A stretch of 39,359 nt of DNA from contig JAKURY010000005.1 in NCBI GenBank assembly GCA_022452145.1, positions 1-39,359 of the forward strand, written 5' to 3'. The notes beneath the pieces are model-generated. The model made no database searches and had not been told where the DNA came from. It saw only the letters and a program-made list of their open reading frames with translations. Positions within the stretch are counted from its first letter, which is position 1. Each line of letters begins with the position of its first letter. This document shows, piece after piece, positions 1 to 39,359 of the stretch. The translations under genes were made by a program, and so were the position numbers. Source of the DNA: Acidimicrobiales bacterium. GTDB lineage: Bacteria > Actinomycetota > Acidimicrobiia > Acidimicrobiales > MedAcidi-G1.

Positions 1-101
1 AGCGCGTCAGCGTCGGCGTCGTCCGAGGGGGCGCCGAAGAGGCCGCCCCCGTCGCCTTCAGGGACTTTCGGTTGATCCCCGGATCGATTCGCCATGCCCA
101 T
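1..101 (-). CDS. N-terminal fragment of an unknown protein, cut by the window edge
   Basis: Only the first 33 codons are visible. The peptide starts MGMANRSGDQPKVPEG, then becomes Gly- and Asp/Ala-rich (DDADADA). It has no hydrophobic segment and no motif I recognise. Two in-frame ATGs exist, at 101 and 95. I chose 101 because it lies 7 nt after a TAGGGT hexamer on the minus strand (109-114), the arrangement seen at many better-supported starts in this window. It is divergent from the zincin-like peptidase gene at 176. No function can be proposed from this fragment. Confidence 0.5.
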   Translation of the reverse strand, partial: MGMANRSGDQPKVPEGDGGGLFGAPSDDADADA

Positions 102-108
102 CGGGCGC

Positions 109-114
109 ACCCTA
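109..114 (-). promoter_or_regulatory. Probable -10 element for the truncated gene at 1-101
   Basis: TAGGGT on the minus strand fits TANNNT and ends 7 nt before ATG 101, so the transcript would be leaderless or nearly so. No convincing -35 was seen. Confidence 0.4.
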
Positions 115-163
115 GCGACGGCCCGTGACGGCCTCTGCGGCCACCGCCACCGGGCAGGACGCG

Positions 164-169
164 TACCAT
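164..169 (+). promoter_or_regulatory. Probable -10 element (TACCAT) for the zincin-like peptidase
   Basis: TACCAT followed by 6 nt and GTG 176. It decides the start: the alternative GTG at 125 has only the poorer hexamer TAGCGA ahead of it and adds 17 residues that look non-conserved. Confidence 0.45.
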
Positions 170-175
170 CGATCC

Positions 176-520
176 GTGGAACCGGTCGGGGTGGCGGCGT
201 TCGAACGGCTGGTCGCCGAAGCCCTCGACGGTCTGCCGACCGAACTGGCCGACCTCATGGACAACGTGGTCGTGCTGACCGCCGACCGGGGTCATCCACC
301 TGACCTGCTGGGACTCTACGACGGCATACCGCTCACCCAGCGGGAGGACTACGGAGGGTTGGCCATGCCCGACCGGATCCTCCTCTACCGCCTGTCCCTC
401 TGTGAGGTGTGCGCCGACGTCGACGAACTCCGCCACGAGGTGGCGGTCACCGTCGTACACGAGGTCGCCCACCACTTCGGCATCGACGACGACACCCTCA
501 ACGACCTGGGCTGGGCCTGA
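176..520 (+). CDS. Zincin-like metallopeptidase domain protein (DUF1025/PF06262 type)
   Basis: A 114-residue protein that is essentially one small zincin domain. The zinc-binding HEVAHH motif is at residues 95-100, with H95 and H99 as ligands and E96 as the general base, followed by FGIDDDTLNDLGW, the usual end of this actinobacterial family. The N-terminal part (FERLVAEALDGLPTEL) also matches the family start, which supports GTG 176 over GTG 125. There is no signal peptide, so it should be cytoplasmic. Family members are small proteins whose substrates are mostly unknown; I infer a metal-dependent peptidase fold but not a substrate. It converges with the acetyltransferase gene on the other strand, whose stop is only 12 nt away. 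Confidence 0.85.
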   Translation: MEPVGVAAFERLVAEALDGLPTELADLMDNVVVLTADRGHPPDLLGLYDGIPLTQREDYGGLAMPDRILLYRLSLCEVCADVDELRHEVAVTVVHEVAHHFGIDDDTLNDLGWA

Positions 521-532
521 GCAGGCCACCGG

Positions 533-973
533 TCAGGCGTCGGAGGCCTCCCTCGCCATTGGCACGTGAGCGATGTCATCCTCGATGAACTCCTCGCCGG
601 TCGGCAGGTAGCCGAGCGACGCGTACCAGGGCACGAGGTACGTCTGGGCGTCCAGGACGAGGCGTCCCGACGTCGTGGCGTGGACGTGGTCCAGCAGCAC
701 GCCTGCGAGGCCGTTGCCCCGGGCCTCGGTGCGGGTGGCCACCCGGCCTATGCGGTGACTGCCGTCGGGTTCGACCAGGACGCGCAGGTAGGCCGCCGGA
801 CCGCACGCACCGTCCAGCCACACGTGGCGGGTGCCCGGATCGGTGTCGCGTCCGTCCAACTCGGCGTACGGGCACTCCTGCTCGACGATGAACACGTCTA
901 TCCGCAGCCGGACCAGGTCGTGGAAGGTTCCTGGGTCGATATCCCGGAACCCCAGGTCGTGGATGGCCGTCAC
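533..973 (-). CDS. ElaA-like GNAT N-acetyltransferase
   Basis: A 146-residue GNAT protein. The N-terminal half carries VFIVEQECPYAELDGRDTD, the hallmark of the ElaA family, followed by RHVWL. The acetyl-CoA pyrophosphate loop is seen in RVATRTEARGNGLAG, and the C-terminal DAQTYLVPWYASLGY matches the last strands of the fold. The reaction would be transfer of acetyl from acetyl-CoA to an amine; the acceptor is not known for ElaA proteins. The reading frame stays open much further upstream, across the alpha/beta hydrolase gene, but homology begins here and GTG 973 lies 8 nt after a TAGCGT hexamer on the same strand. It is divergent from the hydrolase gene at 1035. Confidence 0.88.
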   Translation of the reverse strand: MTAIHDLGFRDIDPGTFHDLVRLRIDVFIVEQECPYAELDGRDTDPGTRHVWLDGACGPAAYLRVLVEPDGSHRIGRVATRTEARGNGLAGVLLDHVHATTSGRLVLDAQTYLVPWYASLGYLPTGEEFIEDDIAHVPMAREASDA

Positions 974-981
974 ATCGACGG

Positions 982-987
982 ACGCTA
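982..987 (-). promoter_or_regulatory. Probable -10 element (TAGCGT) for the ElaA-like gene
   Basis: TAGCGT on the minus strand, 8 nt before GTG 973. A perfect inverted repeat (TGCCCGC / GCGGGCA, 1001-1019) lies just upstream, between the two divergent genes. Confidence 0.4.
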
Positions 988-1034
988 GCCCTGTCGGGTT
1001 TGCCCGCCCGGCGCGGGCACCCGAAGATGGTGCC

Positions 1035-1871
1035 GTGGGAAACGCCGATCTGCCCTCGGGCATACAGCTCTGCCACGAGGCCTTCGGCGATACGGCCGAC
1101 CCCGCACTGCTGCTGGTGCACGGCCTCGGCAGCCAGCTCCTCCTCTGGGAGGAGGGCTTCTGCCAGGGCCTCGCCGCCACCGGATTCCACGTCATCCGGT
1201 ACGACCAGCGCGACAGCGGGCTTTCGACGGTGCTCGACGAGGGCACGGCGTACTCGTTGTCCGACATGGCCGCCGACGCCGTGGGGCTGCTGGACCACCT
1301 GGGGGAGGGCGACGCCCATGTCGTCGGGCTGTCGCTGGGCGGGATGGTTGCCCAGGTCCTGGCCGCCGAACACCCGGGCCGGTGCCGCAGCCTGGTGTCG
1401 ATGGCGTCCAGCACCGGCGACCGCCGGTTCGGACGACCCACGGATACCGCCCTCGAGGCCCTGGTCGCCCCGGCCCCGGAGGACCCGGTGCTTGCCGTCG
1501 AGAAGGACCTGGCCGACCGGCGGCTGTGGGCCAGCGTCTGGCATGACGACGACCACGCCAGGGCGGTGTTCGCGGCGTACGCGGACCGGAAGGTCCAGTC
1601 GCGGTCGGCTTGGGAACGACAGGCCCGAGCCTCCTTCGAGCAGGGCTCCCGGGAGGACCTCCTCGCCACCATCGAGGTCCCGACCCTCGTGCTCCACGGC
1701 ACCGCCGACACCCTCATCACGCTCGGCGGCGGCCGTCGTACCGCCGAGGTCATCCCCGGTGCTGAGCTGGTGGTGGTCGAGGGATGGGGCCACGACATGG
1801 CACCGGGGGCCTGGCCACAGCTGATCGACGCCATCTCGACCCACTGCCACCGGGTCGACGGCATCAACTGA
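1035..1871 (+). CDS. Alpha/beta hydrolase
   Basis: A 278-residue alpha/beta hydrolase fold enzyme. LLLVHGLGSQLLLW (about residues 26-38) forms the oxyanion loop, GLSLGG holds the nucleophile S100, HGTADTLI carries the probable acidic residue, and GWGHDM supplies the catalytic histidine. RYDQRDSGLS is the strand-4 motif typical of esterase/peroxidase-like members of the fold. There is no signal peptide, so it should be cytoplasmic. The frame extends upstream without homology, so I start at GTG 1035. It lies 25 bp ahead of the racemase gene and is probably co-transcribed with it. An acyl-CoA thioesterase or a hydrolase acting on a lipid intermediate would suit that neighbour, but the substrate cannot be read from the sequence. 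Confidence 0.85.
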   Translation: MGNADLPSGIQLCHEAFGDTADPALLLVHGLGSQLLLWEEGFCQGLAATGFHVIRYDQRDSGLSTVLDEGTAYSLSDMAADAVGLLDHLGEGDAHVVGLSLGGMVAQVLAAEHPGRCRSLVSMASSTGDRRFGRPTDTALEALVAPAPEDPVLAVEKDLADRRLWASVWHDDDHARAVFAAYADRKVQSRSAWERQARASFEQGSREDLLATIEVPTLVLHGTADTLITLGGGRRTAEVIPGAELVVVEGWGHDMAPGAWPQLIDAISTHCHRVDGIN

Positions 1872-1896
1872 CCGGGTCTACAGAGGAGAAGCCACC

Positions 1897-3039
1897 ATGG
1901 GAGCACTGGACGGAGTACGTGTTATCGAGTTGGCGGGGATCGGGCCCGGCCCGTTCTGCGGGATGATGCTGGCCGACATGGGGGCCGACGTGGTCCGCAT
2001 CGACCGGGCCGGATCGGTACGCGGTGGCGATCCGGGGTCACCACCGGCCATGGTCAACGGTCGGGGCCGCCGCAGCATCGGGGTTGACCTCAAGTCCGAC
2101 GGTGGGCGCAACCTGGTCCTGCAGCTCATCCAGGACGCCGATGTGGTCTTCGAGGGCTTCCGGCCCGGCGTGGCCGAACGCCTGGGCCTCGGTCCCGAGG
2201 ACTGCCTGGCGCTCAACCCGGCCATCGTCTACGGACGGATGACCGGCTGGGGCCAGGACGGCCCCTACGCCAGCACCGCCGGCCACGACATCAACTACAT
2301 CTCGTTGGCTGGGGCGCTGGCCCACATCGGTCGCCACGACAGCGGTCCGGTTCCACCCCTGAACCTGGTCGGCGACTTCGGCGGTGGTGGAATGTACCTG
2401 GCCTACGGAATCGTCTGCGCGCTGCTGTCGGCCCGGACCACCGGCGAGGGCCAGGTGGTGGACGCGGCCATGGTCGACGGAGCGGCCAGCCTCATGAGCT
2501 TCTTCTACGGCATGCTCCACACCGGCTTCACCACGGCCAACCGGGGCGAGAACATGCTCGACACTGGTGCCCACTTCTACGACGTCTACGAGTGCTCGGA
2601 CGGGGAGTACATCTCCATCGGGTCCATCGAGCCGCAGTTCTACGCCGAGCTGGTTCAGAGGCTGGGGCTGGATCCCGATGACTTCGCAGCCCAGCACGAC
2701 CAATCCAGGTGGCCCGAGCTGAAGGAGAAGGTCGCCGCGGTGGTGGCCACCAGGACCCGGGCCGAGTGGGACACCGTGCTGGAGGGAAGCGACGTCTGCT
2801 ACGCACCCGTCCTGACGGTGGCCGAGGCCATCGAGCACCCCCACAACGTGGCCAGGGGAACCTTCGTGGAAGTGGGTGGAATAGTCCAGCCAGGTCCTGC
2901 TCCCCGCCTCAGTGGGACCCCCGGCGACATTCGCCGACCGCCTCCCCACGAGGGCCAGCACACCGACGAGATCCTGGCCGAGGCCGGCCTGGGGGACGAG
3001 GAGATCGCCGCACTCCGGGATGCCGGCGCCGTGGCCTGA
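1897..3039 (+). CDS. Alpha-methylacyl-CoA racemase, CoA-transferase family III
   Basis: A 380-residue CaiB/BaiF-fold protein. The opening (LDGVRVIELAGIGPGPFCGM), MTGWGQDGPY and AGHDINYISLAGAL are typical of alpha-methylacyl-CoA racemases (AMACR/Mcr) rather than formyl- or succinyl-CoA transferases. The expected catalytic pair is present: H130 in GHDINY and D160 in GDFGGGG, equivalent to H126 and D156 of the M. tuberculosis enzyme. It epimerises 2-methylacyl-CoA esters so that branched or sterol side chains can enter beta-oxidation. A clear Shine-Dalgarno (GAGGAGAA) precedes the ATG. It is the middle of a hydrolase-racemase-deacetylase run on the plus strand. Confidence 0.9.
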   Translation: MGALDGVRVIELAGIGPGPFCGMMLADMGADVVRIDRAGSVRGGDPGSPPAMVNGRGRRSIGVDLKSDGGRNLVLQLIQDADVVFEGFRPGVAERLGLGPEDCLALNPAIVYGRMTGWGQDGPYASTAGHDINYISLAGALAHIGRHDSGPVPPLNLVGDFGGGGMYLAYGIVCALLSARTTGEGQVVDAAMVDGAASLMSFFYGMLHTGFTTANRGENMLDTGAHFYDVYECSDGEYISIGSIEPQFYAELVQRLGLDPDDFAAQHDQSRWPELKEKVAAVVATRTRAEWDTVLEGSDVCYAPVLTVAEAIEHPHNVARGTFVEVGGIVQPGPAPRLSGTPGDIRRPPPHEGQHTDEILAEAGLGDEEIAALRDAGAVA

Positions 3040-3041
3040 CG

Positions 3042-3866
3042 ATGGCCACCGTCGTGTTCCTCCACGCCCATCCCGACGACGAGGCGCTGGCCACCGGCGG
3101 CACCATGGCCCGGATGGCCGACGATGGCCACCGGGTCGTCCTCGTAGTGGCCACCCGCGGCGAGGAGGGTGAGCCGGTCCCGGGCGTGTTGGCCGACGGC
3201 GAGGACCTGGCCGACCGGCGGACGGCGGAGGTCCATGCGGCGGCCGGGATCCTGGGCGTCCACCGGGTGGACTTCCTGGGCTACCGGGACAGCGGGATGG
3301 CCGATGATCCGGCCAACCACCATCCGGACTGCTTCTGGCGGGCCGACGTGGTCCTCGCCGCGGAACGCCTCGAGGACCTGTTGGTGGACGAGGAGCCCGA
3401 CCTCCTGGTGGTCTACGACCCGTTCGGCGGCTACGGGCACCCCGACCACATCCAGGTCCACCGGGTCGGGCGGCGGTGGGCGTCCGACGTCGGCGGCGTC
3501 CGGGTGCGCTGGGTGACGATGAACCGGGACGCCATTCGGGTGTCCATCGACCGGGCTGCCGACGACCTGGCGGCCGGCGGAGTCGAGTGGGCGGACGCCG
3601 AGATGCTAGAGGTGCGGCGCCAGCGCACCCAGACCGCCTCGTTCGGCATGCCGGACGACGAGATCACCCACGCCGTGGACGTCTCGACGGTCATCGGCCG
3701 CAAGCGAGAGGCCATCCGGGCCCACGCCAGCCAGGTGGCCACCGACTCGTTCTTCCTGGCCATGCCTGACGAGGCGTTCGCAGCCACCTTCGGTACCGAG
3801 TGGTTTGTGGATCCCGGCCGTCCCAGGTTCGGGCAGGCGCAGTGCACCGATCTGCTGCTGGCATGA
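3042..3866 (+). CDS. PIG-L family deacetylase, MshB/Mca-like
   Basis: A 274-residue zinc-dependent deacetylase of the LmbE/PIG-L family. The signature AHPDDE is at residues 9-14 (H10, D12 and D13 for zinc and catalysis), and GHPDHI with H133 and H136 provides the second metal-binding cluster. In Actinobacteria this family includes MshB (mycothiol synthesis) and Mca (mycothiol S-conjugate amidase); the long insert and the C-terminal AHASQVATDSFF region suggest Mca/MshB-like activity, but I cannot decide between them. The ATG is 2 nt after the racemase stop, so translation is probably coupled. It would act in the cytoplasm on an N-acetylglucosamine-type substrate. Confidence 0.85.
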   Translation: MATVVFLHAHPDDEALATGGTMARMADDGHRVVLVVATRGEEGEPVPGVLADGEDLADRRTAEVHAAAGILGVHRVDFLGYRDSGMADDPANHHPDCFWRADVVLAAERLEDLLVDEEPDLLVVYDPFGGYGHPDHIQVHRVGRRWASDVGGVRVRWVTMNRDAIRVSIDRAADDLAAGGVEWADAEMLEVRRQRTQTASFGMPDDEITHAVDVSTVIGRKREAIRAHASQVATDSFFLAMPDEAFAATFGTEWFVDPGRPRFGQAQCTDLLLA

Positions 3867-3873
3867 TGTCGCG

Positions 3874-4260
3874 ATGACCACCGTGGCGCTCGTCGTCGGT
3901 TCCCTACGCGGCCTCCACGAGGGGATGGCATGGGTGATGGTGGTCGGCAACGGGATGGCCGGCGCCTGGGCGTTGGCCGCCCACCGGGTCGGGGCGATGC
4001 GGGGCCGGGCACTGTGGTGGTTCACCGCCCTGGTGCAGGTGGCCATCGCCGTCCAGGTCACCATGGGCGTCGGCATGGTGGCTGGCCAGGGGATCGATCC
4101 GCCGCAGTTCCACCTCTTCTACGGCTTCGTGGCCCTCATCACCGTGGGCATCGTCTACAGCTACCGGCAGAGCCTGAGGCCGCATCGCCACCTGCTCTAC
4201 GGCTTCGCCGGCCTCTTCCTGATGGGCCTGGGCATCCGGGCCATGCTCGTCATCGCCTGA
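3874..4260 (+). CDS. Small integral membrane protein, unknown function
   Basis: A 128-residue protein with about four predicted membrane helices (roughly residues 18-37, 47-70, 80-97 and 107-126). The connecting loops are short and the last one is basic (SYRQSLRPHRH). Histidines H13, H37, H80, H104 and H106 sit near helix ends, so haem or metal binding is conceivable, but there is no recognised motif. I start at ATG 3874 because the upstream in-frame sequence overlaps the deacetylase gene and is not membrane-like. It lies 7 nt after that gene and is followed 15 nt later by the convergent pckG stop. I do not recognise the family. Confidence 0.7.
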   Translation: MTTVALVVGSLRGLHEGMAWVMVVGNGMAGAWALAAHRVGAMRGRALWWFTALVQVAIAVQVTMGVGMVAGQGIDPPQFHLFYGFVALITVGIVYSYRQSLRPHRHLLYGFAGLFLMGLGIRAMLVIA

Positions 4261-4275
4261 GGGGCTGCCCGGGGC

Positions 4276-6084
4276 CTACGAGGCGTCGTCGAGACGCCGC
4301 CGCAGGTCGTCCAACTCGGCGTCCAGCCGCTTGGGCAACCGATCGCCGATCATGGAGTAGTGCTCGTTGATGAGCGCCACCTCGTGGCCCCATGAGGAGG
4401 GGTCCACGCTCAGGAGGTGGGCCATGGTTTCGTTGTCCACGTCCAGGCCGGTGCGGTCTATGGCGTCGATGGTCGGGACCAGCCCTATCGGGGTGTCGGT
4501 CGCCGAACCGGTACCGGCCACCCGGTCGACCACCCACTCGAGAACCCGTATGTTCTCACCGAAGCCCGGCCACATGAAGCGGCCCCCTGCGTCCTTCCGG
4601 AACCAGTTCACCCAGAAGAGCTTCGGGAGGCGGGCGGCCTCGGCACGGTCGCCGATCGACAACCAGTGCGAGAAGTAGTCGCCCACGTTGTAGCCGATGA
4701 ACGGAAGCATGGCGAAGGGGTCGAAGCGAACCTGTCCGATGGCACCGGCGGCGGCTGCCGTCTTCTCCGAGCTCATGATCGAGCCGAGGAACACCCCGTG
4801 GTCCCAGTCCCTGGCCTCGGTCACCAGCGGCACGTTGGTTGCACGCCGACCCCCGAACAGGATCGCCGAGATCGGGACGCCGGCCGGATCCTGCCACTCC
4901 GGCGCGATTGACGGGCACTGCGCTGCGGGTGTGGTGAACCGGGCATTGGGATGGGCGGCCGGGGTCTCGCTTTCAGGAGTCCACGCCTTGCCGCGCCAGT
5001 CGGTGAGCCTCTCCGGGGGCTCTTCGGTCATGCCCTCCCACCAGACGTCTCCGTCCGCCGTCAGGGCCACGTTGGTGAACACGGAGTTGCCCCACATGGT
5101 CTGCATGGCGTTGGCGTTGGTGGGCTCCGAAGTACCGGGGGCGACGCCGAAGAACCCGGCCTCCGGGTTGATGGCGTAGAGGCGGCCGTCCTCGCCGAAC
5201 TTCATCCAGGCGATGTCGTCGCCGATCGTCTCCACCTTCCACCCGGGAAGCGTCGGGACCAGCATGGCCATGTTGGTCTTGCCGCACGCCGACGGGAAGG
5301 CGGCAGCCACGTAGGTCTTCCCGCCCTCCGGGGAGGTCAGACCGAGGATGAGCATGTGCTCGGCCAGCCAGCCGTCCTCGCGGGCCATCGTAGAGGCGAT
5401 CCGCAGGGCGAAGCACTTCTTCCCGAGCAGGGCGTTGCCGCCGTAGCCCGATCCGTACGACCAGATCTCGCGGGTCTCCGGAAAGTGGGAGATGTACTTG
5501 TTGTCGGCGTCGCACGGCCACGCCACGTCGGCCTCGCCCACCTCCAGGGGTGCGCCCACCGAGTGCACGCACGGTACGAAGTCGTCGTCGCCCAGCACAT
5601 CGAGGGCGGCGCTCCCCATCCGGGTCATGATCCGCATGCTGACCGCCACGTAGGCCGAGTCGGTCAGCTGCACGCCTGTGTGGGCTAGGGGCGAACCCAG
5701 CGGACCCATCGAGAACGGCACCACGTACATGGTCCGTCCGAGCATGGAGCCCCGGTAGAGCTCCATCATCTCGGCCTTGAGGGTGGGCGGATCCCGCCAG
5801 TTGTTGGTGGGGCCGGCGTCGACCGGGTTGGTGGTGGCGATGTAGGTGCGGTCCTCGACCCGGGCGACGTCACCCGGATCGGACAGGGCCAGGTAGCTGT
5901 TGGGCCGCAACCCGTCGTTCAGGCGCTGGAACGTGCCGGCCTCGACCAGCTCGGCGGCCAGGCGGCCGTACTCGTCGGACGAGCCGTCACACCAGTGAAC
6001 GGTGTCCGGTGCCATGACCGCAGCCCATTCCTCGACCCAGTCGAGGAGCCTGCGGTTGGTCGTGGGTTCGTCGTGTATCGCCAT
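4276..6084 (-). CDS. pckG: Phosphoenolpyruvate carboxykinase (GTP)
   Basis: A 602-residue GTP-dependent PEP carboxykinase, the usual length for the family. It converts oxaloacetate plus GTP to PEP, CO2 and GDP in the cytoplasm, the entry step to gluconeogenesis. The kinase-1 P-loop [12 protein letters not shown] is near residues 262-273 and includes the reactive cysteine typical of GTP-type enzymes. The kinase-2 motif GDDIAWM follows, and the guanine-pocket region with FWVNWFRKD is intact. The frame extends 13 codons further upstream, but ATG 6084 gives the normal N-terminus ([16 protein letters not shown]). Transcribed alone on the minus strand, 107 nt downstream of the cold-shock-like gene. 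Confidence 0.96.
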
Positions 6085-6191
6085 CGCCGCCCATTGGTAT
6101 AGGCCGTGGTGTGACGATGCCACACGGGGGAGGTGTGACAGTGGTCAATCGGCCTCGACGCCCGACCGGGCCGGTCGACGGCCGGCAGGAC

Positions 6192-6416
6192 TCAGGTCAG
6201 TTCCGGGGTGCCCATGTCGACCTCGGAGCCCAGCGACAGTGATGTGGCCCGCTGGTCGGCGTCCAGGACGAACAGGACCCGCTGCCCCTGGCGGAGCATG
6301 CGGAACACCGAGCCGTCGAGCGCGCCGTCGGCGAGGTCGAACTCGGCGAAGTCGGTCTCCCGTATGACGATGCCGTCACCGGTTCCCGGGTCGTAGGACT
6401 TGATGACGCCCTGCAC
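6192..6416 (-). CDS. Small cold-shock-like (OB-fold) protein
   Basis: A 74-residue acidic protein. The opening MQGVIKSYDPGTGDGIVIRE has the layout of a cold-shock domain (compare MxGxVKWF...KGxGFI), and GQRVLFVLD plus the following strand match its second half. The aromatic RNP1/RNP2 residues that stack on nucleic acid are largely missing: WF is replaced by SY and GFGFI by GDGIVI. A GGGGGAG Shine-Dalgarno precedes the ATG. It lies 24 nt downstream of rpmB on the same strand, so the two are probably co-transcribed. Nucleic-acid binding is plausible, but the substitutions make a protein-binding OB fold equally possible. Confidence 0.75.
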   Translation of the reverse strand: MQGVIKSYDPGTGDGIVIRETDFAEFDLADGALDGSVFRMLRQGQRVLFVLDADQRATSLSLGSEVDMGTPELT

Positions 6417-6440
6417 GCTGGCTCCCCCTGATCCGGTCGA

Positions 6441-6635
6441 TCAGTGGCTGGCCTTGACGACCTTGCCGGCCTTGATGCAGCCGGTGCAGACGTTGATGCG
6501 CCTCGTGGACCTGCCGACGACGGCCCGTACCCGCTGGATGTTGGGGTTCCAGCGGCGGTTGGTCCGCCGATGGGAGTGGCTCAGCGACTTGCCGAACCAG
6601 GGCTTCTTGCCGCAGATCTCACAGACGGACGCCAT
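6441..6635 (-). CDS. rpmB: Ribosomal protein bL28
   Basis: A 64-residue L28 of the large ribosomal subunit. MASVCEICGKKPWFGKSLSHSH, RRWNPNIQ and the C-terminal CTGCIKAGKVVK are diagnostic. Two CxxC pairs (C5/C8 and C50/C53) make this the zinc-binding C+ form. I start at ATG 6635, which has GAGG upstream; the longer open frame has no homology. It is divergent from fakA, as in many actinobacterial genomes, with about 210 bp between them. Confidence 0.97.
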   Translation of the reverse strand: MASVCEICGKKPWFGKSLSHSHRRTNRRWNPNIQRVRAVVGRSTRRINVCTGCIKAGKVVKASH

Positions 6636-6830
6636 CACACACCTCGATCGCCTCGACCGGTCGGGCCATCCGGTCCGGTCCTTGAACGCCGCAAGGCTAC
6701 GGCGGTAGACGAGGGGTCTCCAACCACCGGGGGGTAGTGCGGCGCGCGTCAATCCGTTCGCCGGGCGTGTCATGCGGCGCGCGTAACGCCGTTGGCCGGA
6801 CGATTAGGAGAGGCTCCGCCGGGTGGTGGC

Positions 6831-6836
6831 TACGCT
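6831..6836 (+). promoter_or_regulatory. Probable -10 element (TACGCT) for fakA
   Basis: TACGCT followed by 8 nt and GTG 6845. No Shine-Dalgarno is present, consistent with leaderless initiation. Confidence 0.45.
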
Positions 6837-6844
6837 CGTGGCCC

Positions 6845-8488
6845 GTGACCGCCACCTCTCTGGACGCCGGGGCACTGCGCGCCCTGATGGGCACCTTCCG
6901 GGATGCGCTGACCATGCACCGCGAGGTGCTCAACCTCCTCAACGTCTATCCGGTGCCCGACGGGGACACTGGGTCGAACATGGTCATGACCGCCGACTCG
7001 GTAGTGGCCGAACTGGACGGCCTGGACGACGGCACGGCGGCGGAGATGGCCCAGGTGACGGTGGCCATCTCGCACGGTTCGCTGATGGGTGCCCGCGGCA
7101 ACTCTGGGGTCATCCTCTCCCAGGTCCTGCGCGGCCTCTCCGGGGTGTTCGCCGATGCGGGGGCGGTCGACGGACGGGTCCTCGCCGACGGTCTCGCCGC
7201 AGCGTCGACCGCTGCCTACGCCGCCGTCATGAGGCCGGTGGAGGGCACCATCCTCACCGTGGTACGCGAATCGGCCGTCGCCGCCGTCGCCGCCGCCGAT
7301 TCCGGTGGCGACCTGCTGGTCGTGGCCGAATCGGCCCGGGCGGTCGGGGGCGAGAGCCTGGCCCGCACCCCGGACCTGCTACCCGTGCTGGCCGACGCAG
7401 GCGTTGTCGACGCAGGAGGGAGTGGCTTCCTGCTGCTCCTGGATGCCGTGCTCACGGCCGTCGACGGACGCCCCCTGCCGGACCCCCCGGAGCTGGTGAC
7501 CCCGGTCGGTGCGGCCCGGCCCGACGACCACGGAACCGATCGGCCGGAAGGGACCCGGTACGAGGTCATGTTCTTCCTCGACGCCCCCGATGGGGCGGTC
7601 GAGGGCTTCAGGGAGGCCTGGGCGGCGCTGGGCGACTCCATCGTCGTGGTGGGCGGGGACGGTGTCTGGAACTGCCACGTCCACACGGATGACATCGGCG
7701 GAGCCGTCGAGGCCGGCATCAGGGTCGGCCGACCCCACCGGATCCGGGTCACCGACCTCTTCGAGGAGGTGGAGGAGCAGGCCTGGGTCCGCGACCAGAT
7801 CTCCGCTGACGCCGAGGACGTGGGCGACCCGGTGCCGTGCGCCGTGGTGGCGGTGGCCAACGGTGCTGGGATCCGCGACATCTTCCACTCCCTCGGGGTG
7901 CACAGGGTGGTGGCCGGCGGACAGTCCATGAACCCGTCCACCGCCGATCTGCTGGCCGCCGTCGAGGCGGTGCCGGCCGACGAGGTGGTGATCCTGCCCA
8001 ACAACGGCAACATCATCGCGGCGGCCACCCAGGTCGACGCCCAGACGTCCAAGACGGTCCGGGTGGTGCCCACCCGGGGTATCACCGAGGGGTTCGCCTC
8101 GCTGCTGGAGTACGACCCACGGGGAACGGCCGAGGACAACCTGGCTGGCATGGCCGACGCCGCCGACGGCGTGGTGGCTGGCGAGGTCACGGTCGCCGTC
8201 CGTGACTCCGGCAGCGACGTCGGCGACATCGTCGAGGGTGACCACCTCGGCCTCAGTGGAGGCAGGGTGCGGGTGGTCGCCGGATCGGCGTTCGACGCCA
8301 CCACCGGGCTCCTGGCCGACCTGGTCGACGACTCGCACGAGATCGTCACGGTGATCGCCGGTGCCGACGCCGTCGAGGCCACCACGGCGGCCATCGTCTC
8401 GTGGCTGGAGGCCGAGCATCCGGGCATAGAGGTCGAGGTCCACGAGGGGGGCCAGCCCCTCTACCCGTACTTCCTAGGCGTGGAGTAG
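6845..8488 (+). CDS. fakA: Fatty acid kinase catalytic subunit-like protein (DAK2/YloV family)
   Basis: A 547-residue protein. The N-terminal DAK2 kinase domain carries NVYPVPDGDTGSNM at residues 33-46, whose aspartates bind the Mg-ATP, followed by GARGNSGVILSQ and the GT(I/L)LTV segment. The rest matches the YloV middle and C-terminal domains (GAGIRDIFHSLG, LPNNGNII, TRGITEGFASLLEYDP). In characterised systems FakA phosphorylates fatty acids held by a DegV-type FakB partner to feed PlsX/PlsY phospholipid synthesis; plsX is nearby at 14208, but no degV/fakB gene is in the window. I start at GTG 6845 because the upstream frame has no homology and TACGCT sits 8 nt ahead. Confidence 0.88.
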   Translation: MTATSLDAGALRALMGTFRDALTMHREVLNLLNVYPVPDGDTGSNMVMTADSVVAELDGLDDGTAAEMAQVTVAISHGSLMGARGNSGVILSQVLRGLSGVFADAGAVDGRVLADGLAAASTAAYAAVMRPVEGTILTVVRESAVAAVAAADSGGDLLVVAESARAVGGESLARTPDLLPVLADAGVVDAGGSGFLLLLDAVLTAVDGRPLPDPPELVTPVGAARPDDHGTDRPEGTRYEVMFFLDAPDGAVEGFREAWAALGDSIVVVGGDGVWNCHVHTDDIGGAVEAGIRVGRPHRIRVTDLFEEVEEQAWVRDQISADAEDVGDPVPCAVVAVANGAGIRDIFHSLGVHRVVAGGQSMNPSTADLLAAVEAVPADEVVILPNNGNIIAAATQVDAQTSKTVRVVPTRGITEGFASLLEYDPRGTAEDNLAGMADAADGVVAGEVTVAVRDSGSDVGDIVEGDHLGLSGGRVRVVAGSAFDATTGLLADLVDDSHEIVTVIAGADAVEATTAAIVSWLEAEHPGIEVEVHEGGQPLYPYFLGVE

Positions 8489-8541
8489 CACCGGCTGGAC
8501 ATGCCGGAGTAGAGCGTCGACCCGGCGGCCCTCCGGGGGGG

Positions 8542-8547
8542 TACCTT
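8542..8547 (+). promoter_or_regulatory. Probable -10 element (TACCTT) for recG
   Basis: TACCTT followed by 6 nt and GTG 8554, inside the 65-bp fakA-recG gap. It supports the choice of start. Confidence 0.4.
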
Positions 8548-8553
8548 CGACCG

Positions 8554-10683
8554 GTGGCCGACAGCGGCATCACCCTCAGGGAACTCGACTCACGACCGGT
8601 GACCGACCTGAACGGGGTCGGGGAGGCTCGGGCCAGGGCCCTGGCCGCCGTCGAGGTGCACTCGGTGCTCGACCTGCTCGGCTTCTATCCCCGCAGGTAC
8701 CTGGACCGGAGCAGGGAAGCCACCATCGGCGGGCTGTCGGCGGGCGACGAGGGCATGGTCCTCGTCCGCGTCGCAAGGGTCTCGTCCCGTCGGACCCGGA
8801 ACCGGCGCTCGCTGGTCGAGGCCCGGGTGTGCGACGACACCGGGGAACTACGCCTGACCTTCTTCAACCAGCCCTGGCGCGAAAAGCAGCTCAGGGAGGG
8901 CATGCAGGCCGTCGTGTTCGGAAAGGCCGACAGCTATCAGGGCAACCTCCAGATGACGAACCCGGTGGTCGACTTGGTCGGCGACCGGACCGGCCGGATC
9001 GTCGCCATCTATCCCCAGTCCGAGACGGCTGGCCTACAGAGCTGGGATGTCGACGGCATCGTGGCCGAGGCGCTGCGCCGGATCATGAAGGTGCGGGGGC
9101 TGTCCGATCCCTTGCCCGATCCGGTTCGGCAGCGCTACGGGTTGGTGGGACGGTCCGACGCCTTCCGGTCCATCCACCGACCCGAGTCGCTACACGAGAT
9201 GGGCGAGGCTCGCCGCCGCCTCGTGTTCGACGAGCTCTTCCGGATCCAGCTGGCCCTCGTGCAGCGCAAGGTGGACCTGGAGCGCACCGCGGTGGGGATC
9301 GCCCACGACGTTGGCGTGACGTCGCTGCTGGACGCCTTCCGGGCCCGACTGGGATTCCCGCTGACGGCCGCCCAGGAGCGGGTCATGGACGAGATCCTGG
9401 CTGACCTGGCCCGGCCGGCGCCGATGCACCGGCTCCTGCAGGGCGACGTCGGATCCGGCAAGACCGTGGTGGCCGTGTCGGCCCTGCTGGCCGCCGTGCA
9501 GGGAGGACACCAGGGGGCCCTGATGGTTCCCACCGAGGTCCTGGCCGAGCAGCACCACGTCACCGTCGCCGACCTGCTCGACGGGCTCACCGTGCCGGAT
9601 CCGGCGACCCTGCTCGGCCACCGCCCGCTGAAGGTCGACATCCTGACCAACAGGACGACGGCCGCCGATCGACGGCGGATCGGCGCCGAGCTGCTGGCCG
9701 GAGGCGTAGACGTGCTCATCGGCACCCACGCCCTCATCCAGGAGGGCGTTGTGTTCGGTTCCCTCGGGGTGGTGGTCATCGACGAGCAGCACCGGTTCGG
9801 TGTCGAGCAGCGTGCCGCCCTCCGGGAGAAGAACCGTGACGGAACGGTCCCCGACGTGCTGGTCATGACGGCCACGCCGATCCCCCGGACGGCCGCCATG
9901 ACCGTCTACGGCGACCTGGACGTGTCGGTCCTGGATGAGCTCCCACCGGGTCGGACACCGATCTCCACCACCTGGCACGCCGACGAGGCCGACGTCTGGC
10001 CGGTGGTCCGCTCCGAGGTGGCGGCCGGCCGGCAGGCCTACGTGGTCTGCCCGCTCATAGACGAGTCTGTGACGCTCGAGGTGCGTTCCGCCGAGGAGAC
10101 GTTCGCGGCGCTGTCCGCCGGTGATCTGGCCGACCTGCGGGTGGGGTTGCTGCATGGCAGGGTGGGCCGTGTCGAGAGGGAGGAGACCATGCGGCTCTTC
10201 CGGTCCGGGCACCTGGACGTGCTGGTGGCCACAACGGTCATCGAGGTGGGTGTCGACGTCCCGAACGCCACGGCGATGGTGATCCTGGACGCCGCCCGGT
10301 TCGGCATCGCCCAGCTCCACCAACTGCGCGGGAGGGTGGGTCGGGGCGACCGGGCCAGCCGGTGCCTCCTGGTCGGCGAGGCGCCGACCCCCGACGCCGA
10401 GGAGCGCCTCCGGGCCCTGGTCCGGACCACCGACGGCTTCGAGCTGGCCGAGGTCGACCTCGATCTGCGGGGCGAGGGCACGATCATGGGGGAGCGCCAG
10501 AAGGGGCGCAACGACCTCCGCCTTGCGTCACTGCGTCGGGACCGCGAGTGGGTCGAGGCCGCCCGCGCCGAGGCGTTGCGCATGGTCGGCAACGGGGACG
10601 GCCTGTCGGACCACCCCGAGTTGGCCGACGAGGTGGCGCTGTTCATGGCCGACGACGAGTCGGACTTCCTCCTGAAGTCGTGA
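8554..10683 (+). CDS. recG: ATP-dependent DNA helicase RecG
   Basis: A 709-residue RecG. An N-terminal wedge/OB domain (about 1-250; GVGEARARALAAVEV, FYPRRYLDRS) is followed by a superfamily 2 helicase core: Walker A GDVGSGKT at 297-304, DEQH at 410-413, TATPIPRT as motif III, and VGVDVPNATAM plus QLRGRVGRG as motifs V and VI. The C-terminal RecG-specific region is complete. It reverses stalled replication forks and migrates Holliday junctions. GTG 8554 is 6 nt after TACCTT; the upstream frame overlaps fakA without homology. The rpmB-fakA-recG-rsmD-coaD order is conserved in Actinobacteria. Confidence 0.96.
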   Translation: MADSGITLRELDSRPVTDLNGVGEARARALAAVEVHSVLDLLGFYPRRYLDRSREATIGGLSAGDEGMVLVRVARVSSRRTRNRRSLVEARVCDDTGELRLTFFNQPWREKQLREGMQAVVFGKADSYQGNLQMTNPVVDLVGDRTGRIVAIYPQSETAGLQSWDVDGIVAEALRRIMKVRGLSDPLPDPVRQRYGLVGRSDAFRSIHRPESLHEMGEARRRLVFDELFRIQLALVQRKVDLERTAVGIAHDVGVTSLLDAFRARLGFPLTAAQERVMDEILADLARPAPMHRLLQGDVGSGKTVVAVSALLAAVQGGHQGALMVPTEVLAEQHHVTVADLLDGLTVPDPATLLGHRPLKVDILTNRTTAADRRRIGAELLAGGVDVLIGTHALIQEGVVFGSLGVVVIDEQHRFGVEQRAALREKNRDGTVPDVLVMTATPIPRTAAMTVYGDLDVSVLDELPPGRTPISTTWHADEADVWPVVRSEVAAGRQAYVVCPLIDESVTLEVRSAEETFAALSAGDLADLRVGLLHGRVGRVEREETMRLFRSGHLDVLVATTVIEVGVDVPNATAMVILDAARFGIAQLHQLRGRVGRGDRASRCLLVGEAPTPDAEERLRALVRTTDGFELAEVDLDLRGEGTIMGERQKGRNDLRLASLRRDREWVEAARAEALRMVGNGDGLSDHPELADEVALFMADDESDFLLKS

Positions 10684-10715
10684 TGGCCGCCGTGGTCGGG
10701 CTAGGCATTGTGGCC

Positions 10716-11318
10716 ATGACGGAGGTTCGGTCGGCCGAGGATCACGACCTTCCGGAGGTGGTCGCCACCCTGGCCGAGGCGTTCCTCGAGGATCCGGTCC
10801 TGGCCTTCCTGTTCGGGGATCCGGCGCGTCGCCCCTCGCTGCTCGCCGCCTTCTTCGCCAACCGCCTGGCAGGTGGCCGGGGGATCGACGAGTTGGTCGT
10901 TCCGGCCGGCGCCGATGGTGTTCGGGCGTGCGCCGCGGTCTGGGTGCCGCCTACGGGGCCCGATGGACCGTGGCCCGACTTCGCTGCCGTGGGCGCCGCC
11001 AACCTTGCCCTGCTGGGCGAGGACTGGATGGTCGAACGCCTGGCGGCGCTGGCGCCGATGATGGAGGCCCACCCGGCGACACCCCACTGGTACCTGGCCT
11101 TCGTGGGTACCCGGTCGGTGGCCCGGGGTCGGGGCCTTGCCACGGCATGCATATCCGCGGTGACGCAGCGGTGCGATGCCTCCGGCGATGGGGCCTACCT
11201 GGAGTCGAGCGACCCGGCCAACGTGCCGCTGTACGAACGCCACGGGTTCCGGGTTACCGCCGAGGTGGCCATTCGGGGCGGCCCCACGGTGCCCCTCATG
11301 TGGCGGGATCCCCGGTGA
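10716..11318 (+). CDS. GNAT family N-acetyltransferase
   Basis: A 200-residue acetyltransferase. VRSAEDHDLPEVVATLAEAF starts the fold, WYLAFVGT is strand 4, RSVARGRGLATA is the acetyl-CoA-binding (Q/R)xxGxG/A loop, and YLESSDPANVPLYERHGF is the C-terminal hallmark. The family acetylates small amines or protein N-termini; the acceptor is unknown. ATG 10716 is preferred, but an in-frame ATG at 10683 overlapping the recG stop would add 11 residues and allow translational coupling. It is an insertion in the usual recG-rsmD pair. Confidence 0.85.
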   Translation: MTEVRSAEDHDLPEVVATLAEAFLEDPVLAFLFGDPARRPSLLAAFFANRLAGGRGIDELVVPAGADGVRACAAVWVPPTGPDGPWPDFAAVGAANLALLGEDWMVERLAALAPMMEAHPATPHWYLAFVGTRSVARGRGLATACISAVTQRCDASGDGAYLESSDPANVPLYERHGFRVTAEVAIRGGPTVPLMWRDPR

Positions 11319-11340
11319 GGGTGGCCGGTCAGGTGCCCGC

Positions 11341-11520
11341 CTATGGCGTGTCGCCGCGGCCGTCGTCGTCCTCGTCGGGCATCACGATGTCCCAACGGTC
11401 CACGCAGTCGGCGCACCGGTAGGCCACCGGGTCGCCGGGCTGGAACTCGGTCTCGGGGTGGGCCAGGAGGTGGCAGGTCCCGCCGCAGTCGACGCACACG
11501 ATGGTCTCCGGGGCCCGCAC
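11341..11520 (-). CDS. Small zinc-ribbon-like protein, unknown function
   Basis: A 59-residue protein with CVDCGGTCHLL at 9-19 and YRCADCVDRWD at 34-44. The two CxxC pairs (C9/C12 and C36/C39) are a likely zinc-binding site, and the tail is very acidic (PDEDDDGRGDTP). The frame is open far upstream across rsmD, but GTG 11520 lies 7 nt after a TACGGT hexamer and removes residues without homology; an ATG at 11559 would add 13. It is divergent from rsmD, with about 48 bp between the starts. Similar short zinc-ribbon proteins occur near this locus in some Actinobacteria, by recollection only; the function is unknown. Confidence 0.7.
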   Translation of the reverse strand: MRAPETIVCVDCGGTCHLLAHPETEFQPGDPVAYRCADCVDRWDIVMPDEDDDGRGDTP

Positions 11521-11527
11521 CCCGGCG

Positions 11528-11533
11528 ACCGTA
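11528..11533 (-). promoter_or_regulatory. Probable -10 element (TACGGT) for the small zinc-ribbon gene
   Basis: TACGGT on the minus strand, 7 nt before GTG 11520. It decides the start of this short gene. Confidence 0.4.
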
Positions 11534-11568
11534 GTTCGCCGGAGGCCGGGGGCCTCCATACTGGGACG

Positions 11569-12108
11569 ATGCGAGTCGTCGCCGGAACCGCCCGTGGTCG
11601 TCGCCTGGCATCTCCCGCGGGGAGCGGCATCCGACCGACCAGCGATCGGGTCAGGGAGTCGCTGTTCAATGCCCTGCAGAGTCGCGGGGCGGTGGTGGAC
11701 GCCACCGTCCTGGACCTGTTCGCGGGAACGGGCGCGCTCGGCATCGAGGCGCTCTCGCGCGGCGCCCACCATGCGACGTTCGTGGACCTGTCGCCTGCGG
11801 CGACGGCGCTGGTGTCCGAGAACCTGGCGGCCTGCGGCCTGGTCGGGAGGGCCGACGTGGTCCGCGCCGACGGGTCGACGTGGCTGGCGGCCTCCACCGG
11901 AAGGTGGGGCCTGGTCCTCCTCGACCCGCCGTACTCCTTCGACGGCTGGGCGGACCTGCTGGCGAACCTGGTCGGTCGGGTCGACGGTCCTGTGGTGGTC
12001 GAGTCGGACCGGGAGGTTGAGCCGGGACCGGGCTGGCATGTCGAATCGTGTCGGTGGTACGGGAGTACCGTGGTGATGCTGCTCCTGACCGGGGCCGAGG
12101 CGGCCTGA
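11569..12108 (+). CDS. rsmD: 16S rRNA (guanine966-N2)-methyltransferase RsmD
   Basis: A 179-residue class I SAM methyltransferase. RVVAGTARGRRL and RPTSDRVRESLFNAL at the N-terminus are RsmD-specific. The SAM-binding motif I is DLFAGTGALGIEALSRGA (49-66), and the catalytic DPPY is at 119-122. It methylates G966 of 16S rRNA in the 30S subunit. ATG 11569 gives a standard N-terminus; a CATACT hexamer 6 nt upstream could serve as its -10. It is followed by coaD after 41 bp, the common bacterial pairing. Confidence 0.95.
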   Translation: MRVVAGTARGRRLASPAGSGIRPTSDRVRESLFNALQSRGAVVDATVLDLFAGTGALGIEALSRGAHHATFVDLSPAATALVSENLAACGLVGRADVVRADGSTWLAASTGRWGLVLLDPPYSFDGWADLLANLVGRVDGPVVVESDREVEPGPGWHVESCRWYGSTVVMLLLTGAEAA

Positions 12109-12149
12109 GCCGTCGACCGACCGACCACCGACCGAGAGGCGACGAGGAC

Positions 12150-12629
12150 GTGACACGTGTCCTGTATCCGGGATCCTTCGATCCGGTGCACAACGGCCAC
12201 GTCGAGATGGTCGAGACGGCCGCAGGGCTGTTCGAAGAGGTGGTGGTGGCAGCCCTCATCAACCCGTCGAAGGGTGACAGCCTGTTCAACCTCGACGAGA
12301 GGATGGCGATGCTCGACGAGTGCTTCGCCCCCCTCGCCAATGTCCGGACCACCATGTTCGACGGCCTGGTGGTCGACCTTGCAGCCGAGGTCGACGCAGA
12401 CTTCATCATCAAGGGCCTGCGGGCCGTGTCCGACTTCGAGAGCGAGCTCCAGATGGCACAGATGAACGCCGCCATATCCGGGGTACAGACGCTCTTCTTG
12501 CCCACGGCCACCCGTCGGTCGTTCCTGGCCTCCCGCCTGATCCGCGAGGTGGCCCGCCTGGGCGGTGACGTCAGCCAGATGGTGCCGGTTCCGGCCCGGT
12601 CCCGTCTCGAGAACCGGTTCCCCGAGTGA
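12150..12629 (+). CDS. coaD: Phosphopantetheine adenylyltransferase
   Basis: A 159-residue nucleotidyltransferase catalysing the penultimate step of coenzyme A synthesis (4'-phosphopantetheine plus ATP to dephospho-CoA). GSFDPVHNGH at 8-17 contains the TxGH-type ATP motif, FDGLVVDLA and IIKGLRAVSDFESELQMAQMN are diagnostic, and the C-terminal SRLIREVA loop is present. GTG 12150 with purine-rich GAGAGG upstream gives the family length of about 160. Its stop overlaps the next GTG by 4 nt (GTGA), implying translational coupling. Confidence 0.96.
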   Translation: MTRVLYPGSFDPVHNGHVEMVETAAGLFEEVVVAALINPSKGDSLFNLDERMAMLDECFAPLANVRTTMFDGLVVDLAAEVDADFIIKGLRAVSDFESELQMAQMNAAISGVQTLFLPTATRRSFLASRLIREVARLGGDVSQMVPVPARSRLENRFPE

Positions 12630-13288
12630 CCGACCCCACCCAGCACCCACCGTCCCTCCCGACAGTGGAGACGGTTCAGGCGGCAGGGGGCACCCCCGTG
12701 CCTGCCACGACGGATCCGTACCGGCCGCCGCAGATCGAGACGATCCTCCGCCAGCTCCGGGAGGTGGTGCTGAACGCCCGACCGATGCCGCTGTCGGCCT
12801 CGTCGATGCTCAACAAGGAGGAACTCCTCGGCCTGATAGACGAGGCCAACGTCAGGCTTCCCGAGGAACTCCGGGCGGCCCGCTGGCTGCTCAAGGAACG
12901 CGAGGAGTTCCTAGCCAAGGTGCGACGCGAGGGCGATGAGATCCTGGAGTTGGCCCGGTCGCGGGCCGAGCGACTCGTCCAGCGGACCGAGGTGGTGCGA
13001 ACCGCCGAGCAGCGGGCCCGGCACCTGGTCGAGACGGCTCGTGAGGAGACCCGCAGGATGCGGCGGGAGACCGAGGACTACTGCGACCAGAAGTTGGGGA
13101 GCTTCGAATCACTGCTCGGCAGTACCCGGGATGCGATCGCCCAGGGACGGCGCCGGCTCCAGGAGACGGTGCTGGACCGGGATCGGGAGCGCCGGGCCAC
13201 CGACGCGGCCGATGCGGCCCGGGAGGCCTCCACGGGTCGACCGGGTGGAACCTTCTTCGACCAGGACGCTGAGACCGGAGAGCCGTGA
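12626..13288 (+). CDS. Coiled-coil protein, SepIVA/DivIVA-like
   Basis: A 220-residue protein. A Pro/Thr-rich N-terminal 35 residues precedes a helical region (LNKEELLGLIDEANVRLPEEL) and a long, highly charged coiled coil (about 80-190) rich in Glu and Arg. There is no membrane segment. The position between coaD and DUF177-rpmF matches the actinobacterial gene often annotated as ATP synthase B-like or cell division initiation protein, to which mycobacterial SepIVA belongs. The coiled coil and synteny suggest a cytoplasmic septum- or pole-associated protein; a direct role in division is inference. It starts at GTG 12626, inside the coaD stop. Confidence 0.75.
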   Translation: MTDPTQHPPSLPTVETVQAAGGTPVPATTDPYRPPQIETILRQLREVVLNARPMPLSASSMLNKEELLGLIDEANVRLPEELRAARWLLKEREEFLAKVRREGDEILELARSRAERLVQRTEVVRTAEQRARHLVETAREETRRMRRETEDYCDQKLGSFESLLGSTRDAIAQGRRRLQETVLDRDRERRATDAADAAREASTGRPGGTFFDQDAETGEP

Positions 13289-13332
13289 TCCCGGCGGGTC
13301 CCACCCGTCGTCATCGCCGGCCGTAGCAAACC

Positions 13333-13872
13333 ATGACCGACGTCCTGCGGATCCCGCTGGCCGTGCTGAGACGACGGGCCGATCCCCGCCGTATAGACGG
13401 GACCGTGGTACTCGACGACCTCCGGGTGGGAGCGGTGTCGATCTTGGACGGCCGGGTCGCCATCCGGCTGGAGGCCGAGGCCAGGGGTCGCGAGGTGGTG
13501 GTGACCGGCGAGCTGGCGGCCGACTGGGCGGCCGAGTGCCGACGCTGCCTGGAGCCGGTGGACGGTCGGTTGGACCTCCGGGTTCACGAGGTGATGGCGC
13601 CAGCGGTCGCTGTAGACGGCGGGACCACGGACGGTGACGGGTCCGACGTCTATCCGCTGGACGCAGACGTGGCCGACCTCGAGCCTGTGGTGCGCGACGC
13701 ACTCCTGCTCGCCCTTCCGATCTCGCCACTTTGCGGTGAGGGCTGCGCCGGTCCGGACCCGGATCGCTTCCCGGCAGTCGGGGGTTCCCGGGTTTCAGCC
13801 GACGAGCCCGCCGGGGATCCCCGCTGGGCGGCCCTCGACGTGCTCAGGAAGGACGATCCGGTCGACGGGTAG
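13333..13872 (+). CDS. DUF177 (YceD-like) protein
   Basis: A 179-residue DUF177 protein. The conserved core ECRRCLEP (residues about 76-83) and DLEPVVRDALLLALPISPLCGEGCAG carry the cysteines typical of the family, which is nearly always found directly upstream of rpmF. In plants and E. coli family members have been linked to 23S rRNA or large-subunit accumulation, so a role in ribosome biogenesis is likely. An insert rich in Gly/Asp (VDGGTTDGDGSD) sits between the two halves. It begins 44 bp after the coiled-coil gene. Confidence 0.88.
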   Translation: MTDVLRIPLAVLRRRADPRRIDGTVVLDDLRVGAVSILDGRVAIRLEAEARGREVVVTGELAADWAAECRRCLEPVDGRLDLRVHEVMAPAVAVDGGTTDGDGSDVYPLDADVADLEPVVRDALLLALPISPLCGEGCAGPDPDRFPAVGGSRVSADEPAGDPRWAALDVLRKDDPVDG

Positions 13873-13929
13873 TGCCTTTCGGTCGGTGGGCCACGTGTTA
13901 CGACGGCGCCGGTTCCGGGTGGGTCCCGC

Positions 13930-13935
13930 TAGCCT
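13930..13935 (+). promoter_or_regulatory. Possible -10 element (TAGCCT) for rpmF
   Basis: TAGCCT in the 139-bp DUF177-rpmF gap. Transcription would start near 13942, leaving a leader of about 70 nt, unlike the leaderless genes around it. Confidence 0.35.
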
Positions 13936-14011
13936 CGTCGGGTCGCCCGGACCGGGTTCCACGGTCAGGGCGCCCATCTCCGCCCTGCCGACCGCCTCCG
14001 AGGAACAAACG

Positions 14012-14191
14012 ATGGCCGTCCCAAAGAAGAAGACCTCCAAGGCCAAGGGCCGCAGCCGCCGGGCATCCGCATGGACCCTCGGCCGCGCCGCCCGGAGTGC
14101 CTGCGATCGTTGTGGCGCCACCAAGCGCCCGCACCGCATCTGCGGGAACTGCGGCTGGTACGCCGGCCGCCAGGCCGTCGACGTCGACTGA
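14012..14191 (+). CDS. rpmF: Ribosomal protein bL32
   Basis: A 59-residue L32. MAVPKKKTSKAKGRSRRA is the invariant N-terminus, and CDRC (31-34) with CGNC (44-47) form the zinc ribbon, so this is the C+ form. A GAGGAA Shine-Dalgarno lies 8 nt before the ATG. It is part of a DUF177-rpmF-plsX-acpP-rnc run. Both L28 and L32 here are zinc-binding types. Confidence 0.97.
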   Translation: MAVPKKKTSKAKGRSRRASAWTLGRAARSACDRCGATKRPHRICGNCGWYAGRQAVDVD

Positions 14192-14207
14192 CGACCACCG
14201 CCTGACC

Positions 14208-15191
14208 ATGCTGCCCATAGCGGTCGACGCCATGGGCGGCGACCATGCACCTGGCGAGATCGTCGCCGGTGCCCGCCGGGCCCATGAGGAGCACGGCATT
14301 CCGGTGCTCCTCGTCGGCCGGCCCGAGGACCTCACCGACGTTGGCGAGATGGAGGTCCTCGAGGCCTCCGAGGTGATCGCCATGGACGCAGAGCCGGGCT
14401 CGAGCGTGCGTCGGATGAAGGACTCCTCGCTGGTCCGGGCCGCCGAGGCGGTCCGCGACGGTCGGGCCTCGGCCATGGTGAGTGCCGGCAATACCGGGGC
14501 GACGATGGCAAGCGCCCTGTTGCGTATGGGGCGCATCCCGGGTGTTGCCCGTCCGGCGATTGCCACCCTGATCCCGACGCCGGGTTCCACGCCCACGGTC
14601 CTGCTGGACTCCGGAGCTAACGCCGAGTGCAGTCCGGAATGGCTGGTCCAGTTCGGCCAGATGGGAGCCGTGTTTGCCCGCGACCGGTTGGGAATCGAGC
14701 GGCCACGCGTGGCCCTCCTGTCGATCGGCGAGGAGCCCGGCAAGGGCAGCCCGCTCGTCAAGGAGGCCTACACCGCTCTGTCCGGGGCCGAGTTCGTCGG
14801 AGCTGAGTTCATCGGTAACGTCGAGGGCCACGACCTGCTCACCGACGCCGTGGACGTGATCGTGACCGACGGCTTCACCGGCAACGTGGCGCTGAAGACC
14901 GCCGAGGGGGCGCTGAAGGCGCTCCTGACGGCGTTGTTGACCGCCATGGCCGGCCGGCCGGAGGCGCTGGCGGCAGCAGACGTGCTGGCCCCCGAGCTCG
15001 ACGCCCTCTACCGGGAGTTCCATCCCGACGCGTACGGCGGGGCGATGCTCCTGGGCGTCAAGGGCGTATGCATCATCAGCCACGGCTCCACCGGCGCCGT
15101 TGCGATGGCGAACGCCATCGGAGTGGGCGCCGAGATGGTGCGGGCAGACGTGGTCGGACACCTCACCGAGGCCGTGGCAGCCAGGACCTGA
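14208..15191 (+). CDS. plsX: Phosphate acyltransferase PlsX
   Basis: A 327-residue PlsX, which converts acyl-ACP plus phosphate to acyl-phosphate at the start of phosphatidic acid synthesis. IAVDAMGGDHAPGEIVAGA, VSAGNTGA, ANAECSPEWLVQFGQMG, NVEGHD and DGFTGNVALKTAEG are all family motifs. It starts 16 nt after the rpmF stop. It works downstream of the FakA-type kinase (6845) and upstream of CdsA (34110), and takes acyl groups from the ACP encoded next door. A peripheral membrane protein in characterised bacteria. Confidence 0.96.
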   Translation: MLPIAVDAMGGDHAPGEIVAGARRAHEEHGIPVLLVGRPEDLTDVGEMEVLEASEVIAMDAEPGSSVRRMKDSSLVRAAEAVRDGRASAMVSAGNTGATMASALLRMGRIPGVARPAIATLIPTPGSTPTVLLDSGANAECSPEWLVQFGQMGAVFARDRLGIERPRVALLSIGEEPGKGSPLVKEAYTALSGAEFVGAEFIGNVEGHDLLTDAVDVIVTDGFTGNVALKTAEGALKALLTALLTAMAGRPEALAAADVLAPELDALYREFHPDAYGGAMLLGVKGVCIISHGSTGAVAMANAIGVGAEMVRADVVGHLTEAVAART

Positions 15192-15256
15192 TCCACCGGC
15201 CGTTCAGCCCCTTACATCCCCTTTGGACGAGGATCCGACCCGGAGGCCGTGGCCGG

Positions 15257-15262
15257 TAGGAT
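15257..15262 (+). promoter_or_regulatory. Possible -10 element (TAGGAT) for acpP
   Basis: TAGGAT in the 148-bp plsX-acpP gap, giving a leader of about 70 nt before GTG 15340, which has its own Shine-Dalgarno (GAGGAG). Confidence 0.35.
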
Positions 15263-15339
15263 GGTCCACCGGTCAGGGTGCCGGGCGGTCGTCCCAGACG
15301 GTCGGTCGAGCGCCACTTCCCGAACGCCGAGGAGCCGAC

Positions 15340-15630
15340 GTGCCTGCAGAAACCCATGTCGAGGGTGCCCCGACCGGGCGCCAGGAGGTCCTGGAGATCG
15401 TCCAGGACCGCCTAGCCGACATCCTGGAGATCGAGCCGTCCGACGTCGGAGAGGGCGACTCCTTCGCCGACGACCTGAACGCCGACTCGCTTGCCCTGAT
15501 CGAGCTGGTGGAGGCCCTCGAGGAGGAGTTCAGCGAACGATCCGCCGGCTTCCGGATCGATGACGACGACCTCGAGGACCTCAAGACGGTCCGCGACGCC
15601 GTTGACTATGTCGTCTCTCGCCTCGGCTGA
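15340..15630 (+). CDS. acpP: Acyl carrier protein
   Basis: A 96-residue acidic ACP. DLNADSLALIELV carries the phosphopantetheine-accepting serine S50, and the four-helix layout is complete (LKTVRDAVDYVVSRL at the end). About 14 residues precede the usual start of the fold. It carries growing acyl chains for type II fatty acid synthesis and supplies PlsX. GTG 15340 has a good Shine-Dalgarno. Its last 23 nt overlap the start of rnc. Confidence 0.95.
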   Translation: MPAETHVEGAPTGRQEVLEIVQDRLADILEIEPSDVGEGDSFADDLNADSLALIELVEALEEEFSERSAGFRIDDDDLEDLKTVRDAVDYVVSRLG

Positions 15631-16348
15631 GCCACGGTCCGTCGACCTGGCCGAGTTGGAGGCGGGCCTCGGCCACAGGTTCGGAGACCGTGAGCTGCTC
15701 GAGGGGGCGCTGACCCACCGGTCGTGGTGTGCCGAGCACGGCGGCACCTCCAACGAACGGCTGGAGTTCCTCGGCGACGCCGTGCTGGGCATGGCGATCG
15801 CCCATCGGATCTATCGGGTCCACCCGGACCTGCCAGAGGGCCACCTGGCCATGATCCGTGCCGCCGTGGTGAGCTCCGCAGCGCTCGCCGAGGTGGCCCG
15901 CGGCATCGGGCTGGGCGATGTCGTCCGCCTCGGACGCGGGGAGTCCGCGACCGGCGGGAGCGACAAGGAGTCCATCCTGGCCGACGCCCTAGAGGCGGTC
16001 ATCGGAGCGGTCCACCTGGACGGTGGTCCGGCGGCTGTCGATGCGCTCGTGGGACGGGTCTTCGGCGATCGTCTGATCCGCGCCGCCGTCGATCCCGGCA
16101 TCCAAGACTTCAAGACCCGCCTCCAGGAACTGGCTGCACGGGAGTCCCTTCCCAGCCCGCGCTACGTGCTGACCGACGAGGGTCCGGACCACGACAAGCG
16201 GTTCCACGCGGTGGTCGAGGTGGCCGGCTGGTCCCACGGTCCGGCCACGGGAACCTCCAGGAAGCGCGCCGAGCAGGCCGCGGCCCACCTGGCCTGGGAA
16301 GCGATCAGTGAGGCATCACCGACCACGACGAACATGGAAGCAACGTGA
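15608..16348 (+). CDS. rnc: Ribonuclease III
   Basis: A 246-residue RNase III that cleaves double-stranded RNA, including pre-rRNA. The signature NERLEFLGDAVLG is at 49-61, and the second catalytic cluster DALEAVIGAVHLD follows about 75 residues later. A C-terminal dsRNA-binding domain (DFKTRLQELAARE to KRAEQAAAHLAWEAI) is intact. ATG 15608 is the only normal start codon before the conserved domain, so a 23-nt overlap with acpP in a different frame seems real and suggests coupled translation. It is followed by the MutM-like gene with a 4-nt GTGA overlap. Confidence 0.95.
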   Translation: MSSLASAEPRSVDLAELEAGLGHRFGDRELLEGALTHRSWCAEHGGTSNERLEFLGDAVLGMAIAHRIYRVHPDLPEGHLAMIRAAVVSSAALAEVARGIGLGDVVRLGRGESATGGSDKESILADALEAVIGAVHLDGGPAAVDALVGRVFGDRLIRAAVDPGIQDFKTRLQELAARESLPSPRYVLTDEGPDHDKRFHAVVEVAGWSHGPATGTSRKRAEQAAAHLAWEAISEASPTTTNMEAT

Positions 16349-17187
16349 CCATCGATCTGGAACTGCCCGAGGTGGAGACCATCCGCCACGCCCTCGACCG
16401 GGAGATAGCCGACCGCAAGGTGAAGAAGGTCGAGTTGGCCTCCATGGCCACGCTCAGTCGCTACCGGAACCGCAAGTCGTTCGCCGCCCAGGTGGAGGGT
16501 CGCAAGCTGGGCCCGGTCCGGCGCATCGGCCTGACCCTGGTCACCAAGCTCGACGGCGAGGACCTGCTGGTCATACGACCGGGCGCCGGATCGTGGATCC
16601 GGCGACACGCCGCCAGGGATGCGGTGGCCCCGGGTACAGAGGTCACGATCACGTTCACCATCGGGGGCCAGGTTCGCCTGGTCGACCCGGACGGCACCTC
16701 GGACCTCTGCGTGGTGGGCGCCGACGAGTTGTTGGACGAGTTTCCGGACCTCGCCGCGCCGGGGATCGACCCGGCCGGCGAGATGGTCCCCTGGACCACC
16801 TTCGCTGGTCAGGTACTGGGCCGGGAGATGCCGCTGAAGGACCTTCTCTGCGACAAATCGCTGGTGGTGGGAGTGGGGGAGGTTTACTCGGACGAGATCC
16901 TTTTCCACGCCGGCCTGCGCCACGACCGCCTCAGCAACAGCCTGTCCACCCAGGAGATCCGGCGGCTGCACGGAGCGCTGATCTCGGTGATAAACGACGC
17001 CGTGAAGTACCGGGGCACCGATCTGGAGGACCGGCCCTTCGTCGACGTGTACGGCGAGCCCGGCACCTACGGAGAGCACCTAGCCGTCTACGGCCGGGCT
17101 GGTGCCCTCAGCGAGCGCAACCGGACGCCGATCCAGCGGGTCAGGTACAAGGGTCGCTGGACCTACTTCTGCGAGACCCAGGTCTGA
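16345..17187 (+). CDS. MutM/Fpg-fold protein, apparently catalytically inactive
   Basis: A 280-residue protein that aligns over its whole length with formamidopyrimidine-DNA glycosylases and sits in their usual rnc-mutM-smc slot. The catalytic features are missing. Active enzymes start MPELPEVET with proline as the nucleophile; here the N-terminus is MTIDLELPEVET, so the proline is Leu and lies internally. The beta-hairpin lysine region (canonically RRxxKYLL) reads RRIGLTLV. The conserved GxGNxYxxE is GVGEVYSDE (N to E). The C-terminal zinc finger keeps only C276 of four cysteines (SERNRTPIQRVRYKGRWTYFCETQ). No frameshift or stop interrupts the gene, and VYGRAGAL and helix-two-turn-helix-like segments remain. 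It probably binds DNA or a partner without base excision; that is inference. Confidence 0.85.
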   Translation: MTIDLELPEVETIRHALDREIADRKVKKVELASMATLSRYRNRKSFAAQVEGRKLGPVRRIGLTLVTKLDGEDLLVIRPGAGSWIRRHAARDAVAPGTEVTITFTIGGQVRLVDPDGTSDLCVVGADELLDEFPDLAAPGIDPAGEMVPWTTFAGQVLGREMPLKDLLCDKSLVVGVGEVYSDEILFHAGLRHDRLSNSLSTQEIRRLHGALISVINDAVKYRGTDLEDRPFVDVYGEPGTYGEHLAVYGRAGALSERNRTPIQRVRYKGRWTYFCETQV

Positions 17188-17202
17188 CCAGCGCCGGATG
17201 AC

Positions 17203-17220
17203 GGGCGCGCGACCGCGCCC
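17203..17220 (+). other. GC-only hairpin after the MutM-like gene
   Basis: GGGCGCG, a 4-nt loop, then CGCGCCC: a perfect 7-bp stem 15 nt after the stop. It has no U tract, so it is at most a weak or Rho-assisted terminator. Confidence 0.35.
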
Positions 17221-17232
17221 CCTGTACGCGCC

Positions 17233-17238
17233 TAGGGT
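17233..17238 (+). promoter_or_regulatory. Probable -10 element (TAGGGT) ahead of smc
   Basis: TAGGGT followed by 7 nt and ATG 17246. The spacing points to the short upstream ORF, not the smc GTG at 17296, as the first codon of the transcript. Confidence 0.45.
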
Positions 17239-17245
17239 GGCGCAC

Positions 17246-17305
17246 ATGGTGAATGACACCCGTGTAATTCGGGGCTCGTTGACGCGTGAGCCGACGTGTT
17301 CCTGA
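17246..17305 (+). CDS. Candidate leaderless upstream ORF overlapping the smc start
   Basis: A 19-codon ORF beginning at ATG 17246, 7 nt after TAGGGT, encoding MVNDTRVIRGSLTREPTCS and ending at TGA 17303-17305. The last 10 nt overlap the beginning of smc in another frame, so terminating ribosomes would be released at the smc GTG. smc itself has only a weak purine stretch upstream. The peptide resembles nothing I know. It may be a coupling leader rather than a functional peptide. Confidence 0.4.
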   Translation: MVNDTRVIRGSLTREPTCS

Positions 17306-20300
17306 AGCGGCTGTCCATCAAGGGCTTCAAGTCGTTCGCGGACACTGCGACGCTGGAGATGGAGCCCGGGGTCACCGTTCTGGTGGGTCCAAACGGAAGC
17401 GGCAAGTCCAACGTCGTCGATGCCATCGCGTGGGTGCTCGGCGCCCAGGCTCCGAGCTCCGTGCGGTCCCAGAAGATGGACGACGTCATCTTCGCCGGCA
17501 CCGCCACGCGGGCCGCCCTGGGTCGGGCGGAGGTCTCCCTGACCATCGACAACTCGTCTGGACTGCTGCCGGTCGAGTTCGGCGAGGTGACTATCGCCCG
17601 CACGCTGTTCCGGAGTGGGGACAGCGAGTACTCGATGAACGGCGCACCCTGTCGGCTGCTGGACATCCAGGAGGTGCTCTCCGACGTCGGTGTCGGTCGC
17701 CAGCAGCACGTCATCATCTCCCAGGGCCAGATCGACGCCGTCCTGAACGCCCGCCCCGAGGAACGGCGGATGATCATCGAGGACGCCGCCGGAATCCTGA
17801 AGTACCGGCGTCGCAAGGAGAAGGCCCAGCGACGCCTGCGGTCCACCGAGGCCAACCTGGACCGGTTGTCGGACCTCCTGCGCGAGGTGCGCCGACAGGT
17901 CCGACCCCTGGAGCGACAGGCCGACGCGGCTCGTCGCCACGGTGACCTGGTCGACGAGCTCACCGCGCTGCGGCTGCACCGGGCGGGAAGGGAGTTGACC
18001 GCCCTGAGGACGAAGGCCCGTGACGAGGCCGGGCGGCGAACCGTCCTGAGCGCCGACCAGTCCACCCACACGGCTGCCCTGGCCCGCTTCGATACCGAGG
18101 TGACGGCGGCAGAGGCCGAGCTGGCGACCCGGGGGGGTGACGACCTGGGCGACAGGTTGGTCCGCCTGGAGGCCCTAAGGGAGCGGAGTCGTGGTCTGCG
18201 GGCGGTGCTCGTCGAGCGGCTCAGGGGGATCGAGCGCGAGCGTTCGACGTTGGTCTCCCAGCAGGTGGTCGTGGGCCTCGAGGCCGAGCTGGAACGCTCC
18301 GAGTTGAAGTCCGAGGAACTGGACGCTGAGGCGGAGCGCCTCGCCCCGGAGGCGGAGCGTCTCGCCCTGGCCCAGACGGAGCTGGCGGCCGATAGGGCCT
18401 CGTTCGAGATGGCCTGGTCGGAGGGCGTCCTTCCCCTCGGCGGGTACGCCGCGGAGTCCCGGGGCGAGTTGGGGGTGCTGCGGGCCGCCGTGGCACAGGC
18501 GGGCGGCGAACGGGACCGCCTGACCGTCCGGCTGGATGGGATCGACACCGCGTTGGCCCGACTCGACGAGGAGGCCGACAGCCTGAGGGCGGACCTGTCG
18601 GTGGGCGAGTCGGCGGAGGAGCCGCTGGTGGCCGACATGGCTGCGGCCGAGGCACGCGCCCACGAGGCGGCCATCGGACGGAACGCCGCCTGGGAGCGGG
18701 TGGTGGCCGCCGAGGCCGAGGCCCGGACGGACGGTGCCCGGGTGGATGCGCTGGTCCTGGCCCTGGACGAGGCCCGGTCGAGGGCCGGTACCGAGCACCT
18801 GGCGGGCATCGACGGCGTGCTGGGCACGCTGTTGGACCTGGTCGAGGTGGAGGAGGGCTTCGAGGCGGCATTCGAGGCTGCCGCGGGATCGGCCCTGGAC
18901 GCGGTCGTGGTCAGCGGCCCGGACCACGCCAGGGAGGCCCTGGCGGCACTGCGTGACGGGCGGCTGTCAGCGGCGGTCCTGGCCCTGGACGTCGGATCCA
19001 CCGATCGGACGGCGCCGGGATTCGGATTACCGGTCCGGCCGCGGGTGCGGGCCCTCAGCCCGGGCGTCGACGGTCTGCTGGACCGCCTGCTCGGCCACGT
19101 GGTGATGGTTGACGGCGACCTCGGATCCGTCGTCGATCTGGCTCTGCGCCATCCGGAGGATGTCATGGTCACCCCGGCCGGGGATCGGTTCGCTCCGTCG
19201 GGCTGGCGGATCGGTGGTGACGGCCGGGGGGCGACCGGAGCGGCGCTGGCTGACGCAGAGCGCCGGATGGCCTTAGCCGAGGTGGAGCATGCCGATGCCA
19301 CACGGGCGCTGGACCTCGCCGAACGGGCGACCGGTGATGCAGACGACGAGGTGGCCCGTCGCAACCGCGAGCTGGACGAGCACGATGCCCGGTTCACGGC
19401 GTCGGCCGAGGCCCTCCAGCGCCTTCAGGTGGAGCGCCGGGACCTCTCCAACGAGGCCGGGTCCCTGCGGACGCGCCTGGGAGAGCTGGAACAGCGCCTG
19501 GAGGACGAGAACCGTCGGGTCGCCGACCTCGACGAGCGCCTTCCCGACCTGGAGGCCGCCGAGGAGGCGTCGATACAGGAGGCCCGGCGCATGAACGCCG
19601 CCCGGACCGCCCTGGAGGAACGGGCGGCCGACCTGGGTGCCCGCCGGACCGGCCACGACGTCCAGGCAGCAGAGGTGACCGGCCGGCAGGCCGTCGTCCG
19701 GGCCCGCGTCATCGAGCTGCGGAGCCGGCTGGGCCAGCTCACGGACGAGCGGGAGGTGGCCGCCTCCCTGCGCGACGACCTGTTCGGACGCGAGACGGCC
19801 AGCCGTCGTCTGATGGGGGAGTTGGACGGCCGGATGGCCGTGGTCGACATCCGGCTGGACGCGCTGAGGGAGCGCCGCCGGCAGCAGTCGGAGCGCGTCC
19901 GTGCCGTCGCCGTCCGCCTGGACGGCCTCCGGAGGGAGCGCTCGTCTGCGGAGATGGCGCTGCGGGAGACCCGTGATCACCTGTCCCGACTCGAGATCGA
20001 CAGGGCCGAGACGAGGATGCGCATCCAGAACGTCACGGAGGCCATCCGGAGCGAGTTCGACCACGAGCCCGAAGCAGCGCTGGACGCCCCGTGCCCCGGG
20101 CTGGCCGAGGGGGTCACGGTCGCCTCCCGGGTGGCCGAACTGGAGCGCGAGCTGAAGTTGATGGGGCCGATCAACCCCCTGGCACTGGCCGAGTTCGATG
20201 CGCTGAGGGAACGCCACGAGTTCCTCCAGGGGCAGCTGGACGACATCCGTTCCACCCGGACGGAACTCCGCAAGGTGATCCGGTCGGTCGACGAGGAGAT

Positions 20301-20796
20301 CGTCTCGGTATTCGCTGCCGCCTTCGCCGAGGTCTCGTCACACTTCACCGACCTGTTCGAGGCCCTGTTCCCCGGTGGCCAGGGGCGCCTCCGCCTGACC
20401 GATCCCGACGACCTGCTGGAGACGGGCCTCGAGGTGGAGGCACGGCCGTCCGGCAAGAACGTGAAGAAGCTGTCGCTGCTCTCCGGTGGCGAGCGGTCGC
20501 TGACGGCGCTGGCCTTCCTGTTCGCCGTCTTCCGCAGCCGACCCTCGCCGTTCTACGTGATGGACGAGGTCGAGGCTGCCCTGGACGATGTCAACCTGCA
20601 CCGCTTCCTCGGCCTGCTGGAGCAGTTCCGGGACGATGCCCAGCTGCTGGTGGTCAGCCACCAGAAGCGCACGATGGAGGCCGCCGACTGCCTCTACGGG
20701 GTCTCGATGGCGCCAGGCGGATCGTCGCGGGTGGTCAGCGAGCGTGTGGAGGCCGAGCGCGTCGCCAGGCGCCTCAGCGTCCTCACCAACGGCTGA
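17296..20796 (+). CDS. smc: Chromosome segregation protein SMC
   Basis: A 1166-residue SMC ATPase, normal length. Walker A GPNGSGKSN is at 31-39, and the Q-loop/arm region GRQQHVIISQGQID follows. Two long charged coiled coils flank a hinge at about 500-625 (GIDGVLGTLLDLVEVEEGFE to VVDLALRHPEDVMV). The C-terminal head has the LSGGERSLTALAF signature near 1062 and Walker B FYVMDEVEAALDD near 1086. It compacts and segregates chromosomes with ScpA/ScpB, which are not in this window. GTG 17296 gives the family N-terminus (MFLKRLSIKGFKSFAD). Confidence 0.97.
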   Translation: MFLKRLSIKGFKSFADTATLEMEPGVTVLVGPNGSGKSNVVDAIAWVLGAQAPSSVRSQKMDDVIFAGTATRAALGRAEVSLTIDNSSGLLPVEFGEVTIARTLFRSGDSEYSMNGAPCRLLDIQEVLSDVGVGRQQHVIISQGQIDAVLNARPEERRMIIEDAAGILKYRRRKEKAQRRLRSTEANLDRLSDLLREVRRQVRPLERQADAARRHGDLVDELTALRLHRAGRELTALRTKARDEAGRRTVLSADQSTHTAALARFDTEVTAAEAELATRGGDDLGDRLVRLEALRERSRGLRAVLVERLRGIERERSTLVSQQVVVGLEAELERSELKSEELDAEAERLAPEAERLALAQTELAADRASFEMAWSEGVLPLGGYAAESRGELGVLRAAVAQAGGERDRLTVRLDGIDTALARLDEEADSLRADLSVGESAEEPLVADMAAAEARAHEAAIGRNAAWERVVAAEAEARTDGARVDALVLALDEARSRAGTEHLAGIDGVLGTLLDLVEVEEGFEAAFEAAAGSALDAVVVSGPDHAREALAALRDGRLSAAVLALDVGSTDRTAPGFGLPVRPRVRALSPGVDGLLDRLLGHVVMVDGDLGSVVDLALRHPEDVMVTPAGDRFAPSGWRIGGDGRGATGAALADAERRMALAEVEHADATRALDLAERATGDADDEVARRNRELDEHDARFTASAEALQRLQVERRDLSNEAGSLRTRLGELEQRLEDENRRVADLDERLPDLEAAEEASIQEARRMNAARTALEERAADLGARRTGHDVQAAEVTGRQAVVRARVIELRSRLGQLTDEREVAASLRDDLFGRETASRRLMGELDGRMAVVDIRLDALRERRRQQSERVRAVAVRLDGLRRERSSAEMALRETRDHLSRLEIDRAETRMRIQNVTEAIRSEFDHEPEAALDAPCPGLAEGVTVASRVAELERELKLMGPINPLALAEFDALRERHEFLQGQLDDIRSTRTELRKVIRSVDEEIVSVFAAAFAEVSSHFTDLFEALFPGGQGRLRLTDPDDLLETGLEVEARPSGKNVKKLSLLSGGERSLTALAFLFAVFRSRPSPFYVMDEVEAALDDVNLHRFLGLLEQFRDDAQLLVVSHQKRTMEAADCLYGVSMAPGGSSRVVSERVEAERVARRLSVLTNG

Positions 20797-20802
20797 CGCA
20801 GC

Positions 20803-20816
20803 CCGGCCGCGGCCGG
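20803..20816. promoter_or_regulatory. 14-bp palindrome near the -35 position of the response regulator promoter
   Basis: CCGGCCGCGGCCGG is a perfect palindrome in the 52-bp smc-regulator gap. It overlaps the expected -35 region of the TACCGT promoter at 20836, so it could be an operator or simply GC-rich chance. Confidence 0.3.
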
Positions 20817-20835
20817 AGAGCCGGAGCGCTGGGAG

Positions 20836-20841
20836 TACCGT
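20836..20841 (+). promoter_or_regulatory. Probable -10 element (TACCGT) for the two-component genes
   Basis: TACCGT followed by 7 nt and GTG 20849; no Shine-Dalgarno. It marks the pair as a separate transcription unit from smc. Confidence 0.45.
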
Positions 20842-20848
20842 CGTCACC

Positions 20849-21541
20849 GTGCGCATCCTCGTGGTTGACGACGAGGCCGACCTGCTGGACGCAGTGGCCC
20901 GGGGGCTCCGGCGGGAGGGCTATGCCGTCGACACTGCCACCGATGGTGTCGAGGCGCTGGCCAAGGCCGGTTACACCCCGTACGACCTGATCTGCCTGGA
21001 CCTGACTATGCCCGGTATCGACGGGCTCGAGGTCTGTTCGACGCTGCGTGCCGATCCGATCGGCGAGTTCCCTCCCCGGATCCTGATGCTGACGGCCCGG
21101 GACACGGTCGAGGACCGTATCCGGGGCCTCGACGTGGGTGCCGACGACTATCTGGTCAAGCCCTTCGCCTTCGACGAGTTGTCGGCCAGGATCCGGTCGT
21201 TGCTCCGACGCGATCCCGGTCGCTCGGGGGCGGTCCTCGAGGTGGGCGACGTTGTGGTGGACACCGCCCGCCACAGGGCCCGTCGTAACGACAGGGACCT
21301 CGACCTGACAGCCAAGGAATTCGCCCTGCTGCGGTACTTCATGAGTCGACCCGGCGAGGTCGTCTCCCAGGAGGAGCTGCTGGACCATGTGTGGGACGAG
21401 CACGCCGATCCGTTCACCAACACCGTGCGGGTGACCGTCGGGACGTTGCGCCGCAAGCTCACCCTGGACGGTGAGGTGGCGCTGCTGGAGACGGTGGTGG
21501 GTTCCGGCTACCGGCTGCTCGACGGGAACGACGCCCCGTGA
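20849..21541 (+). CDS. OmpR/PhoB-type response regulator
   Basis: A 230-residue response regulator. The receiver domain has the acidic pair D7/D8, phospho-acceptor D51 (LICLDLTMPG), T82 and K104 (LVKPFAF). The C-terminal winged-helix domain (about 128-225) is OmpR type: LDLTAKEFALLRYFMSRPGEVVSQEELLDHVWDE-like recognition region and the terminal VRGxGYRL-like hairpin (VVGSGYRLL). It is activated by the histidine kinase encoded directly downstream (4-nt overlap). The order regulator, kinase, HtrA protease matches the mycobacterial mprA-mprB-pepD locus, so envelope stress is a reasonable guess for the stimulus. Confidence 0.93.
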   Translation: MRILVVDDEADLLDAVARGLRREGYAVDTATDGVEALAKAGYTPYDLICLDLTMPGIDGLEVCSTLRADPIGEFPPRILMLTARDTVEDRIRGLDVGADDYLVKPFAFDELSARIRSLLRRDPGRSGAVLEVGDVVVDTARHRARRNDRDLDLTAKEFALLRYFMSRPGEVVSQEELLDHVWDEHADPFTNTVRVTVGTLRRKLTLDGEVALLETVVGSGYRLLDGNDAP

Positions 21542-22749
21542 GCCGATCGGACGTCGGCCTGGCCGGGCGGATGCCGGACCGGTTCGGGAGCCTCCGTACA
21601 CGGCTGGCCCTGCTGTACTCGATCGTGCTGTTCGCCCTGGCGGCCGTGATGGTCGGTGGCATCTACCTGGGCCTCTCGCGGGCGCTGTCCGATGAGCCCA
21701 TGTCCAGGTTGGCCAGGTTCGAGCAGCTGGTGGCGGAGGACGGCGTCGACCAGCCTTCGCTGGCACCGGACGACCGCCTGGACAGGCCGTGGCTGGTCAT
21801 CTTCGAGGCGGAGGTGAACCGCCGCGCGCTGGAGCGCCTTCGGGCCTATTCGTTCACCGCCCTGGGTGGCCTCTTCCTCGGGAGCATCGCGGTGGGCTGG
21901 TACGTGGCCGGCCTGGTCCTACGACCCATCGGACGTATCTCGGCGGTGGCCCGGGAGATAACGGCGACCGACCTGTCACGTCGGATCGACCTGGGTGGGT
22001 CGTCGGACGAGCTGCGGGACCTGGCCGACACGTTCGACGAGATGCTCGGCCGACTTGACGAGTCCTTCGAGGGGCAGCGTCGCTTCGTGCAGGAGGCGTC
22101 ACACGAGCTCCGGAACCCGCTGGCCGTGCTGCGGACCAACCTCGACGTCGTGATGGCCGATCCGGATGCCGGACCCGAGGACTTCCGTGCCGCCGGCCTG
22201 GTTGCGGTACGGGCCGCCGAGCGCATGTCGGTGCTCGTGGACGACCTGCTGCTCTACGCCCACCACGAACGGCCGGACAGCCGCCGTGAACCGATCGACC
22301 TGGGCACGGTGGTGGCCGAGACGGTCGAGGACTTCGTGGCGGCGGCGTCGCGTGACGGGGTGGGGCTGGACCACGACCGGTCCACGGGCCTGGACGTGGT
22401 GGGTGACGCGGCGGCGCTGCGACGTGCCATCGCCAACCTCCTGAGCAATGCCATCAGGGTCTCGGATTCCGGCGGTCGGGTACGTGTGACCACGGGCAGG
22501 GACGACGAGATGGTCTGGGCCTCGGTAGTCGACGACGGTCCCGGCCTCCCGATCGACCACCTTGACCGGGTGTTCCAGCGGTTCTGGCGCGGGGACCGCG
22601 CCTCGGCAAGGGAGGCCGGGCGCTCGGGCCTCGGGTTGGCGATTGTGAGACAGATCGCCGAGGGGCATGGCGGGCGTGCCACCGTCCGCTCGACGGTCGG
22701 TGACGGGGCCACGTTCACCCTCTGGCTGCCCCGCTACGTGGATGCCTGA
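21538..22749 (+). CDS. Membrane sensor histidine kinase
   Basis: A 403-residue kinase. Two membrane helices (about 24-46 and 105-128) enclose an extracytoplasmic loop of only about 58 residues. A HAMP linker (LRPIGRISAVAREIT) leads to the dimerisation domain with phospho-accepting H189 in EASHELRNPLAVLRTNL. The ATPase domain has an N box (LLSNAIRVS), DDGPGLP, FWRGD and GLGLAIVRQIAEGHGG. It starts at GTG 21538 within the regulator stop codon region, so the pair is translationally coupled. The small sensor loop suggests sensing at the membrane or through a partner protein. Confidence 0.93.
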   Translation: MSRSDVGLAGRMPDRFGSLRTRLALLYSIVLFALAAVMVGGIYLGLSRALSDEPMSRLARFEQLVAEDGVDQPSLAPDDRLDRPWLVIFEAEVNRRALERLRAYSFTALGGLFLGSIAVGWYVAGLVLRPIGRISAVAREITATDLSRRIDLGGSSDELRDLADTFDEMLGRLDESFEGQRRFVQEASHELRNPLAVLRTNLDVVMADPDAGPEDFRAAGLVAVRAAERMSVLVDDLLLYAHHERPDSRREPIDLGTVVAETVEDFVAAASRDGVGLDHDRSTGLDVVGDAAALRRAIANLLSNAIRVSDSGGRVRVTTGRDDEMVWASVVDDGPGLPIDHLDRVFQRFWRGDRASAREAGRSGLGLAIVRQIAEGHGGRATVRSTVGDGATFTLWLPRYVDA

Positions 22750-22782
22750 TCCGGCCGTGTCGGGTTTCGGTGGCAAGCGGCC

Positions 22783-22788
22783 TATTTT
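22783..22788 (+). promoter_or_regulatory. Probable -10 element (TATTTT) for the HtrA-like gene
   Basis: TATTTT followed by 7 nt and ATG 22796. It is the most AT-rich hexamer of this set, consistent with separate regulation of the protease 46 bp after the kinase stop. Confidence 0.45.
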
Positions 22789-22795
22789 CAGAGCC

Positions 22796-24418
22796 ATGAA
22801 GGACGATTCCGGCCACCAGGACCGCACCGTCGATCGTCGGAGCATCGAGGTGGGTGGAGACCGGTCGGATCCCCCGGCGTTTCCCGGCCTCCTGCCGGCA
22901 CCCGTTCCGCCGATACAACCGCCGGTTCGGATCAGTGGACGGGTCATCGCCGGGCTGTTCGCAGTGGCGGTACTCGTGGCAGCCCTGGTGGCCGGTGCCG
23001 TCGCCGGCTGGGTCTTGCGGGGCGAGGGCGACCAGGTGGAGACCGGCGTGTCATCCGAGACGCTGGCAGCGGTGATCGGGAGCGTGGTGGCACGCGACGG
23101 TGCGACCGTGGATGTGGCCACGGAGGATGCCATCCGGGCGATGTTGACCACCGAAGGCCTCTCGGAGGCGGAGGTCGTATCTCTCGTCGAAGGGGTCATC
23201 TCCGAACTCGAGGCCGTCTCGGCAACCGACGTGGAGGCCATCGTGGCCGATCGCCTGTCAGCCGCCCCGGGGCTCTCGGCATCCGACGTGGAGGTCATCC
23301 TGGCCGATCGCCTGTCAGCCGCCCCGGGACTCTCGACCGACGACGTCTCGTCGATAGCAGCCTCGATCGTCGCCGAGGCGGCCGGACTCTCGGCCGACGA
23401 GGTCGAGGCCATGGTCGGCCGACTCCTTAACGAGTCGGCAGGCCTGACCGCTGAAGAGGTGGAGTCGCTGGTGGCCCGCCTCTTCGCCGAGGCGCCGGTG
23501 GACGACTCGGGTGACGAGCCGGTGGTCGCCGTGGCGGAGGCACTGTTCGACTCGGTGGTGCTCGTCTCGGTTCCCGGGGAGGGCTTCGGATCCGGCATCG
23601 TCTTTGACGAAGAGGGGCGGATCGTGACCAACGCCCACGTGGTGGACGCCGCTGTCGAGGTGGTGGTCACGCTTCCGAACGGCAGGGAGATCTCCGCTGA
23701 GGTGATCGGCGTGGACGTCCGTCGCGACGTCGCCGTCCTGAGGCTGGCCGAGGGCCAGGACAGTTTGGTCCCGGTGGTGTTCGCCTTCAGCAGTGACCTG
23801 GAGGTCGGCCAGTTGGCGGTGGCGCTGGGAAGCCCGTTCGACCTGGATCGCACGGTGACCGCGGGGATAGTGAGCGCCCTGGGTCGCGTCATGGACTCCT
23901 ACGGGTGCCAGTCGGGCGTCGGCGCCGAGTGCGCCGGCGTTGCCATGATCCAGACCGATGCACCGATCAACCCGGGGAACTCGGGCGGCCCGCTGGCCGA
24001 TCGCAACGGGCGGGTCATCGGCATGAACACGGCGATCCAGAGCACCGGGTTCGGCAACATCGGCGTGGGGTTCGCCATCCCCAGCGACACGGTGGTCCTG
24101 GTCGCCCGTCGACTGATCCTCGGTCTGCCTGTGGGTACGGCCTGGTTGGGCATCCGTGGAGAGACCCCGACAGATGGTCGTATCGGTGCCGTGGTCGTCG
24201 AGGTCGTGGAGGGGTCACCAGCCGACCAGGCGGGCCTGCATGTCGGTGACCGCATCTTCCGTTCCGACGGTCGGGCCATCCGGGACATGTCATCGTTGCG
24301 GGCCGACATCCAGATCCGGCTGCCCGGGGAGCGGGTCGACCTGGAGTACGAGCGTGACGGGGCGACGGGCGTCGCTGAGATCGAGTTGGGGGCGCTGGAC
24401 GACCATTTCGCCGAGTAG
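22796..24418 (+). CDS. Membrane-anchored HtrA/DegP-like serine protease with repeat linker
   Basis: A 540-residue protease. A Pro-rich cytoplasmic N-terminus (1-48) is followed by one membrane helix (about 49-74) and then an acidic extracytoplasmic linker. Residues 121-234 are six copies of a 19-residue repeat of the form GLS-x-x-DVE-x-IVADRLSAAP. The trypsin-like domain has H281 (TNAHVV), D311 (RRDVAVL) and S396 (NPGNSGGPL). C371 and C379 could form a disulfide. A PDZ domain (about 448-535; GSPADQAGLHVGDRI) ends the protein. HtrA proteases degrade or refold damaged envelope proteins. It follows the two-component pair, as PepD follows MprAB. ATG 22796 is 7 nt after TATTTT. Confidence 0.93.
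   Translation: MKDDSGHQDRTVDRRSIEVGGDRSDPPAFPGLLPAPVPPIQPPVRISGRVIAGLFAVAVLVAALVAGAVAGWVLRGEGDQVETGVSSETLAAVIGSVVARDGATVDVATEDAIRAMLTTEGLSEAEVVSLVEGVISELEAVSATDVEAIVADRLSAAPGLSASDVEVILADRLSAAPGLSTDDVSSIAASIVAEAAGLSADEVEAMVGRLLNESAGLTAEEVESLVARLFAEAPVDDSGDEPVVAVAEALFDSVVLVSVPGEGFGSGIVFDEEGRIVTNAHVVDAAVEVVVTLPNGREISAEVIGVDVRRDVAVLRLAEGQDSLVPVVFAFSSDLEVGQLAVALGSPFDLDRTVTAGIVSALGRVMDSYGCQSGVGAECAGVAMIQTDAPINPGNSGGPLADRNGRVIGMNTAIQSTGFGNIGVGFAIPSDTVVLVARRLILGLPVGTAWLGIRGETPTDGRIGAVVVEVVEGSPADQAGLHVGDRIFRSDGRAIRDMSSLRADIQIRLPGERVDLEYERDGATGVAEIELGALDDHFAE
23244..23328 (+). repeat. Duplicated 57-bp unit inside the HtrA-like gene
   Basis: A 28-bp sequence starting TGGCCGATCGCCTGTCAGCC occurs identically at 23244-23271 and 23301-23328, exactly 57 bp (19 codons) apart. 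This is the most recent-looking of six protein-level repeats spanning residues 121-234. Confidence 0.85.
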
Positions 24419-24461
24419 TCGGCGGCTTCGGGCGCTCCGGCCGGAGACCTGACCCCACCGG

Positions 24462-24467
24462 TAGGCT
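24462..24467 (+). promoter_or_regulatory. Probable -10 element (TAGGCT) for ftsY
   Basis: TAGGCT followed by 9 nt and ATG 24477, in the 58-bp HtrA-ftsY gap. Confidence 0.4.
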
Positions 24468-24476
24468 GCGGCCCCC

Positions 24477-25382
24477 ATGGGTCTCCGTTCCAGCCTCGGT
24501 CGCGCCCGCGACGCCTGGTCCACGCACCTGGCAACGGTGCGGGCGGCCGGATCTGTCGACGACCAGACGTGGGAGGACCTGGCCCACGCGCTGCTGCTCG
24601 CCGACATCGGGGTGTCCACCACCGAGGCCCTGATAGCAGGGCTCCGCCATCGGGTGGGCATGGACGGCGTCGACGAGATCGAGGGAGTCCTGGGCCTCCT
24701 CAAAGAGGAGATCCTGGACCGACTGGGTGGGGCTGACCGTTCCCTGGCGGTCGGAGGTTCGCCGTCGGTGTGGCTGTTCGTGGGCGTGAACGGGGTCGGC
24801 AAGACGACCACCATCGGCAAGCTGGGCTGTCGGGAGGTGGCTGCCGGTCGAAGCATCGTGTTCGCCGCGGGTGACACCTTCCGTGCCGCAGCCGCCGACC
24901 AGCTGGCTGTATGGGCCGACCGTGCCGGCTCCAGCCTGGTCCGGGGCGCCGAGGGAGCCGATCCCGGATCGGTGGTCTTCGACGCCGTCGAGCACGCGGC
25001 GGCCCGTGGGGCCGACCTCGTGTTGGCCGACACGGCGGGGCGGGTCCACACGAGGGGCAACCTCATGGACGAGCTCACCAAGGTGCGGCGGGTGGCGGAC
25101 AAGGGTGTCGGCACGGTGACCGAGACGCTCCTGGTCATAGATGCCACCACGGGCCAGAACGGCCTGGTGCAGGCCCGCCAGTTCGCAGCGGCCGCCGACG
25201 TGACGGGCATCGTGCTGACGAAGATGGACGGGTCGGCCCGCGGCGGGATCGTCGTGGCCGTGCAGGACGACCTCGGCATTCCCGTGAAGCTGGTGGGCGT
25301 GGGGGAGGGTCTGGACGACCTGGTGTCCTTCGACCCCCGGGACTTCGTCGACGCGCTGTTCGCCGTCGACGCGGTGGCCTGA
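24477..25382 (+). CDS. ftsY: Signal recognition particle receptor FtsY
   Basis: A 301-residue SRP receptor GTPase made of the N and G domains only; the long acidic A domain of E. coli FtsY is absent. G1 is GVNGVGKT at 103-110, followed by DTFRAAAADQL, DTAGR at 185-189 and TKMDGSARGG. It pairs with Ffh to dock ribosomes making membrane proteins at the translocon. It is 25 bp ahead of ffh, so both SRP GTPases are likely co-transcribed. Many actinobacteria have amtB-glnB-glnD between these two genes; here they are absent. Confidence 0.96.
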   Translation: MGLRSSLGRARDAWSTHLATVRAAGSVDDQTWEDLAHALLLADIGVSTTEALIAGLRHRVGMDGVDEIEGVLGLLKEEILDRLGGADRSLAVGGSPSVWLFVGVNGVGKTTTIGKLGCREVAAGRSIVFAAGDTFRAAAADQLAVWADRAGSSLVRGAEGADPGSVVFDAVEHAAARGADLVLADTAGRVHTRGNLMDELTKVRRVADKGVGTVTETLLVIDATTGQNGLVQARQFAAAADVTGIVLTKMDGSARGGIVVAVQDDLGIPVKLVGVGEGLDDLVSFDPRDFVDALFAVDAVA

Positions 25383-25407
25383 GGCAGGGGCCCGGAGGGG
25401 ACGATCC

Positions 25408-26892
25408 GTGTTCGAGGGTCTGAGCAGTCGATTCGAGGTAATCCTCCGGAAGGTCCGCGGAAGGGGCCGCCTGGGGCCCGAGGAAATCGAGGAGTTCCTG
25501 GGCGAGATCCGGGTGGCCCTCCTGGAGGCCGACGTACACCTCGGTGTCGTTAGGACTCTTCTGGACCGGATAGGGGAACGCGCCGTCGGGTCCGAGTTGG
25601 GCGGGGCATTGAATCCCGGCCAGATGGTCGTGAAGATCGTCCTCGAGGAGCTAACCGAGGTCCTGGGTGGCGAGACGTTCCGGCCCGCCTATGCCCCCAA
25701 GCCACCCACGATCGTCCTCCTGGCAGGACTACAGGGAACAGGCAAGACGACGGCCGCCGCCAAACTGGCCCGCTGGTACAAGGGCCAGGGCCGGAACCCC
25801 ATGCTGATAGGTGCCGACCTCCTGCGTCCCGCTGCCGTCGAGCAGTTGCGGACGCTCGGTGGCCGTATCAACGTGCCCGTGTTCAGCGAGGCGACCGATC
25901 CGGTGTCGGTGGCACGAGCCGGCCTGGCCGAGGCGGTGGGCCTCGGTCGCGACGTGGTGATCTGCGATACGGCCGGTCGCCTGGCTATCGACGAGGACCT
26001 CATGGCCGAGGTGGCCGAGATCTCCGGCGCGCTGCAGCCCCACCACACCTTCCTGGTCATCGACGCCATGACCGGGCAGGACGCGGTCACGACGGCGGAG
26101 GCCTTCCATGCCCGCCTCGGACTGGATGCCCTGATCATCACCAAGCTGGACGGTGACGCCAGGGGTGGCGCCGCCCTGAGCGTCAAGGAGGTGGTCGGTC
26201 GGCCGATTGCGTTCGCATCGAGCGGCGAGACGCTCGAGGACTTCGAGTCGTTCCACCCGGACCGCCTGGCCGGGCGGATCCTGGGGATGGGTGATGTCGA
26301 GACGCTCATAGAGAAGGCGGAGGAGACCTTCGTCGAGGAGCAGGCGGAGGCCGCGGCAGCCCGCATGCTCGAGGGCACGTTCACCCTCGACGACTTCCTC
26401 GAGCAGGTTCGCGCGCTCCGGAAGATGGGGTCGATCAGCAGCATCATGGGGATGGTTCCCGGCATGGCCCGGCAGGTCCGCGACCTCGACGCCGAGGTGG
26501 ACGAGCGCCGAATTGACCGGATAGAGGGGATCATCAACTCCATGACCCCGGCCGAGCGGGTGGATCCGGACGTCATAGACGGTTCGCGTAGGGCCCGTAT
26601 CGCAGCTGGCAGCGGCACCCAGGTGGGCGAGATCAACCAGTTGGTGAAGCAGTTCCGCGAGATGCGCAGGATGATGAAGCAGATGGGTGCCACGGGCCCG
26701 GGTCGGAAGAAGGCCGGCCGCGGGAAGAAGAAGGGTCGCGGCGGGCGGACCACCGCCAGGGGGCCGGCGCCGATCGACGGGAAGGTCGGTGGGAAGAAGG
26801 GCCTGTCCTTGCCCGGCCTTGGCGACCTGCCTGCCAGCCCGGGACCATCCTCCAGCGGACTGGACCTCCTGGGCACCTGGCCCTTCGACTGA
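25408..26892 (+). CDS. ffh: Signal recognition particle protein Ffh (SRP54)
   Basis: A 494-residue SRP GTPase. The NG domain has GLQGTGKT at 107-114, DLLRPAAVEQL, DTAGR and TKLDGDARGGAAL. The methionine-rich M domain (about 300-430; SSIMGMVPGM, MTPAERVDPDVIDGSRRARIAAGSG, MRRMMKQMG) binds 4.5S RNA and signal peptides. The last about 65 residues form a Lys/Gly-rich then Pro/Ser-rich tail (KKAGRGKKKGRGG), longer than in most relatives. It starts at GTG 25408. The SRP RNA gene itself is not in the window. Confidence 0.96.
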   Translation: MFEGLSSRFEVILRKVRGRGRLGPEEIEEFLGEIRVALLEADVHLGVVRTLLDRIGERAVGSELGGALNPGQMVVKIVLEELTEVLGGETFRPAYAPKPPTIVLLAGLQGTGKTTAAAKLARWYKGQGRNPMLIGADLLRPAAVEQLRTLGGRINVPVFSEATDPVSVARAGLAEAVGLGRDVVICDTAGRLAIDEDLMAEVAEISGALQPHHTFLVIDAMTGQDAVTTAEAFHARLGLDALIITKLDGDARGGAALSVKEVVGRPIAFASSGETLEDFESFHPDRLAGRILGMGDVETLIEKAEETFVEEQAEAAAARMLEGTFTLDDFLEQVRALRKMGSISSIMGMVPGMARQVRDLDAEVDERRIDRIEGIINSMTPAERVDPDVIDGSRRARIAAGSGTQVGEINQLVKQFREMRRMMKQMGATGPGRKKAGRGKKKGRGGRTTARGPAPIDGKVGGKKGLSLPGLGDLPASPGPSSSGLDLLGTWPFD

Positions 26893-27059
26893 TTCGGCCT
26901 CGAGCTGCGTCGACGGTCACCTCCCGTTCTGGACGGCGGTGCTGGAAAACCGGGCGGATCACGGCAGACTGTTCCGACCGAACGGGCGCATCATCGCCCT
27001 GCCCAGATTCCGCCCCGCCTGATCGTGCGGGGACGCAACGAGAAGAGAGTGGTACCGAC

Positions 27060-27416
27060 GTGGCCGTGAAGCTCCGCCTGATGCGGATGGGCAAGAAGAA
27101 GCAGCCGACCTACCGTGTGGTGGCCGCCGACTCGCGCAAGGCGCGAAATGGGCGGATCATCGAGGCGGTCGGCTTCTACGACCCCCGCCGTGATCCGTCC
27201 GTGATCGAGATCGACAACGAGAAGGCCGTCGGGTGGCTGCGCAACGGCGCCCAGCCGACCGAGCGCGTCGAGAAGCTCCTGAAGATCACCGGTGCCTGGG
27301 ACGAGTTCAAGGGCCAGCCGGTCGGCACCAGTGGTGCGCAGGTGCCCAAGGTCGAGGAGGCTGTGGTCGAGGAGGCTGTGGTCGAGGAGGCTGTGGTCGA
27401 GGAGGACCCGTCATGA
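27060..27416 (+). CDS. rpsP: Ribosomal protein bS16 with repeated acidic tail
   Basis: A 118-residue S16. The core (MAVKLRLMRMGKKKQPTYRV, VGFYDPRRDP, ERVEKLLKITGAW) ends near residue 85. The last part contains VEEAV repeated three times plus VEED, encoded by perfect 15-bp DNA repeats. S16 is an assembly protein of the 30S body. GTG 27060 has a purine-rich GAGAAGAGAG region upstream. The 167 bp between ffh and rpsP hold a weak candidate promoter (TGGAAA at 26943, CAGACT at 26965). It heads the rpsP-khpA-rimM-trmD run with a 4-nt ATGA overlap to khpA. Confidence 0.96.
   Translation: MAVKLRLMRMGKKKQPTYRVVAADSRKARNGRIIEAVGFYDPRRDPSVIEIDNEKAVGWLRNGAQPTERVEKLLKITGAWDEFKGQPVGTSGAQVPKVEEAVVEEAVVEEAVVEEDPS
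27351..27405 (+). repeat. Tandem 15-bp repeats in the 3' end of rpsP
   Basis: Three perfect copies of GTCGAGGAGGCTGTG (27351-27395) and a partial fourth (27396-27405). Each copy contains GAGGAGG, a strong Shine-Dalgarno match. The last GGAGG ends 7 nt before the khpA ATG at 27413, so the array also supplies that gene's ribosome-binding site. Confidence 0.9.
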
Positions 27417-27661
27417 GCGCAGAGGCACCGATCGCCGAGGGCGTCCTGGAATACCTGATCAGGTCGATCGTCGAGGAGCCGGACGAGGTCCGCATCCAGA
27501 CCTCGGGCGACGAGCGTTGCACATTCTCGGTGACGGTCGCCGACGGTGACATGGGTCGGGTGATCGGCCGTCGGGGTCGGGTGGCCAACGCAATCCGGAC
27601 CATCGTCCGGGCCGCGGCGGTCCGTGACGAGACCGAGATCGACGTCGACTTCGTCGACTGA
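27413..27661 (+). CDS. khpA: KH-domain RNA-binding protein KhpA
   Basis: An 82-residue single KH-domain protein of the YlqC/KhpA family. EGVLEYLIRSIVEEPDEV is the typical start, and VIGRRGRVANAIR contains the GxxG loop that contacts RNA. In other bacteria KhpA pairs with KhpB (Jag/EloR) and affects cell division or elongation; khpB is not here. The position between rpsP and rimM is the standard one. Its start overlaps the rpsP stop, and the Shine-Dalgarno is provided by the rpsP repeat array. Confidence 0.93.
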   Translation: MSAEAPIAEGVLEYLIRSIVEEPDEVRIQTSGDERCTFSVTVADGDMGRVIGRRGRVANAIRTIVRAAAVRDETEIDVDFVD

Positions 27662-27668
27662 CCGTCCT

Positions 27669-28196
27669 GTGGACGGTCGACCGAGCCACGACGGTCCGGT
27701 CCTTCTGGAGGTCGGCCGGATCGACAAGCCCCACGGGCTCCGTGGGGAGGTTGTGGTCAGCCTGATTACCCCGCGACTGGAGCGCCTCGCTGTCGGCTCC
27801 GTCCTCCAGACCGACCGTGGTCCGGTGACCGTTCAGTCCAGCAGGCCGCACCAGCACCGTTTTCTGGTCCGATTCGACCGGATTACCGATCGCGACGCTG
27901 CCGAGGGCTGGCGCGGCGTGGTGCTCTCGGCGCCACCGGTGCTGGACGCCGATGACGACACCCTCTGGCTCCACGAGCTGGTCGGAGCGACCGTGGTGGA
28001 CCAGCACGGCATATCGCACGGCACGGTCGTCGCCCTCCTCGACAATCCGGCCAGCGACCTGCTGGAGCTGACAGACGGTCGCCTGGTCCCCCTGGTGTTC
28101 GTGGTCGGCCACGAGCCGGGCGTGCGCATAGACGTGGACGTCCCCCCGGGCCTGTTGGATGACGGGTACGTCGAGGGCCGGGAGGATGCCCCGTGA
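27669..28196 (+). CDS. rimM: Ribosome maturation factor RimM
   Basis: A 175-residue RimM. The N-terminal domain has LLEVGRIDKPHGLRGEVVV, and the PRC-barrel domain (about 90-170) has LWLHELVGATVVDQ, NPASDLLEL and VPLVFVV. It binds S19 and helps 30S head maturation. GTG 27669 is the best start: 7 nt after the khpA stop and close to the conserved region. It overlaps trmD by 4 nt. Confidence 0.93.
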   Translation: MDGRPSHDGPVLLEVGRIDKPHGLRGEVVVSLITPRLERLAVGSVLQTDRGPVTVQSSRPHQHRFLVRFDRITDRDAAEGWRGVVLSAPPVLDADDDTLWLHELVGATVVDQHGISHGTVVALLDNPASDLLELTDGRLVPLVFVVGHEPGVRIDVDVPPGLLDDGYVEGREDAP

Positions 28197-28927
28197 CCCT
28201 CCGGATAGACATCCTCACGATCTTCCCCGCCATGGTCGAGGGCTATGCGGCCGAGAGCATCCTCGGGCGCGCTTCGGCGGCCGGGCACCTCGACCTCCGG
28301 ATCCACGACCTCCGACTGGCCACCACCGACGTGCACCGGACGGTCGACGACAGCCCGTTCGGTGGGGGGCCCGGCATGGTCCTCATGCCCGAGCCGGTGT
28401 TCGCCGCCGTCGAGGCGGTCGAGCCGCCCCGACCGCTCATCCTCATGGGTCCCGCAGGTCGCTCCTTCGACCAGTCGGTGGCTGGCGAGTTGGCCGCCCT
28501 GGACGGGTTCTCGCTGCTGTGCGGTCGATACGAGGGGGTCGACGAGCGGATTCGGACCGACCTCTGCGACGACGAGCTGTCGATTGGCGACTTCGTACTG
28601 GCAGGCGGGGAGTTGGCGGCGCTCGCCGTCGTCGAGGCCGTGGCCCGTCTCCGACCCGGCGTGCTCGGCAACTCTGCCTCGCCCGAGGAGGAGTCCTTCG
28701 CCGACGGCCTGCTCGAGTATCCGCACTTCACCCGACCGGCCGACTTCCGAGGCATGGAGGTGCCCGACGTGCTCCGGTCGGGCGATCATGCCCGGATCGG
28801 CCGGTGGCGCCGGGCATCGGCCCTGGCCCGGACCATGGCCAGCAGACCCGACCTGATCCTGCGTCGAGGCGGATTGTCCGAGGCCGATCGGGCGCTGCTC
28901 GACGAGTTCGACCTGCCCGGGGACTGA
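28193..28927 (+). CDS. trmD: tRNA (guanine37-N1)-methyltransferase TrmD
   Basis: A 244-residue SPOUT methyltransferase. RIDILTIFPAMVEGY starts the fold; DDSPFGGGPGMVLMPEPVF, GRYEGVDERI and SIGDFVLAGGELAAL form the trefoil knot that binds SAM. The C-terminal tRNA-binding helices (YPHFTRPADFRGMEVPDVL, HARIGRWRR) are complete. It makes m1G37 in tRNAs reading CNN or similar codons and prevents frameshifting. It starts at GTG 28193 within the rimM end. Confidence 0.96.
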   Translation: MTLRIDILTIFPAMVEGYAAESILGRASAAGHLDLRIHDLRLATTDVHRTVDDSPFGGGPGMVLMPEPVFAAVEAVEPPRPLILMGPAGRSFDQSVAGELAALDGFSLLCGRYEGVDERIRTDLCDDELSIGDFVLAGGELAALAVVEAVARLRPGVLGNSASPEEESFADGLLEYPHFTRPADFRGMEVPDVLRSGDHARIGRWRRASALARTMASRPDLILRRGGLSEADRALLDEFDLPGD

Positions 28928-28931
28928 GCCG

Positions 28932-28969
28932 GACGACACAGGGGGTCGCCCACGGCCTCCGGTGTCGTC
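28932..28969 (+). other. Inverted repeat after trmD
   Basis: GACGACAC (28932-28939) and GTGTCGTC (28962-28969) can form an 8-bp stem starting 4 nt after the trmD stop. The loop is 22 nt and there is no U tract. It could end the trmD transcript or protect its 3' end. Confidence 0.35.
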
Positions 28970-28984
28970 ATCGGCGCGCGGCCG

Positions 28985-28990
28985 TATGCT
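28985..28990 (+). promoter_or_regulatory. Probable -10 element (TATGCT) for rplS
   Basis: TATGCT in the 172-bp trmD-rplS gap. Transcription from about 28997 would give a leader of about 100 nt containing two stable hairpins (28999-29015 and 29057-29078). Confidence 0.45.
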
Positions 28991-29099
28991 GGCGGACCGG
29001 TCCGCAACCCGGACCTGATACCCGCCGCTCCCCAGTCGGAGAGGCACACGAACTCCGTCCGAACCCAATCCTTCGGACCCGGCCTCCCGAGGACGAGCC

Positions 29100-29447
29100 A
29101 TGCAGCCCACCGATCTCGTCGATCACCAGAGCCTCCGCGACGACATTCCCGACTTCGGCGCTGGCGACACCCTCAAAGTGCACGTCCGCGTTGTCGAGGG
29201 CAACCGCAAGCGGATCCAGTTGTTCGAGGGCGTGGTCATCAAGCGCCAAGGGAGCGGCATACGGGAGACCTTCACCGTGCGCAAGCTGAGCTTCGGCGTC
29301 GGCGTCGAGAGGACCTTCCCCCTGCACTCTCCGATCATCGACCGGATCGAGGTGGTGACCCGGGGCGACGTCCGTCGGGCGAAGCTCTACTACCTCCGCG
29401 ATCGGATCGGGAAGCGTGCCAAGGTCAAGGAGAAGCGGGACTTCTGA
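29100..29447 (+). CDS. rplS: Ribosomal protein bL19
   Basis: A 115-residue L19, normal length. [59 protein letters not shown] and [20 protein letters not shown] are all family-specific. L19 lies at the 30S-50S interface. A GAGGACGAG Shine-Dalgarno-like stretch precedes the ATG. The leader can fold, so autogenous control is possible. In many actinobacteria rplS is followed by lepB and rnhB; here yraN follows directly. Confidence 0.97.
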
Positions 29448-29496
29448 TCCCGCTGCAACCGGGTCCGCTGTAGGGGCCGCTGTCGTACCCGGCTCC

Positions 29497-29502
29497 TAGC
29501 GT
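29497..29502 (+). promoter_or_regulatory. Probable -10 element (TAGCGT) for yraN
   Basis: TAGCGT followed by 7 nt and ATG 29510; no Shine-Dalgarno. Confidence 0.45.
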
Positions 29503-29509
29503 CGCCGCC

Positions 29510-29893
29510 ATGGCGGTGCGGGCAGAGGACCACGATTCCAGGTACCGGGGCATAGCGCCCCATCTGGCCCTGGGGGCCTGGGGCGAACAGGTGGCCGAAC
29601 GCCGTTACCGCCGGGACGGCTACCGCGTGCTGGCGCGCAACTGGTGGTGTTCCTCGGGTGAACTCGACCTGATCGTCGGTCGCGGCGACCTGGTGGTGTT
29701 CAGCGAGGTGAAGACCCGATCGTTTACCTCCTTCGGGTGGCCGACCGAGGCCGTGGACCGCCGACGACAGGTACGGCTCCGATCGGCGGCTGCGGCCCGG
29801 TTCCGATCGACGGGAACCAGGCCGACCGAGGTTCGCTTCGATGTCATCTCGGTGCTCCCCGGCCGTGTCGAGAGACTGGAGGGAGCATTCTGA
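29510..29893 (+). CDS. yraN: YraN/UPF0102 family protein
   Basis: A 127-residue restriction-endonuclease-fold protein. LGAWGEQVAERRYRRDGYRVLARNW, GELDLIV and VVFSEVKTRS show the conserved E...D...ExK nuclease-type residues of the UPF0102 family, followed by the DRRRQVRLR helix. The role is not established; a nuclease-like activity is suggested by the fold. It normally sits in the rplS-lepB-rnhB-yraN cluster and here retains that neighbourhood without lepB or rnhB. It converges with a small minus-strand gene 48 bp away. Confidence 0.92.
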   Translation: MAVRAEDHDSRYRGIAPHLALGAWGEQVAERRYRRDGYRVLARNWWCSSGELDLIVGRGDLVVFSEVKTRSFTSFGWPTEAVDRRRQVRLRSAAAARFRSTGTRPTEVRFDVISVLPGRVERLEGAF

Positions 29894-29941
29894 GCCGCTC
29901 CTCCAGCCGAGTGATCCAGAGCCGCTCCTCCGAAAGGGTGG

Positions 29942-30166
29942 TCAGCGAGCGCGCCGCCTGGACCAGCAGCCCCGGTGCCAGTGCCGGCGGAGGTCGGGAG
30001 CATCGACCGGCACGATCACGAGGTGTCCGAGCCCGGGAGGGATGTCGCGGCTGCACCCCGGGCAGGTGTATGCCTTCGTGGCCTGGTACGGATGGATGAA
30101 CCGCTCCTCCAACTCACCGAGGACCTCCGGGTTCTCCACCTCAGGAGGCCCGGGTCCGAGGGCCAC
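29942..30166 (-). CDS. Small Cys/His zinc-site protein, conserved actinobacterial type
   Basis: A 74-residue protein. YTCPGC (C35, C38) and RRHWHRGCW (H62, H64, C67) form a plausible zinc site, with GLGHLVIVPVD between them. The same layout is found in actinobacterial small proteins often mislabelled ATP/GTP-binding protein. No nucleotide-binding motif is visible. The GTG at 30166 directly follows the stop of the upstream 36-codon gene (TGAGTG), so the two are probably one transcript. Function unknown; a nucleic-acid-binding treble-clef-like fold is a guess. Confidence 0.75.
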   Translation of the reverse strand: MALGPGPPEVENPEVLGELEERFIHPYQATKAYTCPGCSRDIPPGLGHLVIVPVDAPDLRRHWHRGCWSRRRAR

Positions 30167-30277
30167 TCACAGGAACAGTGCCCATGCGAGGAGTAGAACG
30201 GCGACGGCGACCGCCGCTCCCACGTAGACGACGTCGCTGGGTCGGCGGGTCCTGGTGCGCTGCGGATCGAAGCCCAT
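30167..30277 (-). CDS. Tiny single-span membrane protein
   Basis: A 36-residue protein: a basic N-terminus (MGFDPQRTRTRRPSD) followed by one membrane helix (VVYVGAAVAVAVLLLAWALFL) reaching the C-terminus. The charge pattern predicts the N-terminus inside. ATG 30277 lies 6 nt after GATACT on the minus strand. It immediately precedes the zinc-site gene on the same strand and is divergent from the cytochrome c gene. No family recognised; the tight linkage and clean hydrophobic profile are the evidence that it is real. Confidence 0.6.
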   Translation of the reverse strand: MGFDPQRTRTRRPSDVVYVGAAVAVAVLLLAWALFL

Positions 30278-30283
30278 GTAGTC

Positions 30284-30291
30284 AGTATCGT
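30284..30291. promoter_or_regulatory. Overlapping divergent -10 candidates
   Basis: On the minus strand GATACT (30284-30289) lies 6 nt before ATG 30277; on the plus strand TATCGT (30286-30291) lies 10 nt before ATG 30302. The two genes are only 24 bp apart, so their promoters must overlap. Confidence 0.35.
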
Positions 30292-30301
30292 CTCCCGGGT
30301 C

Positions 30302-30637
30302 ATGCGACCCCACCCCATCATCCCGATAGTCGGCCTGGTCATGCTGGCGGCGTGTGCGGGATCGCCTCCACCGGTTCCGGGAGCCGACACCGGCACGGCG
30401 GACCCGGTCCTGGTCGAGGGCCGCGAGGTCTGGGCCAGGTCGTGCGCCTCCTGCCACGCTCCCGACGGTGCGGGAGGCAGTGGTCCGTCGATGCGTGCCA
30501 TCGTGGAGCGCTTCCCGGACCCCGGAGACCAGGTCGTCGTGATCGCCGATGGTCGTGGGGGTATGCCAGCGTTCGGTGGCCGCTACTCGGTCTCCGAGAT
30601 CCGTGCCGTCGTCCGATACACCCGCGAGGTGCTCTGA
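30302..30637 (+). CDS. Cytochrome c lipoprotein
   Basis: A 111-residue class I cytochrome c. The signal peptide ends in the lipobox LAAC, so C18 is probably lipidated and the protein anchored to the outer face of the membrane. The haem site is CASCH (C48, C51, H52), and M88 in GRGGMPAFGG is the likely sixth ligand. It would carry single electrons in the cell envelope. No oxidase, reductase or haem-lyase gene is nearby, so its partners are unknown. Its position between yraN and rpsB is unusual for this conserved region. Confidence 0.88.
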   Translation: MRPHPIIPIVGLVMLAACAGSPPPVPGADTGTADPVLVEGREVWARSCASCHAPDGAGGSGPSMRAIVERFPDPGDQVVVIADGRGGMPAFGGRYSVSEIRAVVRYTREVL

Positions 30638-30725
30638 ACACCTCACCCGGTCCGTCGCCGGTCGACCGGGAGCGGGCTCGAGGACGAGGCCACGAGTTCA
30701 TAGCCGGAAACCTGTTCCCGGAGGA

Positions 30726-30840
30726 CCTGTTCGACAGGAAGTAGGCCCCGTTCGACGAGAACCTCGACGGGAGTGGGCCACGTTTGACGGAAACTTCGAC
30801 GGAAACTTCGACGGGAAGTAGTACCTGTTCGATGGGAGGT
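30726..30840 (+). repeat. Phased TTCGAC-type repeat array upstream of rpsB
   Basis: TTCGAC or one-mismatch versions begin at 30730, 30751, 30763 (CTCGAC), 30783 (TTTGAC), 30795, 30807 and 30828 (TTCGAT). The intervals are 21, 12, 20, 12, 12 and 21 bp. GACGGAAACTTC is an exact 12-bp tandem duplicate at 30787-30810. ACCTGTTC also recurs at three places here. Units are too short and irregular for CRISPR. Confidence 0.7.
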
Positions 30841-30871
30841 TCCGCCGGGGCTGAATCTCTCGACCCAGCGG

Positions 30872-30877
30872 TACACT
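30872..30877 (+). promoter_or_regulatory. Probable -10 element (TACACT) for rpsB-tsf
   Basis: TACACT lies 32 bp after the repeat array. Transcription would start near 30884 and give a leader of about 110 nt. The -35 region is not convincing. Confidence 0.5.
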
Positions 30878-30885
30878 TCGTCCCC

Positions 30886-30910
30886 GGTTCGGCACGACGT
30901 GTGCCGAACC
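30886..30910 (+). promoter_or_regulatory. Perfect hairpin at the 5' end of the rpsB leader
   Basis: GGTTCGGCAC, loop GACGT, then GTGCCGAACC: a 10-bp perfect stem with a 5-nt loop, beginning about 9 nt after the -10 element, so at the very start of the transcript. It could stabilise the mRNA or be part of an S2 autoregulatory site. As DNA it is also a 25-bp interrupted palindrome. Confidence 0.55.
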
Positions 30911-30994
30911 AGATCAGAACACCCCCACCCACCCACGGTCGCCCCAGGGCGCGAGGCGGGGGCGAGACGAACCGTTGGGAAGGGAGACCACGAC

Positions 30995-31930
30995 ATGGCC
31001 GTCGTGACCATGAAGCAGCTGCTCGAGGCGGGTGTCCACTTCGGACACCAGACCCGTCGTTGGGACCCGAGGATGAGGCGGTTCATCCACGGAGAGCGGT
31101 CGGGTATCTACATCATCGACCTCCAGCAGACCCTCGAGCGGATCGAGTCGTCGTACACGTTCGTACGCGACCTCGTCGCCGACGGTGGCAGGGTGCTCTT
31201 CGTCGGGACGAAGCGCCAGGCGCAGGACGCCATCCGCTCCTACGCCGAGAAGTGTGGCATGCCCTATGTGAACCAGCGGTGGCTGGGCGGCATGCTCACC
31301 AACTTCCAGACGATCTCCAAGCGGGTGTCCAAGATGCAGGAGTACCAGCGCATGCGCGACTCCGGCGAGTTCGAGGCCATGCCGAAGAAGGAGGCCCTCA
31401 TGCTGGGCCGCGAGCTGGAGAAGCTCGAGCGCAACCTGGGAGGCATCCAGGACATGGAGCGCCTGCCCGACGCCATCTTCGTGCTGGACACCGTGAAGGA
31501 GCACATCGCGGTCACCGAGGCCAACAAGCTGGGCATTCCGATTGTCGCCGTGGTCGACACCGACTGCAACCCGGACGTCATCCAGTACCTCATCCCCGGT
31601 AACGATGACGCCATCCGGTCCGGGCGCCTTCTCTGCCGGGTGGTCGCCGACGCAATCGAGGAGGGTCGATTCATCGTCAACTCCCGGAGTGGCGGCGATG
31701 AGGGCCCATCGCTGGATGCCGACGACCGCGCCGCCGAACAGGAACAGGCTCGTGCATCGGCGGCCGCTGAGGCCGCAGAGCGCGATGCCCGCGTCGCCGC
31801 CACCGTGGCCTCGCCTGTCGAGGAGGCTGCTGCGCCTGTCGGGGTCGAGGAGGCTGCTGCGCCTGTCGGGGTCGAGGAGGCTGCTGCGCCTGTCGACGTA
31901 GCAGTCACCACCGATGGTGAGCAGGCCTGA
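30995..31930 (+). CDS. rpsB: Ribosomal protein uS2 with repeated acidic tail
   Basis: A 311-residue S2. [50 protein letters not shown] and PDAIFVLDT are diagnostic, and the core ends near 230. The remaining about 80 residues are Ala/Glu-rich, including three copies of [10 protein letters not shown]2 binds the 30S near the anti-Shine-Dalgarno platform. ATG 30995 follows a GGGAGA Shine-Dalgarno. It is co-transcribed with tsf, 2 nt downstream. Regulation may involve the leader hairpin. Confidence 0.96.
31817..31897 (+). repeat. Three tandem 27-bp repeats in the 3' end of rpsB
   Basis: Units at 31817-31843, 31844-31870 and 31871-31897 begin GTCGAGGAGGCTGCTGCG; the first two are identical and the third differs only at its last bases. 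Each encodes VEEAAAPVG. The core GTCGAGGAGGCTG is shared with the rpsP repeats. Confidence 0.9.
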
Positions 31931-31932
31931 CT

Positions 31933-32724
31933 ATGGCAGACATCACCGCAAGGGAAGTGAAGGCGCTGCGAGACGCGACGGGCGCCGGGATGATGGACGC
32001 CAAGAATGCGCTCGTCGAGTGTGACGGCGACGCCGAGGCCGCATCGCAATTACTCAGGGAGAGGGGACTGGCCAAGGCCGCCACCCGGTCCGACCGCGAC
32101 AACGTGGAGGGGGCCGTGGGCCTCGTCTCCGACGGTCGTCGAGCCGCCCTCGTGCACCTCAAGTGCGAGACCGACTTCTCGGCCAAGTCCGAGGGCTTCC
32201 TGTCCCTCGTCGACGACCTGACCAACGCCGTGCTGGCCGAGGGCGTGGGTGCCGTCGAGGCCCGCACCGCGGCGATCGACGACCTTCGACTCTCCATCAA
32301 GGAGAACATCGAGGTGGGCCGGGTCGACCTGATCGAGGTCGCTGACGGCAACGCTCTCGACACCTACCTGCACGTCCAGGATGGCCGAGGCGTGAACGGG
32401 GTCGTGGTCGAGGGTTCCGGCGTCGACCAGGAGACCCTCCACCAGGTGGCCCTCCACATCGCCTTCGCCAAGCCGACGACCCTCACCCGTGGCGAGGTTT
32501 CGGCCGAGCTGGTGGAAGCCGAGCGGGCCGCCCTGTTCGAGATCACCAGGGCCGAGGGCAAGCCCGAGCAGGCCTGGGACAAGATCGTCGAGGGCCGTCT
32601 GACCGGTTGGTTCCGGGAGACCGTCCTGCTGGAGCAGGGGCTCCACGGTGACAAGACCTCGGTGGCCGACACGCTGAACGGCGGCAGCATCGAGAGGTTC
32701 ATCCAGGCCTACCTGGGGGCCTGA
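31933..32724 (+). CDS. tsf: Elongation factor Ts
   Basis: A 263-residue EF-Ts that regenerates EF-Tu-GTP. The UBA-like N-terminal domain ([19 protein letters not shown]) and the [12 protein letters not shown] core motif are clear, and the C-terminal helix and dimer region ([14 protein letters not shown]) are complete. It starts 2 nt after the rpsB stop and ends 1 nt before the pyrH GTG, so rpsB-tsf-pyrH form a tight unit. Confidence 0.97.
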
Positions 32725-32725
32725 G

Positions 32726-33463
32726 GTGTCCGCCGACGACCGGATCCCAGCCCGTTGGGACCGCGTGGTCCTGAAGGTCTCCGGTGAGGCCTTCGCCGGC
32801 GAGGCCGGATACGGAATCGACGGAGAGATCGTTGGCCGGATCGCCAGGGACATAACCGATGTCCGCGGCGAGTTCGCGGTCGACATAGCGGTGGTGGTCG
32901 GAGGCGGCAACATCTGGCGTGGTATGTCCGGGGCGGGTGCGGGGATGGACCGGGCCCAGGCCGACTACATGGGCATGCTGGCCACCTCGATAAACGCACT
33001 GGCCCTCCAGGACACCCTGGAGCAGCTGGGGCAGCCCACCCGGGTCCAGTCGGCCATCCACATGGCCCAGATCGCCGAGCCGTACATCCGGCGTCGTGCC
33101 ATCCGGCACCTCGAGAAGGGCCGTGTGGTCATCTTCGCCGGTGGCACCGGCAACCCGTTCTTCACCACCGACACGGCCGCAGCGCTCAGGGCGATCGAGA
33201 TCGAGGCCGGTGTCGTGCTCAAGGGGACGCACTCCGGAACCGACGGGATCTACACGGCGGACCCGAAGCTCGATCCGGAGGCCACCAGGCTCGAACAGGT
33301 CTCCTACCTCGACGTGATCCAGAAGGGCCTGAAGGCAATGGATGCGACGGCCATCACGCTCTGCATGGACAACGACATGCCGATCGTCATGTTCGACCTC
33401 ATGGCCTCGGGTAACGTCCGGTCCATCCTCGCAGGAGAGTCGATCGGCACGTTGGTCACCTGA
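32726..33463 (+). CDS. pyrH: Uridylate kinase (UMP kinase)
   Basis: A 245-residue amino-acid-kinase-fold enzyme that phosphorylates UMP to [81 protein letters not shown] and [12 protein letters not shown] are family motifs. GTG 32726 follows tsf almost directly. It is part of the tsf-pyrH-frr order found widely in bacteria. Confidence 0.97.
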
Positions 33464-33508
33464 TCCGGAGCCGACGGTGATCCTGCCGGACGACGGACGG
33501 AGCACGCT

Positions 33509-34072
33509 GTGAGCGACGAGATGATCCAGATGGTCCTCGACGAGGCCGCTGCGGCGATGTCGGAAGCTGTCACGCACGTCCGGCGCGAGTTCTCGACGGT
33601 GCGTACCGGGCGGGCCTCCTCGTCTTTGGTGGAAAAGATCATGGTGAACGCCTACGGAGTCGAGATGCGCCTTCAGGAACTTGTCAGCTTCTCCATCCCG
33701 GAGGCCCGCCAACTCTTGGTGACGCCACACGATCCGGCAAACGTGCCGGTAATCGAGAAGGCGATCATGGTCGCCGACCTGGGGCTGACGCCCGGCAACG
33801 ACGGGCGCAGCATCCGACTGAGCTTTCCGGAGCTGACCGAGGAACGCCGACGCGATCTGGTACGCATGGTGAACGGCATGGCCGAGGACGGAAGGAACCG
33901 GATGCGTGGATTGCGGCGGCACGCCCGCAAGGACCTCGACGAGTTGGAGGGTTCCGTGTCCGAGGACGACATCAAGTGGGCAGGCGACCGACTGGACGAG
34001 ATGATCCACGGTTTCGAGACCGATATCGACAAGGCCCGCTCGGCCAAGGAAGACGAACTGCTCGAGGTCTGA
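33509..34072 (+). CDS. frr: Ribosome recycling factor
   Basis: A 187-residue RRF, the usual 185. VRREFSTVRTGRASSSLVEKIMVNAYG starts the conserved domain I; PLTEERRRDLVRMVNGMAEDGRNRMRGLRR-type helices and the C-terminal helix (IDKARSAKEDELLEV) complete the three-helix bundle. It splits post-termination ribosomes with EF-G. GTG 33509 is 45 bp after pyrH. Confidence 0.96.
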   Translation: MSDEMIQMVLDEAAAAMSEAVTHVRREFSTVRTGRASSSLVEKIMVNAYGVEMRLQELVSFSIPEARQLLVTPHDPANVPVIEKAIMVADLGLTPGNDGRSIRLSFPELTEERRRDLVRMVNGMAEDGRNRMRGLRRHARKDLDELEGSVSEDDIKWAGDRLDEMIHGFETDIDKARSAKEDELLEV

Positions 34073-34109
34073 ACCGACGGCGGATAGCGACGGCGATAGG
34101 GGTGTCAGC

Positions 34110-35405
34110 GTGAACGAACAGCAGGGGAGGGGCCAGCAGGGCCACGAGTTCGAGGACATCCGGATCCTCGGGCTGGACTCGCCGGACGACGACGTCGAGC
34201 CCGGCCGTTCCGTCTTCGCCGGCGACTCACCGGGGGACGACCTGCCGCACTGGACCGAGCCACCTACCGGCGACGTGACGGGCGGGGGTCCCGTGGTTGA
34301 CGATCCGTGGGCCGGACTGGAGGGCACGCCACGCTGGTCCGACGATGTCCCCGAGGACCACGAGTCCCAGCAGCCGGTCGGCGACCACGTGGAGGCCGCC
34401 GCGGTGTTCTTCGACGACGGTCCACTCGGCTCTATGGGTGCCGCGGAGTTCGACCCGCCGCTGCTGCCGCCAGACGAGCCACTGCCCGACCCCGGCGGGG
34501 CCGACGAAGCGCCTCCTGGTCGGGCCTCCGAACCGGTGCCGCCTGCTCCGCCCCGCCCAGGTGGTGGTACGGGTTCGCGCGGTGGCGGCCGGGACCTTCC
34601 GCTCGCCATTGTCAGCGGGGTGGGCCTCGGGGCCCTGGCGCTGGTGGCGTTCAAGATCGGCGCCGGCGCCACGCTGGCCCTGACCACGTTGCTGCTGGTT
34701 ATGGCGGCCGCCGAGTTCTTCCTCGCGGTCCGCCGGTCCGGCTACCAGCCGGCCTCCCTGCTCGGCATCACCGCCGTGGCTGCGCTGAACCTGGGGGCCT
34801 ACTGGCGGTTTGAAGCCGCTGTGCCCCTCATCCTGGCCCTGACGGTGCTGTTCACGTTGTTCTGGTACCTGACGGGCGTCGACCGCCAGGCCCCGATGCT
34901 GAACGTGTCGGTGACCCTGTTCGGCGTCATCTACGTGGGCTTTCTCGGTTCCTTCATCGGCCTCATGCTCACCGACCCGAACGGGATCGGGATGCTGCTG
35001 GCCGCCGTGCTGTGCACGATCGGCTACGACACCGGAGGCCTCGTGGTCGGCGGGATGATAGGCCGGAACCCGCTGTCCGCCGTGAGCCCCAACAAGACGA
35101 TGGAGGGCCTCATCGGGGGCATGATCGCGGCCTTCGCCATGGCCATGCTCGTGGTGGGCCGAATCACACCGTTCGGCCAGGACCCCGGCGACCTGGGTTC
35201 GGCCTTCGTCCTGGGCCTAGTGGTAGCGCTGGCCGCTCCGGCGGGCGACCTGTGCGAGTCGATGATCAAGCGGGACCTCGGCATCAAGGACATGGGCAGG
35301 ATCCTTCCCGGCCATGGCGGGCTGATGGACCGCTTCGACGCATTGCTGTTTGTCCTGCCGGCCACGTACTACACCGCCAGACTGATGGACCTGTTCGCCG
35401 TCTGA
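34110..35405 (+). CDS. cdsA: Phosphatidate cytidylyltransferase with long acidic N-terminal extension
   Basis: A 431-residue CdsA, making CDP-diacylglycerol from phosphatidic acid and CTP in the membrane. About 160 N-terminal residues are acidic and Pro/Gly-rich (FEDIRILGLDSPDDD, DEPLPDPGGADEAPPG) with no hydrophobic helix. After that come seven or eight membrane helices, and the signature KRDLGIKDMGRILPGHGGLMDRFDALLF closes the protein. It starts at GTG 34110, 37 nt after frr; no later start in the extension is better supported. It takes the product of the PlsX pathway encoded earlier in the window. Confidence 0.93.
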   Translation: MNEQQGRGQQGHEFEDIRILGLDSPDDDVEPGRSVFAGDSPGDDLPHWTEPPTGDVTGGGPVVDDPWAGLEGTPRWSDDVPEDHESQQPVGDHVEAAAVFFDDGPLGSMGAAEFDPPLLPPDEPLPDPGGADEAPPGRASEPVPPAPPRPGGGTGSRGGGRDLPLAIVSGVGLGALALVAFKIGAGATLALTTLLLVMAAAEFFLAVRRSGYQPASLLGITAVAALNLGAYWRFEAAVPLILALTVLFTLFWYLTGVDRQAPMLNVSVTLFGVIYVGFLGSFIGLMLTDPNGIGMLLAAVLCTIGYDTGGLVVGGMIGRNPLSAVSPNKTMEGLIGGMIAAFAMAMLVVGRITPFGQDPGDLGSAFVLGLVVALAAPAGDLCESMIKRDLGIKDMGRILPGHGGLMDRFDALLFVLPATYYTARLMDLFAV

Positions 35406-35434
35406 CCCGTTTCCGCCTGCGGAGACCCCATCGG

Positions 35435-35440
35435 TAGGCT
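35435..35440 (+). promoter_or_regulatory. Probable -10 element (TAGGCT) for dxr
   Basis: TAGGCT followed by 6 nt and ATG 35447, in the 41-bp cdsA-dxr gap; no Shine-Dalgarno. Confidence 0.5.
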
Positions 35441-35446
35441 CGCTCC

Positions 35447-36604
35447 ATGCCCGCGACCTCGGTGGCCGTGCTCGGGTCGACCGGCTCGATCGGGACCCAG
35501 ACGCTCGACGTCGTGGCCGACCGACCCGACGAGTTCGACGTGGTGGCCATCGGCGCCGCACGGTCGGTCGGCATGCTGATCGAGCAGGCCTCCAGGTTCC
35601 GGCCCGAGGTGGTCGCCATCGCCGATGCCTCCCTGGCCGCCGAGGTGGTTGCAGGGGTACCGGACGGCACCGAGGTCCTGGCCGGCCCGGATGCGATGGC
35701 CGACGCCGCTGTCATCGCGGAGGTGGCCATCAACGGGGTGGTCGGCTTCGCAGGCCTCCCGGTCACCCTGGCGACCCTTGCCGCCGGGAAGCGCCTGGGT
35801 CTGGCCAACAAGGAGTCCCTGATCGCCGCAGGCCCGGTGGTCCAGCGGGCCCGGTCCACCCCGGGGGCCGAACTGCTGCCGGTCGACAGCGAGCACTGCG
35901 CCGTCCACCAGTGCCTGCGAGCCAACGACGTGGATGAACGGGTATCCCGCATCGTTCTGACGGCCTCCGGTGGGCCGTTCCGCGGTCGTTCGGCAGACGA
36001 GCTGGCGACCGTGACGGTGGAGGCGGCGCTGGACCATCCCACCTGGACCATGGGCCAGAAGGTCACCGTCGACTCGTCGACCCTGATGAACAAGGGCCTA
36101 GAGGTGATCGAGGCGCACGAGCTATTCGGGATCGACTACGACCGGATCGACGTGGTGGTCCACCCGCAGTCGATCGTCCACTCCATGGTGACCTTCTCGG
36201 ACGGGGCGACAATCGCCCAGCTGTCCAATCCCGACATGCGCCTCTGCATCGGCTACGCGTTGGCGTGGCCGGACCGCCTCGACGTGTCCTACGGGGAGAT
36301 CGACTGGTCCCGGTTGGACCGACTGGACTTCGAGCCGCCTGACCGGCAGGCCTTCCCATGCCTGGGCCTCGCCTTCACCGCCGGCCGGGAGGGCGAGACG
36401 GCTCCGGCATGGCTGAATGCCGCCAACGAGGTGGCGGTCGAGGCCTTCCTGGACGGAACGCTGTCCTGGGTCGGGATCTCCGAACTGCTGGCCGAGGCCC
36501 TGGATGCCTGGCCCGGCGACCGGGCCGATGACGTTGACGCCGTGCTGGACGTGGACCGTAGGGCCCGAGTCGCCGCCCGGGCCCTCGTCGTCGCCCGGGC
36601 CTGA
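35447..36604 (+). CDS. dxr: 1-deoxy-D-xylulose 5-phosphate reductoisomerase
   Basis: A 385-residue Dxr, the committed step of the MEP isoprenoid pathway (DXP plus NADPH to MEP). The NADPH-binding GSTGSIGTQTLDVV is at the N-terminus; VDSEHCAVHQCL holds the metal-binding Asp and Glu; LTASGGPFRG and QKVTVDSSTLMNKGLEVIEAHELF are the active-site loops, and HPQSIVHSMV the flexible region. It is 2 nt ahead of rseP, with ispG from the same pathway next. rlmN, commonly between cdsA and dxr in actinobacteria, is absent here. Confidence 0.97.
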   Translation: MPATSVAVLGSTGSIGTQTLDVVADRPDEFDVVAIGAARSVGMLIEQASRFRPEVVAIADASLAAEVVAGVPDGTEVLAGPDAMADAAVIAEVAINGVVGFAGLPVTLATLAAGKRLGLANKESLIAAGPVVQRARSTPGAELLPVDSEHCAVHQCLRANDVDERVSRIVLTASGGPFRGRSADELATVTVEAALDHPTWTMGQKVTVDSSTLMNKGLEVIEAHELFGIDYDRIDVVVHPQSIVHSMVTFSDGATIAQLSNPDMRLCIGYALAWPDRLDVSYGEIDWSRLDRLDFEPPDRQAFPCLGLAFTAGREGETAPAWLNAANEVAVEAFLDGTLSWVGISELLAEALDAWPGDRADDVDAVLDVDRRARVAARALVVARA

Positions 36605-36606
36605 CG

Positions 36607-37902
36607 GTGGCGGTCGACCTCAACGGCCCCGGGGCTTCCGGGCCGATCGTGCACAGCACGGGCGATGACCGCATCCGACTGCTCCTCCTCATCGGCGCCG
36701 TCGTGTCCTTCGGGCTCATCGGGGGCCTGTCGGGCCTGGTGGTGGTCTCCTCGATCGTCGTCATGCTGGTGCTCCACGAACTCGGACACTTCGTGGTGGC
36801 GCGCCTTGCCGGCATGCAGGTGACCGAGTTCTTCCTGGGGTTCGGGCCCCGCCTCTGGTCGGTGCGCCGAGGCGAGACCACCTACGGGTTGAAGGCCATT
36901 CCGGCTGGCGCCTACGTGCGGATCACCGGGATGAGCAGCCTCGACGTCGTCGACCCGGCCGTGGAGTACCGGACCTACCGGCAACAGTCCTACCCGAGGC
37001 GGATGGCGGTCGCCCTGGCGGGCTCCGCAACCCACTTCGCGGTGGCCCTCGCCCTTCTGTTCGTCGTCTACGTGGCGGTGGGGCGACCAGATCCCACGCG
37101 GTGGGTGGTCGGCGAGGTGGTGTCCGGCTCGGCCGCAGCGGCCGCCGACGTACACGTGGGAGACCGGATCGTGTCTGTGGACGGTGTGGAGACCCCGGGC
37201 TTCGAGGAGTTCGGGAGGGTGGTCCGTGGGCTTCCGGGTCAGGCGGTGGTCGTGGTCACGGAGCGGGAGGGCGATCGGTCGAAGCGCACGATGGTGCTCG
37301 GTGAGCGGCTGATGGTGGACGGCACGGACGCAGGGTTCTTCGGAGTGGGCCCCGATCGGCCCATGGAGACCCTCGGACCGGTCGATGCCGCCGCCGAGGC
37401 GTCGGCCCGCTTCGTCGACCTCGTGGGACTTTCCGTCGATGGCCTGGTCGGGTTCTTCACCCCGGATGGGCTGGCCTCGTTCTTCACGGGCGGGATCGGA
37501 TCCCCGGAGGCGCCGCACCCTGACGTGCCCGCGGGCGGATCCGGGCCGGGTCCGGTCGTCGAGACCGGCGCGGATCCGGCCGATGACGAGCGCCTGCTCT
37601 CGATCTACGGGGCGGCCCGCCTGGGAAGCGCCATGCTCGACGACGGCTGGTCGACCTACCTGTGGTTCCTGATCCTCATCAACGTCTTCATCGGCGTCTT
37701 CAACCTGGTACCGCTCCTGCCGCTCGACGGTGGCCACGTGGCCATCGCCACATATGAGCGGATCCGGTCGGTGGGCGGCCGTCGGTACACCGCCGATGCT
37801 GCGAAGTTGATTCCCCTCACCTGGGCGGTGGTGACCCTGTTGATCGCGGTGTTCGTCGTGGCCCTCTACCGCGACATCGTGGACCTGCCTGACTTCGGCT
37901 GA
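36607..37902 (+). CDS. rseP: RIP metalloprotease (site-2 protease), RseP/Rip1-like
   Basis: A 431-residue intramembrane zinc protease. The first active-site helix contains HELGH at 57-61, the second LDGGH at 373-377 with D374 as third ligand. A PDZ domain (about 160-220; VVSGSAAAAADVHVGDRIVSVDG) lies between them on the outer side, followed by a Pro/Gly/Asp-rich insert near 295-325. Homologues cleave anti-sigma factors and other small membrane proteins. An HtrA-type protease in the same window (22796) could act upstream in such a cascade, but no anti-sigma factor gene is visible. GTG 36607. Confidence 0.94.
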   Translation: MAVDLNGPGASGPIVHSTGDDRIRLLLLIGAVVSFGLIGGLSGLVVVSSIVVMLVLHELGHFVVARLAGMQVTEFFLGFGPRLWSVRRGETTYGLKAIPAGAYVRITGMSSLDVVDPAVEYRTYRQQSYPRRMAVALAGSATHFAVALALLFVVYVAVGRPDPTRWVVGEVVSGSAAAAADVHVGDRIVSVDGVETPGFEEFGRVVRGLPGQAVVVVTEREGDRSKRTMVLGERLMVDGTDAGFFGVGPDRPMETLGPVDAAAEASARFVDLVGLSVDGLVGFFTPDGLASFFTGGIGSPEAPHPDVPAGGSGPGPVVETGADPADDERLLSIYGAARLGSAMLDDGWSTYLWFLILINVFIGVFNLVPLLPLDGGHVAIATYERIRSVGGRRYTADAAKLIPLTWAVVTLLIAVFVVALYRDIVDLPDFG

Positions 37903-37935
37903 GCTGGCCTGCGACAGCGGTCAACCGGTCACCGA

Positions 37936-37941
37936 TAGCCT
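37936..37941 (+). promoter_or_regulatory. Probable -10 element (TAGCCT) for ispG
   Basis: TAGCCT followed by 7 nt and ATG 37949, in the 46-bp rseP-ispG gap; no Shine-Dalgarno. Confidence 0.5.
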
Positions 37942-37948
37942 CATTCCC

Positions 37949-39175
37949 ATGGAGGTCAAGGCAGCGATCGAGCGCCGGCCCACCCGTCAGGTGATGGTCG
38001 GAAGCGTGGCCGTCGGCGGCGACGCGCCGATCACGGTCCAGTCGATGACCGTCACCCGGACGGCAGACCACGAGGCGACCCTCCAGCAGATCTACGACCT
38101 GGCCATGGCCGGTGCCGACATCGTGCGTTGCACCTGCAACGAGATTGAGGCCGCCGAGGGACTGGCCCGGATCGTGCCCCGGTCGCCGGTCCCGATCGTG
38201 GCCGACATCCACCACCAGTACCGGATGGCCCTGGCGGCACTCGAGGCCGGCGTGCATTGCCTCCGCCTGAACCCGGGCAACATCCGCAAGCCCGAGCACA
38301 TCCGGGCCGTGGCCACAGAGGCACGCGACCGGGGCGTCCCGATCCGGATCGGCGTCAACGGCGGATCATTGCATCCGGACCTGTACGAGAAGCACGGTGG
38401 CCGGGTTACCCCCGAGGCGATGGTCGAGTCGGCCCTGGACGAGATTCGGTTCTTCGCCGATGTCGACTTCGACCTGATCAAGATCTCCGTGAAGGCCTCC
38501 AGCGTCCCGATCATGGTCGAGGCCTACAGGCAGCTGTCCGAGGTAACCGACTACCCGCTCCACCTCGGAGTCACCGAGGCCGGCCCCCCACCGGCGGGCC
38601 TCATCAAGTCGTCTGCCGGCATCGGGGCCCTGCTGTCGCAGGGCATCGGTGACACGATCAGGTACTCCCTGACCGCCGATCCGGTGGAGGAGGCCCGGGC
38701 CGGCCGGGCGCTGCTAGAGGCAATGGGCCTCCGGGAGCGCCGGAACGTCGACCTGATCGCCTGTCCCAGCTGTGGTCGGGCCGAGATCGACGTCGTGGCC
38801 GTGGCCGCCGACGCCATGGCCGCCTTCGCCGACCGGGAGATTCCACTCCAGGTGGCGGTCATGGGTTGTGTGGTGAACGGGCCCGGGGAGGCCCGCGACG
38901 CCGACCTCGGAATCGCTGCGGGAAACCGACGTGGCCATCTTTTCGTGAAGGGCCGGAACGCGGCGGTGGTGGCCGAGGACGAGATGGTCGACGCCCTGGT
39001 GGAGTGGGCCGAGTTGATCCACGCCGAGGGTGCTGAAGCGGCCCTGGCCCGGGTCGACACCGAGAAGGCGGCCCGCGAGGCTGAACGGGATCGCCTGCGG
39101 CTGTTGGTCGACCAGGGCGAGGATGTCAACGACGCCGGTACGCGGATCGAGCTCATCCGAAGGCACGCTGGCTGA
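37949..39175 (+). CDS. ispG: 4-hydroxy-3-methylbut-2-en-1-yl diphosphate synthase IspG
   Basis: A 408-residue IspG, converting MEcPP to HMBPP in the MEP pathway. The TIM-barrel half has VQSMTVTRTADHEATLQQI, DIVRCTCN, ADIHHQYRMALAALEAG and RLNPGNI. The cluster domain supplies C272 and C275 (CPSCGR) and C307 (MGCVVNGPGEA) for the 4Fe-4S cluster. A charged C-terminal helix of about 40 residues follows the fold. With dxr two genes upstream, it gives the window two MEP-pathway enzymes. Confidence 0.97.
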   Translation: MEVKAAIERRPTRQVMVGSVAVGGDAPITVQSMTVTRTADHEATLQQIYDLAMAGADIVRCTCNEIEAAEGLARIVPRSPVPIVADIHHQYRMALAALEAGVHCLRLNPGNIRKPEHIRAVATEARDRGVPIRIGVNGGSLHPDLYEKHGGRVTPEAMVESALDEIRFFADVDFDLIKISVKASSVPIMVEAYRQLSEVTDYPLHLGVTEAGPPPAGLIKSSAGIGALLSQGIGDTIRYSLTADPVEEARAGRALLEAMGLRERRNVDLIACPSCGRAEIDVVAVAADAMAAFADREIPLQVAVMGCVVNGPGEARDADLGIAAGNRRGHLFVKGRNAAVVAEDEMVDALVEWAELIHAEGAEAALARVDTEKAAREAERDRLRLLVDQGEDVNDAGTRIELIRRHAG

Positions 39176-39176
39176 C

Positions 39177-39221
39177 GGCGCCTGGCCGGCGGCGAATACG
39201 GCCACAGTTGGCGCCTGGCCG
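39177..39221 (+). repeat. 12-bp direct repeats after ispG
   Basis: GGCGCCTGGCCG occurs at 39177-39188 and again at 39210-39221, 33 bp apart start to start, about three helical turns. They lie between the ispG stop and the next promoter and could be an operator pair. Confidence 0.5.
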
Positions 39222-39267
39222 AAGATGGCGACGCGTCAAGCCCCTAGGCGGTGCCCTGGTCCGAAGG

Positions 39268-39273
39268 TATGCT
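39268..39273 (+). promoter_or_regulatory. Probable -10 element (TATGCT) at the right edge
   Basis: TATGCT followed by 9 nt and ATG 39283. It would drive the gene or leader that continues past the window. Confidence 0.45.
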
Positions 39274-39282
39274 CTTCGACGC

Positions 39283-39359
39283 ATGAATCGCCGGTATTCC
39301 GACGAGGCGTGGGCTCTGCCCACGCCTCTTGTTTTCGGTACCGGCGTTCGACCGCGAGG
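39283..39359 (+). CDS. Short open frame at the right edge: leader peptide or truncated gene
   Basis: ATG 39283 opens a frame that is still open at the window end (25 codons, MNRRYSDEAWALPTPLVFG...). A terminator-like hairpin lies inside it, at 39304-39328, so it may be a leader peptide ahead of the true gene rather than a protein. It has no run of one amino acid as in classical attenuators. The downstream gene cannot be seen. Confidence 0.25.
   Translation, partial: MNRRYSDEAWALPTPLVFGTGVRPR
39304..39335 (+). terminator. Intrinsic terminator or attenuator
   Basis: GAGGCGTGGGC (39304-39314), loop TCT, GCCCACGCCTC (39318-39328): a perfect 11-bp stem followed by TTGTTTT. It is the only classical Rho-independent terminator I found in the window. 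It may end ispG transcription, but because a promoter lies 31 nt upstream it could also attenuate the next transcript. Confidence 0.7.

Follow-up and report, generated by a model that had tools for sequence, protein, structure and literature searches.

Does the hairpin that lies between ispG and the right edge of this stretch of DNA simply end the ispG transcript, or does it control the expression of the genes that follow? The window, as we call the whole stretch analysed, spans bases 1-39359 of a scaffold of 112160 bases, and its right edge abuts a run of 100 N. The original prediction, made from the letters of the window, was that the hairpin, if transcription starts at 39280, terminates early and has to be read through before the next gene can be expressed; it guessed that this next gene belongs to a rimP-nusA operon, and allowed that the hairpin would merely terminate ispG if the next gene were convergent. 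Extending the sequence to the right, as had been proposed, bore out the guess. The first stretch past the gap encodes the C-terminus of RimP (its last 30 codons, overlapping the start of nusA), which shares 25 of 29 aligned residues with the RimP of a congener; nusA, infB and rbfA follow (Pfam; NusA, IF-2, RbfA). These genes share the direction of ispG, and the case of a convergent neighbour therefore does not apply. A profile search found no match to RimP_N elsewhere in this assembly, as expected, because the gap hides nearly all of rimP. Reading frames further right occupy the positions of what we take to be truB and ribF (named by reading, without a family search), and the gene order at 30899-39175 presumably represents the familiar cluster rpsB-tsf-pyrH-frr-cdsA-dxr-rseP-ispG, as judged by ORF reading with ispG alone tested.

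Table 1. Features in and next to the leader, in coordinates of the window.
Feature	Position	Strand	Remark
ispG (gcpE), upstream gene	37949..39175	+	Pfam GcpE, E 3.8e-133
12-bp direct repeat GGCGCCTGGCCG, copy 1	39177..39188	+	exact
12-bp direct repeat GGCGCCTGGCCG, copy 2	39210..39221	+	exact
CCTAGGCG, -35-region element	39243..39250	+	17 bp between element and -10 box
TATGCT -10 box	39268..39273	+	TATGAT or TATGCT in 35/35 family leaders
Transcription start region, inferred	39280..39283	+	from -10 box position
Tiny reading frame from ATG (39283-39285), open to window end	39283..39359	+	not conserved as ORF
Outer pairing CGCCGGTA (39289-39296) with TACCGGCG (39339-39346), plus CCGA/TCGG	39289..39346	+
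Terminator hairpin, rimP-leader type, core CGTGGGC...GCCCACG	39304..39328	+
U-rich tail TTGTTTT, one G interrupting	39329..39335	+	directly after stem
Scaffold gap of 100 N	39360-39459		directly right of window

The hairpin itself is exactly as first described, a perfect 11-bp stem (39304-39314/39318-39328) that closes a 3-nt loop, with the core GTGGGC-TCT-GCCCAC and a U-rich tail behind it. It is beyond chance: one terminator-like site was found where 0.2 are expected (460 bp, both strands), and the segment 39277-39359 folds with z = -5.2, none of 200 shuffles being as stable. The pattern GTGGGC-N3-6-GCCCAC occurs at eight places in this genome. A T-rich tail sets the window copy apart from the remaining seven, which on neither strand have more than 4 T among the 11 bases that follow. 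Searches with Rfam covariance models returned nothing at the gathering score and sub-threshold matches only. The best of them, on the minus strand, was to the Brucella sRNA CI337 (23.6 vs 229 bits; E 7.1e-4 and 2.4e-4), where the match was best over the terminator-like hairpin of that RNA.

Aligning the leader across relatives, which had also been suggested, showed that the position of the hairpin and the -10 box is shared by 34 of the 36 family relatives searched. G006 and G018 (78% and 84% complete) account for the rest: the query, part of which was the end of ispG, had no match in either. Across the resulting 35 family leaders (the 34 relatives and the window), the hairpin arms are 96-98% conserved, compared with 57% just downstream. 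The distance from the end of CCCACG to the start of rimP is 78-132 nt in 15 congeners, the window's own start lying inside the gap; across the family, the start could be placed by sequence pattern in 28 of the 34 relatives, 50-132 nt from the hairpin core, and Pfam confirmed the RimP protein in L017 and G017. No tRNA gene was found in the 8 loci checked. In many relatives, the contig breaks off some 2-3 kb past ispG, perhaps where infB begins with repetitive sequence; this is probably an assembly effect.

The conservation extends to the predicted promoter. The TATGCT box is where it had been described, and its promoter function, though predicted, is consistent with the presence of TATG[AC]T in every family leader. 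A simple consensus scan found no sigma-70 promoter in the leader, so the promoter call rests on conservation. The -35 region of the window leader is non-canonical. In the window's genus (g1), CCTAGG lies 19 nt before the -10 box; of the 16 leaders, 9 have it unchanged and 7 differ from it by 1-2 letters. CCTTGG occurs at -35 spacing in 3 of 5 leaders of g4; no such element was found at that spacing in the leaders of g2, g3, g5 and g6. Separately, nearly all family leaders share a conserved RTRCATCG-like stretch that starts 9-10 nt past the -10 box (window 39281-39290; alignment A1). It is altered in the window itself, and it is possibly a constrained transcript start.

The hairpin is also widespread in the order. 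In a sample of 59 genomes, which included the window's own and one family member, RimP_N was found in 52 and 51 were assessable (G088, whose contig ends, was left out of the count). Of these 51 rimP genes, 45 have a CGTGGG...CCC hairpin upstream. The strict form CGTGGGC-N3-5-GCCCACG lies upstream of rimP in 35 (28 from the listed matches and 7 read from the loci: G048, G053, G058, G063, G080, G081, G093), and ten have the relaxed CGTGGG...CCC core (G040, G052, G059, G062, G075, G078, G082, G084, G085, G091). Among the exceptions, the stem is altered in G039, G051 and G070, an unrelated hairpin is found in G083, and G071 and G077 have no such hairpin upstream of rimP. Of 474 control windows (300 nt each, taken from 30 order loci), 10 contain the relaxed pattern. 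Taken without its tail, the strict pattern is non-specific: 42 of at least 75 places in order genomes lie away from the operon, and the remaining ones among the matches listed comprise 28 before a RimP_N match, the window, and four before nusA in genomes without a RimP_N match.

The conserved pairing of this element may reflect a hairpin in RNA or a palindrome in DNA that is bound by a repressor. Across 38 aligned order sequences, standard pairs fill 97.6% of the pair cells. Two-sided changes occupy 29 cells; shuffles have 5.3, and none of 500 reaches the observed value. Slid versions of the alignment give fewer paired cells, fewer two-sided cells and a smaller covariation score. By two cruder counts, one slid version draws level, and the number of pairs with a two-sided change is attained in 21 of 500 shuffles. 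The alignment (A2) was built from sequences that fit the core pattern, with L072, L073 and L085 placed by hand, and the invariance of its core columns thus arises partly by selection. Because the sequences were chosen by the core pattern, only the lower stem provides independent evidence. This lower stem co-varies and contains G-U pairs, and the G-U pairs favour RNA over a DNA operator. A repressor site would account for a core that is a near-perfect DNA palindrome with very highly conserved letters. However, it would leave unexplained why the lower stem accommodates G-U pairs and compensatory changes, why a T-rich tail is found on one side only and why the element sits at a fixed place downstream of the promoter box, and we regard it as extremely unlikely. 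The consensus fold retains the terminator stem alone, extended by 3 pairs.

Two further elements of the window's leader were considered as conserved features. The long outer helix was a candidate antiterminator or extended fold. It is strong in the window genome, as judged by folding, but it is not kept family-wide: 64.8% of its cells are paired, compared with 83.2% in the other outer helix, and it is absent from the consensus fold. For 5 of its 8 pairs, some sequence shows a two-sided change, and the structure as a whole beats the slid controls, so that the helix may exist in some lineages. Interruption of the U tract by G was likewise rejected, its pattern fitting only 19 of the 38 order sequences.

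The original prediction also drew attention to the direct repeats and to the tiny reading frame that contains the hairpin. The repeats are present exactly and twice, but they appear to have no part in the leader. Considered as operator or regulatory sites, they were rejected: the 12-mer is absent from all 34 relatives and occurs, among 35 loci, in that of the window only. Thus, they are probably incidental. The ATG does follow the box by 9 nt, as had been noted, but the frame is not conserved. The frame could nevertheless encode a leader peptide, perhaps leaderless from +1, whose translation across the hairpin would let the ribosome control folding. Such an attenuator would fit the 26 of 35 leaders that have ATG or GTG at 9-10 nt from the -10 box and a frame that stays open beyond the hairpin core. 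Yet the remaining 9 leaders, spread over three genera, have GTA, an unusual start, at this position (the 34 leaders other than the window's have GTG in 22, GTA in 9 and ATG in 3). Moreover, the phase of the frame relative to the hairpin is split, 21 leaders vs 14, stop positions are variable, there is scant space for a ribosome-binding site past the presumed start, and no run of one regulatory codon was seen. Given the GTA codons and the split phase, we therefore consider a coding leader peptide quite improbable, with some small likelihood left for a leaderless start codon.

Whether the hairpin belongs to ispG or to rimP can be judged in genomes where the two genes lie apart. In the window, the hairpin starts 128 nt past the ispG stop codon, where ispG, or rseP and ispG as one operon, might be expected to have a terminator, although a conserved promoter-like element sits between the two. 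In seven order genomes examined (G038, G042, G043, G047, G050, G055, G059), ispG and rimP are separated by 1.7 kb to about 1.3 Mb, and in each of them the hairpin is found at rimP, with the strict core in six and the relaxed core in G059. Six of the seven have no hairpin within 900 nt after ispG, and G059 has a weak match only, 844 nt downstream. The hairpin thus stays with rimP where ispG lies elsewhere, and it is therefore very unlikely to be the ispG terminator.

These observations match a known system. In the survey of Naville and Gautheret 2010 (PMC2965389), the rimP-leader was the most ubiquitous attenuator; it is described there as a GGGc...gCCC terminator with a U stretch and no visible antiterminator, placed 4-130 nt before the gene. 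The window shares with it a short terminator in the 5' UTR of rimP-nusA-infB, the GGGc...gCCC core with a U stretch (here interrupted, TTGTTTT), and the lack of a conserved antiterminator. It differs in that the core common to the Acidimicrobiales order is longer, CGTGGGC...GCCCACG. The section of the survey on the rimP-leader names Firmicutes and Gammaproteobacteria, not Actinobacteria (PMC2965389). An early terminator upstream of rimP-nusA, to be read through as predicted, fits both the DNA to the right and the relatives, and we conclude that the region very probably forms the 5' leader of rimP-nusA-infB and is a rimP-leader of the known kind. The window would thus be one more example of this leader, in an uncultured lineage. 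In the open-licence literature, as judged by titles and the beginnings of abstracts, we recognised nothing on the leader in Acidimicrobiales or on its persistence without rimP, and a term search of PMC8060035 and PMC13236596 gave no match.

How might such a leader act? Transcription would start near 39280-39283 from the TATGCT promoter, and some 20-25 nt on, the RNA would fold the GAGGCGUGGGC/GCCCACGCCUC hairpin followed by UUGUUUU, a structure supported by the comparisons above and a putative intrinsic terminator. Part of the polymerases would stop at the hairpin, and the rest would continue into rimP, nusA and infB. A comparably short leader with an early terminator precedes rimP-nusA in Streptococcus agalactiae (gbs0413-gbs0418), where RNA-seq detected termination 31 nt after the start (PMC4448216); the terminator of the window, in contrast to that one, is predicted from sequence. 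According to a 2025 review that cites Mondal 2016, B. subtilis NusA controls its own synthesis by stimulating termination at an intrinsic terminator in the 5' leader of nusA (Mondal et al. 2016, via PMC12288461). Stimulation by NusA is reported for that leader, whereas for the leader in the window it is suggested by analogy. NusA strengthens pausing as well as termination at hairpins; by the example of other bacteria, a high NusA level would therefore make more polymerases stop and reduce expression of the operon that encodes it. Thus, the leader probably lets NusA limit its own production. The near-invariant letters of GTGGGC/GCCCAC further suggest recognition by a protein, most probably NusA on RNA polymerase, of the sequence in addition to the shape.

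The rimP-leader is very widespread, and its published description favoured NusA as the best candidate reader, yet allowed RimP as well and left the choice between them open (PMC2965389). The same attenuator could indeed respond to RimP, to another product of the operon or to general pausing rather than to NusA, and that the hairpin usually precedes rimP would be consistent with this. In a phylum sample of 80 genomes, 65 have RimP; 30 loci were examined and 29 were assessable. A GTGGG...CCC core lies at most 300 nt upstream of rimP in 18 of the 29, compared with 15 of 453 control windows, and is absent upstream of rimP in the other 11. In twenty genomes without a RimP_N match, we searched for NusA_N; 18 were positive and 15 loci were examined, G046, G111 and G125 being left out. 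In nine of these loci, from five families (L187, L188, L189, L190, L193, L194, L196, L197, L198), the DNA between the hairpin and nusA is too short for rimP, and all nine have a GTGGG...CCC hairpin with a T-rich tail directly before nusA. The hairpin lies 39-57 nt before the NusA_N match in seven (G044, G056, G095, G097, G112, G139, G163) and 130 and 233 nt before it in G126 and G151. For DUF150_C, the other RimP domain, six of the nine genomes gave no match; in the other three, the matches are weak, below threshold and located on other contigs.

The remaining loci are more varied. In G068 and G170, the RimP C-terminal domain (sub-threshold in G068) lies just before nusA, with the hairpin farther upstream; in G069, an open frame of no assigned identity precedes nusA, with the hairpin 463 nt upstream. 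The f72 genomes G145 and G157 have a RimP domain and no such hairpin in the 700 nt before nusA, and G147 has too little upstream DNA to judge.

That the hairpin lies directly before nusA where rimP is missing goes beyond the description of the rimP-leader in the text of PMC2965389. Association with nusA itself, as would characterise an attenuator autoregulated by NusA, thus holds at nine of nine rimP-less loci examined and favours nusA as the controlled gene, in agreement with NusA feedback. These rimP-less genomes are in effect natural experiments that favour NusA over RimP as the reader. Together with the feedback reported for B. subtilis NusA (PMC12288461), they make a sensor other than NusA unlikely in our estimation.

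In some families, the core appears to have been rewritten. Reversed GCCCCT...AGGGGC stems are found in f62 at all five loci examined (L148, L151, L155, L157, L164), GGTCGGCCC...GGGCCGGCC stems in f70 at all three (L159, L161, L165), and GTCGGC...GCCGGC in two members of f71; one member of f79 has no similar stem upstream of rimP. Such family-specific cores would point to co-evolution with a reader protein, and the lineages that carry them may offer a route to the protein surface that reads the hairpin. It is thus conceivable, with a likelihood that we would place a little short of even, that the 'rimP-leader' is in fact a nusA-leader, a hairpin for sequence-specific recognition by NusA/RNA polymerase that stays with nusA where rimP is missing and has had its core rewritten in some families. 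The rimP leader of E. coli K-12 shows, by eye, a GGGC/GCCC hairpin with a T run just before the gene, although the automatic ranking favoured a different hairpin of this leader.
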